NCBI GenBank assembly: GCA_002314325.1
Contig: DCFC01000013.1
Coordinates: forward strand, 6,602-70,601
Length of the DNA: 64,000 nucleotides
Source of the DNA: Megamonas hypermegale
GTDB taxonomy: Bacteria > Bacillota > Negativicutes > Selenomonadales > Selenomonadaceae
Direction of reading: 5' to 3'
Part shown: in pieces, positions 1-64,000 of the stretch
Position numbering within the stretch: the stretch's first letter is position 1
Layout of the letters: every line of letters begins with the position of its first letter
Notes under the pieces: model-generated
What the model was told of the DNA's origin: nothing
Databases searched by the model: none
The model's input: the letters and a program-made list of their open reading frames with translations, nothing else
Translations under genes and position numbers: made by a program

Positions 1-70
1 TACGATAGGTATATGTTACACCTTTTTTGGCTTCTCTTTTGTAAACTAAGATTTTCCCTTGTGTTGCCAT
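1..70 (-). CDS. N-terminus of an integrase-like gene, cut by the window edge
   Basis: An ATG at 70..68 opens 23 codons running off the left edge, beginning MATQGKILVYKREAKK. Its ribosome site AGGTGA lies 6 nt upstream. A short basic start followed by a Gly-x-Thr-Tyr-x-Tyr stretch is common at the N-terminus of phage tyrosine integrases with an arm-binding domain. The position, divergent from the immunity side at the prophage edge, fits that role. If correct, the left attachment site lies outside the window. Only 23 residues are visible, so the identification is an inference. Confidence 0.5.
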   Translation of the reverse strand, partial: MATQGKILVYKREAKKGVTYTYR

Positions 71-190
71 AGTATCACCTGCAATCTTTAAATTTGTTCA
101 TAAAACATTCAAATACAACCAATGTTAAGGTTAAAGTAAAACTGAACTTATTTGGTGCTAATATATTTAGGATATTTCTGTTTAATACTT

Positions 191-255
191 TAAAAGTTAT
201 TGACTTTTGATAACTTTTAGGTTATTATATAAATGTAATAACTTATAGGTTATTA
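191..255 (+). promoter_or_regulatory. Promoter with repeated operators for the toxin-antitoxin pair
   Basis: TTGACT at 200-205 and TATTAT at 223-228 are 17 bp apart, a strong sigma-70-type promoter. Two copies of TAACTTWTAGGTTATTA (211-227 and 239-255, 16 of 17 matching) flank or cover the -10. An inverted partial copy, TAAAAGTTATT, sits at 191-201. GTTATTA and TAATAAC arms also form a dyad over the -10. This suits autorepression by the downstream HTH antitoxin. The rest of 71-265 shows no gene. Confidence 0.6.
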
Positions 256-280
256 AAAATAAAATATGGAGGCGAATAAT

Positions 281-658
281 GTGCCTGATGAAATAAAGTA
301 CAATGTTCTTTTTTATAGAAACGAACAAGGCGAAGAACCTGTCCGTGATTATTTAAACGAATTAGTGAAGAAAAAAGATAAAGATAGCAGAATAAAGCTA
401 AATAAAATCAGAGATTATGTAAAGATTTTGCGTATCTATGGAACACGTGCCGGTGAACCATATGTTAAGCATATTGAAGGCGACATATGGGAGCTTAGAC
501 CTTTGAGGGACAGAATATTTTTTGTAGCTTGGATAAACAACAGCTTTGTTCTACTGCACCAATTTATGAAGAAAACTCAGAAAACGCCTAAGAGAGAAAT
601 AAAACAGGCACAAAAAGAATATGCCGACTTGCAGAAAAGAGGTTTGAATATAGATTAA
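281..658 (+). CDS. RelE/HigB-like toxin (phage-derived Gp49-like family)
   Basis: A 125-residue basic protein. The central [11 protein letters not shown] and [15 protein letters not shown] stretches match the RelE/HigB fold family that cleaves mRNA on the ribosome. I chose GTG 281 because GGAGG at 268-272 lies 8 nt before it; the upstream in-frame ATG at 266 overlaps that ribosome site. It is followed by an HTH antitoxin, the toxin-first order typical of higBA. It probably acts as a stabilisation or defence module carried next to the integrase end. Family membership is clear; toxicity is inferred. Confidence 0.8.
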
Positions 659-707
659 ATATTTTAAAATGAGGTAGTGTGCATTCAAGTAAGGAGATTA
701 TGAGATT

Positions 708-1016
708 ATGAAAAGGGTAAATACAGCTATTGGAACAAGTTGGGACGATTTTGAAAAAGAAGTTTTCACACAGGATGAAATCAGGGCAAGCGATTTACGT
801 GTTGCCCTGATAGGTGAAATGATTAAGGCAAGAGAGGAAAAAGGAATAAGCCAGAAGAAACTCGAAGAGCTGTCTGGAGTAAAACAACCGGTTATTGCAA
901 GAATGGAAAAAGGAAAAACGATACCGCAAATTGAAACTGTTTTAAAAGTTTTGGGTGCCTTAGGTAAAACACTTGCTATTGTTCCACTCGAACCTGTAGA
1001 AACAAAAGTGAAATAA
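708..1016 (+). CDS. HigA-like HTH antitoxin
   Basis: 102 residues with an N-terminal leader and an XRE-type helix-turn-helix at about residues 38-90 (REEKGISQKKLEELSGVKQP, then IARMEKGKTIP). It is the expected neutralising partner and autorepressor of the toxin 50 bp upstream. AAGGAG at 691-696 precedes ATG 708. A nearer ATG at 700 opens only three codons before a stop. A terminator follows at 1051-1083, closing this two-gene unit. Confidence 0.8.
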   Translation: MKRVNTAIGTSWDDFEKEVFTQDEIRASDLRVALIGEMIKAREEKGISQKKLEELSGVKQPVIARMEKGKTIPQIETVLKVLGALGKTLAIVPLEPVETKVK

Positions 1017-1050
1017 TAAAATTTGAATTTGTTTCGGTTAAGTAATTTTT

Positions 1051-1083
1051 AAAGGACTAGATATTTTCTAGTCCTTTCTTTTT
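1051..1083 (+). terminator. Intrinsic terminator after the toxin-antitoxin pair
   Basis: AAAGGACTAG (1051-1060) pairs with CTAGTCCTTT (1068-1077) around a 7-nt loop, followed by a T-rich run. It separates the plus-strand pair from the convergent minus-strand genes. Confidence 0.75.
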
Positions 1084-1086
1084 ATT

Positions 1087-1263
1087 TTAACTCGGTTTAT
1101 ATGCCAAGCATGACACGATTAAAACAAATAAATTAAGTAGAAATGCCAATACAAAAGGTTGCTTCTTTTTCTTCTTTATAAAGGCAAACGGCAGTGCGAT
1201 TAGTGAGCCTATCGTGCCGATGAACGAGCCTATTACGAAAATTGCATAGATTATATTAATCAT
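1087..1263 (-). CDS. Small two-helix membrane protein
   Basis: 58 residues (start MINIIYAIFVIG) with two hydrophobic segments separated by FIKKKKKQPF. The start ATG overlaps the stop of the upstream gene as ATGA (1260-1263), indicating translational coupling, so I prefer it to the ATG three codons earlier. Its layout resembles the two-helix N-terminus of the protein at 1517-2296, so it may be a shortened relative. Function unknown; it may be a lysogeny-expressed accessory gene. Confidence 0.6.
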   Translation of the reverse strand: MINIIYAIFVIGSFIGTIGSLIALPFAFIKKKKKQPFVLAFLLNLFVLIVSCLAYKPS

Positions 1264-1496
1264 GGACGACATACTTTACAAGGAATGTAACCTGCATTCA
1301 AAGCTTCATCTCTACTACTAAAGTAAATTTTGTTTTCATCATAGATCTGTCTTACATATCTACATCCAGGATAATGAAATTTATCTGATTTAGCAGAGCC
1401 AACATATGTGCTAGCTAAAACAGTTGACATAGTGATAAGTAAAGTAACTAAAGTTAATAAAATAACGGCAGTTTGTTTTCTTGTACTTTTAAACAT
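1260..1496 (-). CDS. Exported protein with Ada-like zinc-binding domain
   Basis: 78 residues. A signal peptide or anchor (residues 1-28, ending VLAS) precedes one compact domain: YVGSAKSDKFHYPGCRY, then FSSRDEALNAGYIPCKVCRP. His/Cys plus CxxC make a likely four-ligand zinc site resembling the metal-binding domain of Ada, a module often attached to extracellular nucleases. Here it stands alone behind a signal peptide. AAGGAGA precedes ATG 1496. The neighbour at 1517-2296 carries the same domain at its C-terminus. Confidence 0.65.
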   Translation of the reverse strand: MFKSTRKQTAVILLTLVTLLITMSTVLASTYVGSAKSDKFHYPGCRYVRQIYDENKIYFSSRDEALNAGYIPCKVCRP

Positions 1497-1516
1497 ATAA
1501 ACATCTCCTTATAAAA

Positions 1517-2296
1517 TTATGGATGACACACTTTGCATGGAATATATCCCGCATTAACAGCTTCTTCACGACTGCTAAAGGTTATTAAGTTGCCTTCATT
1601 TATTTTTTTCGCCATTCTGCAACCAGGATAATGAAATTTATTACTTTGTGCTGAGCCGACGTATGTTTCATCTCTTACCGCAGTACCGGTAGATTGCACA
1701 GTAGGCTTTACTTCTTGTTTTTGTATAGCTGTTTGTTGCCGAGACTGTTCTTCAGCTTTCTGTCTGCTTGCATCTATATCACTTATTGTATGCTCAACCG
1801 CATTTGTTTTACTGTTGTACAATACTTGTCCGTCATACGTAACATTTCCGATTGCGTTGCCAGCTAATGCCAAGGCTAGAATTTTGCCGTTTGTAGATAT
1901 ATCATAAGTTTCGTTGCTATTGCTGGATTTTGTAATTGTGAAATCATTTGCTCCGCATTGCTGTAAAATACTTACTATCTTTTCAGCTTCTGCTTCATCC
2001 ACGTTTGTGCTATCCATTACAGATTGCACCTGCGGCGGAATTTCTTTCTTTTCTTCCTGTATTGGTGTTTGTTGTTCAACTTGCGTTATTTGCTGTTTCT
2101 GTTGTGTTTTTGTATCAGCTGGTTCAATTAGAATACAGCCAACAATAAAAATACCTATACAACAAATCAATGGTATTTTTCTTTGTGTAGTAATAGAACC
2201 TTTACCATAATTTAATCGTATAAATATCAAATAAATGAAACATCCTATAATACCAAAAAACGAAAAAAATGTTACCAAACCAATAAAAGTATTCAT
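1517..2296 (-). CDS. Membrane protein with C-terminal Ada-like zinc domain
   Basis: 259 residues: two N-terminal transmembrane helices (about 5-28 and 42-58), a Gln/Glu-rich linker, then a domain around 90-165 (VDEAEAEKIVSILQQCGAND). A second Gln-rich linker leads to a C-terminal zinc module ending YIPCKVCHP. The middle domain resembles one in the protein at 51128-51895 (EEEAWNVINIFRQCGF), which lies outside the prophage. The zinc module resembles that of 1260-1496. It may be a prophage accessory protein derived from a host family. No function is known to me. Confidence 0.6.
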   Translation of the reverse strand: MNTFIGLVTFFSFFGIIGCFIYLIFIRLNYGKGSITTQRKIPLICCIGIFIVGCILIEPADTKTQQKQQITQVEQQTPIQEEKKEIPPQVQSVMDSTNVDEAEAEKIVSILQQCGANDFTITKSSNSNETYDISTNGKILALALAGNAIGNVTYDGQVLYNSKTNAVEHTISDIDASRQKAEEQSRQQTAIQKQEVKPTVQSTGTAVRDETYVGSAQSNKFHYPGCRMAKKINEGNLITFSSREEAVNAGYIPCKVCHP

Positions 2297-2300
2297 TTTT

Positions 2301-2573
2301 TTAATCCTTATTTATTTTATTTATGCCTTTTTTTACTAAGTCAACAGAAGCATTTGTTATTTTTTTATTTAAACTTGGTTCGTTTCCTTCTGGGCTATCC
2401 CATAATTTATAAGCTCCACAAATTGGGCATTGTTTTGACTTAAAAAAAGCATAATATATAGCATAAATAAAAGCCCACATAAATCCTGTTAAAAGGCATA
2501 AGACTATAAATGGTATCCATGCAACTTTCTTTGTAGGTTTCACCATTCTATTACAATATGGACAATATTTCAT
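2301..2573 (-). CDS. Zinc-ribbon membrane protein
   Basis: 90 residues. CPYC at the N-terminus and CPIC at about residue 50 could form one four-Cys zinc ribbon, but a hydrophobic stretch (about 19-43) separates them, so both halves would have to meet at the membrane. AAGAGGT precedes ATG 2573. It lies in the same minus-strand run as the Ada-like genes. Function unknown. Confidence 0.55.
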   Translation of the reverse strand: MKYCPYCNRMVKPTKKVAWIPFIVLCLLTGFMWAFIYAIYYAFFKSKQCPICGAYKLWDSPEGNEPSLNKKITNASVDLVKKGINKINKD

Positions 2574-2588
2574 AATATAAAACCTCTT

Positions 2589-3017
2589 TTACAATAATGT
2601 GCTTAAAATTCTGTGAACTTCCCTGGGGTCAGGGTCTTTCTCCGAAATCACTTTAGTGATTAAATTTGCGTCTAAGTCGCTGGAATAAGCAAGCAAATGA
2701 ATAGCAAACTGATTTGCTTCTTTTTCCCGGCGGCTTGGTACATAGTAACTCATATCTGCGTGTAGATAATATCCATATCCTTTATGTAAGATTGCGTGTC
2801 CCAATTCATGGCAGACGACAATCTTTTGTGCTTCGTATGGCAGATTGGCATTGAGTGCGATAAATTTTCTGCGTAACACTCTTACTAAAAAGCCGCGTAT
2901 TTTATCCGGTAGTTTCAATCGTAGTACATCAATGTTCATATAACATGCTATTTCAAACGGATTACTTGTACCGCATTTTCTAACCAGATTTCTCGCCCGT
3001 ACCTTGTAATTGTACAT
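2589..3017 (-). CDS. ImmA/IrrE-type metallopeptidase
   Basis: 142 residues with the zinc-protease signature HELGHAILH at residues 70-78. A distal Glu within SRREKEANQFA is the probable third ligand. This family cleaves or inactivates a phage repressor to trigger induction (ImmA/ImmR of ICEBs1 is the established example). It sits immediately downstream of the repressor gene, in the same orientation and 22 bp apart, the conserved immA-immR order. AGGCGGT precedes ATG 3017. Confidence 0.85.
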   Translation of the reverse strand: MYNYKVRARNLVRKCGTSNPFEIACYMNIDVLRLKLPDKIRGFLVRVLRRKFIALNANLPYEAQKIVVCHELGHAILHKGYGYYLHADMSYYVPSRREKEANQFAIHLLAYSSDLDANLITKVISEKDPDPREVHRILSTLL

Positions 3018-3039
3018 TTATACCGCCTACTCTTTGCGT

Positions 3040-3414
3040 TTATTTTTTTTTCTTGGCTTTATAAAATATAAACTCAAGCGCGTTTCGTATCTCTTGGCGG
3101 TCTTCTTCATCAAGTTTCATTACTTCACCATCGAACATAACTTCAGACTGATTCAGAAATTTTTCAAGGTCTGCGGGCTTCTTTTCTTCCACCTCTTTCT
3201 TGTCATTAGTAAAATCAATATCTTCTAACAAATCAGAAGCACTAACTGATAAAGCATTTGCTAAATTTTTTATATCATCTTGATTTATAGATGAAGTATA
3301 TCCACGCTCCCAATTAGAAATAACCTGACTAGATTTATTAATTAGTTTTCCTAATTGACTTTGTGTTAAGCCTTTTGATTTTCTTAATGATTTTATTTTG
3401 TCTTTTAATGCCAT
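3040..3414 (-). CDS. CI/ImmR-like prophage repressor
   Basis: 124 residues. The XRE helix-turn-helix spans about residues 5-60 (LRKSKGLTQSQLGKLINKSS, then VISNWERGY). A charged C-terminal region presumably dimerises and serves as the ImmA target. It is divergent from the Cro-like gene at 3575, with two operator types between them. The start ATG 3414 has TTGGTGA upstream. It is expected to hold the lytic promoter at 3506-3534 off during lysogeny. Confidence 0.85.
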   Translation of the reverse strand: MALKDKIKSLRKSKGLTQSQLGKLINKSSQVISNWERGYTSSINQDDIKNLANALSVSASDLLEDIDFTNDKKEVEEKKPADLEKFLNQSEVMFDGEVMKLDEEDRQEIRNALEFIFYKAKKKK

Positions 3415-3428
3415 AATTCACCAACTCT

Positions 3429-3457
3429 CTTATAGGTATGATAACATAAACTAACAA
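3429..3457 (-). promoter_or_regulatory. Repressor promoter
   Basis: On the minus strand TTGTTA (3457-3452) and TATAAG (3434-3429) are 17 bp apart and point at the repressor gene. The -35 lies inside the palindrome at 3448-3470, so whatever binds there would control this promoter. Confidence 0.5.
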
Positions 3458-3470
3458 TAATTGTTAGTTT
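3448..3470. promoter_or_regulatory. Perfect palindromic operator, type 1
   Basis: Arms AAACTAACAAT and ATTGTTAGTTT flank a single central base, a 23-bp perfect dyad. It occurs once, on the repressor side of the divergent control region, overlapping the repressor -35. It is probably an autoregulatory operator of the repressor. Confidence 0.6.
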
Positions 3471-3505
3471 AATAACGGAATTTGAGAATTTTTTATAAAA
3501 AACTG

Positions 3506-3534
3506 TTGACATTAACGCATTACGTTATTATAAT
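3506..3534 (+). promoter_or_regulatory. Early lytic promoter with perfect consensus
   Basis: TTGACA at 3506-3511 and TATAAT at 3529-3534, exactly 17 bp apart, drive the Cro-like gene and early operon. Operator dyads lie within the spacer and just downstream of the -10. Confidence 0.8.
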
Positions 3535-3556
3535 ATAAATATAACGTAAATCGTTA
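3513..3556. promoter_or_regulatory. Paired operators, type 2 (TAACG-N5-CGTTA)
   Basis: TAACG-N5-CGTTA occurs at 3513-3527, between the -35 and -10, and at 3542-3556, at the expected transcription start. A third copy is at 3771-3785. The motif differs from the 3448-3470 palindrome, so the divergent region carries two operator families, probably one for each of the two facing HTH proteins. Confidence 0.6.
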
Positions 3557-3574
3557 CAGAAAAGAGGTGATAAG

Positions 3575-3805
3575 ATGACTGTGTACGAAAACGTTGCACG
3601 CATCAGAGAAGCTAAAGGAGTTACTAAAACAGCAGTGGCTAAACATTTAGGCATGAGTTTACAGGGTTATAGATATTTAGAAAGCGGAGAGAGCCGTCTA
3701 GATGTTGAGAGATTGAAACGTATAGCAAAATATTTAAATGTTAAATGCTCTATTTTTTTTGATGACAAACTAACGGATTACGTTATAAAAGAGCAAAAAA
3801 AATAA
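3575..3805 (+). CDS. Cro-like HTH regulator
   Basis: 76 residues, almost entirely an XRE helix-turn-helix (TKTAVAKHLGMSLQGYRYLE). AGAGGTGA lies 6 nt before ATG 3575. It is the first gene of the rightward early operon and faces the CI-like repressor, so a Cro-type role is inferred. A TAACG-N5-CGTTA site lies within its last codons. Confidence 0.8.
   Translation: MTVYENVARIREAKGVTKTAVAKHLGMSLQGYRYLESGESRLDVERLKRIAKYLNVKCSIFFDDKLTDYVIKEQKK
3771..3785. promoter_or_regulatory. Third type-2 operator inside the cro-like gene
   Basis: TAACG-GATTA-CGTTA matches the two promoter-proximal copies exactly in both arms and spacing. Being intragenic and about 230 bp away, it could support looping or roadblock control. 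Confidence 0.5.
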
Positions 3806-3823
3806 AATAGGAGATGCATGTAT

Positions 3824-4540
3824 ATGTTAACAAAAAGTTTTAAATCCAATAAATACTACGAAGTTACAAGGTTCTATTTCAAATATGGTAACGAATGGGA
3901 CGAAATGGAAAACACCGTAACAGTATGGGACACATACGAAAAGGCAATGGCTTATATCGAAAGATATGCCACTGGATTAAAATTTGCCAGTGCTCGAATT
4001 GAAGTGATTAATCTTGATAGAGAAATTACAGTGGATGATTACAAAAAAGGCGATTACAATATTGTTTCTTTTCAAGAGATATATGATATAACGCTAGAAG
4101 GCGTAGAAGATACTGAACCCAAAGAAATTATATACATGGGTGAAGAAAAATCTGATGACGCTGATGAACAGCCAATGAAGAAAGAGCAATCTACAGAGCC
4201 ACCAACAAAATACTTTGCGATAAAAGATTATCCGGCACAGTTTAGCAACCTGCGGGCAGCGATAAATTTTGCCAAAGGCATAAAGGCAAATCGAGAACTT
4301 GTTATTTATGCGGTCAAGCAAGCTTCGAATGCGCCAATGGTTAGTTTAGAGCCGGTCAGCACGATTGAAGCCTATCGACCTAAAATTACTAAAGCAAATA
4401 TTGTCGAGCAAAACAATAAGGTTTACGTCCATATCGAAGATGATGAAAAAATATGTTCTATTTTCTTTAATACCAGGCATGAAGCAGAACATTATCTAAG
4501 AGCCTTTTTAAAAATTAGAGATAAACCGAAAGCTGCCTGA
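3824..4540 (+). CDS. Phage early protein of unknown function
   Basis: 238 residues, acidic in the middle. No motif I recognise; there is no signal peptide or membrane segment. ATG 3824 is preferred over the in-frame ATG 3818 because AGGAG (3809-3813) is 10 nt away rather than 4. Its N-terminal and C-terminal thirds both have short mixed beta/alpha patterns with aromatic residues. It sits between two HTH genes in the early operon. Confidence 0.55.
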   Translation: MLTKSFKSNKYYEVTRFYFKYGNEWDEMENTVTVWDTYEKAMAYIERYATGLKFASARIEVINLDREITVDDYKKGDYNIVSFQEIYDITLEGVEDTEPKEIIYMGEEKSDDADEQPMKKEQSTEPPTKYFAIKDYPAQFSNLRAAINFAKGIKANRELVIYAVKQASNAPMVSLEPVSTIEAYRPKITKANIVEQNNKVYVHIEDDEKICSIFFNTRHEAEHYLRAFLKIRDKPKAA

Positions 4541-4578
4541 TTTTTAGTTTATTGTACTATGAAAAGGCAGGGTATGAC

Positions 4579-5049
4579 ATGCAGAATAACTTCTATATTA
4601 TTGCTAAAAAAGGCAGAATTAAAGCCGGTCTATCAAAGATAGCAGCGGCAAGATTATTGAATGTGAGTGAACGTAGTTTATCGGCATATGAAAACGGCTC
4701 TACTGCTGTTGATGATGAAATGGCTGTTAGAATGGCAGAAATTTATAATTATCCAGCTATTATTTATTGTTGGACACGAGATAACGCCTGTGGAAGGTTA
4801 TTCTTACCGGCTATTGATGAGCGAAGTTTATCAGAAAATATACTGGATAGCTTGGTAAATATCGAAAGTATGAAAAATGAAATGCCGAGTTTAATTATGA
4901 TAGGTAGAGATAACAGAATTGACCATACTGAAATAGGTATATTCGACAAAATAAAAAATAACGGTCTAATACCGTTGATAAAAAGCAGTTTGGCAATAAT
5001 TTTCTCTAATAAAAAGAAAAAGCTGACTGGCACAAAGCCAATCAGCTAG
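4579..5049 (+). CDS. HTH regulator with C-terminal extension
   Basis: 156 residues. The XRE helix-turn-helix occupies about residues 12-65 (LSKIAAARLLNVSERSLSAY). A C-terminal half of no recognised family ends in a Lys-rich tail. ATG 4579 follows a purine-rich AAGGCAGGG, whereas the upstream TTG 4552 has no ribosome site. It could be an additional early regulator of the phage cascade. A hairpin overlaps its last codons. Confidence 0.6.
   Translation: MQNNFYIIAKKGRIKAGLSKIAAARLLNVSERSLSAYENGSTAVDDEMAVRMAEIYNYPAIIYCWTRDNACGRLFLPAIDERSLSENILDSLVNIESMKNEMPSLIMIGRDNRIDHTEIGIFDKIKNNGLIPLIKSSLAIIFSNKKKKLTGTKPIS
5021..5047 (+). other. Hairpin over the 3' end of the HTH gene
   Basis: AGCTGACTGGC and GCCAATCAGCT pair with one mismatch around a 5-nt loop. 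No T-run follows, so it may protect the message end or pause transcription rather than terminate it. Confidence 0.4.
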
Positions 5050-5110
5050 ATGATGTATATGTTGTAATCATTATAACAGAAAAATTGTCTATTGAAAAGA
5101 GGTGAGATAG

Positions 5111-5461
5111 ATGACGAGTGAAGAAAAGATTTTTGCCGATTTAGACAGCGAAACACTGAAAAAGCAGGGCATGAACGCTTTTGAAGCTATGTATGCACAG
5201 CTAAAAGCCAAAGACAAATATATCGCAGAGCTTGAAGCGATTATTGCAGACAAAAAAGATGGTGAAGTTTATTGGTCACCGGCAGGATTTATGCAGGCAA
5301 AGCAGGTCGGCAAGTATCTTGGTCTTAGATATGGGCAGGTTGTAGAAATGGGACATACCGGAAAGCTCAAAATGAAACGTGAAGGCAAAAAGTTGATTTT
5401 CTTCAAAGATGACGTTCTGAGATATGAACGGGAGTTGAAAGGTTTCAGTATAAGTCGTTAG
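5111..5461 (+). CDS. Excisionase/HTH-17-type DNA-binding protein
   Basis: 116 residues. A coiled-coil-like N-terminal half (LKKQGMNAFEAMYAQLKAKD) is followed by a winged-helix module at about 60-108 (MQAKQVGKYLGLRYGQVVEM, then KREGKKLIFFKDDVL), the pattern of excisionase-family binding domains. GAGGTGAG precedes ATG 5111. It could be an Xis-like directionality factor or an early regulator; the sequence does not decide. Confidence 0.55.
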   Translation: MTSEEKIFADLDSETLKKQGMNAFEAMYAQLKAKDKYIAELEAIIADKKDGEVYWSPAGFMQAKQVGKYLGLRYGQVVEMGHTGKLKMKREGKKLIFFKDDVLRYERELKGFSISR

Positions 5462-5477
5462 GGTAGAGGTGTTGAGC

Positions 5478-5639
5478 ATGAGGTGTTGGCGGTGCGGAAA
5501 ACGTATAAAAGAATATGAAGCACAGAAATTATGTCTTATTTGCGGGCTGACGGTTCCCGTATGTGCCGATGACCGCACATGCTACGACAAAGGATTGTAT
5601 CCGAAACCGAAAAAGAAGGGAAATAAAAATAATGCTTAG
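5478..5639 (+). CDS. Small Cys-rich zinc-finger protein
   Basis: 53 residues starting MRCWRCGKRIKEYEAQKLC, with CWRC, CLIC and two further cysteines, then a Lys-rich tail. AGAGGTG (5465-5471) lies 6 nt before ATG 5478. Its last codons overlap the start of the next gene (ATGCTTAG), so the pair is coupled. It probably binds zinc and nucleic acid or protein; the role is unknown. Confidence 0.55.
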   Translation: MRCWRCGKRIKEYEAQKLCLICGLTVPVCADDRTCYDKGLYPKPKKKGNKNNA

Positions 5640-5781
5640 TTATATAGCTGCTTTTATATTCGGCGGTATGTGGGGTTTTATTGTATGCGCTTTCTTCGTA
5701 GGCTGTAATTCCAGACGCTGGAATGAAGATTGGGGAGAAGCTGAATATTGGAAAAAATATAATGAAAAAAAAGAAAAATGA
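5632..5781 (+). CDS. Small membrane protein (DUF3789-like)
   Basis: 49 residues: one transmembrane helix with GGMWGFIVCAFFVGC, then a polar tail. This Gly-rich helix resembles the short DUF3789 proteins of Firmicutes phages. ATG 5632 follows AAGAAGGGA by 10 nt. A longer frame opening at 5563 would overlap the zinc-finger gene and is unlikely. Confidence 0.5.
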   Translation: MLSYIAAFIFGGMWGFIVCAFFVGCNSRRWNEDWGEAEYWKKYNEKKEK

Positions 5782-5793
5782 AAGGTGATAAAC

Positions 5794-6027
5794 ATGATTA
5801 AATTACCAAACAAAAGAACGGCAATAGCGTTAATGGCAATGGGAAACTGGGTATATGTAAAGGACATCAACCCAAATGAAGCGGAAAACTGCGGCGGCGA
5901 TTGGTTTCGGATGAATGATGACGGTGAAATAATCGACGAACGAGGCATAAGTTGCGTTTCAGAGGATTTTTCCGCATATATGGATGAGTATTTTGCATTA
6001 GAACCGGGCGAAGAAAGGAAGGCTTAA
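5794..6027 (+). CDS. Small phage early protein
   Basis: 77 residues, unrecognised, acidic, with one Cys (ENCGGDWFRM). ATG 5794 has AAAGGTGA 5 nt upstream; the GTG at 5785 falls inside that ribosome site. It lies in a run of tightly packed small early genes. Confidence 0.5.
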   Translation: MIKLPNKRTAIALMAMGNWVYVKDINPNEAENCGGDWFRMNDDGEIIDERGISCVSEDFSAYMDEYFALEPGEERKA

Positions 6028-6031
6028 TAAT

Positions 6032-6178
6032 ATGAAAATTTATTTAGTACCGACAAAACAAGGATATATTCAGCGAAAAGGCATATTTAAGCCGAATGAA
6101 ATTGTACCGTTCTTGCAATCGGTGATTAAAAGACAGGCTGTTATTTTGGCAAACATAAAAAAAGCCGGCTGCCTCTAA
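6032..6178 (+). CDS. Very small early protein
   Basis: 48 residues starting MKIYLVPTKQGYIQRKG, basic and unrecognised. AAGGAAGG at 6014-6021 supports ATG 6032. The 3' end overlaps a hairpin at 6165-6187. Coding is inferred from the ribosome site and tight packing. Confidence 0.45.
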   Translation: MKIYLVPTKQGYIQRKGIFKPNEIVPFLQSVIKRQAVILANIKKAGCL

Positions 6179-6187
6179 GACAACCGG
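6157..6187 (-). terminator. Hairpin with T-run on the minus strand
   Basis: CCGGCTG (6165-6171) and CAACCGG (6181-6187) pair with one mismatch. Reading on the minus strand the stem is followed by seven Ts (6163-6157). No minus-strand gene is near, so it may limit antisense transcription into the early operon or act weakly in both directions. Confidence 0.35.
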
Positions 6188-6238
6188 AATAAACAAAATT
6201 ATTAAACTTGATTTGATTATAGAAAAGGAATACGCAAT

Positions 6239-6637
6239 ATGTCAATAGATTTACATCCTAAAATATGCAATTTATGCGGCGGAAAAGTTATTTATACGAC
6301 CAACGACAATATATACGGCAAGCTCTATGGAAGCGGGTTCTGCTATTTATGTACTAATTGCGGTGCATATGTAGGCACACACAAACCTAGACCGCGTGAA
6401 GCATTTGGTATTTTATCAGACGGGAAAATGCGAAAGTTAAAGCATGAGTGCCATGACAGATTTGATAAATTTTGGAAAAACAAATCCAATAGAAGAAAAA
6501 TACGGAAAAGAGCATATGCAAAACTAGCTGAACTGTTAAATATACCTGTTCAAGATTGCCATTTTGGATATTTTGATATGGTTATGCTGAAGAAAGCTAG
6601 TTTAAAAATAACAGTAATGGAAAACGAGGGATTTTAA
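6239..6637 (+). CDS. Zinc-finger protein (DUF3268-like)
   Basis: 132 residues. CNLCGG near the N-terminus and CYLCTNCGAYVGTH at about 37-50 form a zinc ribbon. A basic helical region follows (KSNRRKIRKRAYAKLAEL). This matches short zinc-finger proteins seen beside phage recombination genes. It ends directly before the YqaJ gene (TAA then ATG), so the two are probably co-translated. Confidence 0.6.
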   Translation: MSIDLHPKICNLCGGKVIYTTNDNIYGKLYGSGFCYLCTNCGAYVGTHKPRPREAFGILSDGKMRKLKHECHDRFDKFWKNKSNRRKIRKRAYAKLAELLNIPVQDCHFGYFDMVMLKKASLKITVMENEGF

Positions 6638-7591
6638 ATGGCAATAAAGACAATTATGACCGCCGCTCAGATGGCGAATGATGAAAAAGCGTGGCTTGCA
6701 CTGAGAAATAAATATATCGGCGGTAGTGATGCAGGTTCGGTTGCAGGTTTTAGCAAGTGGAAAAGTCCGTATCAGCTCTATCTGGAAAAGACAGGTAAAC
6801 AGCAGGCGGAAGATTTATCCGGTAATATGCGCGTTTGGTTCGGCAAGCGCGCAGAGCAGATTGTCGCCGACAGATTTACGCTTGATACCGGCAAGAAGCT
6901 CCGTAAAACGGGCGTATGGGTGAATGACAAATATCCGTGGGCGTGTGCAACGCTTGACCGGATGATTACGGGCGAAAATTCTTTCCTTGAATGCAAAACA
7001 TCCAGCGGTTTTACCAAAGACCGCTGGCAGGAAGGACAGATACCGGACAATTATTACTGTCAGATACTGCATTATATGACCGTTATGGAAATGGATTACT
7101 GCTATATCGCCTGCCTTTTTGACAACTGCTCCGATTATGTAATCCGCAAAGTCGAGTTCAATGAAGAAGATGCTAAAGCGCTGATGAGTGCGGAACAGGC
7201 TTTCTTTGAAAATATGGCACTCGGCATTGAACCGCCGGTTGACGGCTCGGAGGCATGCGGCAAGGCACTGAGTGAAAAATTCAAAGGCGGCAAAATCGAG
7301 CCGGTGGAACTTGGTTCAGATGTACTCGATACGGTAACGAAACTTTTAACAGCACAGGCACAGGAAAAAGAAATAAAGCAAACCATACAAAGATACCAAA
7401 ATGAATTAAAAACGGCTCTCGGCGACAATGAGCACGGTTATGCAGGAAATTATGAAGTGAATTGGACTACCGTAAAAGCGCGTCAAAGTATCGACAGCAA
7501 ACTGCTTAAAAAGGAACAGCCGGAAATCTATGCAAAGTATCTGAAAGAAGGAGCACCTTCCCGCAGATTTTCGATAAAAAAATTAGGTTAA
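6638..7591 (+). CDS. YqaJ-family viral recombinase exonuclease
   Basis: 317 residues, the usual family length. The N-terminal nuclease shows YIGGSDAGSVAGFSKWKSP, a downstream LDR Asp, and an ECK triad element (NSFLECKTSS), followed by YYCQILHYM. YqaJ enzymes resect double-stranded DNA 5' to 3' and hand the single strand to RecT, encoded 18 bp downstream. Together they form the phage annealing recombination module. Confidence 0.9.
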   Translation: MAIKTIMTAAQMANDEKAWLALRNKYIGGSDAGSVAGFSKWKSPYQLYLEKTGKQQAEDLSGNMRVWFGKRAEQIVADRFTLDTGKKLRKTGVWVNDKYPWACATLDRMITGENSFLECKTSSGFTKDRWQEGQIPDNYYCQILHYMTVMEMDYCYIACLFDNCSDYVIRKVEFNEEDAKALMSAEQAFFENMALGIEPPVDGSEACGKALSEKFKGGKIEPVELGSDVLDTVTKLLTAQAQEKEIKQTIQRYQNELKTALGDNEHGYAGNYEVNWTTVKARQSIDSKLLKKEQPEIYAKYLKEGAPSRRFSIKKLG

Positions 7592-7609
7592 TAAAAGGAG
7601 ATTGATATT

Positions 7610-8479
7610 ATGGCAAGTACAAAAGGCGGATTACTCGCAAAAACGAATAACGCAGTGACGGCGAAAAAACCGACAACGATAAAAGGCTGGATTGTGGCAT
7701 ATAAGGACCAGATTGCAAAGGCACTGCCGAGCGTGATGACACCGGAACGATTTACGCGCATTGCACTAACGGCGGTTTCTAATAATCCGCAGCTAGCGCA
7801 TTGCACGCCGATGAGTTTTCTCGGGGCAATGATGCAGGCAGCACAACTCGGGCTTGAGCCGAATACGCCGCTCGGGCAGGCATATTTAATTCCGTATCGC
7901 AACAAAGGCACGCTTGAAGCACAGTTCCAGATTGGGTACAAAGGATTGATTGACCTTGCCTATAGAAGCGGAGAAATCACGGATATTGCGGCCCATGTCG
8001 TTTATGAAAATGATGTGTTTGAATTTGAATACGGACTTACGCCGAAACTGGTGCATAAACCGGTACTCAAAAACCGTGGTGATGCCATTTTATACTACGG
8101 CGTATATCACACTAAAAGCGGCGGCTACGGCTTCGAAGTTATGAGCGTTGAGGATATCGACGAGTATAAAAAGAAATTCAGCCAGTCGGCAAACAGTAAA
8201 TATTCGCCGTGGACGACAAATTTTGACGCTATGGCGAAAAAGACGGTACTCAAGCAACTGCTCAAATATGCGCCGATTAAAACGGATTTTGTAAGAAATA
8301 TAACGACTGATGAAACGATTAAGAGTAATCTCTCCGAACATATGACCGATATCGCCGATGAAACGACGATTGATATGGAAGATATTCAAGATGAACCGAC
8401 AAACAGCGAAAATCCTAAAAATGTAGATATGGAAACGGGAGAAATCTTGGAAAAAGAAAATCAACCAACGGCAAATTGA
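7610..8479 (+). CDS. recT: RecT single-strand annealing protein
   Basis: 289 residues. The core LGLEPNTPLGQAYLIPY and FQIGYKGLIDLAYRSGEI is diagnostic of RecT/RecA-independent annealases. The C-terminal 40 residues are acidic and probably contact a partner. AAAGGAG precedes ATG 7610. It pairs with the exonuclease upstream for concatemer formation or recombination-dependent replication. Confidence 0.95.
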   Translation: MASTKGGLLAKTNNAVTAKKPTTIKGWIVAYKDQIAKALPSVMTPERFTRIALTAVSNNPQLAHCTPMSFLGAMMQAAQLGLEPNTPLGQAYLIPYRNKGTLEAQFQIGYKGLIDLAYRSGEITDIAAHVVYENDVFEFEYGLTPKLVHKPVLKNRGDAILYYGVYHTKSGGYGFEVMSVEDIDEYKKKFSQSANSKYSPWTTNFDAMAKKTVLKQLLKYAPIKTDFVRNITTDETIKSNLSEHMTDIADETTIDMEDIQDEPTNSENPKNVDMETGEILEKENQPTAN

Positions 8480-8493
8480 AATGAGGTGGCAAA

Positions 8494-9318
8494 ATGGGCG
8501 AACTGGAGCAAGGCGACAAGAAGGAATTTACAGGTGTATTTGTACCGGCAGATATATTAATGGCTCAAGATTTGACACCACTTCAAAAATTACTATACGC
8601 AGAAATATTGGCACTCTCCGGTAATGACGGTTGCTTTGCTTCCAGCTCTCATTTTGCCCAGCATCTTTGTATAACCGAACGCAGGATACGAAGTAATTTA
8701 GCTGATTTGGAAAAATTGGGATATATAACAAGAACAGTTACAAAGACCAATGTTAGAGTAATTCAGATAGCTAAATTATCTGATGAGGTAGGACGCAAAC
8801 GTCCTAGGGGTAGGACACCAGCGTCCGGGGAGGTAGGACATGAGCGTCCTAGGGGTAGGACGGAAACGTCCGCCGAGGTAGGACGCAAACGTCCACATAA
8901 ATATAATAATAAAAACAATATAAATACAAATGGAAATACAAAAGAAATAGTAGCACCTACAGCGGCGGAAAATCCTCTCGATAATATCTGCAAATTGTAC
9001 CTGCGGGAGATAAGCAATAAATCCTGCTGTTCTCCGCTGGAAACGGATAAGCTATCGAAACTCATATCAGAGTACGGAGCAGATACAGTAAAAGAAGCAA
9101 TCGAAATAGCCGTGATGCGTAATCGGCGCTCACTGGCTTATATCGAAGGAATATTGAAAAATACAGGCGGTGATGAAAACGGAAGCAGAACAGAAAAAGC
9201 CGCAGTGGTTCGACGCGGAAAACCAGCCGGACGTGGTGGCTTATATAAATCGCGTAAGGTCGAAACAATCGAAGATGTCGAAAGAAAGTTTGCTAACGAA
9301 ACAAGTGGTTGGGATTAA
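8494..9318 (+). CDS. Phage replication initiator with winged-helix N-terminus
   Basis: 274 residues. An N-terminal winged helix (LTPLQKLLYAEILAL, then FAQHLCITERRIRSNLADLE) is typical of phage replisome organisers. Residues about 98-134 are a Gly/Arg-rich repeat encoded by the iterons at 8787-8894. A C-terminal helical domain (TDKLSKLISEYGADTVKEAI) is probably the loader-contact region. The origin lies inside the initiator gene, as in lambda O. The next gene is a DnaC-like loader overlapping its 3' end. Confidence 0.8.
   Translation: MGELEQGDKKEFTGVFVPADILMAQDLTPLQKLLYAEILALSGNDGCFASSSHFAQHLCITERRIRSNLADLEKLGYITRTVTKTNVRVIQIAKLSDEVGRKRPRGRTPASGEVGHERPRGRTETSAEVGRKRPHKYNNKNNINTNGNTKEIVAPTAAENPLDNICKLYLREISNKSCCSPLETDKLSKLISEYGADTVKEAIEIAVMRNRRSLAYIEGILKNTGGDENGSRTEKAAVVRRGKPAGRGGLYKSRKVETIEDVERKFANETSGWD
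8787..8894 (+). repeat. Five iterons: probable phage replication origin
   Basis: GGTAGGACNNNNNCGTCC occurs at 8787-8804, 8809-8826, 8832-8849, 8854-8871 and 8877-8894. Starts alternate 22 and 23 bp apart (45 bp per pair), so all copies face the same side of the helix and the coding frame is kept every 15 codons. Each copy is itself a GGAC-N5-GTCC dyad. They are the likely binding sites of the protein encoded around them. Confidence 0.75.
8895..8947. other. A/T-rich stretch beside the iterons
   Basis: Directly after the fifth iteron, about 50 bp are almost pure A/T, encoding an Asn/Lys-rich stretch. An A/T-rich segment beside initiator iterons is the usual DNA-unwinding element. The assignment rests on position and composition. 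Confidence 0.5.
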
Positions 9319-9907
9319 AGATAAAGAGCTTTTGCAGGCTGGTATCTTTGAACGATTTAAAAACGTATCATTTCAGACAATAAGCGTAGATAATGATATT
9401 CGGGAAAATGCCGAGATGATATACCGCTATGCAAAAAATATAGATAAATACGTGGCAGAGGGCAAAGGGCTAATCCTTTCCGGAAGTTACGGCACTATGA
9501 AAACAACGCTTGCTGTATGTGTGCTAAGAAAATTTATCGAGCAGGGCGGCAGCGGATTGTTTATCCCGATGTGCTCCATTATGGACAATCTCTATAGTAT
9601 GCGGGCACGAAGTCTGGAAGAGTGGGGCAGATTTGAAATGCGGCTGCGGGAAACAAAGCTGCTCGTGATTGATGATTTGGGCGGAGAAGATGTATCAGCG
9701 CCGTGGGTGCTGCCAAAGGTAAACAGCATAATTACAGAACGTTACAACCGCAAAAAGCCCGTAATAATCACCACGAACATGACGAAAGACGAACTACTGG
9801 ACACATATTCCGGCAGGATTATCGACAGGCTCAAATCGACAAACTTTTATATAGTGTTTAATGCAAAATCCAAGCGTAAAGGTTTAAATCTTGATGAATT
9901 AAGGTGA
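9173..9907 (+). CDS. DnaC-like helicase loader ATPase
   Basis: 244 residues. Walker A is GSYGTMKTT, in which the usual Gly before Lys is Met; Walker B is LLVIDDLGGED, and a sensor-like TTNMTKDEL follows. AAA+ loaders of this type place the replicative helicase at the origin. ATG 9173 follows AGGCGG but overlaps the initiator gene by about 146 bp. A later ATG near 9277 (MSKESLLTK) would give a short overlap but has a weaker ribosome site. Confidence 0.8.
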   Translation: MKTEAEQKKPQWFDAENQPDVVAYINRVRSKQSKMSKESLLTKQVVGIKDKELLQAGIFERFKNVSFQTISVDNDIRENAEMIYRYAKNIDKYVAEGKGLILSGSYGTMKTTLAVCVLRKFIEQGGSGLFIPMCSIMDNLYSMRARSLEEWGRFEMRLRETKLLVIDDLGGEDVSAPWVLPKVNSIITERYNRKKPVIITTNMTKDELLDTYSGRIIDRLKSTNFYIVFNAKSKRKGLNLDELR

Positions 9908-9911
9908 TTGT

Positions 9912-10268
9912 ATGGCTGAACATTTTAAGCACTGCAAATACTGCGGGCGCGAGTTTATCACGACCAATCACAGAATAGGCTATTGCAGTGATGAGTGCAG
10001 AAAGAAAATGTATGTAATTAAAATCCGCAGAGCCGTAGAAAAACAAAACCGCAAACGTGCTAAAATTCCAATTCCTGTATTTGTACCGAAAGAACATCCG
10101 GAACGAGATAAACGGATAGAATTGGCGGAAATAACGGGTATTCATTACGGTACAATTACGGCGTACTGGGACGATAAACAGAAACTGAAAAAAGTGATTG
10201 AATACAAGCAGAGCATAGGCGAAGCAAAACCTGTAAATTTAGATAAATTATTTGAAACAGGAGAATAA
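9912..10268 (+). CDS. Zinc-ribbon protein
   Basis: 118 residues. CKYCGREF at the N-terminus and CSDECRKK about 14 residues later form a treble-clef-like zinc site. A basic region and a possible helix-turn-helix (AEITGIHYGTITAYWDD) suggest DNA binding. It directly follows the loader gene. A similar Cys pattern occurs in the gene at 11228, so the operon carries two such proteins. Role unknown. Confidence 0.55.
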   Translation: MAEHFKHCKYCGREFITTNHRIGYCSDECRKKMYVIKIRRAVEKQNRKRAKIPIPVFVPKEHPERDKRIELAEITGIHYGTITAYWDDKQKLKKVIEYKQSIGEAKPVNLDKLFETGE

Positions 10269-10568
10269 ATGATGAGTAAAAACCGAATTGTTATAAAAGA
10301 TAATTTTTTTCAAAAAAGAACTATATTCACCTATAAAGGCAAGTATTACATGGTATCGACGGTATTTTTGCTGGATAAAATGTATGAAACGTTGATTTTC
10401 ATAAGTGAAAAAGAAGATTATTTATTTTGCGGTACGGGAATATGGGGTGTTAAATATTTCACCGAAAAAGAGGCCCTGAAAGGTCATAACGAGATTATGC
10501 GGGATTTGAAAAAAGGAGAGGCTGATTATTTTTATGATGCCGTAGCTGCATATGAAAAAGAAAAATAA
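10269..10568 (+). CDS. Small phage early protein
   Basis: 99 residues, unrecognised, aromatic-rich and beta-like (TYKGKYYMVSTVFLL). Two adjacent ATGs (10269, 10272) follow GGAG at a good distance. It overlaps the next gene by 17 bp, suggesting coupled translation. Confidence 0.5.
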   Translation: MMSKNRIVIKDNFFQKRTIFTYKGKYYMVSTVFLLDKMYETLIFISEKEDYLFCGTGIWGVKYFTEKEALKGHNEIMRDLKKGEADYFYDAVAAYEKEK

Positions 10569-11253
10569 AACGCAGCTTTATAATGACGAGGTTGTGAAAA
10601 TATATAAAAATCCTCTGCTTACGGTGGATGAAGCGGTAGAGAAATATTTTGAGTTCAAATCGGTGCAGAAATTTTTAAAACGACCGACTGATAAAACGGT
10701 ACATTTCGTTATGGAAAAACTGCTGAACGATTTTTTGCGGATAAACAAAAAGCCGCCGTCGCTGATTGAATACAGGGCGTTTTTCAGATACAAAGTCGAT
10801 TGTGAATTTGACCGGCTGAAGGAAAAAGGAACAATCGAGATAACGGAAAATGTATCGTACTGGTATTCACGATACGTCCGTAAACTTGACGACAGATTCG
10901 CCGCTCTTAATCCCGAAATGGTTGAGATTAACAGTTTGTACGTTGCGCTTATGAATATGGCGGACAGCATGAAGGGCGGCAGGATTTACGAGAGTATAAA
11001 AAGAGAATTGACAAAACTTGAATACAGGGCGGATTTTAAATGTTTTGATTTACTTGTAAGACTGCCGTTTTTTCAGGATATGTTTTATGAAAGGACGAAA
11101 ATACTGATAGCAGTTTTACCGAAGTATGAAAAACACAATTCGCATTTTGAATTTAAATTAATTCCGACAGGAACACTTGAACAAAGAAAGCGGGCTGTGA
11201 ATTTTTTACAAAAGGCGGGGATTGAAGTTGATAAAAATATGCGCCAATCCTGA
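10552..11253 (+). CDS. Phage protein of unknown function
   Basis: 233 residues, mostly helical and basic, with no recognised motif. It has no signal peptide or membrane segment. The N-terminal half resembles a multi-helix nucleic-acid binding bundle only in composition. It overlaps the genes on both sides, so it is clearly part of the early operon. Confidence 0.55.
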   Translation: MKKKNKTQLYNDEVVKIYKNPLLTVDEAVEKYFEFKSVQKFLKRPTDKTVHFVMEKLLNDFLRINKKPPSLIEYRAFFRYKVDCEFDRLKEKGTIEITENVSYWYSRYVRKLDDRFAALNPEMVEINSLYVALMNMADSMKGGRIYESIKRELTKLEYRADFKCFDLLVRLPFFQDMFYERTKILIAVLPKYEKHNSHFEFKLIPTGTLEQRKRAVNFLQKAGIEVDKNMRQS

Positions 11254-11590
11254 ATGTAAAAAAGAGTTTAAACCGAAAAACAACAGGCAGATGTACTGCT
11301 CGACAAAATGCAAAAAAAGAGTGAACAGGATAAACTACAGGAAAAATCCGCCGAAACATGAAGATGATGATAAAGGGTTGCCGATTAGAGAATTTTATTG
11401 CCGTGTCTGCGGAAAATTGGTGCAGGTTAAATCAATAAGTGATAAACGAACGGTGTTTTGTTGCGTGGAGCATGAACGAAAATACTGGAAGCATCCGGAA
11501 AAACATCACCGCGAAACGGCAAATCTCGGCATGAGCGGCGGAATGAGCCTTAATAGTTTAATTCTAAGAGAAAGACGGGATTTATTATGA
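11228..11590 (+). CDS. Double zinc-ribbon protein
   Basis: 120 residues with two Cys clusters: CANPECKKEF plus CSTKCKKRV, and CRVCGKLV plus a later FCCVEH. TTG 11228 lies 8-9 nt from AGGCGGGG; the TTG at 11222 is too close to it. It overlaps the previous gene by 26 bp and the next by 4 bp. Probably nucleic-acid binding; no family assigned. Confidence 0.5.
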   Translation: MIKICANPECKKEFKPKNNRQMYCSTKCKKRVNRINYRKNPPKHEDDDKGLPIREFYCRVCGKLVQVKSISDKRTVFCCVEHERKYWKHPEKHHRETANLGMSGGMSLNSLILRERRDLL

Positions 11591-11829
11591 AAGTAATAGC
11601 GGGAAAAACAGGCAAATACATGAACTACACGGACGGAAAATATATTTACTATGTATCGGGACTTTTAGGAGATAACCAATACGCCGTATGTAAAAAGGAA
11701 ATCGGTTCAAAGAGTTTGGGCAATCATAAGTATAAAAGCAGTTCCAATAAGGTGAGAACAACGCCGGGTGAAGCGCAGGGCTATTTGGACAGATTGGCGC
11801 AGAAAAAGAAATGGGAGGCAGTATCATGA
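11587..11829 (+). CDS. Small phage protein
   Basis: 80 residues, basic and unrecognised (GKYMNYTDGKYIYYVSGLLG). It overlaps the preceding gene by 4 bp and the following ATG by 4 bp (ATGA), typical of a coupled operon. Confidence 0.5.
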   Translation: MKVIAGKTGKYMNYTDGKYIYYVSGLLGDNQYAVCKKEIGSKSLGNHKYKSSSNKVRTTPGEAQGYLDRLAQKKKWEAVS

Positions 11830-12059
11830 AAACAATTTCAAAATATAATCTCATAATAGTAAAACCGATTGCAGTAATTTCGGAAAATGATGACGGCTGG
11901 CGGAAAGAATTGAACGTTGTTTCGTGGCGAAACCAGATGCCGAAATACGATATCCGCAGCTATGCGCCGGATTACTCGAAAATTAGCAAGGGTGTAACAT
12001 TGACGGCAGATGAAATGCAGGAACTAAAAGCTGTTTTAAACAGTATGGAAGAATTTTAA
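11826..12059 (+). CDS. PC4/YdbC-like single-stranded DNA-binding protein
   Basis: 77 residues. WRKELNVVSWRNQMPKYDIR followed by YAPDYSKISKGVTLTADEM matches the compact PC4/p15-like fold of YdbC proteins, which bind single-stranded DNA. GGGAGG precedes ATG 11826. In a phage early operon with RecT and a DnaC-like loader, a replication or recombination accessory role is reasonable. Confidence 0.7.
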   Translation: MKTISKYNLIIVKPIAVISENDDGWRKELNVVSWRNQMPKYDIRSYAPDYSKISKGVTLTADEMQELKAVLNSMEEF

Positions 12060-12066
12060 AGTATCT

Positions 12067-12115
12067 CCAAAGTATCAGCCAAAACATCATTTTGATACTT
12101 TGGCTGATACTTTGG
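12067..12115. repeat. 17-bp perfect inverted repeat
   Basis: CCAAAGTATCAGCCAAA (12067-12083) is perfectly repeated in inverse at 12099-12115 around a 15-nt loop. The 11-mer TGATACTTTGG occurs twice in direct order within it. No T-run follows on either strand. It lies between two early genes and could be a strong transcript hairpin or a protein-binding site. Confidence 0.6.
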
Positions 12116-12148
12116 AAAGTTTTAGAGATGTTTTAGGAAAGTGAAATC

Positions 12149-12337
12149 ATGGCAATTACAAAAACAAGAAAATCTATGGCGAAACGACCGTTGTCTAAGA
12201 TGGAAAAAGTATTTATGGCTGGCAAAGTGTTAATAGAAATACACACCAGAATGAAGCCTAAAAGAGGAAGAATGTTGAAAAAAAACATGGCTTATGAGGC
12301 TGTACGGAATGATAAAAGAAGCAAAGAAAAGGATTGA
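12149..12337 (+). CDS. Small basic phage protein
   Basis: 62 residues, very rich in Lys/Arg and Met, with no motif. AGGAAAGTG precedes ATG 12149. Its charge suggests nucleic-acid binding; otherwise unrecognised. Confidence 0.45.
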   Translation: MAITKTRKSMAKRPLSKMEKVFMAGKVLIEIHTRMKPKRGRMLKKNMAYEAVRNDKRSKEKD

Positions 12338-12343
12338 TAAAAA

Positions 12344-13162
12344 ATGAACGAATTACAGATTTTTAATAACGAACATTTCGGACAAGTTCGAACAGCGCTG
12401 ATTAACGATGAACCGTATTTTATGTTGGCTGATGTATGTAGAGTTTTGGATATAAAAGATAATACTACAGCTAGAAGAAGATTATCTGAAAAGGGGGTGC
12501 ATAGTATGCGTACCCTTACGAATGGTGGAGAACAGCAGGCGACTTTCATCAATGAAAGCAATATGTACAAGCTGGCATTTACCAGCAGAAAAAAGGAAGC
12601 AGAAAATTTCACGGACTGGGTAACGGGTGAAATCCTGCCGACGCTTCGCAAGACGGGCACCTACTCCATGCAAAAAACAAATCCATTGGAAGCACTTCAG
12701 CAAATCGGGCAAAGCATAAATAAAACGATTGAAGCATTAGTGGAACAGGATAAGCGCATGAAAAATATCGAAATGGTAACACGGGTACAAAATGACCGCA
12801 TCGGCAATATGGAAAAGAAGATGCAGCTTGTTTATGACTGTGGGACGATAAACCACGACAACTGGCGGACACATGTAAGACCGCTTATCAATCAGATAGC
12901 CAAATACATTCCGGTACTCGACAGTACGGACCGTTTTAGTGCGGCATGGCAGGAAAGTTATAAAAGATTAGAACAGAAATTCAACTGTAATTTAACACTG
13001 CGGGTAAACAATAAAAAAGAACGTCTGCGCCTTGCCGGAGCTACGAAGAAAGTTATCGCTAAGATAAATAATCTTGATGTAATCGGCGAAGATAAACGTT
13101 TAATCGAATGTTATATTGCCATATTAAAACGCATGGTGCTTGAATATAAGAGGGCGGCATAA
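12344..13162 (+). CDS. Phage antirepressor (Bro-N plus ORF6C-like)
   Basis: 272 residues. The N-terminal Bro-N domain (about 1-105) includes YFMLADVCRVLDIKDNTTAR and FTDWVTGEILPTLRKTG. A middle helical linker precedes a C-terminal DNA-binding domain of ORF6C type (HDNWRTHVRPLINQIAKYI). Such antirepressors relieve repression by binding repressors or operators. It lies far from the immunity region, late in the early operon. Confidence 0.85.
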   Translation: MNELQIFNNEHFGQVRTALINDEPYFMLADVCRVLDIKDNTTARRRLSEKGVHSMRTLTNGGEQQATFINESNMYKLAFTSRKKEAENFTDWVTGEILPTLRKTGTYSMQKTNPLEALQQIGQSINKTIEALVEQDKRMKNIEMVTRVQNDRIGNMEKKMQLVYDCGTINHDNWRTHVRPLINQIAKYIPVLDSTDRFSAAWQESYKRLEQKFNCNLTLRVNNKKERLRLAGATKKVIAKINNLDVIGEDKRLIECYIAILKRMVLEYKRAA

Positions 13163-13527
13163 TGGGGAAAATGCAACGGAGAAAAGGGGCAGCAGGTGAG
13201 CTTGAATTTGCTCATCTGTGCCAAGAACACGGATACATGAACGTTCATCGCACGGCACAACATTGCGGCAAAACGGGACAAGTGGGAGATGTTGAAGGAC
13301 TACCGGGCATTCACATCGAGGTCAAACGGACGGAAAGTCTGCGGCTGTACGATGCGCTGAATCAGTCGAAAAGAGATTGCGCAGCGGCAGACAAAAATGA
13401 AATCCCGATTGTTGCTCATCGCAAAAATAAATCGGAATGGGTTGTAATTATGACTGCCGCAGATTTTTTCAAGATGTATAAAAAATATATGGAAAGTAGT
13501 GAAGATATTGAGCAGGAAAAGATTTAA
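13162..13527 (+). CDS. PDDEXK nuclease, Holliday-junction-resolvase-like
   Basis: 121 residues. GAAGELEFAHLC at the N-terminus, then Asp43 in VGDVEGLPG and Glu53-x-Lys55 in HIEVKR, make the PD-(D/E)xK core. This matches phage resolvase-like proteins of the same size. ATG 13162 overlaps the antirepressor stop (TAATG). It probably resolves branched DNA before packaging. Confidence 0.75.
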   Translation: MGKMQRRKGAAGELEFAHLCQEHGYMNVHRTAQHCGKTGQVGDVEGLPGIHIEVKRTESLRLYDALNQSKRDCAAADKNEIPIVAHRKNKSEWVVIMTAADFFKMYKKYMESSEDIEQEKI

Positions 13528-13894
13528 ATTCCGCCGTATGCCGGCGTGCCGGAAATTCGACAATGCAACACTGCAACAGCAGCACGCAAAAGTAGTGAGT
13601 GAATTTAGGGAATGGGCGGAGGCTTATGCAGATTGCTGTCGAAAAGCCGATAAAAGAATAATGGGCCGCGAGGATTTTGCTCATCTGATGTCAGAGAGTT
13701 TCGACCTCGTGCAAGTGGCACAGCAGTTTATTCATATTGCCATAAAAAATCACGGCGGCCATTACGCCATGACGGAAGATGATGTATACAACAGCGGCTT
13801 TAAGAAAAACAATGACCGCGGTTATTACGATGAAGAGCCGGTGAAAAGCCCATACAGCGGATATATAAAATACATTTATGAAAAGGTGGACTGA
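13499..13894 (+). CDS. Phage protein, possibly MazG-like
   Basis: 131 residues. The helical core EFREWAEAYADCCRKADKRI followed by MSESFDLVQVAQQFIHIA loosely resembles MazG-like all-alpha pyrophosphohydrolases, but a full EExxE metal motif is missing. The GTG 13499 start overlaps the nuclease gene by 29 bp. The ribosome site is poor, and a start further in is possible. Confidence 0.45.
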   Translation: MKILSRKRFKFRRMPACRKFDNATLQQQHAKVVSEFREWAEAYADCCRKADKRIMGREDFAHLMSESFDLVQVAQQFIHIAIKNHGGHYAMTEDDVYNSGFKKNNDRGYYDEEPVKSPYSGYIKYIYEKVD

Positions 13895-13896
13895 AT

Positions 13897-14043
13897 ATGA
13901 AAAATATTGAAGTGATAAAGAGAATGCCAACGCGGCACGAATTGGAAGAGTATAAAAAGCGCAAAAAGAAAGACGCTGAGATTATCGGCAGTGTATGTAT
14001 GGTGATTATCGTTGTGGCGGCGGGACTGCTTTTAATCGGTTAG
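13897..14043 (+). CDS. Small membrane protein
   Basis: 48 residues starting MKNIEVIKRMPTRHELEEY, with a Lys-rich segment and a C-terminal transmembrane helix (SVCMVIIVVAAGLLLIG). AAGGTGGA precedes ATG 13897. It is a tail-anchored topology. Unrecognised; coding is supported by the ribosome site, packing and helix. Confidence 0.5.
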   Translation: MKNIEVIKRMPTRHELEEYKKRKKKDAEIIGSVCMVIIVVAAGLLLIG

Positions 14044-14054
14044 GAGCGGATAAA

Positions 14055-14273
14055 ATGGCAAACTACAGAAATCTGAATACAAAGTATGCGAACAAATTGC
14101 GGGAAGATATAAAGGCGATGATGGACGAGAAAGGAATTTTGCTGACGGAGCTGGCGGATAGAGCTAATATCGAAAAGAGTGTATTGCGAAATTATATTAA
14201 CGGGCGCAATGATATCAACAGCGGTAATCTGATTGCTGTTTTAAAAGTACTGGGATATAATTTACAAATTTGA
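14055..14273 (+). CDS. Small XRE-family HTH regulator
   Basis: 72 residues, essentially one helix-turn-helix (GILLTELADRANIEKSVLRN). ATG 14055 follows TAGGAGCGG by 5 nt, so earlier starts reaching back to 13995 are unlikely. It lies at the early/late boundary before a hairpin and the late regulator. Confidence 0.7.
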   Translation: MANYRNLNTKYANKLREDIKAMMDEKGILLTELADRANIEKSVLRNYINGRNDINSGNLIAVLKVLGYNLQI

Positions 14274-14277
14274 TTTT

Positions 14278-14300
14278 AAGGGCGGAAACTACCGCCCTTT
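14278..14300 (+). terminator. GC-rich hairpin after the HTH gene
   Basis: AAGGGCGG and CCGCCCTT pair perfectly around a 6-nt loop, followed by only a few Ts. It is probably a weak terminator or a pause between the early operon and the late regulator. Confidence 0.5.
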
Positions 14301-14330
14301 TAGGCGTCTTTAAGCGAAAGGAGATTTATA

Positions 14331-14852
14331 ATGCCAGAAAATAATACGGATATCAAAAAAGCCATTGAGTGGTTAAGACAAGTAGAAAATGCGAAACAAG
14401 CCATGTTGCAATGTGAATGTATGTTTCAGGATTTAAGAAATACGCAAAACATTACATCCGGATATGAACGTGGATATGAAAAAGTAAAAGATGAAAATGG
14501 GAAAGAAACTGGTGAAATAAAATCCTTCACCAGATTAAAAGGCGCTAGTAGTGGCGGTAAAGAGCATGATATAAGCGATTTTATTGCGGTTTTGGTAGCG
14601 GAAGAACAGGAACTGGAGAGATATAAGACGGATTGGCTTAATAAACGTATAGAGGTTAAGAAGTTCTTGATGAGCTTGAATATGAATGAAAAGATTAAAA
14701 CAATACTTATTTTCCGCTATATCGGGTTATATGAATGGGATGAAATTGCTAAAAAATTGGGCATGAGTAATACATGGGTTCATAGCCTAAAAAAGCAGGG
14801 ATTACAGATAGTAGCGAGAAATTTAAAAAAATACTTTGCGAAAGTGTACTAA
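14331..14852 (+). CDS. ArpU/RinA-like late transcription regulator
   Basis: 173 residues. A long helical N-terminus is followed by a sigma-70-region-4-like helix-turn-helix (ILIFRYIGLYEWDEIAKKLG, then SNTWVHSLKKQG). Proteins of this size and fold sit just before terminase genes and switch on late operons. Four 10-bp repeats begin inside its last codons and run past the stop, placing possible binding sites next to the gene. Confidence 0.7.
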   Translation: MPENNTDIKKAIEWLRQVENAKQAMLQCECMFQDLRNTQNITSGYERGYEKVKDENGKETGEIKSFTRLKGASSGGKEHDISDFIAVLVAEEQELERYKTDWLNKRIEVKKFLMSLNMNEKIKTILIFRYIGLYEWDEIAKKLGMSNTWVHSLKKQGLQIVARNLKKYFAKVY

Positions 14853-14880
14853 AGTGTACGAAAGTTTATGGAAGTTTACT
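14841..14880 (+). repeat. Four contiguous 10-bp repeats at the late-regulator stop
   Basis: AAAGTGTACT, AAAGTGTACG, AAAGTTTATG and GAAGTTTACT follow without gaps at exactly 10-bp steps, about one helix turn. They overlap the regulator's stop codon and precede the region leading to terminase. They are a likely protein-binding array, possibly for that regulator. Confidence 0.6.
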
Positions 14881-14911
14881 CGCATCCTGTGATATTATTA
14901 GACTTGTAAAT

Positions 14912-15048
14912 AAAAAAACGAGCCGTAGGAATAACCTGCGGCTTTTCTATTGCAAAATCGAGTGAATGTGTTATACTATGTGTAGGCAAAACATCAAATT
15001 CATTGTTAAACACCTCCTCTCCGTTGCAGGATTGGAGACATGAGCAAC
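14912..15048 (-). ncRNA. Candidate minus-strand small transcript
   Basis: On the minus strand CTGACA (15083-15078), a 17-bp spacer and TATAAT (15060-15055) make a strong promoter. About 137 nt later a hairpin (arms 14921-14929 and 14935-14943) is followed by seven Ts (14918-14912). Within it AGGAGGTG (15018-15011) precedes an ATG at 15003 that opens only 10 codons. It overlaps the plus-strand transcript at 14984-15101. Confidence 0.45.
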
Positions 15049-15101
15049 GAAAATATTATAGCATGAAATTATGCCACTGTCAGTTTGATGGTGGCTTTTT
15101 T
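14984..15101 (+). ncRNA. Candidate plus-strand antisense transcript
   Basis: TTGCAA (14950-14955) and TATACT (14972-14977), 16 bp apart, could start a transcript near 14984. It would end at a hairpin (GCCAC 15073-15077 with GTGGC 15091-15095) followed by six Ts. It is fully antisense to the 5' part of the minus-strand transcript, including its ribosome site. This is the arrangement of type I toxin-antitoxin RNA pairs. Confidence 0.4.
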
Positions 15102-15106
15102 AGTAC

Positions 15107-15135
15107 AAAAAAAGACCGCCATAAAAGCGGTCTTT
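15107..15135 (-). terminator. Terminator after hicB
   Basis: AAAGACCGC (15111-15119) and GCGGTCTTT (15127-15135) pair perfectly with a 7-nt loop. On the minus strand a T-run follows (15113-15107). Confidence 0.75.
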
Positions 15136-15136
15136 C

Positions 15137-15541
15137 TTATATTGCTTGTTTTTTATACAGTTGCAGTAAAGCGTCTTGTAATACTTTAGAAATATTTAGA
15201 TTGTTTTTTTCGGCGAGAGTATTGAGCCATGCAGGAATAGTTAAATTTTTCCGTACAGATTTTGTTCCATATTTTTGAATATAACTGTCCATATCTAAAA
15301 CGAGCAGGCTTACAAATCCGCCGTCCTTAGGATGAATGTTTTCAATGTGGCTAGCTTTCGGAATAGGTTTATTATCTTCTATTTCATCCAGTACCCACCC
15401 CGAAGCGGCATCTGCTCCTATTGCTATAGCTTCAGCAATATCGCTGCCACATGATACGCATCCTGGCAAATCGGGAACTTCTACAGTATACCCTGATTGT
15501 TCTTCTTGCGGATAAAAAATTGCAGGATAAACAAGTTTCAT
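15137..15541 (-). CDS. hicB: HicB-type antitoxin
   Basis: 134 residues. The degraded RNase-H-like HicB fold is clear from YPAIFYPQEEQSGYTVEVPD and LPGCVSCGSDIAEAIAIGAD. A C-terminal ribbon-helix-helix (IPAWLNTLAEKNNLNISKVL) binds the operator. AAAGGAG precedes ATG 15541. Its toxin partner upstream is reduced to a fragment, so this is an orphan antitoxin. It stands opposite to the surrounding late genes. Confidence 0.9.
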   Translation of the reverse strand: MKLVYPAIFYPQEEQSGYTVEVPDLPGCVSCGSDIAEAIAIGADAASGWVLDEIEDNKPIPKASHIENIHPKDGGFVSLLVLDMDSYIQKYGTKSVRKNLTIPAWLNTLAEKNNLNISKVLQDALLQLYKKQAI

Positions 15542-15566
15542 ATATAAAACTCCTTTCCAAGCAGGC

Positions 15567-15653
15567 TTATTTCAAGCCCGCTTGTCTAAGAATAGATTTT
15601 AGTGTTCTGGGGTCTATATCCCCCGGATGATTAGGAATGGTTATCTTACAACT
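15567..15653 (-). pseudogene. hicA: Remnant of the HicA toxin gene
   Basis: Reading leftwards to a stop at 15569-15567, about 29 codons encode KITIPNHPGDIDPRTLKSIL followed by RQAGLK, the conserved end of HicA. The upstream part with the catalytic His is absent and replaced by the start of the terminase small subunit region. The remnant ends 26 bp before hicB, where hicA normally stands, so a deletion destroyed the toxin but kept the antitoxin. Confidence 0.75.
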
Positions 15654-15674
15654 TATAAAAATGAGGTGAATATC

Positions 15675-16046
15675 ATGACAAATCGAGGTGGTAGGCCAAA
15701 AAAACAGATAAATCAATTACAGTTTGAAGCTATGTGCAGTATTCAGGCAACAGAGGAGGAAATTTGTCTTGTACTAGGCGTGTCGGATAAAACATTGAAT
15801 AGATGGTGCAAAGACACGTATAAGCTCAGTTTCTCCGAAGTATTCAGACAAAAGCGGGCTTTAGGGAAAATATCGCTTAGAAGGGCGCAATTCCAATTAG
15901 CACAGAAAAACGCAAACATGGCAATCTGGCTGGGCAAACAGTGGCTCGGTCAGAAAGATAATATTGAGCCGGTAGACACTGTAGAACATAAGCAAATAAT
16001 TCAGGTGTATATACCAGATAACGGCAGGGATAAAGATGATTATTAG
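15675..16046 (+). CDS. terS: Terminase small subunit
   Basis: 123 residues. An N-terminal helix-turn-helix (ATEEEICLVLGVSDKTLNRW) is followed by a helical region (RRAQFQLAQKNANMAIWLGK) typical of small terminases that recognise the packaging site. ATG 15675 follows GAGGTGA by 6 nt; a longer frame from 15627 would overlap the hicA remnant. It overlaps terL by 11 bp. Confidence 0.8.
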   Translation: MTNRGGRPKKQINQLQFEAMCSIQATEEEICLVLGVSDKTLNRWCKDTYKLSFSEVFRQKRALGKISLRRAQFQLAQKNANMAIWLGKQWLGQKDNIEPVDTVEHKQIIQVYIPDNGRDKDDY

Positions 16047-17388
16047 ACCGCAGCCGGGAAAACAGGAACAATTTTTATCATCTAATGCTGATATAGTTTT
16101 TTACGGCGGCGCGGCCGGAGGCGGCAAAACGTATGCCGCACTGATTGAGCCTTTAAGGCACATCAATAATAAAAATTTTTCCTGCATCATATTTCGTCGA
16201 ACGTCTCCACAGATTACAACGCCGGGCGGATTGTGGGACACGGCTCTTGAAATGTATACAGCACTAGGAGCAAAGGATATACGAAGTCCAAACAGATATT
16301 TCAGATTTCCTAGCGGTGCAAAAATCGTGATGAACCATTTGCAGTATGATAAGACGGTCTACGATTACCAAGGAGCGCAGATACCTCTGATTGAATTTGA
16401 GGAACTGACGCATTTTTCCTGGAAACAGTTTACTTATATGCTTACCCGTAACCGTTCCGCTACGGCAGGCATAAAACCGTATATAAGGGCAACGTGCAAC
16501 CCTGACCCGGATAGCTGGGTGGCGGATTTTATAAAGTGGTATATTGACCAAGACACGGGCTATGCAATTCAAGAGCGTGGCGGTATAATCCGCTGGTTTA
16601 TCATCATGAATGATGAGCCGATTTGGGCGGATAATCCCGATGAACTTTTTGATAAATACGGTATTGAACCGAAATCTTTTACTTTCATTCCGTCCAGCGT
16701 CTACGATAATAAAATACTGCTTGAGAATAACTGCGAGTATCTGGCCAACTTAAAAGCGCAGGACGAAGTTACAAAAGAACAGCTGTTAAATGGCAACTGG
16801 AAGATAAGACCGGCAGGCGGCTTATACTTTAAAGCAAATCAAGCACCGATTGTCAATGTCGTACCGGATAAAATAATCGGCATATGCAGGGCGTGGGATT
16901 TGGCGGCAACAGAAGCAACGCCACAGAATAAAAGTCCCGATAAAACGGCTGGTGTACTTATGGCACGCCTTAGAAACGGGCAGTTTATCGTGCTGGACGT
17001 TTTTACTGGCTGTTTAAATGCTGCGGGCGTAAGACAGGCAGTTAGAAGCATAGCAATACAGGATAGAATAAATTACAGATGTAACAGTATTCACATTCCA
17101 CAGGACCCTGGACAGGCAGGTAAAGAACAGGCGCAGTCTTATGTAGGTTTTCTGGCAGGCTTCAATGTTCAGACGGAACGGGTAAACGGCAGTAAGATAA
17201 ACCGCGCCGAACCGTTTGCTTCGCAGTGGCAGCAGGGAAATGTTCTACTGCTTCGCGGCGACTGGAACAGGATTTATACAAATGAGCTATCCAGTTTCCC
17301 TGACGGTCTGCATGATGATTTGGTAGACGCAAGTTCAGATGCGTTCAATGCCTTGACGAAAATTAGAAACTTCGAAGTTCTTTTATAA
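16036..17388 (+). CDS. terL: Terminase large subunit
   Basis: 450 residues. Walker A GGAAGGGKT is at residues 24-32, followed by a Walker B-like PLIEFEELTHF near 115. The C-terminal nuclease has Asp in CRAWDLAAT and the conserved DGLHDDLVDA near the end. It is the ATP-driven motor and headful or cohesive-end nuclease that packages DNA into proheads. Length is normal. Confidence 0.95.
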   Translation: MIIRPQPGKQEQFLSSNADIVFYGGAAGGGKTYAALIEPLRHINNKNFSCIIFRRTSPQITTPGGLWDTALEMYTALGAKDIRSPNRYFRFPSGAKIVMNHLQYDKTVYDYQGAQIPLIEFEELTHFSWKQFTYMLTRNRSATAGIKPYIRATCNPDPDSWVADFIKWYIDQDTGYAIQERGGIIRWFIIMNDEPIWADNPDELFDKYGIEPKSFTFIPSSVYDNKILLENNCEYLANLKAQDEVTKEQLLNGNWKIRPAGGLYFKANQAPIVNVVPDKIIGICRAWDLAATEATPQNKSPDKTAGVLMARLRNGQFIVLDVFTGCLNAAGVRQAVRSIAIQDRINYRCNSIHIPQDPGQAGKEQAQSYVGFLAGFNVQTERVNGSKINRAEPFASQWQQGNVLLLRGDWNRIYTNELSSFPDGLHDDLVDASSDAFNALTKIRNFEVLL

Positions 17389-17404
17389 GGTAGGTGGTGA
17401 TAAT

Positions 17405-18700
17405 TTGAACAGAACAGATGGTCTGCTTAACGTAGTAAACGGCTTAAATACGCTTCGTTACGACCCGAGCAGACATACCGGCATAGTAAGGACACAGTTC
17501 ATAACGCCCAGAATGTCGGAAAATCTCTATATAGAAAATGGCATATTCCGAAAAATTGTAACCGTTCCCTGTGATGAAGCTCTAAGGAACGGATTTTTTA
17601 TAAAAGAAGCTGATGAAAAGGCTAACAATGAACTGCAAAGCGTGCTGGAAGATTTGGAATATGAAACAAAATTTGCAACTGCCTTGTATTGGGACAGAGT
17701 TTACGGCGGTTCCGTACTGTTTCCGATATTTCAGGACGGTACTGAAGATTTAACCGAGCCGCTTAATGAAAACCGTATACAGTCCATTGATGAAATCCGC
17801 ATATATTCCGCCAAAGAAGTTTTACCGATGACATGGAATAACGATATAAATAATATCCGCTACAGAAAGCCTGAAACGTACATCATAAATGATGAAACCA
17901 ATGGAGCATGTTTTGAAATCCATACAAGCAGGCTGATTGTTTTTGACGGTCTGACCGTTCCGAATATAATAAGGAATGAGCGGGACGGCTGGGGCGGTAT
18001 GATACTTGAACAGCTGTTTAACGACCTTGTTTTAAAGTATGATGTCGGCAATAAATACGCTATAGATATAATGGAACGCATGGCACAGGGTGTTATTTCC
18101 ATAGACGGACTTGAAAGTAAACTGTCAATCGAAGGCGGCGAGGAACAGGTCCGAAAATATTTACAGATGATAGATATGGTTAGAAATATCTTAAATACTC
18201 TAGCCATAGACAGCCGGGACAGTTTCGATATAAAAAGCGTTTCTTTAAGTGGTGTAAGTGATATTCTGGACAGAGTGCAAACAATGCTTTCAGCTGTGTC
18301 TGAAATTCCCGTTACTATATTATTCGGGCGTTCTCCGGGCGGAGAAAATGCAACGGGTGAAGCGGATTTTCAGCAGTATTATGCAATGGTGCAGCGGCTT
18401 CAACGCCGAAAATTAAAATCTAAACTGAGCCGATTTATTTATTTGCTATCAAAATGCTATAATATCGCTCTGCCGGAAAGCTGGAATATACACTTTAAAC
18501 CGCTATACATTCCAACTGAAAAGGAACAGGCTGAAACCGCCAAATTAAAAGCAGAAAAATTACAGACAACTGTCAGTGCATTAAATACGCTTGTTTCTAT
18601 CGGAGCATTAGACGCTATAGAGGTGAGAAATTATCTGGAAGAACAAGGCTTCAAACTTGATAGAACGCTGGATATTCTGCCGGCAGGTGATGATGTATGA
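17405..18700 (+). CDS. Portal protein (DUF1073-like)
   Basis: 431 residues with no transmembrane segments. LLNVVNGLNTLRYDPSRHTG near the start and TILFGRSPGGENATGEADFQ near residue 310 are characteristic of DUF1073 portals. It forms the ring through which DNA passes and docks the terminase. TTG 17405 has AGGTGGTGATAA upstream. It overlaps the next gene by 4 bp (ATGA). Confidence 0.85.
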   Translation: MNRTDGLLNVVNGLNTLRYDPSRHTGIVRTQFITPRMSENLYIENGIFRKIVTVPCDEALRNGFFIKEADEKANNELQSVLEDLEYETKFATALYWDRVYGGSVLFPIFQDGTEDLTEPLNENRIQSIDEIRIYSAKEVLPMTWNNDINNIRYRKPETYIINDETNGACFEIHTSRLIVFDGLTVPNIIRNERDGWGGMILEQLFNDLVLKYDVGNKYAIDIMERMAQGVISIDGLESKLSIEGGEEQVRKYLQMIDMVRNILNTLAIDSRDSFDIKSVSLSGVSDILDRVQTMLSAVSEIPVTILFGRSPGGENATGEADFQQYYAMVQRLQRRKLKSKLSRFIYLLSKCYNIALPESWNIHFKPLYIPTEKEQAETAKLKAEKLQTTVSALNTLVSIGALDAIEVRNYLEEQGFKLDRTLDILPAGDDV

Positions 18701-19479
18701 TTAAGATACCGAAAAGAAAATGGCGTTATCCTATGGCATATGAAAGGCAGTATTCCAAAGAACTTACGGCATTGGTGAACAATCTTCATGAAATTACTAA
18801 GGAAAATATGCAGGATATAACGGACTTTATCGACAAAAACCGCATGGACGCAGTAGGGGACGTTTTAGACACTATAGTAAACAAAATAAAGCAAAATTAT
18901 TATATTCTGGTTACAAGGGATTTTTTGAAACGAAAAATTCAGCAGATGATAGACGCAGTAAATAATTTCAATATGAATGAGTTCCGCCAAAGTCTTAAAT
19001 CGGCAATAGGCGTTGATGTATTCCAATCCGAGCCGAAACTTGAAGAAATGACTGAACTATGGGTAAAGGAAAATATAAACCTTATAACAAGTGTTGAAAA
19101 CCAATATTTCGATAGGCTGGAAAATATAGTTTCGGATGCCGTGCAAAACGGCACGCTTACGCCGCAGGTTACAAAACAGATACAGGAACTTACCGGAGTA
19201 AGTAAAAGACGGGCGCAGCTTATTGCTGTTGACCAGATAGGGAAGTTAAACGGGCAACTCACAAAATACCGGCAGACAATGGCAGGTATTCAGGAATATA
19301 TTTGGCGGACCGCCGGAGATAGCAGGGTTCGACCGGCTCATAGACTACGAAACGGTAAAAAATTCAGATGGGACAGTCCGCCGCTGGACGGTCATCCGGG
19401 AATGGCTATCCGTTGCCGGTGTGTCGCTGTACCTGTTATTGATTTAGATAATTTAAAAATACAAGGCGTTAGAATTTAG
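18697..19479 (+). CDS. Minor head protein, Mu gpF-like
   Basis: 260 residues. The C-terminal signature RTAGDSRVRPAHRLRNGKKF and then PGMAIRCRCVAVPV is the Mu F-like head morphogenesis motif. A helical N-terminus precedes it. These proteins enter the prohead with the portal and scaffold. AGGTGAT lies 6 nt before ATG 18697. A terminator follows directly. Confidence 0.85.
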   Translation: MIKIPKRKWRYPMAYERQYSKELTALVNNLHEITKENMQDITDFIDKNRMDAVGDVLDTIVNKIKQNYYILVTRDFLKRKIQQMIDAVNNFNMNEFRQSLKSAIGVDVFQSEPKLEEMTELWVKENINLITSVENQYFDRLENIVSDAVQNGTLTPQVTKQIQELTGVSKRRAQLIAVDQIGKLNGQLTKYRQTMAGIQEYIWRTAGDSRVRPAHRLRNGKKFRWDSPPLDGHPGMAIRCRCVAVPVIDLDNLKIQGVRI

Positions 19480-19503
19480 CAGCTAAAAAAAGCTGCTTTT
19501 TTT
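19478..19503 (+). terminator. Terminator inside the head operon
   Basis: AGCAGCT and AGCTGCT pair perfectly around six As, and seven Ts follow. It overlaps the stop region of the minor head gene and precedes the scaffold/protease gene. It may lower downstream transcription or require antitermination. Confidence 0.7.
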
Positions 19504-19526
19504 ATACCTAGAAAGGTGGTGATTTA

Positions 19527-20612
19527 ATGCAGAGATATGACACATATCAGATTGAAGCAACTAAGACAGACGAGGGATTTATAATTGATAGACCTATAAT
19601 CGGGCGTGTCGGCTTGCTTAAATATTTAAACGCTGACGGCAGTGAACGTATTGAATACAGACCGCCGGAGGAAGCTTTTAACGCAGACAGCTTGAAAAGC
19701 ATTAGAGGAAAACCGATTACTTTAGGGCACAAAGCAATGGTTAATTCTAAAAATGCGGATAAACTGCCTATAGTTGGCACTGTATTATCGGAAGGAGTGC
19801 AGGACGGTGAAAATATCCGGGCAGATGTTAGTATTTATTCTTTGCCGACAGCGGCAAGGGAATTATCTTGCGGCTATAGTTTAGACCTAGATGAAACACC
19901 CGGCACGACTCCGGACGGAAAACATTACGACGCAGTACAGCGCAATATTAGATATAATCATTTAGCAATAGTGCCGAAAGGCAGGGCAGGAAACGCCCGT
20001 CTTAATATGGATGGTGACCAAATAATTGAAAGTGAGGCTAAAAAACACATGGCAAAAGTAAGACTTGATAACGGATTAGAATATGAGGCTGCCGAAGAAG
20101 TAAAAATTGAACTTGAAACATTAAGAGCTGATAAAGCAAAAAATAAAGCTAATTTTGACGCATTACAGGGCAAGTATGACGCACTTGAAGCAAAAGCAAA
20201 TAAACTTGAAAAAGATTTAGCAGATGAGAAAAATAATAAAACTGCTAATTTTGACAGTGCTGTAAAGGAACGTGTCGAAATGCTTAATATTGCTAAACAG
20301 CATAATTTAGACAAAGCCGATACCATGAGCAACAAAGATATTAAAATGGCTGTTATTAAGAAAGTAAACGGCGACAGCTTTAATCTTGACGGCAAATCTG
20401 ATGAGTACATCAACGGCGTTTTTGATATCTGCAAAGAACAGAGTAAAAACTTTAATAAAAATGCTGGTAAAGTAAGACAAGATATCAACGACGGCAAATC
20501 CGGCAGCGCTGGCTCGCAGCAGAAACAAAATGAAGATGAATGGGATTATGTTGCTCTTGCTGAAAAAATGAAACAGGCAGAAGCAAAAGCTTATTTAGGA
20601 GGTATGAAATAA
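19527..20612 (+). CDS. DUF2213 head protease/scaffold protein
   Basis: 361 residues. The N-terminal half (about 1-165), with GKPITLGHKAMV and ELSCGYSLDLDETPG, is the DUF2213 domain thought to be a prohead protease. The remaining half is a long Lys/Glu/Ala coiled coil (about 175-260), a scaffold-like tail that would guide capsid assembly. AAAGGTGGTGA precedes ATG 19527. The stop overlaps the next start (TAATG). Confidence 0.8.
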   Translation: MQRYDTYQIEATKTDEGFIIDRPIIGRVGLLKYLNADGSERIEYRPPEEAFNADSLKSIRGKPITLGHKAMVNSKNADKLPIVGTVLSEGVQDGENIRADVSIYSLPTAARELSCGYSLDLDETPGTTPDGKHYDAVQRNIRYNHLAIVPKGRAGNARLNMDGDQIIESEAKKHMAKVRLDNGLEYEAAEEVKIELETLRADKAKNKANFDALQGKYDALEAKANKLEKDLADEKNNKTANFDSAVKERVEMLNIAKQHNLDKADTMSNKDIKMAVIKKVNGDSFNLDGKSDEYINGVFDICKEQSKNFNKNAGKVRQDINDGKSGSAGSQQKQNEDEWDYVALAEKMKQAEAKAYLGGMK

Positions 20613-21067
20613 TGGCTTTTCAGTGGTATACAAGAGATTTAGACAAAGGTTTTCCGGGAATGATTGCAGATGCCACGAATAAAATAATTGACAGCTATGC
20701 AGTCGAAGAAGAAACGGGCTTAGAACCAGGCGACGCTGTAATTCAAGGTACAGATGAAAATCAGATAAAAAAATACACCGGCTCCGGTACAGTAATTGGC
20801 GTTGTTATGCACCATCATAAAGAATCGTCTGAACCATATTATCCGCAGAATTATACCGTTCCGGTGGTTACAAGCGGTGATATTTATGTAAAAGTAGGTG
20901 AAGATGTAACGGCAGGCGACGCTGCTTGTTTAATGGCTTCCACTTACGCGTGGGGAAAAACGGGTACTGCCGTATCTAATGCTTATTATTATAAGGGTGC
21001 AGATAAAGACGGTCTGGCAGTCGTAAGACTTAGAACACCAGCAACGGCAGTAATGCAGGGGGAGTAA
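20612..21067 (+). CDS. Capsid cement/decoration-like protein
   Basis: 151 residues, beta-rich. GDAVIQGTDENQIKKYTGSG and VVTSGDIYVKVGEDVTAGDA match small structural cement (Gp24-like) proteins encoded between protease/scaffold and capsid. The frame ends at TAA TAA just after a run of five Gs. The -1 frame stays open for a further 20 codons (to 21126), so the gene may have a longer product or may have lost its end. Confidence 0.65.
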   Translation: MAFQWYTRDLDKGFPGMIADATNKIIDSYAVEEETGLEPGDAVIQGTDENQIKKYTGSGTVIGVVMHHHKESSEPYYPQNYTVPVVTSGDIYVKVGEDVTAGDAACLMASTYAWGKTGTAVSNAYYYKGADKDGLAVVRLRTPATAVMQGE

Positions 21068-21126
21068 TAAATCCAGTTTCTAGTGCTGTAGGTAGTGCTG
21101 AAATTGGCGAAGCTAGAGTTAAATAA
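21062..21126 (+). pseudogene. Possible -1 frame extension of the cement protein
   Basis: From the G5 run the -1 frame reads [20 protein letters not shown] then a Lys and stop at 21124-21126. A GGG codon slipping back one base on GGGGG would join it to the preceding gene. Alternatively a one-base change in the G run truncated the gene. There is no ribosome site for independent translation. Confidence 0.4.
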
Positions 21127-21139
21127 ACGAGGTTTAAAT

Positions 21140-21625
21140 ATGGCTTATACAAAAAAAGACTGGAAAACTGGAGACATAATTACTGCTGATGAAATTAATC
21201 GTATGGAGCAAGGTATATATGATGCCGATACTCGAACCATGACACCCGGTCCAGCAGGTGCTGATGGTACCAACGGGAAAGATGGAGCAGATGGCAAATC
21301 TGCTTTTGAACTCTGGAGAGAGCAGGAAGGTAATTCCAGCAAAACGGAAACAGATTTCTTTAATTCGCTTAAAGGTGAAAAAGGTGAAAAGGGCGATACA
21401 GGTGCTCAAGGTCCGCAGGGCCCGCAAGGTGAAAAGGGCGATACAGGTGCTCAAGGTCCGGCAGGTGCCGATGGAGCGGCAGGTGCTAAAGGAGATAAGG
21501 GTGATACCGGTGCTAAAATCACATCTATTGAGCTTAATATTACAGGAAACACTATATCTGGAACGGCTCATCTTAATGACCAGAGTACGGCTACAATAAC
21601 GGGGACTTACACAGCAGGAGCTTAA
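21140..21625 (+). CDS. Collagen-like head fibre protein
   Basis: 161 residues. An N-terminal anchor ([20 protein letters not shown]) is common to phage fibres. Gly-x-y triplets then run from about residue 36 to 46 and from 78 to 128, interrupted by [19 protein letters not shown]. The C-terminus [15 protein letters not shown] resembles phi29-type head fibres. ATG 21140 follows ACGAGGT. Its position between the cement and capsid genes supports a capsid-surface fibre. Confidence 0.7.
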
Positions 21626-21638
21626 AGGAGGATAAATA

Positions 21639-22625
21639 ATGACAAATCCATATATTGAAAAAGTTGAAAGATTAGACGCTGATACAATCAGTCGAGTTTT
21701 AACACGTTTAGACGCTACGCAGTCCGCTTTTCTGGCTCGTATGCTTACGCAGGTCAGAGCGAGAGTTTTACAGGTAACTCATGCTAGATTAAACGCGTTT
21801 ACGGTGTTTCCGGTACAGACGGAAATTTCTCCGGGAGCTGAAACAGCGTTGCAGCGTATTTATGATATGGTAGGTATGGCTAAAATTATTGCTAATCCTG
21901 CTGATGATTTACCGCTTGTTGATATTCTGGCACAGGAAACAAGCGTAAAGGTAAAAGAAGTGGGCGCAGCGTATCAGTATTCTGTAAGCGATTTAGAACA
22001 TGCCGCTTTCGCAAATCTGCCGCTTACAACCATGAAAGGCAACGCTGTAAAACGTGCTATTGATACTAAGTTAAACAGTATTGCATGGAAAGGTGACGCC
22101 GAAAACGGCATTATCGGATTTCTAGACAATGCAAATCTTAGTGAATATACTTTACCGGCAACAGGCACGTCCAGCTCTACCAAATTAAGCGATAAAACAG
22201 CCGAACAGATGTATAAAGATGTCGCCGCTATTATCGAAAGTATTTCCGACAATACAGATGACACTGAAAAGGCGGATACAGTTTTATTTGCACCGGGACC
22301 GTATAACGCATTATCTACTACTTTGTATACAACGGATAACGGGCAGACGACACAAACGGTATTAAGCATGTTGAAGGAAAATTATCCAGAAGTAAGACGT
22401 TGGCTCAAAGTGGGCGAGCTTAAAAACGCAGACAGTACGGGCACCAAAGATTATATTATCGCCGGCGTATTCGACCCGGATTATGTACGTTTTGAAATTC
22501 CGCTCCGTTTTGACCAACGTCCGGTACAGGAAAAGAATTTATCTTTCAATGTACCGTGTCGCTCTAAAGTTGTCGGCGTAACGGTATTCAGACCATATTG
22601 CTTTACAAAGGCGGTGGGTGCTTAA
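21639..22625 (+). CDS. Major capsid protein (DUF2184-like)
   Basis: 328 residues. LDATQSAFLARMLTQVRARV, the middle SVSDLEHAAFANLPLTTMKG and C-terminal CRSKVVGVTVFRPYCF are typical of the DUF2184 major capsid family, an HK97-fold protein. AAAGGAGGAT precedes ATG 21639. It forms the icosahedral shell. TAATG overlap with the next gene. Confidence 0.85.
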   Translation: MTNPYIEKVERLDADTISRVLTRLDATQSAFLARMLTQVRARVLQVTHARLNAFTVFPVQTEISPGAETALQRIYDMVGMAKIIANPADDLPLVDILAQETSVKVKEVGAAYQYSVSDLEHAAFANLPLTTMKGNAVKRAIDTKLNSIAWKGDAENGIIGFLDNANLSEYTLPATGTSSSTKLSDKTAEQMYKDVAAIIESISDNTDDTEKADTVLFAPGPYNALSTTLYTTDNGQTTQTVLSMLKENYPEVRRWLKVGELKNADSTGTKDYIIAGVFDPDYVRFEIPLRFDQRPVQEKNLSFNVPCRSKVVGVTVFRPYCFTKAVGA

Positions 22626-22876
22626 TGGCTATTACAAAATACGTATTAGTACAAAATAAAGAACCTAAAATTGTAAATGTCGGCAATATCAAGTTAAAAC
22701 CTGGATTTCCACAAAAAATCCAGGATATTGACGAATTAAGAAAAAAATATCCTGTGTTCGATGAAAAATTAAAATCTGGCTCTATTGTTATCTTAGACGC
22801 TAAGACGGCGGAAATAGAAACACAAAATATAGAGCAGGAACTTGAAAAACGGCTCAAAAAAGCCAATATGGTTTAA
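22625..22876 (+). CDS. Small head-associated protein
   Basis: 83 residues (MAITKYVLVQNKEPKIVNVG), beta-strand start and charged helical end. ATG 22625 overlaps the capsid stop, with GGCGGTGGG upstream. It is probably a decoration or head completion protein from its position; unrecognised. Confidence 0.5.
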   Translation: MAITKYVLVQNKEPKIVNVGNIKLKPGFPQKIQDIDELRKKYPVFDEKLKSGSIVILDAKTAEIETQNIEQELEKRLKKANMV

Positions 22877-22879
22877 ATT

Positions 22880-23275
22880 ATGTATGATGAAGTTTTAGAA
22901 TTAATACGAAAAATAGCACCCGAATTTGATGATATAAACGACAACGAATTGACAGGCTTTATTAGTATATATGCTGATTTAGTATCTAAAAAATATTTCG
23001 GCAAGCATTACAATAAAGCCGTTGGTTTTCTTGTAGCTCATCAGCTCACATTGTTTAATATTGCAAACAACAGCGAAGCAGGCGCAGCGGATAGCTCATT
23101 GATTGCCGGAGATGTCTTAATGGAAAAAGAAGGCGACTTGCAGCGGCAGTATGGCAACGTAAATACTTCTGATTCAGAAATAGACAGCCTTTTAAATAAG
23201 ACATATTACGGCAAAATGTTTATCGCCCTGCGTTCTGCGCTGCGGCCGATTGGAATGATGAGAAAATGTCCGTAG
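22880..23275 (+). CDS. Head-tail connector (DUF4054-like)
   Basis: 131 residues. It is an all-helical protein with KYFGKHYNKAVGFLVAHQLT and the C-terminal TYYGKMFIALRSALRPIGMM, features of DUF4054 adaptor proteins that bind beneath the portal. It overlaps the next gene by 10 bp. Confidence 0.75.
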   Translation: MYDEVLELIRKIAPEFDDINDNELTGFISIYADLVSKKYFGKHYNKAVGFLVAHQLTLFNIANNSEAGAADSSLIAGDVLMEKEGDLQRQYGNVNTSDSEIDSLLNKTYYGKMFIALRSALRPIGMMRKCP

Positions 23276-23721
23276 TTGATAAAGATTTAGGCTGGAAAAA
23301 GATTTTGCGCAATATGCGTAAAATAGATGCTAAAGCCGTTAAAATAGGCATACAAGACGGCGATAAAACATTTGATGGGAAAGAAAGCCTTGCATATGTT
23401 GCCAGTCTTCATGAGTTCGGAAGCCCCGGCGGCAAAATTCCGGAACGTTCATTTATCCGAACCGCTATAGATAAAAACGAGCGCAAGATAAATAATTTGT
23501 CCGATAGATTGGCTCTTAAAATATTGGACGGTTCCGTTACTGTTCGAGGGGCTTTGGATTTAATCGGGCTATCTGTTACAGGCATGATACAAGAACAGAT
23601 TACAGACGGCGATTATGTGCCGCTTTCTCCAGCTACGATTAAGAAAAAAGGCAGTGATAAACCACTTATAGATACAGGACATATGTGGCAGAGTGTACGT
23701 CATGTTATTGAGGATAAATAA
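23266..23721 (+). CDS. Neck/tail completion protein, HK97 gp10-like
   Basis: 151 residues. VASLHEFGSPGGKIPERSFI and the closing PLIDTGHMWQSVRHVIE are the hallmarks of HK97 gp10-like and virion-morphogenesis neck proteins. It stops directly before the next ATG. It probably joins head and tail. Confidence 0.75.
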   Translation: MSVVDKDLGWKKILRNMRKIDAKAVKIGIQDGDKTFDGKESLAYVASLHEFGSPGGKIPERSFIRTAIDKNERKINNLSDRLALKILDGSVTVRGALDLIGLSVTGMIQEQITDGDYVPLSPATIKKKGSDKPLIDTGHMWQSVRHVIEDK

Positions 23722-24075
23722 ATGGGATTTAGAAGAAAATTCACGATACAGCGGACGAGCGGCGGCGAATATGATGATAATGGCGTTTGGCAGAAAGGTG
23801 AAACGGAAAGTTTTAAAATAATGGCTTCCGTTCAGCCAATTTCGCTGGATGAATATAATCAGGTTTTCCCGCAGGGCATACGAACCGTGAACGCTGTAAA
23901 AATTTATACAGATACAAGACTGTATCCAGAAAAACAAGGCACGCCGGCGCAAAATGCTGACGTGCTTTTATATATGGACAGAAGATATAAAATTATTACT
24001 TGCCATGCTTATCAAAGCGGCGTAATAAGCCACTATAAAGCCTATGCCCAAGAGGTGGATACATGTGACGCATGA
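23722..24075 (+). CDS. Head-tail joining protein
   Basis: 117 residues, beta-rich: FTIQRTSGGEYDDNGVWQKG, then FKIMASVQPIS and a C-terminal HYKAYAQEVD. The pattern resembles small head-closure proteins at this position in contractile-tail phages. It overlaps the next gene by 11 bp. Confidence 0.6.
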   Translation: MGFRRKFTIQRTSGGEYDDNGVWQKGETESFKIMASVQPISLDEYNQVFPQGIRTVNAVKIYTDTRLYPEKQGTPAQNADVLLYMDRRYKIITCHAYQSGVISHYKAYAQEVDTCDA

Positions 24076-24592
24076 ACAGAAAAAAATTTTACATGATATT
24101 GTAGCGGAAATTTTGGGATTACCCAAAAACCGAGTAATATACGCATATCAAAATGCGCCACAGATTATAGATACATTTGCCGTAATGCGTTTTTATGCGT
24201 ATCGGGAAGAAGTACCGACAGAAATAATAAACAGTGGTGAACCCGGTATAGAAAAACTGATAGCGCATAATAATTTGACGCTTGAAATACAGATATTTAC
24301 TAAAATCGGCACTGATTTAGATGCCTGCGTAATGTTGAATAACCTGCTTAACTGCTTAGATAAACATACGGTGATGAGCCAGCTGGATAATGCAGGTATC
24401 GTTATAGTTCAGCACGAAGCGGTGCAGGATATTTCGAAACTGGTGGATAAAACGGCATTTCAGACCCGTGCCAGCGTTGATATAACTATTAGATTTACAC
24501 CGACATATCTTGATGATGTAGGCTATATCGCAAGCGTAAAAGTAAACGGCGATACAGGAAGTAAATTACCGATTGATATAGAAACGGAGTGA
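24065..24592 (+). CDS. Neck/tail terminator protein
   Basis: 175 residues. MRFYAYREEVPTEIINSGEP and the ending RASVDITIRF match phage neck terminator (gp12-like) proteins that cap the tail. GTG 24065 has GAGGTGG 6 nt upstream. The in-frame ATG at 24044 precedes this ribosome site and would give a long overlap. Confidence 0.65.
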   Translation: MTHEQKKILHDIVAEILGLPKNRVIYAYQNAPQIIDTFAVMRFYAYREEVPTEIINSGEPGIEKLIAHNNLTLEIQIFTKIGTDLDACVMLNNLLNCLDKHTVMSQLDNAGIVIVQHEAVQDISKLVDKTAFQTRASVDITIRFTPTYLDDVGYIASVKVNGDTGSKLPIDIETE

Positions 24593-24596
24593 AAAC

Positions 24597-25958
24597 ATGG
24601 CTAATATAGACAGAATTGTTAATGTACAAATAAGCCTTAATACTAACGGAGTTAGTAAAGAAGGCTTTTCAACCATGCTTGTTGTCGGCACACATGCCAA
24701 TACTTTAAATCGTGTCGTTACGTATACAAATATAAACGATTTAACAAATGATGGTTTTTCTACTGACAACCCTATTTATAAAGCTGTTTCGGCGGCATTC
24801 TCCCAGACGCCGCGGCCGAGACAGGTGAAAGTAGGTCGCAGACAGGTTGAAGAAGTAAATTTAAGTGTAAACAATGTAAAAGACAATACGGATTATACCA
24901 TTACTGTATCCAGCAAAGACACTGACGGCACTGTTGATGAAGAAGCCTATAAATACAACAGTCAGACAAGTGCAACGGCAACAAAAATTATCGAAGGTCT
25001 GCAAGCATTAATGGCAAGTGATACTGCCGTAACCGCTACTGCATCCGGTGAAAAACTGCAACTTACTGCCAAATCCGGTAAGTCTTTTGCTATTAAAATA
25101 TCCAGTAATTTATCTGCTGAACTTACTGAACCGACAGAAGAAATAGCTGATACCATGAGTGCTATAATGGCCAGCGACAGCGATTTTTACGGCATTGTTC
25201 TTGCAAGCAGAGATAAAGACGATATTATGGCAATGGCTGAATGGGTAGAAACACAAATAAAACTTTTCGGCACATCTACGGCAGAACAGGGAGCAAAAGA
25301 CAGTGAAACAGATACGGACCTGTTGTCTATGCTTAAAGCTAAAAATTATTACCGCACTTTTGCCTTTTACCATGAACTTGCTAACAATGAATATCTTGAA
25401 GCGGGAATAATGGCAAGATGTTTCGCTATTGAACCAGGCGGTGAAAACTGGGCGAATAAAGTTTTATCCGGTTTAACTGCCGACACTCTGACAGAAACGG
25501 AATATCTTGCAGTATCTGGCAAGAACGGCAATACATTTGAAACATTCCGCAATAAGAGCATTACGCAAAACGGCAAAGTCGCCGGTGATGAATGGATTGA
25601 TGTAATCCGTTTCCGCGACTGGCTTCAGGAAGAGATTACAATCAACGTGTTCAATCTTTTAATCAATTCTGACAAGGTACCATATACTGATGCCGGTATC
25701 GCTTTAATCGAAAATCAAATTAGGCAGGCTCTTTTGCTCGGTCAGCGTCGTGGCGGCATTGCACCGACGGAGTACGACGAGGACAACAATGAAAACTTAG
25801 GTTTTAGCATAGAAATGCCGCTGGCTGCTAATATTCCGGCAAATACAAAGGCTCAAAGATTGCTGGAAGATGTGAAATTCACAGCGCGTTTAGCAGGTGC
25901 TATTAATGTTGTGGAAATTACAGGTTCGTTCACGTATGAAAATCTCATCAATGAATAA
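24597..25958 (+). CDS. Tail sheath protein (DUF3383-like)
   Basis: 453 residues. NRIVNVQISLNTNGVSKEGF-type start, a central insertion with Thr/Ser/Ala-rich strands, and conserved C-terminal KFTARLAGAINVVEITG identify the DUF3383 sheath family. Its presence shows a contractile tail (myovirus morphology). Confidence 0.85.
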   Translation: MANIDRIVNVQISLNTNGVSKEGFSTMLVVGTHANTLNRVVTYTNINDLTNDGFSTDNPIYKAVSAAFSQTPRPRQVKVGRRQVEEVNLSVNNVKDNTDYTITVSSKDTDGTVDEEAYKYNSQTSATATKIIEGLQALMASDTAVTATASGEKLQLTAKSGKSFAIKISSNLSAELTEPTEEIADTMSAIMASDSDFYGIVLASRDKDDIMAMAEWVETQIKLFGTSTAEQGAKDSETDTDLLSMLKAKNYYRTFAFYHELANNEYLEAGIMARCFAIEPGGENWANKVLSGLTADTLTETEYLAVSGKNGNTFETFRNKSITQNGKVAGDEWIDVIRFRDWLQEEITINVFNLLINSDKVPYTDAGIALIENQIRQALLLGQRRGGIAPTEYDEDNNENLGFSIEMPLAANIPANTKAQRLLEDVKFTARLAGAINVVEITGSFTYENLINE

Positions 25959-25971
25959 AGGAGGTATATAA

Positions 25972-26406
25972 ATGGCTGACGGAGTTTTAACATATAATCC
26001 CAAAAACTTACTTGTAATATTCGGGGCCGAACAGTTGCACGGATTTTCCGAAGATGATGTAATTACCATCGCGCCGAATGGCGACGGTACCCAGATTTAT
26101 GTAGGTGCTGACGGTGAAGTCGGCAGAAGTATTGACCCAAATCAGACGTATGAGGTAACAATCACGCTTGCAACAAGTTCCACCTCTAACACATATTTAT
26201 CCAATATGTACAACGTAGACAGGGCAACAGGTGCGGGCTTGCTGCCGCTTTTAATCAAAGATTTAAGCGGGCAGACGCTATTTTCTGCTGAACAGGCATG
26301 GGTGGCTAATATGCCGGAGGCAAGTTACGGCAGAAGTATCGACAGTAGAGAATGGACATTATACACAGGGCAGGTAACAGCCCCGATTATCGGAGGTAAT
26401 AATTAA
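25972..26406 (+). CDS. Tail tube protein (DUF3277-like)
   Basis: 144 residues, beta-rich. It directly follows the sheath gene; VLTYNPKNLLVIFGAEQLHG and YEVTITLATSSTSNTYLSNM match DUF3277 tube proteins. AAAGGAGGT lies before ATG 25972. The stop overlaps the following ATG. Confidence 0.8.
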   Translation: MADGVLTYNPKNLLVIFGAEQLHGFSEDDVITIAPNGDGTQIYVGADGEVGRSIDPNQTYEVTITLATSSTSNTYLSNMYNVDRATGAGLLPLLIKDLSGQTLFSAEQAWVANMPEASYGRSIDSREWTLYTGQVTAPIIGGNN

Positions 26407-26909
26407 TGTGGGACGGCGGTAAGTTTACAAAATTTCAGCAAGGCGACTATGTATTCAGTATCAGGCAATTTGCACCATTTAAGGCGATTAAAGTGTTGGG
26501 CGATTTGCAGAAAATAATTACGCCGGCACTTGCCGGAGCACTTACAGGACTGCAAAAAGCACCGGAGGCGGACACGAATAACTGGTTATCTTTGGCACCA
26601 GTTTTTTCAGATGCCTTGTATCAGATTGCGGCGGGCCTCGACGGCGACAAACTGCAAAGAGCCATGAACTTGCTTCTTGATAAAAACTATGTGGCAGTTG
26701 AAGTAACAGCTAACAACGGGACGAAAACATTTACTCAGCTGGATGAAGGGCTTATTAATGAAATTTTTACCGGCAGAACTTTTGACCTGCTGGCCTTAAT
26801 GGTGGAAATATTTAAAATTAATTTCCTGGATTTTTCCAAGCTCTCCAGTCTCCCGTCTGGCGTCCGCGAGGCATTCGGAGAGATAAAATTACCGTTCCGG
26901 GTAAAATAA
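26406..26909 (+). CDS. Tail assembly chaperone, first frame
   Basis: 167 residues. YVFSIRQFAPFKAIKVLGDL and the C-terminal FFKIN-like segment, with its position between tube and tape measure, indicate the tail assembly chaperone. Its -1 frame continues open past the stop into a further typical chaperone segment ending at 27100. Confidence 0.7.
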   Translation: MWDGGKFTKFQQGDYVFSIRQFAPFKAIKVLGDLQKIITPALAGALTGLQKAPEADTNNWLSLAPVFSDALYQIAAGLDGDKLQRAMNLLLDKNYVAVEVTANNGTKTFTQLDEGLINEIFTGRTFDLLALMVEIFKINFLDFSKLSSLPSGVREAFGEIKLPFRVK

Positions 26910-27100
26910 CGGACGAACTTCAAAATGCCTTGTTTATATACAGGGCTATAGATAGCGGCATGGTATCGCTTACGGAAGTAAAAAACGGAGATGTAACGAT
27001 AGCGGAGCTTGTCCGAATATCCCAATATCTGGACATGAAATCTGATATCGAATATGCCAATATGCCGAAAACTAAAGCAAGAAAGGGGGTTAAACGGTGA
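26909..27100 (+). CDS. Tail assembly chaperone, -1 frame extension
   Basis: 63 further residues (TDELQNALFIYRAIDSGMVS onward) in the -1 frame relative to the chaperone gene. The frame is open back to about 26820 and contains no ribosome site or good start upstream of the conserved part. A slip on A-AAA just before the TAA stop at 26907, or on T-TTT at about 26826, would fuse the two. A frameshifted long chaperone is an established feature of tailed phages. It overlaps the tape-measure start as GTGA. Confidence 0.65.
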   Translation, partial: TDELQNALFIYRAIDSGMVSLTEVKNGDVTIAELVRISQYLDMKSDIEYANMPKTKARKGVKR

Positions 27101-29109
27101 AAGTACGTGAATTGGTTGCAAGGTTCAGTTTTCAGTCGGAAGGATTGAATAAAGTAAAAAACGGTATGCAAAATCTAATTGATAAAATGCGACAGGCAGA
27201 TAAGCAGGCTATGTATACCGAAAAACAGCTGAAGGAAATGGGCGCATTCCAGGATAAACTGGGACGCTGGCACAGCTCCAACGGCAAATTTTTAAAAATA
27301 GACGCCGATACTTCACGTGCAAGAGCAAATATCTTAGGACTGCAAAACAGTATGCAGTCTTTAGCAAACGGTGCGAAAATGGTCGGTCAGGCTCTGGTGG
27401 CAGCTTTTGCTGTTGATAGGATTGTTGCCTTTACACAGGCTATTCAAAAATCAGCTGATGAAATGATGAACTTAGACGGTAGGCTGCGAACGATAACGAA
27501 GACGGATGAAGAACGTTTCGGAATAGAAGATAGATTATACGATTTATCACAGCAGAACCGACAGGGCATGAAAGAAATGGGAAATCTGTATTTTAAGATT
27601 GCCAACGGTACGAAGAAATACGGCTTTAACAATGATGATTTCATGCGGGCAACCGATATTGTATCAAAATCTTTAACGATTGGCGGTGCGAGTACTGCTG
27701 AAGCTCAAAGCACGATACTACAATTAGGCCAGGCACTCGGCAGCGGCTTTCTTATGGGTGATGAACTGAACTCACTCAATGAAAATGCTCAACCGCTAAT
27801 GCAGAAAATCGCTGAATACTTCGGCAAGGATATTGGCGAGCTGAAAGAAATGGGGTCGCAGCGTGAGCTGAAATCCGAAGATATCATGAGAGCTATTTTA
27901 GCTGCTGGCGACGCTATGGACGCTGATTTTGCTAAAATGCCGACAACTATCGGTCAATCGTTACAGCAGATAGAAAATCTTTGGAACAGATTTACACAGC
28001 GATTGGAACGCGGAACAGGTGTATTCAGCTTTATTGCCAAAGCTATATCCAATAATGTTATGTATATTTCCGGTGTAATAAATGATTTATTTACTTTGAT
28101 GGACAGTTATGACGGCAGTCAGGAATGGCTTGATAACTTTCAAGATAAATATCCTGTTTTATTTGCACTATACGAAGGTTTTTCTGCATTGAAAGATGTC
28201 ATTATGGATATTGCAGGTGTGTTTAAACCTCTTGTAGATGAAATAAACAGCTTAGATACTGCGGATTTTCTGGAAATCGGTAATTCGATAAAACAAATAT
28301 TCAGCGGAATATCTCCGACAATAGAACCTGCTTGGCAAGCTATTTCCCGATTGGCATCCGATTTATTTCCATTATTAAAAAATGCTTTCATTTCACTTAC
28401 TCCGTTTGTTGCTGAAGGATTTGGTATTTTAGCCAGTCTATTAGGTACGATAATCGAAGCGTTTACATGGGTGATAAATCTGGTAGCGGATTTTATAGAA
28501 GAAAATCAGGAATTTGCTCAACTGATTGTTACCATAGGAGCGATTATTTTAACGTCTATCTATGCCGGTTTTATTGCTGTTGCCGGAGCTATAGGATTTG
28601 TTATAGAAGCCGTTTCATGGTGTTATGAGCAATTAGTTATTTTGAAAGATTTAGTTGCTGAAGGATTATCTGCTGCTTTTATGTGGGCGTTGGAAGTTGT
28701 TTCAATGTTTTTTGCATGGCTAGCTCAGGGTTTGAGCGGCGCACTTGCAAGTATCGCGCAGTTTTTCGGAAATCTTATCGCAGGTGCTTTTCAGGCGGCA
28801 GGCGCACTTATAACCGGTTTTGGTAATGCAATTAATTCCGTTAAAAGTTTCTTTGCTGATTTGGGTTCTTTTGCGTTAGGAATTTTACAGGAAATCGCAA
28901 ATGCTATACAGACATGGGTAATGGATAAAATACAATGGGCAATAGACGGTATTAACAACCTTAAAAGTTTTGCAGGAAGCATACTGGACGGCATAGGCAG
29001 CGGCATATCCAACGCTTATACAAATATGACGCAGAATAATACGTATAATCTAAATTCCGAAGAACAGTTGGCAACAGCGATACGAGGACAAAGTTATTTT
29101 TATCCGTAA
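27097..29109 (+). CDS. Tape measure protein
   Basis: 670 residues, helical throughout. The N-terminal quarter includes the tape-measure domain (LQLGQALGSGFLMGDELNSL). Hydrophobic segments occur at about 425-600 and a Gly-rich tail ends the protein. It sets tail length and escorts DNA into the cell. GTG 27097 overlaps the chaperone stop. The modest length predicts a tail of about 100 nm at the usual ratio per residue. Confidence 0.9.
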   Translation: MKVRELVARFSFQSEGLNKVKNGMQNLIDKMRQADKQAMYTEKQLKEMGAFQDKLGRWHSSNGKFLKIDADTSRARANILGLQNSMQSLANGAKMVGQALVAAFAVDRIVAFTQAIQKSADEMMNLDGRLRTITKTDEERFGIEDRLYDLSQQNRQGMKEMGNLYFKIANGTKKYGFNNDDFMRATDIVSKSLTIGGASTAEAQSTILQLGQALGSGFLMGDELNSLNENAQPLMQKIAEYFGKDIGELKEMGSQRELKSEDIMRAILAAGDAMDADFAKMPTTIGQSLQQIENLWNRFTQRLERGTGVFSFIAKAISNNVMYISGVINDLFTLMDSYDGSQEWLDNFQDKYPVLFALYEGFSALKDVIMDIAGVFKPLVDEINSLDTADFLEIGNSIKQIFSGISPTIEPAWQAISRLASDLFPLLKNAFISLTPFVAEGFGILASLLGTIIEAFTWVINLVADFIEENQEFAQLIVTIGAIILTSIYAGFIAVAGAIGFVIEAVSWCYEQLVILKDLVAEGLSAAFMWALEVVSMFFAWLAQGLSGALASIAQFFGNLIAGAFQAAGALITGFGNAINSVKSFFADLGSFALGILQEIANAIQTWVMDKIQWAIDGINNLKSFAGSILDGIGSGISNAYTNMTQNNTYNLNSEEQLATAIRGQSYFYP

Positions 29110-29120
29110 GGAGTGATTAA

Positions 29121-29846
29121 ATGGCGGATTATGGATTATTAAACAATATGCAAGGTTCAATGTCCGGCACTATGCCTTCACTTCTCAGACAGATAACAAC
29201 ACCTTGCAAAATAGGTGATACATTAGAAATTGATGTACTGAAAGAATACGAAGTAACCTTTGAAAGTGAAGTTACTGAAAATCCCGTTGAAACCGGCTTT
29301 GTTGTAGCCGACCATGTAATAAGAAAACCGCTATCTTTGAAATTAACGGCGGTATTCACACCGACACCCGTTACTTTTCTAAGTCATTTTGGCGGCGCAC
29401 CGAACGTGAACCGCCTTGGTGATGTAGCTAATGCCCTAATGCAGATTTATCAAAAAGCCGACCCTGTAACAGTTACATTGCATGACGCGATTTATGACGA
29501 TATGGTAATGCTCACGGCTCCACTCAGGCGGAATGTTCAAACCGGTATCTGCTATGAGATGGAGCTTAATTTTAAGCATGTTGTAGTCGTGGAACAACGG
29601 ACGGAAGAAGTACCGGAAGAGTACGCCAGCAACGACGCGCAAGGAAAAGCAGGGCAGACCGAAAAAGACGGCGGCACCGCTGAACAGAAAGATATCGGCA
29701 CGGGCATGACAACCGTCGCTAATACGGCAACGGTAAATATAAGCAGCTTACAGGCGGATTACAATGCTAACGGCGATATCAGCACAGGAAGGGAAATTAC
29801 TGCTACCGTGGCGGCCGTTTCAATTATTTCCGCCCTGCAATATTAG
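29121..29846 (+). CDS. Baseplate protein, Dit-like N-terminal domain
   Basis: 241 residues. The N-terminal 150 residues (TLEIDVLKEYEVTFESEVTE, then GFVVADHVIRKP) fit the Dit-like domain that joins the tube end to the baseplate. The rest is a polar, Ala/Thr-rich tail. GGAGTG precedes ATG 29121. It follows the tape measure as in related myophages. Confidence 0.65.
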   Translation: MADYGLLNNMQGSMSGTMPSLLRQITTPCKIGDTLEIDVLKEYEVTFESEVTENPVETGFVVADHVIRKPLSLKLTAVFTPTPVTFLSHFGGAPNVNRLGDVANALMQIYQKADPVTVTLHDAIYDDMVMLTAPLRRNVQTGICYEMELNFKHVVVVEQRTEEVPEEYASNDAQGKAGQTEKDGGTAEQKDIGTGMTTVANTATVNISSLQADYNANGDISTGREITATVAAVSIISALQY

Positions 29847-29857
29847 GAGGGTGAAAA

Positions 29858-30199
29858 ATGATACAGATAAGTATGACGGATGCTAATGATTTTGTACAGT
29901 CGGTCACACTTGACAATACCGTTTATAAACTGCATTTTGCTTACAATGATGTATTTAAAGGATGGAGCATGGATATACGCGACAGTCAAAACACTGATAT
30001 AGTACGAAGTATTCGTATCGTGCCGAATTTTCCGCTCTTAAGCCAATATAAGCGACATTTAGACATAAAAGGCGAAATAGTGGCCACCGTAACGACAGAT
30101 ATGCAAAATATCGGCAGAGATGATTTCATAAACGGTAAAGCAAGTTTAGTTTATGTATCAGGGAGTGAATTAAATGCAATACTGGAAACGGCAGTATAA
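29858..30199 (+). CDS. Baseplate plug-like protein
   Basis: 113 residues, beta-rich (SVTLDNTVYKLHFAYNDVFK, then RSIRIVPNFPLLSQY), resembling phage baseplate plug proteins. It overlaps the next gene by 26 bp. AGGAGGGTG precedes ATG 29858. Confidence 0.65.
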   Translation: MIQISMTDANDFVQSVTLDNTVYKLHFAYNDVFKGWSMDIRDSQNTDIVRSIRIVPNFPLLSQYKRHLDIKGEIVATVTTDMQNIGRDDFINGKASLVYVSGSELNAILETAV

Positions 30200-31085
30200 A
30201 GTGGCTTTTCCCGGTATTGGGTATGCTTTTTCCAATATCGATAACAGAAACGGCTTAAAAATCGAATTCGATATCAACAAGGATTTGACTAAGGAAACAA
30301 ATAAATCTGTATTGAAAATCTATAATCTTAGTGATGAAACAAGAAAGGCATTAGAGCTATCTGATATTCTATGTGAAATTTACGCAGGATATGAAAAAAC
30401 AACGGGACCAGTAAAGATGTTTGTCGGCAATACGTTGCAGGTTCATACTAAAAACAGCGGTAAAGACGTTGTAACTGAGTTTCGACTTGCCGACGGCGGG
30501 ACAGCTATCCGCGATTGTGAAATAAGCCTGTCTTTCCCGCCGAATACACCGGGAAATACGATAATAAACGCTATAGCCAGCAATATGGGACTTGCCGTAA
30601 TTTACGGACAGGGAGCAACATTCGGGACATTTACAAACGGTTATTCTTTTATCGGCAACGGCGCTGAGGCATTGTCTGAAATATGTTATGGCAGTGGTGT
30701 AAAATGGTCCATTCAAAACGGCGTTCTGCAAATAATTTTAGAAGAAGGCATATTGCAAAACAGAGGTGTAGTTTTTGCCAAAGACAGCGGGCTTATCGGT
30801 TCACCGGAACGGATTATAAAATCCAATCCAAAGCCGGATAAGGAAACGCCGAAACGTAAAAGAAAACGCAAAGAGAAAAAAGACCGCGCCGAAAAACAAG
30901 CAGGCTGGAAGATAAAAACATTATTAGCTCCGTCTGTTCTGCCGGGTGATGCCGTGAAAGTTGAAAGTGAAATTATTACCGGCTGGTTCCGTGTTGAAGC
31001 TGTAAAACACAGCGGCGATAGCATGGGGAATGATTGGACGAGTGAATTTGATTTGATAGAAAGGCTGACTTATGCAAACGGATAA
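30174..31085 (+). CDS. Baseplate hub protein
   Basis: 303 residues. A beta-barrel-like N-terminal domain is followed by repeated hub folds (NTPGNTIINAIASNMGLAVI). A Lys/Arg-rich linker lies around residues 220-245, and the end WTSEFDLIERLTYANG resembles gp44/hub C-termini. It sits beneath the tube and holds the spike encoded next. Confidence 0.65.
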   Translation: MQYWKRQYKVAFPGIGYAFSNIDNRNGLKIEFDINKDLTKETNKSVLKIYNLSDETRKALELSDILCEIYAGYEKTTGPVKMFVGNTLQVHTKNSGKDVVTEFRLADGGTAIRDCEISLSFPPNTPGNTIINAIASNMGLAVIYGQGATFGTFTNGYSFIGNGAEALSEICYGSGVKWSIQNGVLQIILEEGILQNRGVVFAKDSGLIGSPERIIKSNPKPDKETPKRKRKRKEKKDRAEKQAGWKIKTLLAPSVLPGDAVKVESEIITGWFRVEAVKHSGDSMGNDWTSEFDLIERLTYANG

Positions 31086-31668
31086 TGAAATAAAAGATGT
31101 AATCGGCGGTTGGATTGATAATAAGATAAACAATGTACATACCGCATTGCCCGGTAAAATTGTTGAGTACAATCCGGCAACAAACAGAGCCAGCGTCCAA
31201 CCGGTCGGAACGTATCAGACAGCGGATTATAGAGAACTTGCCTACCCTGTTATTTATAATGTGCCGGTACAGTTTCCAATCGGCATGGGTGGCAGTGCAG
31301 GGTGTACGTTTCCGTTAAGCACAGGAGACGGCTGTTTACTCATATTCGCCGAACGACAGACAGACAACTTTATAAGTCAAAACAATAATTCCGACGATAT
31401 ACGCACGCACTCACTGAATGACGCACTATGTATTCCCGGATTATATACAGATGCTACGCAGAGTAATATTGAACACTCGAGCAGCGTCTGTTTGTTTAAT
31501 GGCGGTTCTATGGTTCAACTTACCGGTAGCGGATTTAGCGGCACGCTGGCAGACGGAACTACTTTTAATTTCGGCGGCGGTGATTTGACTGTAAACGGTA
31601 TAAGTCTTGTCCATCACACACACGGCAACGTCGAAAACGGTGGTGGAAATACGGGACAGCCACAGTAA
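31072..31668 (+). CDS. Gp138-like membrane-puncturing spike
   Basis: 198 residues. The N-terminal OB-like domain (INNVHTALPGKIVEYNPATN) and LSTGDGCLLIFAERQTDNF match Gp138_N. The C-terminus is Gly-rich with repeated strands and a VHHTHGN tip; His-x-His tips often bind iron. It forms the cell-piercing spike of the contractile tail. Confidence 0.8.
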   Translation: MQTDNEIKDVIGGWIDNKINNVHTALPGKIVEYNPATNRASVQPVGTYQTADYRELAYPVIYNVPVQFPIGMGGSAGCTFPLSTGDGCLLIFAERQTDNFISQNNNSDDIRTHSLNDALCIPGLYTDATQSNIEHSSSVCLFNGGSMVQLTGSGFSGTLADGTTFNFGGGDLTVNGISLVHHTHGNVENGGGNTGQPQ

Positions 31669-31681
31669 AGAAGGTGATTTA

Positions 31682-32059
31682 TTGGCTTATGATATAGCAC
31701 TCAATATAGCATCTAATGATTTAGTTATAAAAAATAATGACTTGATTTTAATTGATAACGCTGAACGGGTGGCACAGCAGGTACTTATAACGCTTCGTTT
31801 CTGGTTCGGTGAATGGTTTTTAGATACACGGGAAGGCGTTCCATATCTTGAATATGTATTAGTTAAAAATCCGAACATGAGCCATATACGGCAGATTTTA
31901 ACGGAAAAAATCCAGAGTGTTGAAGGTGTGAAAAGCATAGTATCGCTAGATTTTGATTTCAGGCGTGTTACTCGTGAACTGTATGTAGATTTTGAAATTG
32001 ATACCGATTATGGACTAATTACAGAAAGGGCGGTGTTAGGATATGGCGGACGAGGTTAA
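31682..32059 (+). CDS. Baseplate wedge, gp25/W-like (DUF2634-like)
   Basis: 125 residues. NAERVAQQVLITLRFWFGEW followed by FLDTREGVPYLEYVL is diagnostic of the gp25-like/DUF2634 wedge protein. TTG 31682 has AAGAAGGTGA 5 nt upstream; the earlier in-frame ATG at 31607 lies inside the spike gene. It overlaps the next gene by 17 bp. Confidence 0.85.
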   Translation: MAYDIALNIASNDLVIKNNDLILIDNAERVAQQVLITLRFWFGEWFLDTREGVPYLEYVLVKNPNMSHIRQILTEKIQSVEGVKSIVSLDFDFRRVTRELYVDFEIDTDYGLITERAVLGYGGRG

Positions 32060-33476
32060 ATACGGATTAAGTCCTGAAGGATTTAAAAGAAAAAGACTGC
32101 CGGAAATAATAGACAGTCTGGTACAGCGTACAAGCGATAAACTGGGTATATCTATTCAATCCGGTGCCAATTCTATTTTCGGGCAACTGTACGGAATTAT
32201 CGGTTACGAACTTGCTGATATTTGGGAGCAGACGGAAAATGTCTATTATGCCATGTATCCTAATACGGCAACGGGAACATCTTTGACCAACGCCGCGGCA
32301 CTTACGGCAATAACACCGATAGAAGCGGAACGAACGGAAATAATCTGCTTGTGTACAGGAACTGACCAGACGCTTATTCCTTCAAACAGTCAAATTCAGG
32401 ATAAGGATAGCAATACTTATACAAATAATGATGATGTATATATAGATAAAAATAACGCTTCTAAGGTTGAAATAACTATAGATACTATTACAACCGGTAC
32501 AACATACAGCTTGACAATTAATGGCCAAACACAGGACTATACTGCAAAATCGGAAGATGATATTTCCACTGTCTTGACAACTTTATACAGCGGTTTTTCT
32601 TTTAATGACATAAATTTTGATTTAACAAATAACATTCTTACAATATCTACGGCAGATGAAGAAAAAACCATGAAAATAAGTGTAAACAATTTAAAAATAC
32701 AGTCTGTTTCCACACCAATAAGTTTTTACTGTGATATTTACGGTTCCATAAACCCGGGAATAGGCACAGTGGACACGATAAATACGGCGATAAACGGCTG
32801 GGACAGCGTAAGCAATATAAAAAATATAGTAGGCAGAGACGCTGAAACAGATACAGAGCTTAGACAGCGCTGGTCGCAGTCCGTATACGCCAGAGCCAGC
32901 AACATGATAGAAGCAATACAGGCAAATGTATACAGACGTGTTGACGGTGTAACTTCCTGTTTAGTTACTGAAAATAATACAGACACAATAGACAGCGACG
33001 GCCTTTTGCCGCACAGCATAAAAGTAATCGTTGAAGGTGGCGACGAACAGGAAATAGCTGAAACAATATATCAATATTCCTGTCGAGGCATAGATTTCAA
33101 TGGTGAAATAGAAAAAAGTGTGCGCGACAGCGCAGGTGTAACACACGTAATAAAATTTGCTAGACCAGTTGCTGTTAAAGTATGGCTAAAAATAGAAATA
33201 ACAAAAGACACTGAAACAGAATGGGGCAACAATAACATAAATGAAATAAGAGAGCTTATTTTAGAACAGACAAACAATATAACAGTCGGGCAGGATGTAA
33301 TTTTACAAAAATTTATAGGCACATTATATAACAATATACAAGGTATTGCATTTATTAGTATAACGGCATGTACCGGAGAGGTGGCAGGAGAATATAAGCA
33401 AGAAAATATAATAATAAAACCAACGGAGAAAGCCTCGTTTGATTTATCCAGAATTGAGGTGCAAATAAATGATTGA
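32043..33476 (+). CDS. Baseplate J-like protein
   Basis: 477 residues. Typical of gp47/BaseplateJ: SIQSGANSIFGQLYGIIGYE near the N-terminus, an inserted beta domain at about 130-230, and GRDAETDTELRQRWSQSVYA in the core. It is a wedge component linking baseplate to fibres. It overlaps the next gene by 8 bp. Confidence 0.9.
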   Translation: MADEVKYGLSPEGFKRKRLPEIIDSLVQRTSDKLGISIQSGANSIFGQLYGIIGYELADIWEQTENVYYAMYPNTATGTSLTNAAALTAITPIEAERTEIICLCTGTDQTLIPSNSQIQDKDSNTYTNNDDVYIDKNNASKVEITIDTITTGTTYSLTINGQTQDYTAKSEDDISTVLTTLYSGFSFNDINFDLTNNILTISTADEEKTMKISVNNLKIQSVSTPISFYCDIYGSINPGIGTVDTINTAINGWDSVSNIKNIVGRDAETDTELRQRWSQSVYARASNMIEAIQANVYRRVDGVTSCLVTENNTDTIDSDGLLPHSIKVIVEGGDEQEIAETIYQYSCRGIDFNGEIEKSVRDSAGVTHVIKFARPVAVKVWLKIEITKDTETEWGNNNINEIRELILEQTNNITVGQDVILQKFIGTLYNNIQGIAFISITACTGEVAGEYKQENIIIKPTEKASFDLSRIEVQIND

Positions 33477-34122
33477 CCGATATGAACGTATGATAAAACA
33501 TTTATTAGCACAGTTTTTTAACACTGAAATATTAAAAGCCATGTTTTATGCCGTATCTGAAGAGTTGGCAGAAATAGATGTTGCTCTTGATGATTTGCAA
33601 AACAAAAGATGGATTGATACTGGTGAAGGCGTGCAACTAGATGGTATCGGGCAAATTGTAAGCAGAGATAGAAATCTTACAAATACAATAGCACTGTCCT
33701 TTTTTGGCTTCGAGGGGCAGTTAAACACTAAAGGCTTTGGACAAGCAAGGTTTAAAAGTTATGATGAACCGTATTTAGCAAGCATGAAGTTATCTGATAC
33801 GGAATACAGAATGTTCTTATGGGCAAAGGTATTTAAAAATAATACTTTTGCTTACGGAAATGATACTTTGCGTTCTTTGCAATATATATTTAACACTAAA
33901 AATATATTAATTCAGAATGCCGGTAACGCAAAAATAAATATCGGTATCGGGAGAAAATTAACAGACAATGAAAAATTATTATTAGGACAAATGGAATTAT
34001 TCGTTAAGCCTGCCGGAGTAGGCTTAATTTTTTTGTCTGAATTTGAAGGATATGTATTTGGGTTTGAAGGTCAAATGTATGCTAAAGGATTTGGACAGGC
34101 TCCATTTGCTTCAGCTTTCTAA
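33469..34122 (+). CDS. Baseplate/fibre-attachment protein (DUF2612-like)
   Basis: 217 residues. LIEIDVALDDLQNKRWIDTG-like start and VQLDGIGQIVSRDR are typical of DUF2612 proteins that follow BaseplateJ. The motif FGFEGQ followed by KGFGQA occurs twice (near residue 75 and at the C-terminus), an internal repeat. It probably attaches the tail fibre encoded directly downstream. Confidence 0.75.
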   Translation: MIDRYERMIKHLLAQFFNTEILKAMFYAVSEELAEIDVALDDLQNKRWIDTGEGVQLDGIGQIVSRDRNLTNTIALSFFGFEGQLNTKGFGQARFKSYDEPYLASMKLSDTEYRMFLWAKVFKNNTFAYGNDTLRSLQYIFNTKNILIQNAGNAKINIGIGRKLTDNEKLLLGQMELFVKPAGVGLIFLSEFEGYVFGFEGQMYAKGFGQAPFASAF

Positions 34123-34140
34123 CAAAGGAGATGTTTTTTT

Positions 34141-34848
34141 ATGGCACAAGATTATAATAAAATATTTGCTTCTGGCGCGTCGTCCACTCAAGAGTGGACG
34201 GATGAAAACTATTTGAAAGGATGGGGGTATTTAGGACAGACGCCGCCGCCATATCAGCTGTTTGACGCGCTGTTTAAACGACTGGATTTAAAAACTCAGG
34301 AGTTAAACTCAAATCAAAATAATATTGCTAATAATTATTTGCCATTGACAGGTGGAACAATGGATGGTTTACTTAGTCTTTTTGCCGGTTCTACGATACC
34401 GACACCAGATGCAGGTGATAACAGCAAAAAAATAGTAAATTCCGAGTGGGTGCAAACGTGGGTTAAGAATTTTATAAATGCGCTAGATGGTAATTTACAA
34501 GTACAATGGAGTAGCAGCACATTCACCGTGCCAGCATTAGGCATTACCGGATTAATGGCACAAAACGGCTATATTAGTCTTGGTAAGCTGTTTGGCGGTC
34601 TAATTCTACAGTGGGGAATAGTAAATGTTTCTACGATTGTTCAAACATATTATGTTACGGGAACAAAGACGTTAGCCATTTCTTTTAAATCACCTTTTAT
34701 AGCCGTAGCAACACATAGAGGTGCAGGCTCAAGTACAACTGTAGTAAATAGACTTGATACTACAATAATAGGAGCAAGATTGGGAATGCCTGGAGAAAAA
34801 CCCATAAAATTACCGTGGGCTGCTCATTATATTGCTATAGGTATTTAA
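34141..34848 (+). CDS. Tail fibre with switchable C-terminus
   Basis: 235 residues. The constant part (1-156) contains GWGYLGQTPPPYQLFDALF, a coiled segment and LPLTGGTMDG, typical of fibre shafts. Residues 157-159 (QWG) are encoded by the inversion site at 34608-34617. The current variable tip (160-235) has the pattern of gp53-like receptor-binding ends and finishes HYIAIGI. Seven alternative tips lie downstream as silent cassettes, all of which would join in frame at QWG after inversion. AAAGGAGATG precedes ATG 34141. Confidence 0.85.
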   Translation: MAQDYNKIFASGASSTQEWTDENYLKGWGYLGQTPPPYQLFDALFKRLDLKTQELNSNQNNIANNYLPLTGGTMDGLLSLFAGSTIPTPDAGDNSKKIVNSEWVQTWVKNFINALDGNLQVQWSSSTFTVPALGITGLMAQNGYISLGKLFGGLILQWGIVNVSTIVQTYYVTGTKTLAISFKSPFIAVATHRGAGSSTTVVNRLDTTIIGARLGMPGEKPIKLPWAAHYIAIGI

Positions 34849-35103
34849 ATTATTATATCCAATGGCAATCCATAAAACATTTGTTACGCTTGTTCCTGGA
34901 ACATAAGTATGTCCTGTTTCATAGTCTATTAGTATTTGTAGTCCATTGGCGTTGGCGTTTTGAATGTATGGAACTATTACGATATCCGGTATATCACCGC
35001 TGTTAATAGTGGCATTACTCCAAAGATAACCGGGCATTGTAATATTAAAAGGTACTTGGTATGGTGTAGCATCTATTCGCATACTCACATTATTTCCCCA
35101 CTG
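34810..35103 (-). other. Silent fibre-tip cassette S2
   Basis: Opens at QWG on the minus strand (NNVSMRIDATPYQVPFNIT) and reads NVLWIAIGY before running on to a stop antisense to the end of the expressed tip (overlap 34810-34848). It forms a convergent pair with the expressed tip between sites 34608 and 35104, so a single 497-bp inversion would swap the two. It has no start signal of its own in use. Confidence 0.8.
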
Positions 35104-35116
35104 TCGAATACCTGAA

Positions 35117-35347
35117 CAGTGGGGATTTAACAATAATATAACAGGCGGGAGCGATGATTATGATATAACTTATCCAATATCTTTCTCTAATTTTTCCGTA
35201 ATCATGTCTTTTCCATATAATAGTTCTAAAGGTGATTCCTACGATTTTTTTGGTGTTATAAAAGGAACAGAAACATTACAAGGATGTACGGTACATTTTT
35301 CTCAAGGCAGCGGAATGGGTATTTATTTTTTGGTAATAGGAAGTTAA
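35117..35347 (+). other. Silent fibre-tip cassette S3
   Basis: The only other plus-orientation cassette: QWG-FNNNITGGSDDYDITYP to IYFLVIGS, 76 residues. There is no start codon near the site. It is bounded by the plus site at 35116 and converges on S4, with the two stop codons overlapping at 35344-35347. Expression would need two inversions, or deletion between the directly repeated plus sites. Confidence 0.8.
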
Positions 35348-35565
35348 TATCCAATAGCAAACCAGTCTACGGTATGAGTCCCGGTTGTATTTTCATCGTC
35401 TTTCCCTACTTCAAAAGAATTTAGAGAAATTTTACTAAAACCTAATGCATAATTAACAGTTCGAGCAGCGTGAGAACCAGTTATTTTGTAAAATGAAATA
35501 AACGTTATCGGTAAGTTTTGTAATACGTATTTTGCGTTAGAAGGAATAGTTGATGTTCCCCACTG
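35344..35565 (-). other. Silent fibre-tip cassette S4
   Basis: QWG-TSTIPSNAKYVLQNLPITF to VDWFAIGY, 73 residues. It has the ITF strand and WFAIG ending shared with other tips. Inversion between 34608 and 35566 would place it after the fibre shaft. Confidence 0.8.
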
Positions 35566-35566
35566 T

Positions 35567-35767
35567 TTATACACCAAAAACAATATAGCTACACGATGTA
35601 TCAGGATAATTATTGTTTAAATAAATGGTATTGGTTGTTAAATCTCGTATTGTTGTGCTACTTGTAGAACTAGCTCCGGGACCCTCCACCGCGACACCTC
35701 TAAACGGCTGTTTGGTAAAAGTAATAGGTAAAGATAAAACAACATTTGCACTACCGTTTCCCCACTG
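35567..35767 (-). other. Silent fibre-tip cassette S5
   Basis: QWG-NGSANVVLSLPITFTKQPF to SYIVFGV, 66 residues, the shortest tip. Its stop codon lies one base from the S4 site, so cassettes are packed without spacer. Confidence 0.8.
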
Positions 35768-35980
35768 TTACTTACCACAAGCATACCATCTAATTGAGTG
35801 AGCAGTCTCTGCAGGGTCTGATAATCCCGTAACAAAATTTTTGTTTGTTATGTTAGCTACCTTAGATGGAAAGTTCGACGATGAACTGCTTGCTAATACA
35901 GAAAAAACACTAGTAAAAGTTATTGCGAATGTTACAGTAATATCTTTTTCTTGATTTATATTTAAAATACTTCCCCACTG
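35768..35980 (-). other. Silent fibre-tip cassette S6
   Basis: QWG-SILNINQEKDITVTFAITF to IRWYACGK, 70 residues. The last base of its TAA stop is the first base of the S5 site, so site and stop overlap. Confidence 0.8.
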
Positions 35981-35981
35981 T

Positions 35982-36200
35982 TTAAAAGCCCGCAGTTAAG
36001 TAATCTATTGTAAACGTACCAGAAATTGTATTAGTTTTGCGTACCGTCAGTTTTGTAAGATTTCCGACGTTTACGCCGAAACTATCATGCCCATCTAGTG
36101 CTATATGTGTGGCTGTTGCTCTATAAAACTGTGTATATGCCACGGCAAGTGTATTTTCACCGGTTAAATTTCCGGGCTGTATCTCAATACTTCCCCACTG
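35982..36200 (-). other. Silent fibre-tip cassette S7
   Basis: QWG-SIEIQPGNLTGENTLAVAY to IDYLTAGF, 72 residues. A start codon upstream in the same frame is coincidental, because it lies inside S8. Confidence 0.8.
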
Positions 36201-36201
36201 T

Positions 36202-36459
36202 TTAGCATCCAATAGCAAACCAATTAAAAGTAGGATTTGAATCTGGTCTTGTTCCGCCGACGTCATTAATGCCGCGACCTCTAGCTCTAGCTTGATAAAG
36301 TCCGATTAATCCTATACCAATCAAAGATTGAATTATATTACCACTGGTATTATCTACATTGAAAACATCTGTTGCAGTTATTATCCCTAGATTTTTAAAG
36401 GCAATCGGTAGAGAAAATAACGCATAATTATTACCAGCACATGTAGCTGTTCCCCACTG
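36202..36459 (-). other. Silent fibre-tip cassette S8
   Basis: QWG-TATCAGNNYALFSLPIAF to FNWFAIGC, 85 residues, with a Gly/Arg-rich loop. It is the outermost cassette; its site at 36451-36460 ends the array 39 bp before the next gene. Confidence 0.8.
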
Positions 36460-36498
36460 TAAATAATGAATACATAATAAAAGAAAGGATTGATAAAA

Positions 36499-36915
36499 TT
36501 GATAACATATTTTTGTAAATTTAACGAAAACGGCGAGCGTGAGGCTTCCGTTCCGTCTACCATGTTGAATAATTATGGCGGTAAAGAAAAACTGATTTCT
36601 GATGGATATATTGAGATATCCGACGAAGATTACCAGTATTATGTAGGTAACAAAGGACAAGGCGACAATGGTACAGGCTATATCCGCGACAGTGCGACCG
36701 GTAAGCCGATTTCTGCGCCTGCTAGGGTAATTACATTAGAGGAACAGGCAAACGCGCTTAAATCAGAGTATGAAACTAACATTAAAGCAATCGATGAAGC
36801 AATTCAGATTGCAAAAAATAACGGCGATACTGAATATGTTGCTGAATTACAACAGGAACGACAAAATACATTAGATGAATATGCGACAAAACTGGAGGAA
36901 TTAAATAATGCTTAA
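36499..36915 (+). CDS. Fibre-associated protein, possible assembly chaperone
   Basis: 138 residues. The N-terminal half (YFCKFNENGEREASVPSTML) resembles small phage tail proteins. The C-terminal half is a coiled coil (LEEQANALKSEYETNIKAID). TTG 36499 lies 9 nt from AAAGGA; the TTG at 36490 abuts it. It sits just outside the invertible array, where fibre chaperones are usual. Confidence 0.5.
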   Translation: MITYFCKFNENGEREASVPSTMLNNYGGKEKLISDGYIEISDEDYQYYVGNKGQGDNGTGYIRDSATGKPISAPARVITLEEQANALKSEYETNIKAIDEAIQIAKNNGDTEYVAELQQERQNTLDEYATKLEELNNA

Positions 36916-37072
36916 ATTTTGTACTTTTTGTGGAAGAAAACTTGATGCAGAAGGCTTTTGCACTAATCCAAAATGTCCGGATTACAAGCGTAAGGAAATT
37001 ATACAAACAGAAAAAATTGCATTGGCAGAAAAAGCAAAAAGCACCGCTAATCCCAATAACGACAAGGGTTAA
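36908..37072 (+). CDS. Small zinc-ribbon protein
   Basis: 54 residues: MLKFCTFCGRKLDAEGFC, then NPKCPDYKR, two CxxC-type pairs, and a Lys/Ala-rich tail. The start overlaps the preceding gene's stop. Its last codons form the left arm of the late-operon terminator. Found at the end of many Firmicutes fibre operons; role unknown. Confidence 0.55.
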   Translation: MLKFCTFCGRKLDAEGFCTNPKCPDYKRKEIIQTEKIALAEKAKSTANPNNDKG

Positions 37073-37083
37073 GAGGTGCTTTT
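37037..37083 (+). terminator. Late-operon terminator
   Basis: AAAAGCACC (37037-37045) pairs with GGTGCTTTT (37075-37083). An inner TAATCCC/GGGTTA pair extends the structure and Ts follow. It closes the structural operon before the opposing recombinase gene. Confidence 0.7.
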
Positions 37084-37189
37084 ATTATGCCAAAAATTAT
37101 ATTACCGTATTTGTGCCGTGTTCCGCCTTAGAAAATAAAGGGATATGCACATTTTACGGAAAAATATTAACGCCGCATTAGTGCCGGAT

Positions 37190-38236
37190 TTAGTATTTAA
37201 AGACTATTAAATCCATTGCCTTTTTAAGCTGGTGCAGGTCTTTATGCGTGTAATGTTTTTCTGTTATGCTACTGCTGGCATGTCCTAGTATTCTTTTTAT
37301 TGCGGTCGGATTAGCATCCGCATTATTCAATAAACTTGCTAATGTATGTCTGCACTCGTGGGGCGTATGGCGTTTTATTTTCAAGTCCGCTAGTGTTCTA
37401 TCAAAACGAGTACGAAAACGGCTGTAATTAAGCCGTGCACCGCTACTATCCGTGGCAATGTATTTATTGTTTTCTGCTAACAGTTCTATCCAAAACAGCA
37501 ATGTCTGCTTGTGTATCGGGATAATTCTATTTCTGCCGGCTTCCGTCTTACTTTCACGAATTATTAAATATCGCTGTCGGATTTTAATATCGGACCGTTC
37601 AATATTCAAAAATTCGCTGGGGCGTGTTCCTAACATCATATGCATTAAAATCATTTTTGCATATCGGTGTTCATCAGTAGCACGAAACAATTTATAAATC
37701 TGCCGTGTGTTGAATATGGTTTTCTTATAGACTTTTTTATCTTTGTCTATATCAACATATCGGCTTATATCTCGTTCCGGTGGAATTATTTCATACTTGA
37801 CCGCATAATTGTACATGTGGTGCAAAACTTGCCGCGCCTTTTTCTGGGTGCTGTAACCTGCGCCGGTATCGTGAATATCTCGGATAGCAGCTTGCAAATC
37901 TCCGATACGGATTTTGGCAAATTGCTTATCGTATAACCGTTTTAAATGGTTATATGCGGCAGTATAACTTTGCTGGGTATGCGGCTTAATGCGTGGGTAC
38001 AGATAGGCTTTAACTAAAGTAAATAACTCGGAAAATGTTATTTCAGACGGGGAGAACAACAACGGGTTTTTATTGTACTCACAAAGAAAAGCAAGCGCGC
38101 TTTCATAGTTGGCTTCATAGCCAATAACTTTCTGCCGTCCGTCAATCCATTTTCTTATTTCAAATGGTTTACGGCGATTGCCGGATTTCTTAGTAGTAGA
38201 GCCAAATCCATTCGGTAATTTTAATCTTTTATTCAA
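37190..38236 (-). CDS. Tyrosine recombinase, probable fibre-cassette invertase
   Basis: 348 residues. An N-terminal arm/DNA-binding region (LKLPNGFGSTTKKSGNRRKP) precedes a SAM-like core-binding domain. The catalytic domain has Arg in LGTRPSEFL, Lys in ESKTEAGR, HxxR in HECRHTLASLL, His in ILGHASSSITEKHYTH and Tyr in the same stretch, so all catalytic residues are present. TTG 38236 is 9 nt from AAAGGAG. It lies between the array and the lysis genes rather than at the prophage edge, where another integrase-like gene starts. An Rci-like role on the ten-base sites is inferred; being the prophage integrase is the alternative. Confidence 0.8.
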   Translation of the reverse strand: MNKRLKLPNGFGSTTKKSGNRRKPFEIRKWIDGRQKVIGYEANYESALAFLCEYNKNPLLFSPSEITFSELFTLVKAYLYPRIKPHTQQSYTAAYNHLKRLYDKQFAKIRIGDLQAAIRDIHDTGAGYSTQKKARQVLHHMYNYAVKYEIIPPERDISRYVDIDKDKKVYKKTIFNTRQIYKLFRATDEHRYAKMILMHMMLGTRPSEFLNIERSDIKIRQRYLIIRESKTEAGRNRIIPIHKQTLLFWIELLAENNKYIATDSSGARLNYSRFRTRFDRTLADLKIKRHTPHECRHTLASLLNNADANPTAIKRILGHASSSITEKHYTHKDLHQLKKAMDLIVFKY

Positions 38237-38276
38237 ATTAATCACACTCCTTTAATAGGAGTTTAAAGGAGTATCT

Positions 38277-38720
38277 ATGTATGAGCAAACAATTACTTTT
38301 ATAAATTCCTTAGTTCCTACAAAACTTGAGACAATAGTGGGTGGAGGTGTTGCCCTTGTGGGTGTGATAATGCAGCATTTATTCGGAGCTTTTTCGGAAA
38401 CCTTCGAAACACTGCTAATCTTAATGGTGATTGATTATATAACCGGAATAAGTGCTGCATGTATAAATCCGAATATGCAACTGGACAGCAGGAAGTGCGG
38501 TACCGGTGCACTAAAAAAAGTCGTTATCCTTTTGCTGATATCGGCGACATATCGAATTGACCTGATAGGGCAGACAATGGCTAAAGACGTTGTTATGCTC
38601 TTTTTTATTGGGCGTGAAGGACTTAGTATCTTAGAAAACGCGGCTAATTGCGGACTGCCGATACCGCAGAAGCTAAAAGATACGCTAGCGCAGTTTACCG
38701 AGTTTAAGAAAAACCGCTAA
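38277..38720 (+). CDS. Phage holin (holin_4-like)
   Basis: 147 residues. There are hydrophobic segments at about 20-45, 50-66 and 83-100, with the family motif LILMVIDYITGISAACIN and GREGLSILENAANCGLPIP. It makes the membrane hole that releases or activates the amidase encoded at 39531. AAAGGAGT is 6 nt before ATG 38277. Confidence 0.85.
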   Translation: MYEQTITFINSLVPTKLETIVGGGVALVGVIMQHLFGAFSETFETLLILMVIDYITGISAACINPNMQLDSRKCGTGALKKVVILLLISATYRIDLIGQTMAKDVVMLFFIGREGLSILENAANCGLPIPQKLKDTLAQFTEFKKNR

Positions 38721-39041
38721 TGTTGACGAGGTGGCGCCAGTACGTCAATTACAAAATAGGCTGTTTTTGTAATTTGAGTATGAACTTTTTACAAAATATC
38801 GGCTTTTTGTAATACGGTTGGTAATTGGTTGCTAATCGGTTGGTTATTTGGACAGTAAAACCTGCAAACCCTTGTTATTGCTGGATTTTTATCGGTTGGT
38901 AATTGGAAGGCTTTCGGCTTTTTTATCGGTTTTTTTGTCGGCTTTTTATCGGCTGTATTATAAAAAATTGGTGCTATTTTCCCACATAGGAAAAATGATA
39001 AAAACTTGACTTTTTTTAGTAAAGGCAGTAGGAGAATACAA
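38721..39041. repeat. Gene-free stretch with short A/T-rich repeats
   Basis: No convincing gene. TCGGTTGGTAATTGG-like units occur near 38810-38840 and 38895-38910, followed by repeated TTTTTATCGG/TTTTTGTCGG units (about 38915-38965). ACAAAA-rich repeats of TTTTTGTAAT occur at 38765-38815. TTGACT at 39006 may be a -35 for the next small gene. Simple-repeat expansion is the plain reading. Confidence 0.45.
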
Positions 39042-39257
39042 ATGACATTAGATGAAGCAATTAAACACTGCAAAGAAAAATCAAACGGTTGTTCCAAATG
39101 CGCATATGAACATAAATTATTATATGAGTGGCTATCTGAACTAAAAGAACTTCGTGAAATAACTATACAGAAAGACAGAAAAACTGTATTAAATCCATTT
39201 CATGGCTTCACTGGTGTGTTCTGTGGATTTCAGAGAAAGACAGAAAAACTGTATTAA
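39042..39257 (+). CDS. Small phage protein with duplicated 3' end
   Basis: 71 residues. MTLDEAIKHCKEKS and CSKCAYEHKLLYEWLSELKE match short helical proteins often next to phage lysis genes, which end soon after this motif. The last 25 residues come from a 65-bp tandem unit (31-bp repeat plus 34 bp), so the end is probably abnormal. AGGAGAATACAA precedes ATG 39042. Confidence 0.5.
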   Translation: MTLDEAIKHCKEKSNGCSKCAYEHKLLYEWLSELKELREITIQKDRKTVLNPFHGFTGVFCGFQRKTEKLY

Positions 39258-39264
39258 ATCCATT
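39169..39264 (+). repeat. Two perfect 31-bp direct repeats
   Basis: Copies at 39169-39199 and 39234-39264 are identical; the 34 bp between them is unique. The first base blocks on each outer side differ. The repeat contains CAG-AAAAA-CTG. The second copy provides the stop of the small gene. The spacing resembles a two-repeat CRISPR unit but a simple duplication is more likely. Confidence 0.6.
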
Positions 39265-39324
39265 AAGCAAAATGTTAAAAAAGCAAGGAATGAACAACCT
39301 AAATATTAGACTTAAGTAAGCAAA

Positions 39325-39441
39325 TTTAAGTTAATTTAAGTTAATTTTAGTTAAAATTTAAGTTAATTTGCCTAAACGTGTCGAATTCGAGGAGTTTGCA
39401 AATAACCGGCAAATAAAAAAAGCCTTATAAATCAAGGCTTT
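39325..39441. repeat. Gene-free stretch with 10-bp repeats and hairpin
   Basis: TTTAAGTTAA occurs at 39325-39334, 39335-39344 and 39357-39366, with TTTTAGTTAA at 39345-39354. A hairpin AAAGCCTT/AAGGCTTT (39419-39441) follows; its T-run is on the minus strand. Beyond it (39445-39515) are imperfect dyads of ATATC/GATAT. The whole 39258-39530 stretch carries no gene and probably controls the amidase. Confidence 0.45.
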
Positions 39442-39530
39442 AAGAGAAAATATCTTAATATATCATGATATTTAAGCAAATAAAATCGTGATATCAAGAT
39501 ATTATTAAGATTTAGATAGGAGGTATGTAA

Positions 39531-40076
39531 ATGCTAAACGTTTTTATTAATCCGGGACATGATATGGACCTTGACCCCGGTGCATGCGCGAACGGTCTGC
39601 GTGAAGTTGATATCGCGCTGGCAATCGGGCAGGAAGTTAAAAATATTATGGACGGTATTTGCTACCCATGCCAGCTTATTCAGTCGGACAATTTAAATGG
39701 AGAAACACCGAGCAAGCCGAATGTCTGCGGCACCGCTAACGCATCCGGTGCAGATGTTTTCGTGTCTATTCACTGCAATAAAGTTAAAAACACATCCGCA
39801 AAAGGTACAGAAACGCTCATCTATAGCACAGGCGGCAAGGCGGAACTGCTGGCTAAATGTATTCAGTCGCAGATTGTTAATTCTTTGGGCACAGTGGACC
39901 GTGGCGTTAAAGAACGTCCAGATTTATGTGTGCTCCGGGAAACGACTATGCCGGCGGTACTTGTAGAAACGGCGTTCATTTCAAACGAGGAGGATGCTTA
40001 TAAGCTACAACTGCGCCAGCGTGCTTTTGCGGCTGCGATTTCCAGAGGCATAACCGACTACGAAAAATTATTATAA
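39531..40076 (+). CDS. N-acetylmuramoyl-L-alanine amidase, phage endolysin
   Basis: 181 residues, a single Amidase_3 domain. Zinc-site residues are in FINPGHDMDLDPGA (His10), the Glu of LREVDIALAIG and the His of FVSIHCNKV; the catalytic Glu is in AVLVETAFISNEED. There is no signal peptide or wall-binding domain, so it relies on the holin. It cleaves the peptide from muramic acid. TAGGAGGT precedes ATG 39531. Confidence 0.9.
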   Translation: MLNVFINPGHDMDLDPGACANGLREVDIALAIGQEVKNIMDGICYPCQLIQSDNLNGETPSKPNVCGTANASGADVFVSIHCNKVKNTSAKGTETLIYSTGGKAELLAKCIQSQIVNSLGTVDRGVKERPDLCVLRETTMPAVLVETAFISNEEDAYKLQLRQRAFAAAISRGITDYEKLL

Positions 40077-40092
40077 AAGGAGATAAAAAACT

Positions 40093-40377
40093 ATGACTTT
40101 AGAAGAAATTAAAAACGAAGTGTTAAATAACATTAAGGATTTCGTAACAAACGAAGTAAAAGACGTTGCTATGCGCTGGATTAAAAATACCGCGTTTCCA
40201 TATGTAAAAGAAGTGGCCACCGCGTTCATTGCGGAACTAAAAAACTCGGCGGCGGATGAAAAAGGCTGGGTGAAATTTCGCGACTTGATTTTTCTTCCGG
40301 TACTGATTAGCGGCGGCATTTGGATACTGGAAAAAGTTTTAAACATGTTAGCACCGGATACAGAAACAACAGAATAA
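40093..40377 (+). CDS. Small lysis-region protein
   Basis: 94 residues: amphipathic helices (VLNNIKDFVTNEVKDVAMRW) and a C-terminal hydrophobic helix (LIFLPVLISGGIWILEKVL). AAAGGAG precedes ATG 40093. Position after the amidase suggests a second lysis or membrane function, such as a pinholin or spanin-like part, but no family is recognised. It shares ExGWVKF/ExEWVKI wording with the next gene. Confidence 0.5.
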   Translation: MTLEEIKNEVLNNIKDFVTNEVKDVAMRWIKNTAFPYVKEVATAFIAELKNSAADEKGWVKFRDLIFLPVLISGGIWILEKVLNMLAPDTETTE

Positions 40378-40432
40378 TATACTATATATAGTTTTTAGTT
40401 TTATGGCCAAAAGATTTTATACTATATATAGT
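40378..40432. repeat. Pair of 15-bp repeats with palindromic core
   Basis: TATACTATATATAGT occurs at 40378-40392 and 40418-40432, exactly 40 bp apart. Each contains the perfect dyad ACTATATATAGT. Four helix turns of spacing suggests a possible dimer-binding operator for the small gene at 40452. Confidence 0.5.
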
Positions 40433-40451
40433 ATGTTAGGAGATATGTACA

Positions 40452-40661
40452 ATGAAAAAATTATTAAACGTAATTTTGAACTTATTTGTAAAACCAAAGC
40501 TCGATGAACGCAAACAGGCATTAAGAAAAAAACTAGAAAAAGAAATTTCTGAAACAGACAGCGAATGGGTTAAAATCCGCAATCAGGTTTATCTTGAACT
40601 TTTGGATAGTGCCGATGGCAAACTCATGGATATTTTAGAAAAGAAAATTGACAGCATTTGA
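40452..40661 (+). CDS. Small helical phage protein
   Basis: 69 residues, highly charged and helical (DERKQALRKKLEKEISETDS), with no membrane segment. TTAGGAGAT precedes ATG 40452. It is the last gene of the prophage. Unrecognised. Confidence 0.5.
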   Translation: MKKLLNVILNLFVKPKLDERKQALRKKLEKEISETDSEWVKIRNQVYLELLDSADGKLMDILEKKIDSI

Positions 40662-40778
40662 TATTTCTTAACGAAAGAAGATGATACCATTGTGCTAAGT
40701 AGTTTGTAGTAGGCAGGTAGTTATTTTATACAATCTATTTAAAACGTTAAAAATCGAAAAATCTGAAATACAAAAAAG

Positions 40779-40810
40779 AGCCGTACTTCATAAGGGTACG
40801 GCTTTATTTT
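40779..40810 (+). terminator. Terminator near the prophage right end
   Basis: AGCCGTAC (40779-40786) and GTACGGCT (40796-40803) pair perfectly, followed by TTATTTTTG. It ends rightward prophage transcription. Confidence 0.75.
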
Positions 40811-40972
40811 TGTAACCATTTTGCAACCGTTTTTTGTAATCAATCGACTAAAATAAAGCATATTCAAAAGTAAAAATAAACCTACTTTCTTTAAAAATAA
40901 GGCATAATAAACATAATAAAAATAATGTTTTTTCACTATGCAATTCATCGGCAAATCGTGCTTCTTCTAAAG
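40809..40972. other. Gene-free stretch, probable right prophage junction
   Basis: No gene is seen. Gene direction and character switch here from plus-strand phage genes to minus-strand exported proteins. TTTTGCAACCGTTTTTTGTA-type A/T-rich sequence could be part of the attachment site, but the left copy would lie outside the window, so the junction cannot be placed exactly. There is no tRNA gene at this end. Confidence 0.4.
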
Positions 40973-41008
40973 AAAAACCTCTGACAGCAATATTTGTCAG
41001 AGGTTTTT
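40973..41008. terminator. Strong bidirectional terminator
   Basis: AAAAACCTCTGACA (40973-40986) and TGTCAGAGGTTTTT (40995-41008) form a perfect 14-bp stem with T-runs in both directions. It ends the minus-strand gene array. Confidence 0.85.
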
Positions 41009-41011
41009 CTC

Positions 41012-41278
41012 TTATCTGCGATGTCTCGGCGGTGGAGGTGGCGGCGGAGCCGGTCTTTTCGGTGCCGGTTTAATTTTGTGATGCGGCGGAGGTGGTGCCT
41101 TTTTCCAGCCGGGCGCTTTATGATGCGGCGGAGGCGGCGGTGCCATTCTGTGTCTAGGTGGCGGCGGAGGCGGTGCTGCTTCCGTCGTGCTAGTGCTTAT
41201 TACATAACCGATTGGCGTTGCCAGAAAACACGCCATAGTCAAAATACCGACAGATTTTCTAATTTTGTCCTTCAACAT
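41012..41278 (-). CDS. Pro/His-rich exported protein
   Basis: 88 residues. A signal peptide (MLKDKIRKSVGILTMACFLA) is followed by a tail made almost only of Pro, His, Lys and Arg with runs such as PPPPPPRHR. ATG 41278 is 8 nt from AAAGGAG; the upstream ATG 41296 precedes that site. Clustered His could bind metal; the polyproline tail could span or stick to the wall. Similar Pro/Lys repeats occur in the gene at 62801. Confidence 0.6.
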   Translation of the reverse strand: MLKDKIRKSVGILTMACFLATPIGYVISTSTTEAAPPPPPPRHRMAPPPPPHHKAPGWKKAPPPPHHKIKPAPKRPAPPPPPPPRHRR

Positions 41279-41335
41279 ACGGAAAACTCCTTTCATTAAT
41301 ATTTATTACAAATAATATTCGCGTTATAAACAGTT

Positions 41336-42028
41336 TTATCCTTCAAACAGCTGTACCCAGTAATGAGCATATTCACTATTCCCATCATAAGCATAACCTA
41401 CACCCAAATAACGATACTTTCCATTTAGAATATTTTCGCGATGTCCCAGAGAACTCATCCACTGATTTACTACAGCTTCCGGCGTAGACGAACCGGCTGC
41501 TATATTCTCGCCGCCGTATATCTTACCCTGTTTGCTGCCGAATATACTGAAGCAGTCTCTGCCGTCAGGACGCGTATGCGAAAATAATACAGTTAATTCC
41601 TTCGCTCTGATATCCGCCATCTGACACAAATCATCCTTTAAGACAAGCGGTCTTTTGCCGGCTTTTTCTCTCTCTCGATTAACCAACTCCAAAACAGATT
41701 GTGCATAATTGCGCAAGGAAATATCGTCAGAAACAGATAAATCATGGCCGCGCGGCACAACGTGAATTAGAAATTGCAATCTGTACAGTTGACCGTTCTC
41801 ACGTATAAATGCCCCGACTACTACATCGCCCGTTTTCACGAATTTCAAACCGGGATTGGCAAGTTCCGCCATAGAAAAATCATCTACATCATACAGAGCG
41901 TCCTGTTCCAGCCGCCAGATACTTCCCAATTCTACAGTATATTCGCCGTTATATTCCGCAGCCAAAACACTGCCGGAAAATAATATACATAAACAGAAAG
42001 TCATTATCCATATCTTTAATTTAAACAT
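41336..42028 (-). CDS. Exported CAP-domain protein
   Basis: 230 residues with a signal peptide (to about 23). An N-terminal beta region precedes a CAP/SCP domain (about 108-228): LELVNREREKAGKRPLVL, FSHTRPDGRDCFSIF, GGENIAAGSSTPEAVV and GHRENILNGKYRYLGVGY. The family His and Glu residues are present. Bacterial CAP proteins are secreted and of unclear action. A second CAP protein lies at 54951. Confidence 0.85.
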   Translation of the reverse strand: MFKLKIWIMTFCLCILFSGSVLAAEYNGEYTVELGSIWRLEQDALYDVDDFSMAELANPGLKFVKTGDVVVGAFIRENGQLYRLQFLIHVVPRGHDLSVSDDISLRNYAQSVLELVNREREKAGKRPLVLKDDLCQMADIRAKELTVLFSHTRPDGRDCFSIFGSKQGKIYGGENIAAGSSTPEAVVNQWMSSLGHRENILNGKYRYLGVGYAYDGNSEYAHYWVQLFEG

Positions 42029-42060
42029 AACACCACCTCACAAATTCTTATATATCATGA

Positions 42061-42591
42061 TTATTCTACCGGCCAAATTGTAAAGAATATGCGATATAAT
42101 TCAACATCTGGTTCAGGAATATCCAGCGGATTTAAACCGACTACAAGAATAATATTACAATGTTCTCCCTGCCAGATATAATAAACTGTTTTGTCTTCTT
42201 CAGATTTTTCAATCGCATTTACTTTACCAAAATTATTTTCTATCCCACCTGCCAATTCCAAAAATGATAATGCCGCGTGTTTTAGCGAAGCTCCTATAAA
42301 AAATCTGTTTATCGAGCACAATTTGCCGTCTTTAAATTCCAGCTGTATATCAGGAACAGCCAGTATATCATATTGTTCCAGACTGTTATCTTCATATTCA
42401 ATCGTATAAACCACTGAACCATCATCATTATTTTTAACAGATATCACCTCATATTTAGACAGAATATCATTAACATCTTCTCCGAAATAAAATTCCTTAT
42501 AACCGTTTTCATCTTTCGGAAAAGCTAATGCAGTAGCTGAAATCATTAAGAAGATGCTCACAAATAACAAACTGCCTAATATCCACCGCAT
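42061..42591 (-). CDS. Exported protein, Leu-x-Trp/Phe-Gly family
   Basis: 176 residues, signal peptide ending TALAFP. Its N-terminal motif GYKEFYFGEDVNDILSKYEV matches those of seven neighbours (44106, 44670, 46160, 51900, 52711, 56447 and 59249). A mainly beta domain follows, ending EPDVELYRIFFTIWPVE. The family looks like small periplasmic or surface proteins with one conserved fold; no enzyme motif is visible. Confidence 0.55.
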   Translation of the reverse strand: MRWILGSLLFVSIFLMISATALAFPKDENGYKEFYFGEDVNDILSKYEVISVKNNDDGSVVYTIEYEDNSLEQYDILAVPDIQLEFKDGKLCSINRFFIGASLKHAALSFLELAGGIENNFGKVNAIEKSEEDKTVYYIWQGEHCNIILVVGLNPLDIPEPDVELYRIFFTIWPVE

Positions 42592-42602
42592 ATAAAATCA
42601 CC

Positions 42603-43088
42603 TCATTTTAGAGTTTCAAAATATCTTTTAGCATACCAAGATAAAGGTCCGTCCTTATAAAAACTCATATTATATGCTATAGCAAAAGTTAATTCGCCCA
42701 TAGGTATATCGGCAACATGATATTTTACTCTTTCATGCGGGTCTTTTATATACTCCCAATAATATGTTTTATTTTCTGGATTATACATTTCAATATACAT
42801 TTTTTGTAAATCATAATTATATTTAAATCGTTTTGTTTGGTGTCTACTCATTGCGTTATTTTCAGGATTTACTTGTACAATATCAATAGCAATAATATAT
42901 TCTGGAGGATTGTATTTTTGAACATTTACAGTATTGGCAACTACATACCATATTCTTCCCATTCCACCATCAAAATGAATATAATTTTTATTTCCATTAA
43001 AATAAACTTCATCAAATAATGAAGCAAAACATGTTGTTGAAAACATCATTATTCCAGCAAGAATAAAAACACTAAATATCTTTTTCAT
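42603..43088 (-). CDS. Exported protein sharing a domain with the Pro-rich protein
   Basis: 161 residues with a signal peptide (MKKIFSVFILAGIMMFSTTC). VQKYNPPEYIIAIDIVQVN, FKYNYDLQKMYIEMY and FAIAYNMSFYKDGP correspond in order to the C-terminal domain of the protein at 62801. ATG 43088 overlaps the upstream stop as TAATG and has AAGGAGCGG before it, so the longer frame from 43139 is not used. Function unknown. Confidence 0.6.
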   Translation of the reverse strand: MKKIFSVFILAGIMMFSTTCFASLFDEVYFNGNKNYIHFDGGMGRIWYVVANTVNVQKYNPPEYIIAIDIVQVNPENNAMSRHQTKRFKYNYDLQKMYIEMYNPENKTYYWEYIKDPHERVKYHVADIPMGELTFAIAYNMSFYKDGPLSWYAKRYFETLK

Positions 43089-43762
43089 TAATATCCGCTC
43101 CTTACAACTTCTTCCTTTCCTTGTGCAATACCAAACCATTGTGCTTTATCATCCCATTTAAAATAAAATTTTCCTTGTATACGCTGTTTATTTCCATAAT
43201 GTTGATATTCCATAGTTAAAGTATCATTTTGTACAGATAAATTTCTATACATTACAGGTGAAGCACTTTCTCTATTCCAACCGAAATATCTTTTTGTTAT
43301 TTCTCTTGTATCAATATATTTTACAAACTTGCCGTCAGCGCGTCTGCCAATAATAGAATAATCAAATTCCGGTCCGTAGGTTTTGTATATTGGATAAAGT
43401 GTTATTCCTTCATTAGATTTGATTTTATAAATAGTGCTAATAAGGATATTATCTTCTATTGTATTATTTATATCTTGACCGCCAAATTTTAAATATCCTC
43501 TATAGCTATAATGAAGATATAATGCATCTTTTCCGTTGCCAAAACGTGCTATGCCTTTTTCATAACCTCGTGTATTGTCTTTTCTATATTTAGTATAAAA
43601 TTTTCCACTGTTATAATTAGCACCATCAATGTATACACCACCTCCACCTGCTTGCATAATACCTGCTTCTCCTATTTCAATCGGTTGGGAAAACTGCATA
43701 GCAAAACAATTTCCTGAAAACAACAAACATATAAACATCATTAATCCCAAAAACCTTCGCAT
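43088..43762 (-). CDS. Exported protein, paralogue of 47433-48104
   Basis: 224 residues, signal peptide MRRFLGLMMFICLLFSGNCF. The mature part starts MQFSQPIEIGEAGIMQAGGG and is close in sequence to the protein at 47433 along its whole length (shared GYEKGIAR and GRRADG). It is followed by a coupled gene. ATG 43762 is 9 nt from AAGGAG. Beta-rich with many aromatic residues; role unknown. Confidence 0.6.
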   Translation of the reverse strand: MRRFLGLMMFICLLFSGNCFAMQFSQPIEIGEAGIMQAGGGGVYIDGANYNSGKFYTKYRKDNTRGYEKGIARFGNGKDALYLHYSYRGYLKFGGQDINNTIEDNILISTIYKIKSNEGITLYPIYKTYGPEFDYSIIGRRADGKFVKYIDTREITKRYFGWNRESASPVMYRNLSVQNDTLTMEYQHYGNKQRIQGKFYFKWDDKAQWFGIAQGKEEVVRSGY

Positions 43763-43784
43763 GATTTTCATCTCCTTCTAAATG

Positions 43785-43828
43785 AAAAGGCGGTGCAAAA
43801 CCTGTTTGCAGGTCGTACACCGCCGTTT
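43785..43828 (-). terminator. Terminator after the small membrane gene
   Basis: GGCGGTG (43789-43795) and CACCGCC (43818-43824) pair, with an inner CCTG/CAGG hairpin. On the minus strand Ts follow. It divides the array into transcription units. Confidence 0.65.
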
Positions 43829-43829
43829 T

Positions 43830-44018
43830 CTATCCTTGTTTTTCCCTTGTCATCGTTATTGGCAGTAAATCACTGCCGTTTAACAGTTGACCGCTTGTAA
43901 CGAAAGCCGTCTTTGTTTCCTCCTTCGGCGCATCCTTTGCCGAAAAAAACGACATAAACGAAAAAGCAATAGCTATACCGAACAAAATGAGCAATATTCC
44001 TCTTACTATCGGGTTCAT
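43830..44018 (-). CDS. Small single-helix membrane protein
   Basis: 62 residues: one transmembrane helix near the N-terminus (GILLILFGIAIAFSFMSFF) and a polar tail. AAAGGAGAG precedes ATG 44018. It may be exported with the helix as anchor. Unrecognised. Confidence 0.55.
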   Translation of the reverse strand: MNPIVRGILLILFGIAIAFSFMSFFSAKDAPKEETKTAFVTSGQLLNGSDLLPITMTREKQG

Positions 44019-44105
44019 ACAAACTCTCCTTTAAACCGTAAAATTCATTACTCATAATATTCTTTGGCGGATACAATTTTTCCTTTTACTCTAAAAGTTT
44101 ATTTT

Positions 44106-44648
44106 TTATTCAGATTTTCTCTTTTTCGCCTGATTTTCTATAAAAGTATTATCCATAACCAATACATTTACATATTTCCCGTCTTTAAGTTCTTTAAAAT
44201 GTCCCAGCATAACCGCTGTACCGTTCATCATAATCCATACAGCTGCCTCAGAATCATTTGTTGTTCCCTGTTTATACAGCGGCAATGTTTCACTGATTTT
44301 CGCAACCATTAAATCATAATTATGTTTCGACTGTTCCAATGTATCCGCATTAAACATTATGGTTATTTTATAGAGCTGGTCATTCCAAAGATTTACGGTT
44401 GCAAACGGTGTAGATAGTACGCCGTTTATATCTGCTGGTTCCATATTAAAAGTATACGTTACTGCATTTTCACTCATATAATATTTTGAGTAAGTAACTT
44501 CGTAAGACTGCCGAATATCTTCAATACTTTCTCCCCAATACAAATTTCTGAAGCCATTTTCCGTAATGATATCACTTGCTAAAGCGTTTGCTTGGATAAT
44601 TGCAGATAATATAACACTGCAACATATTATTTTAACTAATCGATACAT
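44106..44648 (-). CDS. Exported protein, Leu-x-Trp/Phe-Gly family
   Basis: 180 residues with a signal peptide ending ANALA. NGFRNLYWGESIEDIRQSYE is the clearest example of the family motif. The tail is Lys-rich (ENQAKKRKSE). It forms a compact unit with the related 44670 gene. No function recognised. Confidence 0.55.
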   Translation of the reverse strand: MYRLVKIICCSVILSAIIQANALASDIITENGFRNLYWGESIEDIRQSYEVTYSKYYMSENAVTYTFNMEPADINGVLSTPFATVNLWNDQLYKITIMFNADTLEQSKHNYDLMVAKISETLPLYKQGTTNDSEAAVWIMMNGTAVMLGHFKELKDGKYVNVLVMDNTFIENQAKKRKSE

Positions 44649-44669
44649 AGTATTTCTCCATTTACATAA

Positions 44670-45224
44670 TTATTTTAAACGTTCTTCCTTCTCCCTTGAT
44701 AAAAACTGAATGAAAAAGGAAGACTTCGCTGTTTCATTACCTGGTAATTTAAAGGCATTTATATAAATGATACCAAATAATAAATTTTTTCCTTTTGGTA
44801 CCCAAATATCAAATTTACTTTCTCCACCCTCTTGCTTTGTTTCAGAAGACATTGGATTGCCCCAAATATCTTGAACTATCTTTTTTAATTTATCGAGATG
44901 TTCTAATCTATCTTTAGGAATGTCCCAACTACTAATCATTGATACACCTGATAGTTTATTATTAAAAAATGTCAATGTTATCGGCTGTTCTATAGATACA
45001 TCATATCCTTCCAACGGATTAATGAATGCCTTATAGCTTGTAGTTTTTTCTTCATCATCATATTCTTCAAATTCAAGCGAGAAATTCTGTTGTACTTCTT
45101 CTAACGGCTGACCTAAATAAATTTGATTGAGAATTTTGTCTGGTGATTGCGATTCAGCAAAACAAACACTTGTTGTTAAAATCAATGCACTTAAACCTAA
45201 CAGGCAAATAAATCTTCTTAACAT
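44670..45224 (-). CDS. Exported protein, distant member of the same family
   Basis: 184 residues, signal peptide ending SVCFA. LNQIYLGQPLEEVQQNFSLE keeps the Gly and following helix of the family motif, but Trp/Phe is Leu. The protein then has ITLTFFNNKLSGVSMI, a strand pair also seen in relatives. AAAGAGGTG precedes ATG 45224. Confidence 0.5.
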   Translation of the reverse strand: MLRRFICLLGLSALILTTSVCFAESQSPDKILNQIYLGQPLEEVQQNFSLEFEEYDDEEKTTSYKAFINPLEGYDVSIEQPITLTFFNNKLSGVSMISSWDIPKDRLEHLDKLKKIVQDIWGNPMSSETKQEGGESKFDIWVPKGKNLLFGIIYINAFKLPGNETAKSSFFIQFLSREKEERLK

Positions 45225-45248
45225 AAAGAAGCACCTCTTTCCTATACG

Positions 45249-46127
45249 TTACAATAAATTACCACGTTTTACCTTATTACCTCTTTTGAAATCGCCCTTT
45301 TGTTTTTTTATTTTGCCAACAGAATAATTTTTGCTGACTTCAACGATTTCTATTGTTCCCAAAAGTTTTTCTTTCACGCCGATAAATTCTCCTGTTTGAG
45401 GCTGTATTAATGGAGCACCTTCTTCATAAACAGTATAAATATCATTTAATTGAACTCCGTTTTCATAACCTAAATTAAAATATACTTTTTCACTTATCAT
45501 ATCTACACTTAAAATTTCCCCGGATAATGGATTTACCTTATTCATTTCAACCATGATTTTATCAGCTGCATCTATTGCAGCATTGCATATAAGATTATTA
45601 GCATTTGTTGAAAAATATTCTGGCAGGATATTCGTGTTTGTTAAATCATTTAAACGATTGTAAACAATACTACTGTCTGTACCGGATACTACGTTTGAAT
45701 TTAATACAATTCCCGTTTTGTTATCGACTAAATGTAATTCACAAACTACTTTAGCTTTTAAACCAATATAAGCAACATTATCAAATGGAATAACCTCCGC
45801 ACTGATTACCGTACCAATTAAAGTATAATCAGCACCGGAAATATTACCTAGTTGTATAGCTTTATCACCTTCTATTTTAGTAAGGTCTTGTATTCCCATT
45901 TTCTGCAACATTTCCTCTAAATCACTGCGATCCAACACAATATAATTTTTGTGTTGCACTAATCCGCTTAAAACAGCAGATTGCAAATTATTACAAGCCA
46001 TATCGCCATATTCCGTATGCACAGCGTTTATAAAATTACCTACAGCTACTTTCTTTACAGCTGTTTCGCCAACAATTGGAAAAATAAACATAAATATGAA
46101 AAGTAAACTACAAATAAACTGTTTCAT
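45249..46127 (-). CDS. CsgG/LpoB-like exported protein
   Basis: 292 residues, signal peptide ending GETA. KKVAVGNFINAVHTEYGDMA, VLDRSDLEEMLQKMGIQDLT and ISGADYTLIGTV are typical of the CsgG/HfaB-like fold found in outer-membrane export or LpoB-like partners. The C-terminal part has a beta-rich extension ending in Lys. No lipobox Cys is visible. It is a divergent, A/T-rich paralogue of the gene at 61848. Confidence 0.75.
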   Translation of the reverse strand: MKQFICSLLFIFMFIFPIVGETAVKKVAVGNFINAVHTEYGDMACNNLQSAVLSGLVQHKNYIVLDRSDLEEMLQKMGIQDLTKIEGDKAIQLGNISGADYTLIGTVISAEVIPFDNVAYIGLKAKVVCELHLVDNKTGIVLNSNVVSGTDSSIVYNRLNDLTNTNILPEYFSTNANNLICNAAIDAADKIMVEMNKVNPLSGEILSVDMISEKVYFNLGYENGVQLNDIYTVYEEGAPLIQPQTGEFIGVKEKLLGTIEIVEVSKNYSVGKIKKQKGDFKRGNKVKRGNLL

Positions 46128-46159
46128 ATATTTCTTTATTCCTTTTCATCCTGAATAAA

Positions 46160-46687
46160 TTATCGTAAACTGCCGTCTTCCAATTCTAATGTTGAATAAT
46201 AATTATCTCTGATATCATAACGAGTAAAAATTACAGCTGTATCAGTTCTATTCCACTCAGTTATACGTGGCTTATTTTTTAATCTTGCATAAAGCTTATC
46301 TCTCATATCTGGTTTACCAAAACTATTGATAATACCTTCTATTATGGTTTGACCATTTTTCCAACTATCATTTCCAGAACGACTTAAAAAGGTGATTTTT
46401 ATCTTAGCTAATTTATTATGATAGAAATATATCTCTATCATTGGAACTGCTTTTATGTTATATACATATAGAAAATCCTTATGAATTTTATATTTTGTGT
46501 AAATACCGTCAATTTCATAATCATTTAAATCAATATCATAATTTTGAGCTATCTGTTCTATTGTCTGTCCCCAGTACAGATTATTAAATCCCTTATCATG
46601 CACAATATCATCCGGACCGGAAAAAACAACACTAGAACTGAATATCATAGTAATAACAAATACCATAGCAACATAAAATCTTTTCAT
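46160..46687 (-). CDS. Exported protein, Leu-x-Trp/Phe-Gly family
   Basis: 175 residues. Signal peptide ends VVFSG, then KGFNNLYWGQTIEQIAQNYD. It shares the motif and length with 44106. AAAGGAGAT precedes ATG 46687. Strands AVPMIEIYFYHNKLAKIKIT match the family core. Confidence 0.55.
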   Translation of the reverse strand: MKRFYVAMVFVITMIFSSSVVFSGPDDIVHDKGFNNLYWGQTIEQIAQNYDIDLNDYEIDGIYTKYKIHKDFLYVYNIKAVPMIEIYFYHNKLAKIKITFLSRSGNDSWKNGQTIIEGIINSFGKPDMRDKLYARLKNKPRITEWNRTDTAVIFTRYDIRDNYYSTLELEDGSLR

Positions 46688-46724
46688 AATAATATCTCCT
46701 TTTTTCTTACAAATATATGTCTAA

Positions 46725-47420
46725 TTAAAATAATCTTATATATTTAGTTCTATTTGTAAGTACAGTTATAAATTGTTCATATAACAAAAAATCCCATTTA
46801 TTTGTTGCTTTATTATATCTTAGAAGAATACTTAAATTTGTTTCCTCTGTTAAAAAATTATTACTATTAAGTATGTCTTCTGCTGCTTCTTCATAAGCTT
46901 CAACATAATATACAAAAGCTACATTCATTACATGTGAAGATTTTGTATTTCCATTAAGTAATTTTTTTTCATCTATTTTTATTTTGCTTTTTAATTTTTC
47001 CCTAAACTTATCATAAAAATATTTTCTATCTATTGTCGTTATATATGCGCTCATATGTGTATAATTTTTATCTTTTTCTTTTTTCATTGCTTCTTCATTA
47101 ATTTCAACACGAAATTTTGTTTTATTACGAAGTTTTTGATTAACGGCTAATAATCGATTAAACTCTTGTTGAGTACATACATTACCTTCTTGTAATACTT
47201 TATAACGTAATATTTTTTTATATTCTTCATTTTTTAAATTAAATACAAATTCACTTATACTATCTTCATATCCTGTATCTTTGGCAATACTAACATCTTC
47301 ACTAATAGCTACATTTAAATATAAATTTGCAACTTCTATTTCAGATAATTCTTTTTTGCTACAACCAGCAACAAGTATTGAAATTATTAATATTGTGCTT
47401 ATAAAAACTTTTTTGTACAT
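46725..47420 (-). CDS. Lipoprotein of unknown function
   Basis: 231 residues. A clean lipobox LVAGC places Cys20 as the lipidated residue. The mature part is helical and strongly charged (DVSIAKDTGYEDSISEF), with similarity in style to DUF5105-like lipoproteins. AGGAGTG precedes ATG 47420. It breaks the run of non-lipidated exported proteins. Confidence 0.65.
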   Translation of the reverse strand: MYKKVFISTILIISILVAGCSKKELSEIEVANLYLNVAISEDVSIAKDTGYEDSISEFVFNLKNEEYKKILRYKVLQEGNVCTQQEFNRLLAVNQKLRNKTKFRVEINEEAMKKEKDKNYTHMSAYITTIDRKYFYDKFREKLKSKIKIDEKKLLNGNTKSSHVMNVAFVYYVEAYEEAAEDILNSNNFLTEETNLSILLRYNKATNKWDFLLYEQFITVLTNRTKYIRLF

Positions 47421-47432
47421 AAATTAACACTC

Positions 47433-48104
47433 CTATCTAATAATTTGTTCTTCTCCTTGTGCAACACTAAACCATTGAGCGTTTTCATCCCATTTAAAAT
47501 AAAAATTACCTTTTGCTATACCATTCATACTATAACGCCTTCTATATTCCATAATTAATGTATCTCCCTGAGTTGATAAATCCCTGTATATAACAGGAGA
47601 AACACCTTCTCCATTCCAACCAAAATATCTTCGAGTTATTTCATTTGTATCAATATATTTTACAAATCTACCGTCAGCCCGTCTGCCGACAATAATATAA
47701 TTAAGTTCTGGTCCATATGTGTTATATAATGGATATAATGTAATTTGTTCATTTGAAGTAATTTTATACATTTGTACAATCAAATAATCATTAGCAATTG
47801 TATTTTTTATATCCTTACCGCCAAATCTAAGATCATCTTTTCCAAAATTATAATGAACATATAATGCGTCTTTTCCATTCCCATAACGTGCTATGCCTTT
47901 TTCGTAACCTTTTTTATTATTTGGAGTAAGTTTCGTATAATAATTTCCATCATTATATGTAGCTCCCTTAATCATTACTCCACTACCGCCTGCCTGCTGA
48001 TAGCCTGTAATACCTATTTCTTTAGGCTGAGAAAATTGCATAGCTAAACAATTCCCGGAAAATAAAAAACAAATACTAAGTATTAATCCGAAAAATTTTT
48101 TCAT
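47433..48104 (-). CDS. Exported protein, paralogue of 43088-43762
   Basis: 223 residues, signal peptide FFGLILSICFLFSGNCLA. Mature MQFSQPKEIGITGYQQAGGS is followed by GYEKGIARYGNGKDALYVHY, matching its relative almost position for position. AGGAGGAA precedes ATG 48104. The pair may differ mainly in surface loops. Confidence 0.6.
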   Translation of the reverse strand: MKKFFGLILSICFLFSGNCLAMQFSQPKEIGITGYQQAGGSGVMIKGATYNDGNYYTKLTPNNKKGYEKGIARYGNGKDALYVHYNFGKDDLRFGGKDIKNTIANDYLIVQMYKITSNEQITLYPLYNTYGPELNYIIVGRRADGRFVKYIDTNEITRRYFGWNGEGVSPVIYRDLSTQGDTLIMEYRRRYSMNGIAKGNFYFKWDENAQWFSVAQGEEQIIR

Positions 48105-48159
48105 GATATATTCCTCCTTTATTTATAATTAAATAATTAACATTTATATGTAATAAAAA

Positions 48160-48200
48160 ATTTGTAGTGGCAGCTCCTAAATAGGGGAGCCGCCATTCAA
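48160..48200 (-). terminator. Terminator after the hexosaminidase operon
   Basis: GGCAGCTCC and GGAGCCGCC pair with one mismatch (48169-48194), and a T-run follows on the minus strand. It separates the GH3 gene from the downstream exported genes. Confidence 0.6.
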
Positions 48201-48203
48201 ATT

Positions 48204-49361
48204 TTAAGTTAAGTTCATCAGTTTTACTTTTAAAATTCTGCGCACAGATTCGTTTAATCTATCTTCACTGATTGTACCGTTCTGTACTGCTTTTAATATT
48301 CCATTGTAAACATCAATTTCATGTTCATATTCATGGCATACAAGAACTATATCTACACCTGCCTGAACAGCTTTTACACCTGTTTCTTCAAAACTGTAAT
48401 GTTTTGAAATAGCTCCCATTTCTAAATCATCAGTGATAACAATTCCCTGATAATCCAGTTCATCACGCAAAATTTCTGTTATAATTTTCGGCGAAAGACT
48501 GGCAGGAGATGTTTCATCAAATGCCGGATATGTCAGATGTGATACCATAATGAAATGTTTATTAGACGATAGTTTGTTTATTGCTGATTTAAACGGTACT
48601 AAATCTTCAGTGCGTAAAGTTTCACCGTCGACAGGTACACTGTAAGCATCTATATGGGTATCAACTTGACCTTTGCCAATACCCGGAAAATGCTTTAAAC
48701 AATATAATAAATTATTTTCTTCATAACCTTTGCCGGCATTTATAACAAATTCAGTTACTTTTTGTACATCTGTGCTATAAGAGCGACGGTCATTAGAACC
48801 AACATCGGCAACAGGAGCAAAATTTAAATTTATTCCCAGTTCCTTCAATTCTTTTGCCGTTTTATCTGCCCAGATTTTTGCCTGTTCTGGTTCATTTGTT
48901 TCACCAATTTCTTTGGCGGAAGGCGGAGGTGTAAGTTCAGTTTCCATACGAATTACATCTCCTCCTTCTTCATCAATTCCAATAAATAACGGTATATTTT
49001 CTGGTGCATTTGCTTGCAAATCCGCTGTTAATTTTTGTACTTGCTGTTTATTTTCCATATTGCGGTCAAAAAGCACAATACCACCGATATTGTATTCATT
49101 CAGCATATACAGGCTATCATCATTTACCTGCGTACCCTGTATGCCAATCATAACCATCTGCCCTACTTTTTCCGCCGGTGTCATTTGATTTAAAATGGCT
49201 TCAACACGCTCATTAGTCGAAAGTGTTTTATCATTAATTATGGAACTGATATCTTTTTGCGATACTGTTGTTTTTTCTTCTGAAACGCATCCAGCCGAAA
49301 ATGCACCAACCATAACAATGCAAAATAGTATAAACAGTATTTTTTTCATTCCCGAATTCAT
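48204..49361 (-). CDS. GH3 beta-N-acetylhexosaminidase, NagZ-like, exported
   Basis: 385 residues. The signal region ends in a lipobox-like FSAGC. GH3 signatures: GGIVLFDRNMENKQQVQKL, PLFIGIDEEGGDVIRM, KHFPGIGKGQVDTH with the His-Asp dyad of NagZ, and the nucleophile Asp in GIVITDDLEMGAIS. It removes GlcNAc from peptidoglycan fragments. Unlike cytosolic NagZ it is outside the cytoplasm. It overlaps the upstream gene by 4 bp (ATGA). Confidence 0.9.
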   Translation of the reverse strand: MNSGMKKILFILFCIVMVGAFSAGCVSEEKTTVSQKDISSIINDKTLSTNERVEAILNQMTPAEKVGQMVMIGIQGTQVNDDSLYMLNEYNIGGIVLFDRNMENKQQVQKLTADLQANAPENIPLFIGIDEEGGDVIRMETELTPPPSAKEIGETNEPEQAKIWADKTAKELKELGINLNFAPVADVGSNDRRSYSTDVQKVTEFVINAGKGYEENNLLYCLKHFPGIGKGQVDTHIDAYSVPVDGETLRTEDLVPFKSAINKLSSNKHFIMVSHLTYPAFDETSPASLSPKIITEILRDELDYQGIVITDDLEMGAISKHYSFEETGVKAVQAGVDIVLVCHEYEHEIDVYNGILKAVQNGTISEDRLNESVRRILKVKLMNLT

Positions 49362-50176
49362 TCAAAATGTTCTCCTGTTTTATCTGCTACAATTGAGTCT
49401 ATTCTCCAATTGCCGTTTTCTTTTATGAGTATCGTCTTGCCTTTAAATGTCTGCACTTTTACTCTGTTATTATCTTTATCCCGTGCTTCCAAATCATAGG
49501 AAAATTCTACTCTGTTTATTTCAGCTGAAATCAACTGCAAATTAGAAGGATTACTGGACAGCGTTTTATCAAAACCGGGAGCCCAGCCTTCATATGTCAT
49601 GCGATTTTGAAAATCCTTGGAAAGATAGCCGTACGCTCTGCGCAGATTATGTTCCGTTATAGATTTATGGTATTCAAAAAATCTGACTCCCGCATCAGAA
49701 ACATCTGTATTCTTCTGTTTTTCCGCATTTGGCACGACTTTTTCTTTCAGATAATCAAGATTTGCCGCTTTCTGTTCTGCTGCCGGTTCTTTATTTTTTT
49801 CCTTATCAGCAGATTGGACTTCCTCCTGTTTCGTTTCTTCTGTTTTTGCTTCCTCTGTATCAGTTGCCGCCTGTTCAACAGTAGCTGTAGCCGTTGTATT
49901 TTCCGCCGCTTTATTGCTGTTGACAAAATACATTCCGGCTAATACACCGATTAAAACAACAATGATGATTATCAAAATGTATCTTAGCTTATTTTTCGAT
50001 TTCGGCTTTGCATCTTGCGGCATATTCGGCGGTACATTCAATATCGGCTGATTTTTTACTGCTGTAGACGGATTTAGATTTGTATTTTCTTCCGGCTTTT
50101 TCGTTCCGCAACCACCGCAAAATTTATTAGTATTTATCCTGCCGCATTTCGGACATTTCCATTCATTATTTTCCAT
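49358..50176 (-). CDS. Zinc-ribbon membrane protein with extracytoplasmic domain
   Basis: 272 residues. A cytoplasmic CPKCGRINTNKFCGGCG zinc ribbon precedes a transmembrane helix (about 67-86), a Glu/Ala/Thr-rich linker, and a C-terminal 110-residue domain (FFEYHKSITEHNLRRAYGYL to NWRIDSIV) that looks NTF2-like. It is coupled to the hexosaminidase gene. It may sense or bind something outside and signal inside. Confidence 0.6.
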   Translation of the reverse strand: MENNEWKCPKCGRINTNKFCGGCGTKKPEENTNLNPSTAVKNQPILNVPPNMPQDAKPKSKNKLRYILIIIIVVLIGVLAGMYFVNSNKAAENTTATATVEQAATDTEEAKTEETKQEEVQSADKEKNKEPAAEQKAANLDYLKEKVVPNAEKQKNTDVSDAGVRFFEYHKSITEHNLRRAYGYLSKDFQNRMTYEGWAPGFDKTLSSNPSNLQLISAEINRVEFSYDLEARDKDNNRVKVQTFKGKTILIKENGNWRIDSIVADKTGEHFE

Positions 50177-50188
50177 ATCATTTCTCCA

Positions 50189-51115
50189 TTACTTACTCCA
50201 TTTTTCTATGGCAGCATCACCCATAATCTGTAAATCATGTATCACTGCACCCAGTTCATTAATCATTCTATCTGTATCCTGCGTCGGTGCACTTTTTAAA
50301 GTTTTTAAAGCACCATTGCCAAAAGAAGTCAATGGGCCAACACCTAAAGTTATGGTCGCTCCCGTGCCTCGGCTGGAAAAAATCTTAAACAGAAAACTTT
50401 TTTGAATACTGCCTAAAATTATAAGTATGCCTATCACCATCACAAGTAAGCCCATCAGATTTATTTCACTGTGCGAACTATATCTGCCAAACCATGAAAC
50501 GGTTGTAACTGTAAAGTTGGAAAAACCTGCAAGCGTAACCAATAGCCCGATAAGAATTCCCCAGATACTAATATTTCTGCCGCAGTAAGAGTCAAATCCG
50601 CCGATTGAATCTATGGACACTTCACTGTTTATACGGCTTGTCGGTCCTTTACCTTGAAAAATTACGCGTTGATTAGTTATCGTCAGATAACCTTTGCAAT
50701 TGAGAACGCTAATCCAATGGAAAAAGCTCTGTATATAACTGCATTGATATTGACGTACAAATACTTCTCCCTCCGCCAGAACTAAACCGTGCATCTGCGG
50801 CATATTATAAGCAGGATTAGGCGCATAATTATATGGCTGCTGCGGCTGCTGATAATTTTGATACATAGGCTGTGCATACGGTTGCTGTGCATAAGTCTGT
50901 TGCTGATACTGCTGTGCATTCTGTTCAGTTGCCACTTGACTTGCTTCATTTTGCGGAGCTGAATTTTGTTGAACCTGTTCAGCAGCTTTACTGCTATCTT
51001 TAGATATGTCAATATTATTTATTTCCGTATTGACTGCATTGACAACAGCACCGCAATTCGGGCATTTTGTAGTTCCTTCTGGTAATTTTGTTCCACATTC
51101 TTCACAAAAAATCAT
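50189..51115 (-). CDS. Zinc-ribbon protein with PH-like domain
   Basis: 308 residues. CEECGTKLPEGTTKCPNCG zinc ribbon, then a long Gln/Ala/Tyr linker (QQYQQQTYAQQPYAQPMY) and a bacterial PH-like domain (GYLTITNQRVIFQGKGPTSR). Two transmembrane helices follow the central part. The C-terminus is a short helix. Shared design with the gene at 49358 suggests they work together at the membrane. Confidence 0.65.
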   Translation of the reverse strand: MIFCEECGTKLPEGTTKCPNCGAVVNAVNTEINNIDISKDSSKAAEQVQQNSAPQNEASQVATEQNAQQYQQQTYAQQPYAQPMYQNYQQPQQPYNYAPNPAYNMPQMHGLVLAEGEVFVRQYQCSYIQSFFHWISVLNCKGYLTITNQRVIFQGKGPTSRINSEVSIDSIGGFDSYCGRNISIWGILIGLLVTLAGFSNFTVTTVSWFGRYSSHSEINLMGLLVMVIGILIILGSIQKSFLFKIFSSRGTGATITLGVGPLTSFGNGALKTLKSAPTQDTDRMINELGAVIHDLQIMGDAAIEKWSK

Positions 51116-51127
51116 AGTAAAGACCTC

Positions 51128-51895
51128 CTATTTTTTATATCGTGTATAATAAACATCATCTTTAATTATTATGGTATCTAACTGCTTATTAGGAAGAAAA
51201 TATACGTATATTTCACTTTCTAACGAACTAATTAAATAGCCTTTATTCTCTTGCCATATTTTTAATACTTGCCAATCATCTGTATCAGCAAATCTATTTT
51301 GGGCATATTTCTCTAAACTATTTAAAGCTTTTTCTTTCATTTCTTCTTTTTCTTCTTCAGATATATACCACTCTTCACGATTGCATTGAATATGCTGACT
51401 TTCATAAAAATAGCAATTTCCACTAAATATTACCCACACATAACCACCGTCACTAATAACAGCATTGATTATTTTATCCTTATATTTAAAAGTATATCCT
51501 TTGCCATATTTTTCATCTAATTTACTGTTTTCTCCATCAAAATAAATTTCTTCAAAACCACATTGTCTAAAAATATTTATTACATTCCAAGCTTCTTCTT
51601 CTGTTAAATTAGTACCTGCCATAATTTTTTGAACTTCTTCTGTTTCATCGAAAGTTCTTTCTGTTTTGGTAACTGTTACTTGTGTTATCCTTTGCCAAAT
51701 ATTATTTTCAGCCGGATAAAATTTTCCTGCTTCTATAGATATAACAAAAAACAATACACAGATTACTATACCAAGAAAATAATTTAGATTTAATGACTGC
51801 TTTCCATGCCTAATCAGTTTATATATTATAAATAATATACAGCCGATTAGTACTATTATCGAAAGCACACCTATAATATTCAGCACCATTCCCAT
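51128..51895 (-). CDS. Membrane protein sharing a domain with the prophage gene at 1517
   Basis: 255 residues. Two N-terminal transmembrane helices (to about 55) precede a domain with EEVQKIMAGTNLTEEEAWNV and NIFRQCGF, which corresponds to VQSVMDSTNVDEAEAEKIVS and LQQCG in the prophage protein. A Glu-rich helix and beta end follow. It has no zinc module. Function unknown. Confidence 0.55.
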   Translation of the reverse strand: MGMVLNIIGVLSIIVLIGCILFIIYKLIRHGKQSLNLNYFLGIVICVLFFVISIEAGKFYPAENNIWQRITQVTVTKTERTFDETEEVQKIMAGTNLTEEEAWNVINIFRQCGFEEIYFDGENSKLDEKYGKGYTFKYKDKIINAVISDGGYVWVIFSGNCYFYESQHIQCNREEWYISEEEKEEMKEKALNSLEKYAQNRFADTDDWQVLKIWQENKGYLISSLESEIYVYFLPNKQLDTIIIKDDVYYTRYKK

Positions 51896-51899
51896 AACA

Positions 51900-52682
51900 T
51901 CACCTCACTTGATTAAAAATACTCATATCCATACCGGCTTCCTGCAATGCCTGTGCATATTCAGGGTCATTTTGCAGTTCCTGCCGGAATTTTTCTTTAA
52001 ACTGCGGACTGTTTCTCACCAGATTTTCAAATCGATTGACAACCTCCGGTGCTGTCTTTAGATATTCGGCATATTCCAAACGCTTAATCTTGTCGGCCAT
52101 CCGCGCATACGGCATATAATAAAAGACAAGATTTCCCGTATTGCCCTTAATTATCAGTCTTACTTCGTAATCGCCATCTTGCCATGTATAGCGCACCCTG
52201 TCGGCTACCGTTATACTGCTCGCTGGATTTCCCCATTTACCGATTAGTAAATCTTTCAGACTTTCGCCATTTCCTTCAAATTTAAACAGCACATTTTCCA
52301 GCCGGTTTTCATAAAACTCCAGCCGTATATTTTCCTGAAAGACCGTATCTGCCAAATAAAACATTGCACACGCTTTATCATAACGCACAATAGCGTCGTC
52401 ATCTATTTGCCGTTGGGATTTAAGCAGATAATTGTTCTCATAAACCTCCGCCAACGAAGCTCCCAACTTCAGCCCGCACATTTCCGACAGCTGCGCCTGA
52501 ATAGGATTTACACTAACTGCATTTTCTATAGTATTTACATTTATTACGTCTTCTGTTGTGGATATATCATTTTTGCTTGAATAGTAATCTATATTTCTAT
52601 CTATTGGAAAAGCACTTGTTATTGATGATAAAATACCGATTATCATTAAACTTAGAAATAAAATTTTCCTCATTATGTTCAC
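51900..52682 (-). CDS. Exported protein, Leu-x-Gly family, longer form
   Basis: 260 residues, signal peptide ending TSAFP. MCGLKLGASLAEVYENNYLL keeps the family pattern. The middle domain RVRYTWQDGDYEVRLII is beta-rich. The last 60 residues (TAPEVVNRFENLVRNSPQFK onward) are a helical extension also hinted at in the protein at 56447. It is more GC-rich at its 3' end than its neighbours. Confidence 0.55.
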   Translation of the reverse strand: MNIMRKILFLSLMIIGILSSITSAFPIDRNIDYYSSKNDISTTEDVINVNTIENAVSVNPIQAQLSEMCGLKLGASLAEVYENNYLLKSQRQIDDDAIVRYDKACAMFYLADTVFQENIRLEFYENRLENVLFKFEGNGESLKDLLIGKWGNPASSITVADRVRYTWQDGDYEVRLIIKGNTGNLVFYYMPYARMADKIKRLEYAEYLKTAPEVVNRFENLVRNSPQFKEKFRQELQNDPEYAQALQEAGMDMSIFNQVR

Positions 52683-52710
52683 CTCTTTTTATAACATTAC
52701 ATACATAAAA

Positions 52711-53220
52711 CTATGCTGCATCCTTCGTCATATAAACGCTCAAATACGTGTAATTTTTGTTTTCCAGTATAAAAAGTGGTGGCAAAAAATCTCTCATATC
52801 TATACACGATATTGACAACAACCTATCTTCTTGTACAGATACAGCTTCTCCCGGAAGTAAAAACTCAAGTTTGCCGAAATTTTTAGGAGTTACTTGCATA
52901 AGTTTCTGCTGGAGAGATTTTATATCTTCAAGACTGGCATACGGTGTACGAAAATGAATTGTTACTAAAAGATTATTTTTAAAACCTAATGAAATTGGTT
53001 GTTCTATATCTATACCATAAAAATCAAAGGAAGGAGCTATTATTGAATAATATATTTTATCCTCTTTGGGCTGTTCATCAAAAAGGATATATTGCTGCTG
53101 AATTTTTTCTTTTGTTTCACCAAAATAAAACTCACCGATACCATTTTCATGAAAACCTGCAAAAGCTGTTGTAGCTGTAAAACAAAATATACATATTGTT
53201 AGAAAGAATATTTTCATCAT
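52711..53220 (-). CDS. Exported protein, Leu-x-Trp/Phe-Gly family
   Basis: 169 residues, signal peptide ending TAFA. NGIGEFYFGETKEKIQQQYI, then PISLGFKNNLLVTIHF. It stands directly before the first of two related A-B gene pairs. No function recognised. Confidence 0.55.
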   Translation of the reverse strand: MMKIFFLTICIFCFTATTAFAGFHENGIGEFYFGETKEKIQQQYILFDEQPKEDKIYYSIIAPSFDFYGIDIEQPISLGFKNNLLVTIHFRTPYASLEDIKSLQQKLMQVTPKNFGKLEFLLPGEAVSVQEDRLLSISCIDMRDFLPPLFILENKNYTYLSVYMTKDAA

Positions 53221-53245
53221 AAACGCTCCTTCCTTAATTTATTAA

Positions 53246-53827
53246 TCAATTATCATTTATATCATTGAAATCATCATAAAAATCTTTTATCGCTCTGCCG
53301 AACATGGCAAATGTGTCTTTATCCGCTTGGCGATTTTCCGTTCGTTTATAAATCAAATTCCCTGCTTTATCCGTTACTAAAAATTCTGCTGTAAAATACT
53401 GTTCATATTCATAATACCCGTCTGAATATACTTCAAGTGTTACCGGCTCATATGTTACATTGCCATTTGTATCCACATGTTCAGCATATTCCTGTAAAGT
53501 ATATTCTTCCGGTTCAATGTATTTTTCCGATACATTCCATGCCGTTACATTGACTGTAACAATCGCATCAGCCATACTTACATCATTAACCACTTGAAAA
53601 TTTTTCAGCTTTTTCATATTCTCATCCAGCGTTACCAGATTTTTATATAAATCAAGCTCTGAAACGGTACATTCCGGCGCATAAACAATTTCTGGTTCTA
53701 CATAAACAGTTTTTATCTTTGTAAAATCATATGTAGCATCTTTCCATTCGGTGTGTTCGGCAAAAGCTACAGTTGAACATAACAGCAATGAAAAAATAAT
53801 GCTTAGATTTAAAAGAGCTTTTCGCAT
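53246..53827 (-). CDS. Exported protein, duplicated family A
   Basis: 193 residues, signal peptide ending TVAFA. ATYDFTKIKTVYVEPEIVYA begins a lipocalin/DUF4136-like beta domain that ends FAMFGRAIKDFYDDFN. It is a close paralogue of the protein at 57236. Paired with family B just downstream in reading direction. AGGAGGTT precedes ATG 53827. Confidence 0.6.
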   Translation of the reverse strand: MRKALLNLSIIFSLLLCSTVAFAEHTEWKDATYDFTKIKTVYVEPEIVYAPECTVSELDLYKNLVTLDENMKKLKNFQVVNDVSMADAIVTVNVTAWNVSEKYIEPEEYTLQEYAEHVDTNGNVTYEPVTLEVYSDGYYEYEQYFTAEFLVTDKAGNLIYKRTENRQADKDTFAMFGRAIKDFYDDFNDINDN

Positions 53828-53839
53828 GAAATAACCTCC

Positions 53840-54421
53840 TTACTTTGTTTTGTTAAATTCTTTAAAGAAATTTTTTACAGCCCGTTCAAACATATTTTTG
53901 TTTTCTTTTTCATCTTCACGTCTGTCAACATATACATAAGCGGTATAGTTGTCTTTATCATACACGGTGAATTTAACGGTGAAAAACTGAATATACTTAC
54001 GGTATCCGCCGCTCACCGATAACTCCGGATATTTTGAATATGCCTTGTTGCCGTATTCGTCTTCATAATCAACAACGGTCGTCCATTTTACTTCTGATTT
54101 CTGCGGCACATATTCATCTCTGCTGCTCCATTCCACAACACTAGGTACGATTATAAAATCGGCAGCTTCTTTGTTTGATACGATTTTATATTCTTTTAAA
54201 TACTTCTGATTTTCTTTTATTGCATTTGCGATATTTGCCTTGTCTACATCAAATAAAATCGTGCCCTGATAATATTCAATATTCGGTTCAATATAAACGG
54301 TCTGCGCACTTTCAAAATCTACGCCTTTATTTTTCCATTCCACATTTTCCGCCAACGCAGTTGAACTGCAAAAAAGCAAAAATATGCTTAACAGACATAA
54401 ATATCTATTTATCCTTTTCAT
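53840..54421 (-). CDS. Exported protein, duplicated family B
   Basis: 193 residues, signal peptide ending TALA. GVDFESAQTVYIEPNIEYYQ and the end NMFERAVKNFFKEFNKTK are shared with the protein at 57870 and, more weakly, with family A. A and B are thus probably one older family. AAAAGGAGTG precedes ATG 54421. Confidence 0.6.
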   Translation of the reverse strand: MKRINRYLCLLSIFLLFCSSTALAENVEWKNKGVDFESAQTVYIEPNIEYYQGTILFDVDKANIANAIKENQKYLKEYKIVSNKEAADFIIVPSVVEWSSRDEYVPQKSEVKWTTVVDYEDEYGNKAYSKYPELSVSGGYRKYIQFFTVKFTVYDKDNYTAYVYVDRREDEKENKNMFERAVKNFFKEFNKTK

Positions 54422-54485
54422 ACGAACTCACTCCTTTTCAATCATGTTCAATTAATCGAAACTATATTGTATAAAATTGTTCTTA

Positions 54486-54938
54486 TTAATTTTTAAGCTT
54501 ATAATAATACATCACCTGATTTATTATCATGATATCGACAATATCTTTTTCCGTAGCAGTTATTATTCTTTTTTCACTAGGAGTGTTATTAATATGCAGT
54601 ATATTTCCGTTTATGTCATTAAAAGTGTATTGCCGAGTATATATACTCCGTTCATATGGGTCAAAACATTCTTCTTTAACTTGATATGCTATTTCATCAA
54701 TAAGCTTCTTTTCTTTATCTGTGAAATTCTTGGCTAAATCTGCTTTGAATTCATCATTAAATTCCATCTTTATTTTAAAAACCAACAAATCAGCTGTATT
54801 ATCATAATAAATATCATCTGTATCCAGATACAGTTTAAAAGCATCCGTAAAGCTGACATCTTTCCAACTTTCCGCAAATACCGTGCTATTTATCATCAGC
54901 ATACATATTGCGAAAAATACACATACACGCTTTTTCAT
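54486..54938 (-). CDS. Small exported protein
   Basis: 150 residues, signal peptide ending STVFA. FKLYLDTDDIYYDNTADLLV and IYTRQYTFNDINGNILHI give a beta-rich mature domain. Its opening resembles exported surface-protein domains in style only. AGGAGTAA precedes ATG 54938. Unrecognised. Confidence 0.5.
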   Translation of the reverse strand: MKKRVCVFFAICMLMINSTVFAESWKDVSFTDAFKLYLDTDDIYYDNTADLLVFKIKMEFNDEFKADLAKNFTDKEKKLIDEIAYQVKEECFDPYERSIYTRQYTFNDINGNILHINNTPSEKRIITATEKDIVDIMIINQVMYYYKLKN

Positions 54939-54950
54939 AAAAATTTACTC

Positions 54951-55784
54951 CTATTTCTTTTTATCCGCCAGCAAGATTGACCACCAATATTCATCCGGTT
55001 TTTCCGTGCTATTAACAAATCCTACTCCTAAATAACGATATTTTTTCTTTAATAGTTTCTCTGTTTTATATTGATTGGGAAATCCTGCCACATCATCTGC
55101 TATTAACATGTCGGCAATTTGTTGAACAGGAGTGCCCATTATATCTACAAGTTCATTATTTGTTCCTAAAGTTTGTTCAGTCATATTTTTATAATTCTTA
55201 TCTTTTAATACAGGTGCTCTGTCTTTTTCATCTTTAAACATGAATTCAGCAAATTGATTTATACTGCTTTCCTGTGCTCTAATTGCCGCTTTACGGCAAA
55301 GTTCTTCATCTAAAATTAGCGGTTCTAATCCCGCTGCTGTTCGTTCTTTATTAAATAATTCCAAAACTTCCTGAGCATAATTGTTTTCTGGAATAGGAAC
55401 TTTTATTGATGTACCGTATTGCGGAGAAGGTACTACATGAAAAGTTTTTACTATAGCAGTATATTTGGTTGGACTTTGATATGAAGCGCCTGTCGGAATA
55501 GTAACTGTTTCCATTGCTTCAGGAAAATAAGCTGTGATAGTTGTATCTCCTACTTCCGTAAATTTTATCGCATCATTATATACATTTACCGTAATAGGTT
55601 CAATATTATTTAAATTTGTAGCATCGTAATATATCTGTACACCCTCTATCGGCGGTTGCCAGATATCGCCTACTTCTACTGTTTCTTCACCCATATAAGT
55701 TTTTTCAACTTTCCAAGCTGCGAAAACGGAACTTGTCAGTAATAAACAACAGATAAAAGTTAATACTATATATCGTTTAATCAT
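54951..55784 (-). CDS. Exported CAP-domain protein, second copy
   Basis: 277 residues, signal peptide ending SVFAA. An N-terminal beta domain precedes a CAP-like domain (about 148-277): LELFNKERTAAGLEPLILDE, then KKKYRYLGVGF. The central His/Glu signature of the 41336 protein is lost (FAEFMFKDEK in place of FSHTRPDG), so it may bind rather than act. ATG 55784 follows AAAGGTGAT. Confidence 0.65.
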   Translation of the reverse strand: MIKRYIVLTFICCLLLTSSVFAAWKVEKTYMGEETVEVGDIWQPPIEGVQIYYDATNLNNIEPITVNVYNDAIKFTEVGDTTITAYFPEAMETVTIPTGASYQSPTKYTAIVKTFHVVPSPQYGTSIKVPIPENNYAQEVLELFNKERTAAGLEPLILDEELCRKAAIRAQESSINQFAEFMFKDEKDRAPVLKDKNYKNMTEQTLGTNNELVDIMGTPVQQIADMLIADDVAGFPNQYKTEKLLKKKYRYLGVGFVNSTEKPDEYWWSILLADKKK

Positions 55785-55859
55785 TTCTATCACCTTTCTA
55801 TTTTTCTTTAAAGATATGCTGTAAAGAATAAATTCAGATTACAGTATATCTTTTTTCGC

Positions 55860-56432
55860 TTAATATTGACGCATATCGATATTCACTGTATCAAGGCATC
55901 GCTGTAAAGCATCCGAATATGCTTTTATTTGAGATGAACTTTCCCAAAATGACGGTGTATCATATCCTTCCTGGTCTATGCTGTCTTCATAAACATAAAA
56001 ATCATTGGCTATATCCAAGATTTTTATATCACATCGTATTGAGGACATATCGTAGCTTGAATCATCTTCATTGTAGACTGTTCCAGCGCCATAATCTGTT
56101 ACCGATACAAAAAATACATAATCCGCATTTACCATACTGCCGACAAAACTTATATCACTTTTGCCCCAGTTTCCTGAAATACCACGTTCTTTAACGAAAT
56201 TCTTTTTAGCAACTACAGTATCATCATATGATAAAATCTCAAAACGGGGATACGGAAAAACTCTTGTCGCTGTTTGTACAATTCGTGCTTTTATATCATA
56301 GGTATTGGCAATACTGGCAGGTAAATCAGTCAGCACCGCAACTTTTTCCGTTGTACTGTTCATATTCGGCTGGGCAAAACATACCGCTGTCAAACTAAAT
56401 AAAACGATTAAACAAAGAATAAACTTTTTCAT
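55860..56432 (-). CDS. Exported protein, duplicated family C
   Basis: 190 residues, signal peptide ending VCFA. KVAVLTDLPASIANTYDIKA, then VNADYVFFVSVTDYG and CDIKILDIAND are matched in order by the protein at 58561. The Rossmann-like strand-helix pattern suggests a CsgG-like or similar binding fold. ATG 56432 lies 7 nt after AAAGGCGGT. Confidence 0.6.
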   Translation of the reverse strand: MKKFILCLIVLFSLTAVCFAQPNMNSTTEKVAVLTDLPASIANTYDIKARIVQTATRVFPYPRFEILSYDDTVVAKKNFVKERGISGNWGKSDISFVGSMVNADYVFFVSVTDYGAGTVYNEDDSSYDMSSIRCDIKILDIANDFYVYEDSIDQEGYDTPSFWESSSQIKAYSDALQRCLDTVNIDMRQY

Positions 56433-56446
56433 AAATGTACCGCCTT

Positions 56447-57193
56447 TCATTCAAAAAATAATTTCAGTGTTTCAGCATACTCCGGTTTATCAGCAAAATA
56501 TGCTTTTACACTATTCGCTAATTCTGCGTCTTTTCTAAACATTTCTTTATAAGTATCTATTGCTGTTTTCATACCAGTTTCAAAAACTTTTTTGCCCTTT
56601 TCTCCCACATAATATATATTTTGAATATTCGAATTGCCCTTACTATATTCCATATATCCCTGACAGTATTTTATATAATAAATAACACCTTTTTTTGAAA
56701 CTTCTCTTGACAGATTTTTTTCTGAAAAGCTTATCCGCCCTTGTCCTACAGTAATATAATACGTTTGATTTTCCCAAGAATATGATGCTAATATCATATT
56801 AATTCGTTTCATATCTTCTGTTGGTTGCGTAATCAACGTTGGTTGTCCTAATTTATTGACAAAATATGCTTGCACTTTTTTTGTTTTTTCAATATCCTTA
56901 TTATCAAATTCAATAATTAAAGAACACAATTGATTGTTAGCAATATTTGCTATAGCCCCTTTTTTTAAAATTACTCCATTAATATCTACAGTTTCTAATA
57001 ATATTACATTTCTACCTATAGAATCTGCTGTTAATAAATTTTGCTTATGTAATTCATCAACTGTTTCACCGAGATAGGCTCCTGTTAATTCATACATATT
57101 CTGCTGTACAAAATTATCCTGTGGAGAATAAGCTAAACCAGATGATAATGACATCATCATAATACAAAGAAGCGATACTAATATCTTTAACAT
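56447..57193 (-). CDS. Exported protein, Leu-x-Gly family, longer form
   Basis: 248 residues, signal peptide ending GLAYS. YELTGAYLGETVDELHKQNL keeps the family pattern. The C-terminal helical part (AIDTYKEMFRKDAELANSVK) resembles the end of the 51900 protein. AGGAGGGG precedes ATG 57193. Confidence 0.55.
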   Translation of the reverse strand: MLKILVSLLCIMMMSLSSGLAYSPQDNFVQQNMYELTGAYLGETVDELHKQNLLTADSIGRNVILLETVDINGVILKKGAIANIANNQLCSLIIEFDNKDIEKTKKVQAYFVNKLGQPTLITQPTEDMKRINMILASYSWENQTYYITVGQGRISFSEKNLSREVSKKGVIYYIKYCQGYMEYSKGNSNIQNIYYVGEKGKKVFETGMKTAIDTYKEMFRKDAELANSVKAYFADKPEYAETLKLFFE

Positions 57194-57235
57194 AATAAAT
57201 TCCCCTCCTCGAAAAATTTACTACTGAAATATTTA

Positions 57236-57844
57236 TTATTTATTTTTCTTTTTCTGCTCTTTTATATAATCTTCTTTTATCTCTTCGAAATCATCATAGA
57301 AATCCTTTATCGCTCTGCCGAACATAGCGAATGTATCTTTAGACGCTTCCCTTTTCTCAATTTTTTTGTAAACGACATTGCCCGCTTTATCCGTTACTGT
57401 AAATTCCGCTGTAAAATACTGTTCATAAGTATAATGTTCTTCCGTATACAGTTCGAAAGTTACCGGCTCGTAAGTGGTGCTGCCGTCCGTATCAATATAT
57501 TCTATATTAGCTTCTTTTGTATATACTTTCGTCGGCACATACGTTTCTTTTATATTCCAAGAAGTTACATTCACGGTTATAACGGCATCAGCCAGCGACG
57601 CATCATCTACAAGTTCAAATTCATCCAGTCTGTCCCGTTCTTCGTCGAGTGTAACGAGATTTTTATAAAGCTCTAGCTCGCCGATACTGCAACCCGGCGC
57701 ATAGATTATCTCCGGTTCTACATACACTGTTTTTAACTGGGAAAAATCGTACCCCGGATTTTTCCAGGCGCTGTTTTCGGCAAATGCCGTACTGAAACCA
57801 AACAAAACAAACAGCATATTCAATATTAGAACAATTTTTTTCAT
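57236..57844 (-). CDS. Exported protein, duplicated family A, second copy
   Basis: 202 residues, signal peptide ending TAFA. PGYDFSQLKTVYVEPEIIYA matches family A copy 1 throughout, with a longer Lys-rich tail (DYIKEQKKKNK). The A-B-C order here repeats the 53246-56432 block without the two intervening genes. Its codons are more GC-rich than copy 1 in places. Confidence 0.6.
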   Translation of the reverse strand: MKKIVLILNMLFVLFGFSTAFAENSAWKNPGYDFSQLKTVYVEPEIIYAPGCSIGELELYKNLVTLDEERDRLDEFELVDDASLADAVITVNVTSWNIKETYVPTKVYTKEANIEYIDTDGSTTYEPVTFELYTEEHYTYEQYFTAEFTVTDKAGNVVYKKIEKREASKDTFAMFGRAIKDFYDDFEEIKEDYIKEQKKKNK

Positions 57845-57869
57845 AAATTACACCTTCATTCCCGTCAGA

Positions 57870-58451
57870 TTATTTCGTGCCGTTAAATTTCTTGAAGAAA
57901 TTTTTTACCGCCCGTTCAAACATATTGATATTATCTTTCTGCGCTTCGCGATTATCTATATAGATATAAGCCACATATCCGTCATTCGTCATCACTGTGC
58001 CTTTCATGGAAAAATAATCGTAATGCTTGTAATATCCGCCGTATTCATTGACGTACGGTGTTTTCGTATATGCCTTGTTGCCGTATTCATCTTCATACGT
58101 TACCGTCGTATCGTAAGCAATACTGGTGTATTTATACATATATTCATCGCGTTTGTTCCAATCCATAACGCTTACTTTGAGAATTAAATCTGCCGTTTCC
58201 TTGTTCGGCACTATCTTATATTTTTTTACATACTTCTGATTTTCTTTTACAATGTTCAATAAATCCGCATTCGTTACGTCAAAAAGATTTACACCGTCAT
58301 AATATTCAATTTCCGGTTCAATATAAACGGTCTTGATTGATTTGAAATCCACGCCTTTATTTTCCCATTCCACATTTTCCGCAAAAACGACTGAATTACA
58401 AAATAAAATTATCAGGCTGACTAATAAAAAACATTTATATACTCTTTTCAC
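57870..58451 (-). CDS. Exported protein, duplicated family B, second copy
   Basis: 193 residues starting at GTG 58451, which lies 9 nt after GGAG; the ATG at 58460 abuts that site. GVDFKSIKTVYIEPEIEYYD and NMFERAVKNFFKKFNGTK are shared with the 53840 protein. Signal peptide ends SVVFA. Confidence 0.6.
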   Translation of the reverse strand: MKRVYKCFLLVSLIILFCNSVVFAENVEWENKGVDFKSIKTVYIEPEIEYYDGVNLFDVTNADLLNIVKENQKYVKKYKIVPNKETADLILKVSVMDWNKRDEYMYKYTSIAYDTTVTYEDEYGNKAYTKTPYVNEYGGYYKHYDYFSMKGTVMTNDGYVAYIYIDNREAQKDNINMFERAVKNFFKKFNGTK

Positions 58452-58514
58452 TTTAATCATCTCCTGTATTGTATGTATTAAATAAAATTTCTGAATTTTT
58501 TTATTGGGTATTTT

Positions 58515-58553
58515 TAGTAAGCAGGTATTCTACAATCAAATACCTGCTTACTA
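58515..58553. other. 15-bp perfect hairpin after the family C gene
   Basis: TAGTAAGCAGGTATT and AATACCTGCTTACTA pair around 9 nt. On the minus strand As rather than Ts follow, so it is not a standard terminator; it may stabilise the upstream message. The rest of 58461-58560 is A/T-rich. Confidence 0.5.
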
Positions 58554-58560
58554 TTAAATT

Positions 58561-59223
58561 TTAAAGAGTAGATGTATCAATATCTAATTCATACAAACAT
58601 CTTTCGATAGCTTCCTGATATGCTTTATCAAAAGAAGGCTGGTCGCCGCCAATTCCCATAAAGGAAGATGAAGAGTCCGCACCGTCTTTTACAGTCTGTT
58701 TCATGGCAACATATTTACCTGTGCTTATATTCATTATTCTGATATCGCATTTTACGGAAGTTTTTGCTTTACTGGAGCTGATACTACCGACAAAAGGTAT
58801 CCATGAACTGCTGTTACTGTAGCTCGGGCCGCTATCACTTACCTGAATAAATAACACATAGTCAGCGTCTAAACTCTGTCCTATTGCTTGAATATCAGCC
58901 ATTTTTAATGCTGTACCGAATGTAGAAGCATATTCTACTGTCGGCATATTATGTTCTTCACGATAAATCTGCTTCATCATTTGGCTGTCTTCAAATGGTG
59001 TTACAAGAAATTGCGGTGTAGGAAACATTTCATTTGCTTTTTCTACAACTATGTTTCTGATTTCTTCATTACTCATATAACCGAGCGGCGCATCCAAAAG
59101 TACGGAAACTTTTTTTGTTTCGCCAGTATAAGAAGATATAGCGTTCACCTTATCCGCCATAGAAGCGAAACATACAGAACTTAACATACATAATGACATT
59201 AATACTAAAAGAATTTTTTTCAT
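58561..59223 (-). CDS. Exported protein, duplicated family C, second copy
   Basis: 220 residues, signal peptide ending VCFA. KVSVLLDAPLGYMSNEEIRN, SLDADYVLFIQVSDSGPSYS and CDIRIMNISTGKYVAMKQTV correspond to the 55860 protein, with a Gly/Ser-rich loop inserted. AAAAGGGAG precedes ATG 59223. Confidence 0.6.
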   Translation of the reverse strand: MKKILLVLMSLCMLSSVCFASMADKVNAISSYTGETKKVSVLLDAPLGYMSNEEIRNIVVEKANEMFPTPQFLVTPFEDSQMMKQIYREEHNMPTVEYASTFGTALKMADIQAIGQSLDADYVLFIQVSDSGPSYSNSSSWIPFVGSISSSKAKTSVKCDIRIMNISTGKYVAMKQTVKDGADSSSSFMGIGGDQPSFDKAYQEAIERCLYELDIDTSTL

Positions 59224-59248
59224 GCAAAAGCACTCCCTTATATAATTT

Positions 59249-59794
59249 TTAATGAACGTAACTGCTCCAGTCAGTTATATTTTTTCCCTGTGCCTCATCA
59301 CTTGCCTTTTCAGCTTCCTCAGATAATCCAGTATGTGAAAACGATATCGAACTCATTGTTAATGTTATAGAAAATACATCTTTATCCCATAAAGTGTATT
59401 CGGAACGTCCATCAAATGTTGCTGTTTTAGACGGCTCGCCAAATTGTTCTATAAAAATTTTTCTAATCCGCTTATATTCTGTATCATTTTCGTACATACT
59501 GAAAGTAAATGATATTAAATACAATTTATCGTTTGTAAATATCATTGTAGCTGTAGGCATGACTCTTACTCCATAAATATACGGATTATCTAATGATACA
59601 CTGCACACAGTACCAGTTCTATCATAAGTAAACGAAGGTATTTGCGTTAAGCGATATTTTTGAGAAACAGTATACGATGATTCTCCCCAATTCAAATCAC
59701 CGAGACAAGGAACTTTATCCTGACTTTGATTGGCCAATACGACTGCCGGAAACAGTATGCACACTAATACAAGCATAATAATTTTTTTCGGCAT
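59249..59794 (-). CDS. Exported protein, Leu-x-Trp/Phe-Gly family
   Basis: 181 residues, signal peptide ending VVLA. CLGDLNWGESSYTVSQKYRL is the family motif. TATMIFTNDKLYLISFTFSM gives the shared strand pair. GGAGGAG precedes ATG 59794. It is the last member before base composition shifts. Confidence 0.55.
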   Translation of the reverse strand: MPKKIIMLVLVCILFPAVVLANQSQDKVPCLGDLNWGESSYTVSQKYRLTQIPSFTYDRTGTVCSVSLDNPYIYGVRVMPTATMIFTNDKLYLISFTFSMYENDTEYKRIRKIFIEQFGEPSKTATFDGRSEYTLWDKDVFSITLTMSSISFSHTGLSEEAEKASDEAQGKNITDWSSYVH

Positions 59795-59835
59795 AGTATC
59801 TCCTCCCGAAATGACCTGTTGAAACCGATAAATTA

Positions 59836-60708
59836 TCAGATTTCAAACATTACAGCATATTTGTCGAGGAAATGACTGCGCGCATTTTCAGCAAGAATTC
59901 TGTCGGCATCTTCTACGGAAATCACGACATCACATTTATTGACCGTTCTTTCCCGTACGCTGACAGCGTTGATGACAAGCGGATTAGTACCGGCACGGGA
60001 AGTACCTGCTTTTACTTTGCCCCAGCCTTCCGGTCCTTTGGCATAGCCGACTACGCCGTAATCAATAGCGTATTTCTTATCGACATTATACACGCCGTAA
60101 ATTGCTCTGCCTGTCGTGTCGTAAATTGCCGGACAGAACGTGCGCACAAGTTCTTTGCCTTTAGCATTGATGACAAGACCGGAATAACCGCCGGAAATGG
60201 CAACACTCGGTTTATAGTTCGGGCTAGGCTGCGGAACAGGCACCGGTGCTTTGTCGCCGACAACGGCCGTAATCGCCACATCACTGACGCTATCCACACC
60301 GTAAACCGGTATTGCTACAGTAACTTTATAGCCGTCCGGCAGTGCTTCTTCGGAAATAACCTGCGCGCCTTTGATAATGCCGCTTACTTTGGAATGAATT
60401 ACATCATTTTTCAGCATGAAATTTTCTACTGTCGTTTCTGAGTCGATGGCAACGCCTTTTATCGACTCTAAGAGATTGCGCTGTGCATCAACGACAGCTG
60501 CTCTTCTTGCCTGAATTTTGGCAATACTAGCCGGCATTCCGGCAGGATAACGGCCGTAGCCGTCAGCTGTGATTGTTTCGCTGGATGTTGCTACCTGATA
60601 CGGCGCGGCGAGTACCGTCTGCGGCGTTGTGTAGTCGCTAAGCGGCACTGCGCCGACCGCTACGGAGAACGCCAGCGCGCTCGACAGCGCGATTAAAGAT
60701 TTTTTCAT
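59836..60708 (-). CDS. LPP20-like exported protein
   Basis: 290 residues, signal peptide ending VGAVP. IQARRAAVVDAQRNLLESIK followed by VAIDSETTVENFMLKNDVIH is the LPP20/FlgP-like helix-strand core (about 60-140). A Pro-rich linker and a C-terminal beta domain follow. There is no lipobox Cys, unlike true LPP20. GC-rich codons. It forms a three-gene cluster with the FlgT-like and CsgG-like genes. Confidence 0.75.
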   Translation of the reverse strand: MKKSLIALSSALAFSVAVGAVPLSDYTTPQTVLAAPYQVATSSETITADGYGRYPAGMPASIAKIQARRAAVVDAQRNLLESIKGVAIDSETTVENFMLKNDVIHSKVSGIIKGAQVISEEALPDGYKVTVAIPVYGVDSVSDVAITAVVGDKAPVPVPQPSPNYKPSVAISGGYSGLVINAKGKELVRTFCPAIYDTTGRAIYGVYNVDKKYAIDYGVVGYAKGPEGWGKVKAGTSRAGTNPLVINAVSVRERTVNKCDVVISVEDADRILAENARSHFLDKYAVMFEI

Positions 60709-60740
60709 GAATAAAACTTCCCTTCTATGAATTTATTTTA

Positions 60741-61844
60741 TTAATAAGCGGTGATGTTTAGAGTGTTATATGACAAGGACTGCAAATTTATATTGAAATT
60801 AACCGCTTGATTTAACTGATTAAAAAGTGTCTGCGGCGTGCCGGAATATTTGACGGAAAGCGTCGCTTTACCGTTGTTGTAATCCGTTACCATAGAGCTT
60901 TCTACGCCGCGTATTTTCTGCATGGCGCTGTTAATGGCGTTTATTTTATTGAAATCCGACGCTGCTACGACTACTTCCAGATTTTGGCGGGTCGAGCTGC
61001 CGTAGTTCAAGAGTTTTTCCACGATATAATCGCCCATCTGTTCACCGGCATTTTCGAGCGCCTTCTTGCCGGCAATGTATTCCGTTAAATCGGCTGCCGT
61101 GCCGTAAGTGCCTTTGGCAGAGATTATCTGTCCCGTTTTTGCTATGAAAATTTTTGCTTCAAGGCGCGCTTTGCAGGAAACAATCCCCGTGTTGCTGCCG
61201 CTCGGCAGGAATTTGCCGACGTCGCCCACGCCTTCGCTGAACGCTTCACCGACAATCAGGATATCTACATTGCGGCTGCGGGCGATATTTTCCATGTCCT
61301 CTTTCGTTATGGCGCTGAGCTTATTTAAATTGTAGCGCGTGTCGCTGATATCCGTAATGCGCGAGAAACCGGCTTCAATCAGTTTGTTTATTACGGCCGT
61401 TTCACCTGCCGGGTCCGGTACGCGCGCTCTGATATGGTATTCCGGAATGACGACGGCTATCTTCGGGTCGCGCAGCTGGCGGTTTATAATGCCCAACCGC
61501 GTCAATTCGCTCATCAGTTTGGAATTAGGATTGGTGTCCACATCGGCATTGACCGTAACTTCATACATGCCGTCGCCGGTCAATTTCTGCGACAAGACAG
61601 TATAATTCGTGATGTAGCCGCGCGACTGCGTGTAGATTTCATCATTGATGAGCATATTGTTCTGTACAAGCGTAGCCGAGTCGACTAGCGTTCCCACCGC
61701 CTGCTCCACTGCATTGCGGAGTGCATCGCGTTCCGCTTCATCCGCTGTTGTGCCGTAACCTGCCACAGTAATCGGCTGTGCTGAAACGGGAATGCAGAAG
61801 CAAAAAACAACCGCCAGCAGGCAAATTATTTTTTTTATTTTCAT
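60741..61844 (-). CDS. FlgT-like exported protein
   Basis: 367 residues, signal peptide ending VSAQP. The N-terminal domain GTTADEAERDALRNAVEQAV, then DEIYTQSRGYITNYTVLSQK, matches the FlgT_N/LPP20-like fold. A middle segment RDPKIAVVIPEYHIRARVPD resembles the CsgG-like part of FlgT. In Vibrio FlgT belongs to the flagellar H ring; no flagellar gene is visible here, so another outer-envelope role is possible. AGGTGAAT precedes ATG 61844. Confidence 0.7.
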   Translation of the reverse strand: MKIKKIICLLAVVFCFCIPVSAQPITVAGYGTTADEAERDALRNAVEQAVGTLVDSATLVQNNMLINDEIYTQSRGYITNYTVLSQKLTGDGMYEVTVNADVDTNPNSKLMSELTRLGIINRQLRDPKIAVVIPEYHIRARVPDPAGETAVINKLIEAGFSRITDISDTRYNLNKLSAITKEDMENIARSRNVDILIVGEAFSEGVGDVGKFLPSGSNTGIVSCKARLEAKIFIAKTGQIISAKGTYGTAADLTEYIAGKKALENAGEQMGDYIVEKLLNYGSSTRQNLEVVVAASDFNKINAINSAMQKIRGVESSMVTDYNNGKATLSVKYSGTPQTLFNQLNQAVNFNINLQSLSYNTLNITAY

Positions 61845-61847
61845 TGA

Positions 61848-62696
61848 TTATTCACCTCGTTTAATCTTATCACCGGTTTTAAACGAGCCTTTTTCCTTCT
61901 TTATCTCAGCTATGGAATAATTAGATTTCACGTCTTTGACTTTTACCGTGCCGAGAACCGTTTCCTTTATGCCGAGTATTTCACCTGTCGCCGGATGAAC
62001 GAGCGGTGCACCTTCTTTATAAACCGTATACGTATCGCCTTCGCGCACGCCGTTGTCATAGCCGAGGTCGAAATAAACGACGTCTTCTGCTCTGTCGACA
62101 TTGAGGAGCGTACCTGTAAGCGGCGTTATTTCATTCATTTTTTCCAGAACCTTCGTTGCGGCACTGCGGGCAGCAGCGCTTATGAGATTGCGCGAATTAA
62201 CGGAAACGCCCGGCGAATACATCTGGCTGTCCGTATCGGAAATAACATCGGAAAACATGACAAGCCCCGTTTTGTTGTCTACAAGGTGCATTTCAAATGC
62301 CACTTTGCCTTTGTAGCCGCGGTAAAAAACGTTGTCAAACGGAATTACTTCCGCCGTCAGCACTTTGCCGACAAGCGTATAATCTGCACCCGACATATGG
62401 CCGATTTCAATCGCTGATTTGCTGTCAACCACGCCGGAATTTTGCAGACCCAGTTCGCGGAAAATCTGGTCAAGCTGCGCCCGTTCCACGACTTCGTAAT
62501 TTTTGTTCTGTACAAGGCCGCTGAAAATATTCGATTCCAGATTAGTGCAGGCAAGACTGCCGTAACGCGATTTGGCACCGTTGGCGAATGTACCCACAGC
62601 CACTTTCTTTGTAGCTGCTTCCGTGATGAAAGTTCCGCTTAAAATAAACATAAAGACGAATAAACTGATTAACCGTAAAAAATTCTTTTTTCTCAT
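61848..62696 (-). CDS. CsgG/LpoB-like exported protein, second copy
   Basis: 282 residues, signal peptide ending ITEA. KKVAVGTFANGAKSRYGSLA, VVERAQLDQIFRELGLQNSG and MSGADYTLVGKVLTAEVIPF give a clear CsgG-like domain. GDTYTVYKEGAPLVHPATGE is a C-terminal beta module shared with the 45249 protein. TAGGAGGT precedes ATG 62696. GC-rich, unlike its paralogue. The stop lies 3 bp before the FlgT-like start. Confidence 0.8.
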   Translation of the reverse strand: MRKKNFLRLISLFVFMFILSGTFITEAATKKVAVGTFANGAKSRYGSLACTNLESNIFSGLVQNKNYEVVERAQLDQIFRELGLQNSGVVDSKSAIEIGHMSGADYTLVGKVLTAEVIPFDNVFYRGYKGKVAFEMHLVDNKTGLVMFSDVISDTDSQMYSPGVSVNSRNLISAAARSAATKVLEKMNEITPLTGTLLNVDRAEDVVYFDLGYDNGVREGDTYTVYKEGAPLVHPATGEILGIKETVLGTVKVKDVKSNYSIAEIKKEKGSFKTGDKIKRGE

Positions 62697-62745
62697 ATGT
62701 AGACCTCCTAAAAAATATACAAAAAATGAATACTGATTATGTTAT

Positions 62746-62788
62746 AATATCTCATGCCGGCTATATCACATAACCGGCATGAGATATT
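62746..62788. terminator. 15-bp hairpin between the Pro-rich and CsgG-like genes
   Basis: AATATCTCATGCCGG and CCGGCATGAGATATT pair perfectly around a 13-nt loop; short T-runs follow on both strands. It probably ends the message of the 62801 gene. Confidence 0.6.
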
Positions 62789-62800
62789 TTCATACTTTGC

Positions 62801-64000
62801 TTATAAAGTTTCTACATCATAGAAACTGTCAGCCTGATTATTGAAAAATCTCATATTGTACGCCATATAAAAAGCCATTTCCGCCATTGCGGCAATATCC
62901 GGTTCCAGCGCATAGACATTCATCGTATCCATGCGGTTGGAATTTTTGTATTTACTATGGTAATCGCCGTACAAGTTGGTGAATGTAACTGTATGCGCAT
63001 TCAGATTGTACCGAAATTCCCATGTATTCATCTGTCTGTCCATCGGTTTTGAAGTATCCGTGCTGTATTCGTTGACTTTTATCGTGTAGAACGGCGGATT
63101 GTAGTTTAAAACCTTCAGCGATGTTTTGTCCAGATAGTAGTCGATATGCGCATCATTTGCACCGTCGTAGCTGTTGCAGTAAATCTGCACGTATTTGTCA
63201 GGATATTCAAGGTCAAGCCCTGCACAGGCAAAGCCCATATCATTAAGTTCGGCAGTGAGAGCGGCGTTGTCTTTGGCAAAGCTCATTCTTTCTAGGAATA
63301 TGCCCGTCAGAATTCTTTCCCATACACTCGGTTTGTCTTCTTCATATTCATAATCGGATGGTGGTGGAGGCGGTGCCTCTCTCGATACCAGCGTTATGCT
63401 CGGCGGAGCAGGAAGCACTGTAAATTTTTTCGACGGTTTTCTCGGCGGTTTGACATCCGGTCGTGGTCCTTTTGGTGGCTTAATATCCGGTTTCGGTCCT
63501 TTTTGATTGTGCATATTTGGTTTCGGCGGTTTTACTGTCGGCGGCTTGAAGCCATCGCCCGGTTTTGTCGGTTTAATATCCGGCCGCGGTCCTTTCGGCG
63601 GCTTAATGTCTGGTTTTGGTCCTTTCTGATTGTGCATATTCGGTTTTGGCGGTTTTACTGCCGGCGGCTTAAAGCCATCGCCCGGTTTTGCTGGCTTAAT
63701 ATCCGGTTTCGGTGGTTTTACTGTTGGCGGTTTAAAGCCATTGCCCGGTTTTGTCGGTTTAACGTTCGGTTTTGTTACCGGCGGTTTAAAGCCGTTACCC
63801 GGTTTTGTTGTCGGCGGCTTGAAATTATTATTCGGCTTTGTCGCAGGTTTTGTCATCGGCGGCTTAAAGTTGTTATTCGGTTTCGGTCTGTTTATATTTG
63901 GTCGTGCTGGTTTATTTACCTGCGGTTTTGGCCTGTTCACATTCGGTCGCGCCGGTTTATTTACCTGCGGCTTCGGTCTGTTTACATTCGGTCGCGGCGT
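62801..64000 (-). CDS. Pro/Lys-repeat protein with exported-type domain, partial
   Basis: The frame is open to the right edge, so the start lies outside the window; a GTG at 63940 is inside the repeats and is not the start. About 215 residues are RPNxNRPKPQVNKPA and KPGxGFKPPxxKPPKP repeats. A 180-residue C-terminal domain follows (YDGANDAHIDYYLDKTSLKV to MAYNMRFFNNQ), homologous in order to the protein at 42603. The repeat part would form an extended, basic, wall-crossing stalk. Role unknown. Confidence 0.65.
   Translation of the reverse strand, partial: TPRPNVNRPKPQVNKPARPNVNRPKPQVNKPARPNINRPKPNNNFKPPMTKPATKPNNNFKPPTTKPGNGFKPPVTKPNVKPTKPGNGFKPPTVKPPKPDIKPAKPGDGFKPPAVKPPKPNMHNQKGPKPDIKPPKGPRPDIKPTKPGDGFKPPTVKPPKPNMHNQKGPKPDIKPPKGPRPDVKPPRKPSKKFTVLPAPPSITLVSREAPPPPPSDYEYEEDKPSVWERILTGIFLERMSFAKDNAALTAELNDMGFACAGLDLEYPDKYVQIYCNSYDGANDAHIDYYLDKTSLKVLNYNPPFYTIKVNEYSTDTSKPMDRQMNTWEFRYNLNAHTVTFTNLYGDYHSKYKNSNRMDTMNVYALEPDIAAMAEMAFYMAYNMRFFNNQADSFYDVETL

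What the first reader, a model, noticed from the sequence alone, without database searches (positions are those of the whole stretch)
34141..38236. Tail-fibre shufflon: eight invertible receptor-tip cassettes with their own tyrosine recombinase
Seen: eight identical 10-bp sites ACAGTGGGGA, two plus and six minus, each opening an in-frame Gln-Trp-Gly cassette of 66-97 residues; stops lie 0-1 base before the next site for S5-S8. The one plus site at 34608 lies inside the intact fibre gene. All tips end in an aromatic-x-x-x-Gly-x pattern. A recombinase with all catalytic residues is encoded 0.7 kb away. Known: R64 switches pilin tips by multiple inversion with the tyrosine recombinase Rci; phage G segments use serine invertases. 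Inference: this phage uses a tyrosine-recombinase shufflon to change host receptor binding, with eight possible tips.
Basis: partly seen in the sequence, partly recalled or inferred. Interest (0 to 1): 0.93.

Follow-up and report, generated by a model that had tools for sequence, protein, structure and literature searches.

The report
Eight-tip tail-fibre shufflon of phages
This prophage carries one tail-fibre shaft, eight interchangeable fibre tips and a neighbouring recombinase predicted to flip the tips in and out, so one phage lineage would likely be able to try several bacterial receptors; two sister prophages with a related recombinase show the same four tips rearranged exactly at such sites.

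Summary
Eight exact ACAGTGGGGA sites (two plus, six minus) each open an in-frame Gln-Trp-Gly tip of 66-97 residues; only one follows an intact fibre shaft. A tyrosine recombinase lies 0.7 kb away. Relatives support a multiple-inversion system. (1) Related fibres share the shaft up to QWG and then differ; two carry, joined to a shaft, tips that are silent here (97% and 95% identical). (2) Related recombinases sit beside similar arrays in many Negativicutes prophages, some with other sites and tip families. (3) Sites are uniform within an array but differ between arrays at positions the protein leaves free. (4) One genome holds two prophage copies whose three inter-site segments are 100% identical but ordered a-b-c and a-c-b(inverted), with breakpoints at the 10-bp sites; two inversions explain it. 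Inversion in the window's own phage is untested. The kind is known: Rin of Bifidobacterium and Eggerthella prophages is a predicted tyrosine-recombinase receptor-binding shufflon. This is a larger branch in another phylum, unreported in the papers searched; its recombinase is predicted to have an arm-like N-terminal domain and lacks room for Rci's extra C-terminal domain.

The parts
34141..34848 (+). Tail-fibre gene in its present form: shaft (residues 1-156) joined to tip 1
   Evidence: PF21882 at 149-234; phrog_4209 tail fiber
34608..34617 (+). Site S1, inside the fibre gene at the shaft-tip junction
34609..34848 (+). Tip 1 (79 aa), the one joined to the shaft
34810..35103 (-). Tip 2 (97 aa), silent; reads 14 residues past its usual WIAIGY end and overlaps the end of tip 1
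   Evidence: tip in P0137 is 95% identical over 82 aa
35095..35104 (-). Site S2
35116..35125 (+). Site S3, head to head with S2 over an 11-bp spacer
35117..35347 (+). Tip 3 (76 aa), silent; same orientation as the shaft but not joined to it
35344..35565 (-). Tip 4 (73 aa), silent, back to back with tip 3
35557..35566 (-). Site S4
35567..35767 (-). Tip 5 (66 aa), silent; P0126 carries a 97% identical tip joined to a shaft
35759..35768 (-). Site S5
35768..35980 (-). Tip 6 (70 aa), silent
35972..35981 (-). Site S6
35982..36200 (-). Tip 7 (72 aa), silent; no Pfam fibre match
36192..36201 (-). Site S7
36202..36459 (-). Tip 8 (85 aa), silent
36451..36460 (-). Site S8, outer end of the array
36490..36915 (+). 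Gene after the array, perhaps a fibre assembly protein (guess from position; no significant family match); a homologue lies in the same place in G099
37190..38245 (-). Tyrosine recombinase (351 aa), predicted shufflon invertase
   Evidence: PF00589 E 9e-23; R208, K233, H296, R299, H322, Y332 invariant in 22 homologues; model and fold matches
1..70 (-). First 23 codons of an integrase-like ORF cut off by the window edge; possible separate prophage integrase (unproven)
   Evidence: reading; no Pfam match for so short a piece

Best explanation
The locus is a tail-fibre shufflon: one shaft gene is followed by eight tip cassettes, each opening with the same 10-bp site that also encodes the tip's first residues Gln-Trp-Gly, and the neighbouring tyrosine recombinase is predicted to invert DNA between oppositely oriented sites so that one tip at a time would be fused in frame to the shaft. 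Seven segments lie between the eight sites; by inversion alone all eight tips can in principle reach the shaft, tips 2 and 4-8 in one step and tip 3 in two (symbolic count). The tips probably form the receptor-binding end of the fibre, so a phage population would carry a mixture of host specificities (inferred from the gp53-like fibre domain and from known phage shufflons). The recombinase is probably not the prophage integrase, which in two related prophages appears to be a separate gene at the other end.
For: Exact repeated sites in both orientations with in-frame tips. In 16 aligned related fibres (the first being the window's own) QWG is invariant and the tips beyond do not align; two of them carry tips 97% and 95% identical to silent tips 5 and 2. 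Arrays of the same layout beside related recombinases: 15 of 24 recombinases in the tree neighbourhood against 5 of 111 elsewhere, with four or more tips 12 of 24 against 0 of 111, and 7 of 16 further loci. Sites uniform within arrays and different between arrays at free positions. Genome G253: identical segments in two arrangements with breakpoints at the sites. L094 against L096: a tip block 81% identical over 243 bp is inverted while the recombinase genes are collinear. Separate integrase candidates at the far end of the G099 and G002 prophages.
Against: No read data: inversion in this phage is not observed, and its only near-identical record has the same site order and is probably the same assembly. 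The decisive G253 pair has a recombinase only 34% identical to the window's. 9 of 24 neighbourhood recombinases had no array of three or more tips by the detector (two of the 24 lack 1.2 kb of sequence on one side), and 9 of 16 had none. Tip 2 has lost its usual stop and tip 7 has no fibre-family match. Receptor binding by the tips is not tested.
Confidence: 0.9

Rival explanations
1. The array is real, but the adjacent recombinase is the prophage integrase; another enzyme, perhaps of the host, flips the tips, or they no longer flip.
For: The recombinase family shades into phage integrases at about 30% identity, with an arm-like N-terminal domain predicted. No complete second integrase lies inside the window among the ORFs scanned.
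Against: Related recombinases sit beside the array, in most cases just behind it, with arrays of different site types. In G099 a second integrase with an arm domain (PF14657) lies about 41 kb away, and in G002 an integrase-like ORF about 44 kb away, near the other end of the prophage. An integrase-like start lies at the window's left edge.
Confidence: 0.07
2. The sites are only the conserved codons of a fibre motif (QWG); the cassettes are decayed duplicates without recombination.
For: QWG is a conserved start of the gp53-like domain (the tip matches begin at residue 1), and the site is little longer than the codons for it.
Against: The base before the codons and the free third positions are uniform or nearly so within each array and differ between arrays. 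Arrays with other sites show the same layout. Identical segments are rearranged at the sites in G253. The silent tips are uninterrupted frames, and two have close counterparts joined to a shaft elsewhere.
Confidence: 0.03

Closest known systems
Rin shufflon of Bifidobacterium prophages (PMC6109161, passages read) and of Eggerthella lenta prophages (PMC8778435, passages read)
   Same: Prophage receptor-binding gene with a constant part and several variable C-termini, short asymmetric sites before each (11 bp and 8 bp), a tyrosine recombinase distinct from the integrase; different orders seen among prophages
   Different: Five variable tips in Bifidobacterium, here eight; site sequences differ; the paper describes Rin as lacking the N-terminal arm domain, here one is predicted; other host phylum; fibre domain gp53-like rather than TP901-1-like. 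Direct sequence homology to Rin was not tested
R64 shufflon with Rci (PMC11852207, introduction and passages read)
   Same: Tyrosine recombinase, several segments between oriented sites conserved on one side only, alternative C-termini of an adhesin, double-headed segments (that R64 has these is recalled)
   Different: Conjugative pilus, not phage; 31-nt sfx site against a block of about 10 bp; Rci has an extra C-terminal domain, here 19 residues follow the catalytic Tyr
phiCh1 tail-fibre inversion (PMC8651126, passages read)
   Same: A virus-encoded invertase, discussed there with the tyrosine recombinases, inverts a tail-fibre module
   Different: A single invertible module (recalled) and an archaeal host; here a multi-cassette array
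Gin/Cin/Min tail-fibre inversion, e.g. the FRphi shufflon (PMC13418256, passages read)
   Same: Alternative tail-fibre C-termini, up to six in related loci, shown there to set receptor use
   Different: Gin-type recombinase (serine family by recall and by PMC6109161), other sites

Membership tests
Shufflon (multiple inversion system) | Three or more recombination sites in both orientations separating segments | tested here: met
   Eight exact sites, two plus and six minus
Shufflon (multiple inversion system) | Segments encode alternative in-frame C-termini of one protein | tested here: met
   Eight QWG frames of 66-97 aa; seven of eight match PF21882 at E <= 0.1
Shufflon (multiple inversion system) | Dedicated site-specific recombinase beside the array | tested here: met
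   37190-38245; beside arrays in relatives. That it is dedicated to inversion is inferred
Shufflon (multiple inversion system) | Inversion at the sites in this locus | not testable with these tools
   No reads; the same-order record is not independent. Met in the relative G253
Rin (phage tyrosine-recombinase receptor shufflon) | Tyrosine recombinase separate from the phage integrase | tested here: inconclusive
   In relatives G099 and G002 a second integrase or integrase-like ORF exists; in the window only 23 residues at the left edge
Rin (phage tyrosine-recombinase receptor shufflon) | Recombinase without N-terminal arm-type domain (PMC6109161) | tested here: not met
   The AlphaFold model has strand-strand-strand-helix at 16-59 before the core-binding domain, pLDDT about 70-80; a prediction
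Rin (phage tyrosine-recombinase receptor shufflon) | Short asymmetric site before each variable tip | tested here: met
   10 bp, ACAGTGGGGA; not the Rin sequence TTCCCTAACCC
Rci family (R64) | Extra C-terminal domain after the catalytic domain | tested here: not met
   Protein ends 19 residues after Y332
Rci family (R64) | Sequence homology to Rci | not tested
   Rci was not fetched or compared
Serine invertase systems (Gin, Cin, Min) | Serine recombinase next to the tail-fibre locus | tested here: not met
   The recombinase beside the array is PF00589; no serine recombinase among 26 window ORFs scanned against PHROGs; not all ORFs were scanned

The most novel reading that the evidence does not exclude
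A lineage of phage integrases in Negativicutes has been turned into dedicated tail-fibre invertases, and each branch uses a recombination site written into the codons of the most conserved residues at the shaft-tip junction of whichever tip family it carries (QWG, QGG, VGEL, TDEL, QGI), so that protein motif and DNA site are one and the same and tips can circulate between phages as plug-in cassettes.
Probability: 0.55. Interest if true: 0.75.

Novelty: new variant of a known kind. Interest (0 to 1): 0.62.

Why it matters
It extends the few tyrosine-recombinase receptor shufflons of phages that I found in print (Actinobacteria hosts) to prophages of Negativicutes, with up to eight tips and many recombinase-site pairs to compare. 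It also gives a natural series of site sequences that change with recombinase and tip family, which makes the question of how such recombinases favour inversion over deletion without Rci's extra domain directly testable.

Tried and rejected
Looking for a second arrangement of this phage: the only near-identical record (IMG/VR 3300003155_000423 = G001, L009, L172) has the same eight sites with the same spacing, and the 15.9 kb compared are 100% identical, so it is no independent evidence. A DNA search of public phage genomes found nothing. The recombinase has 82 phage records there, all below 60% identity; of the 30 listed most of the annotated ones are called integrase, some hypothetical protein. 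Three inspected neighbourhoods (Fusobacterium, Butyrivibrio and R. gnavus phages) looked like ordinary integrase contexts.

On inspection two of the three (L304, L221) were not tip arrays and L218 was a two-tip inverted pair. By the stricter tip criterion the arrays in the scan were L280, L282, L286 and L324, all with the recombinase; L280 and L324 are the same contigs as L094 and L096, so only two are new.

The generic detector also called 3-copy arrays at four recombinases outside the neighbourhood (L034, L044, L069, L071). I saw no shared tip motif in their 10-mers and count them as noise, but did not examine them further. L282, listed there among the others, is a true QWG array. Only 22 of 24 and 70 of 111 had at least 1.2 kb on both sides; on that subset the counts are 15 of 22 and 3 of 70. 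The neighbourhood was drawn from the tree after I had seen the arrays, and the Fisher value (2e-10, with L282 and L191 moved into the group) is descriptive only. An earlier detector also flagged L121 and L062 outside the group, with palindromic or AT-rich words. The fibre model was too weak to use (mean pLDDT 56). No Rfam family at gathering score was found at 30-42 kb; promoter- and terminator-like matches were no more than in shuffles.
Full report
What is there. The window holds a tailed-phage prophage: repressor, RecE/RecT and terminase genes, a baseplate J gene, a fibre gene, a holin and an amidase. The fibre gene 34141-34848 contains the first of eight exact copies of ACAGTGGGGA, two plus and six minus. 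Read in one frame each copy encodes Gln-Trp-Gly and opens a frame of 66-97 residues closed by a stop. The tips are 24-38% identical to each other in pairwise global alignment. Only the first follows a fibre shaft. The sites cut the array into seven segments: two double-headed (tips 1/2, tips 3/4), one 11-bp spacer between two head-to-head sites, and four single-tip segments whose stops abut or overlap the next site. A 351-aa tyrosine recombinase lies on the opposite strand 0.7 kb further on; R208, K233, H296, R299, H322 and Y332 are invariant in the 22 aligned sequences, the window's included (that these are the catalytic set is recalled knowledge of the family).

Relatives by protein. Of 1138 database hits of the recombinase, 120 are listed: 35 at 78-95% identity (several of them fragments), one at 68%, 84 at 48-56%. 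The fibre has 136 hits, 120 listed. In 16 of them, the window's own included, QWG is invariant after a shared shaft (LILQWG in 15, IIFQWG in P0135), and the tips beyond do not align. P0126 carries, joined to its shaft, a tip 97% identical to silent tip 5, and P0137 one 95% identical to silent tip 2. So at least two cassettes that are silent here are joined to shafts in relatives.

Relatives by DNA. Arrays of at least three tips next to a related recombinase, with its identity to the window's, site and number of tips: G099 locus 1, 89%, ACAATGGGGA, 4; G099 locus 2 (L207), 33%, ACAGTGGGGA, 5; Phascolarctobacterium sp. ET69 (L013 = G002), 51%, GCAGTGGGG plus T or A, 8; an Anaerovibrio MAG (L020), 45%, 5; L094, 42%, 4; L095, 43%, 3; L096, 43%, 4; L102, 34%, 4; G206 (L205), 45%, 6, one of them short; L282, 46%, CCAGTGGGGA, 3; L286, 45%, 4. 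A Phascolarctobacterium MAG (L198 = G003) has three complete same-way tips and a fourth cut by the contig end. Other site types: CTGTCGGGGA in L171 (4) and CCGTTGGGGA in Megasphaera massiliensis (L017, 3), both before V-G-E tips; CCACCGATGA in Acidaminococcus intestini (L018, 4, T-D-E tips); CAGGGTGGTA in G045 (L201, 6, Q-G-G tips); CTGTGGGAGA in G099 locus 3 (L206, 3, V-G-E tips). Of 16 further loci in the order of G005, 7 carry arrays: L355 4, L358 6 (ACAGGGTGGA), L360 4, L361 4, L362 3 (CCAAGGTATA, Q-G-I tips, 2.6 kb from the recombinase), L364 5, L368 5 (CCAGTGGGGA); 9 do not, some of them at contig ends. Recombinase matches at E <= 1e-60, whether or not an array is present, were found in 7 of 59 genomes (family of G002, profile A1), 6 of 189 (order of G004, profile A1) and 13 of 61 (order of G005, profile A2).

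How tight is the link. A detector blind to the site sequence was run on both sides of 135 distinct recombinases. Arrays of three or more tips: 15 of 24 in the tree neighbourhood of the window's enzyme, 5 of 111 elsewhere, one of these five being the real QWG array L282. Arrays of four or more: 12 of 24 and 0 of 111. With at least 1.2 kb on both sides the counts for three or more are 15 of 22 and 3 of 70. The neighbourhood was chosen after seeing arrays, and the tree puts the shufflon recombinases in more than one place (a 19-member clade with support 0.99; L102, L195 and kin elsewhere), so I claim association, not monophyly.

Why the site is more than a protein motif. Across 62 sites of 13 QWG arrays (L198 seen only in part), the base before the codons and the third base of the Gln codon are identical in every within-array comparison, but in only 67% and 75% of between-array comparisons; for the third base of Gly the figures are 85% and 76%. 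Flanking positions mostly drop to background, except a position four bases before the codons (68% within, 63% between) and one directly after them (58%, 44%). The joint statistic is 0.983 against a permutation mean of 0.859, with 0 of 5000 permutations as high.

Rearrangement in nature. Genome G253 has two prophage copies, L360 and L361. Their array segments of 216, 232 and 441 bp are each 100% identical but stand in the orders a-b-c and a-c-b(inverted). The shaft-side flank is 99.97% and the recombinase-side flank 98.3% identical, so they look like two real copies and not one read twice. Every changed junction changes within ACAGTGGGGA, and two successive inversions suffice. The same tip is joined to the shaft in both. 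The IMG/VR contig behind L102 is 100% identical to L360 over 11.3 kb. Between L094 and L096 a block 81% identical over 243 bp, spanning one tip and both its sites, is inverted while the recombinase genes are collinear at 77%. None of this is the window's own phage.

Mechanism. Shown: the sites, the frames, the recombinase gene, and rearrangement at such sites in a relative. Inferred: that 37190-38245 does it here, that inversion is preferred over deletion, and that the tips bind receptors. By inversion alone 13,440 arrangements are reachable and all eight tips can be expressed, six of the seven silent ones in one step (symbolic count). The conserved side of the site and the variable other side recall sfx of R64, where asymmetry is proposed to restrict Rci to inversion, with an extra C-terminal domain thought to mediate cooperative binding (PMC11852207, introduction). 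Here there is no room for that domain (19 residues follow Tyr332), while an arm-like N-terminal strand-strand-strand-helix is predicted (mean pLDDT 80; best Foldseek hits Tn1549 Int and lambda Int). If inversion is preferred, another means must enforce it.

Integrase or invertase. In G099 an integrase with an arm domain (PF14657) lies about 41 kb away. In G002 a 380-aa integrase-like ORF, recognised only by its motif and N-terminus, lies about 44 kb away beyond the phage genes. At the window's left edge 23 residues of an integrase-like start are visible; too short to prove.

Known or new. Rin (PMC6109161; PMC8778435) is the same kind. phiCh1 (PMC8651126) and FRphi (Gin-type, PMC13418256) are functional analogues. 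Of these papers I saw passages; of PMC11852207 passages and the introduction. My ten searches of the held open-access library listed no paper that, from its title and abstract start, reports such arrays in Negativicutes phages; most subscription papers and all bioRxiv preprints are not held. I therefore call it a new variant of a known kind.

Noticed in passing
L360 and L361 (genome G253): One genome carries two nearly identical prophage regions whose tail-fibre arrays differ only in arrangement at the sites.
   Followed up: yes
L201:7527-8868 (G045): Array with Q-G-G tips in which each CAGGGTGGTA site faces a CCACCCTG copy across a 4-bp CTAT or ATAG spacer, a near-palindromic full site unlike the one-sided sites of the window; the array lies on the 5' side of the recombinase.
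   Followed up: partly
34810-34860: Tip 2 has no stop after its usual WIAIGY end and reads 14 residues on into the end of tip 1, as if a former junction was lost.
   Followed up: no
266-1015: RelE/Gp49-like toxin-family ORF (PF05973) followed by a small helix-turn-helix-like ORF (by eye) near the left edge; looks like a toxin-antitoxin pair.
   Followed up: no
39169-39264: Exact 31-bp direct repeat, 65 bp apart, between holin and amidase genes.
   Followed up: no
41012-41296 (minus): Small ORF (94 aa) very rich in proline and histidine beyond the prophage lysis genes.
   Followed up: no
62801-63996 (minus): Repeat-rich ORF of 379 aa with 45-, 63- and 123-bp tandem repeats and no Pfam match.
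   Followed up: no
P0140, P0141: Proteins with 75-76% identity to about half of the window's fibre carry a tail-collar domain (PF07484), which suggests that the same shaft is used with another tip class.
   Followed up: no
L218:11148-12423: A two-tip inverted QWG pair in a viral contig with no recombinase of this family within 4.5 kb, possibly a classical G-segment-like switch.
   Followed up: no
L011:9905-11050 (Butyrivibrio phage Arawn): Annotated putative reverse transcriptase between tail-side and lysis genes, perhaps a diversity-generating retroelement.
   Followed up: no
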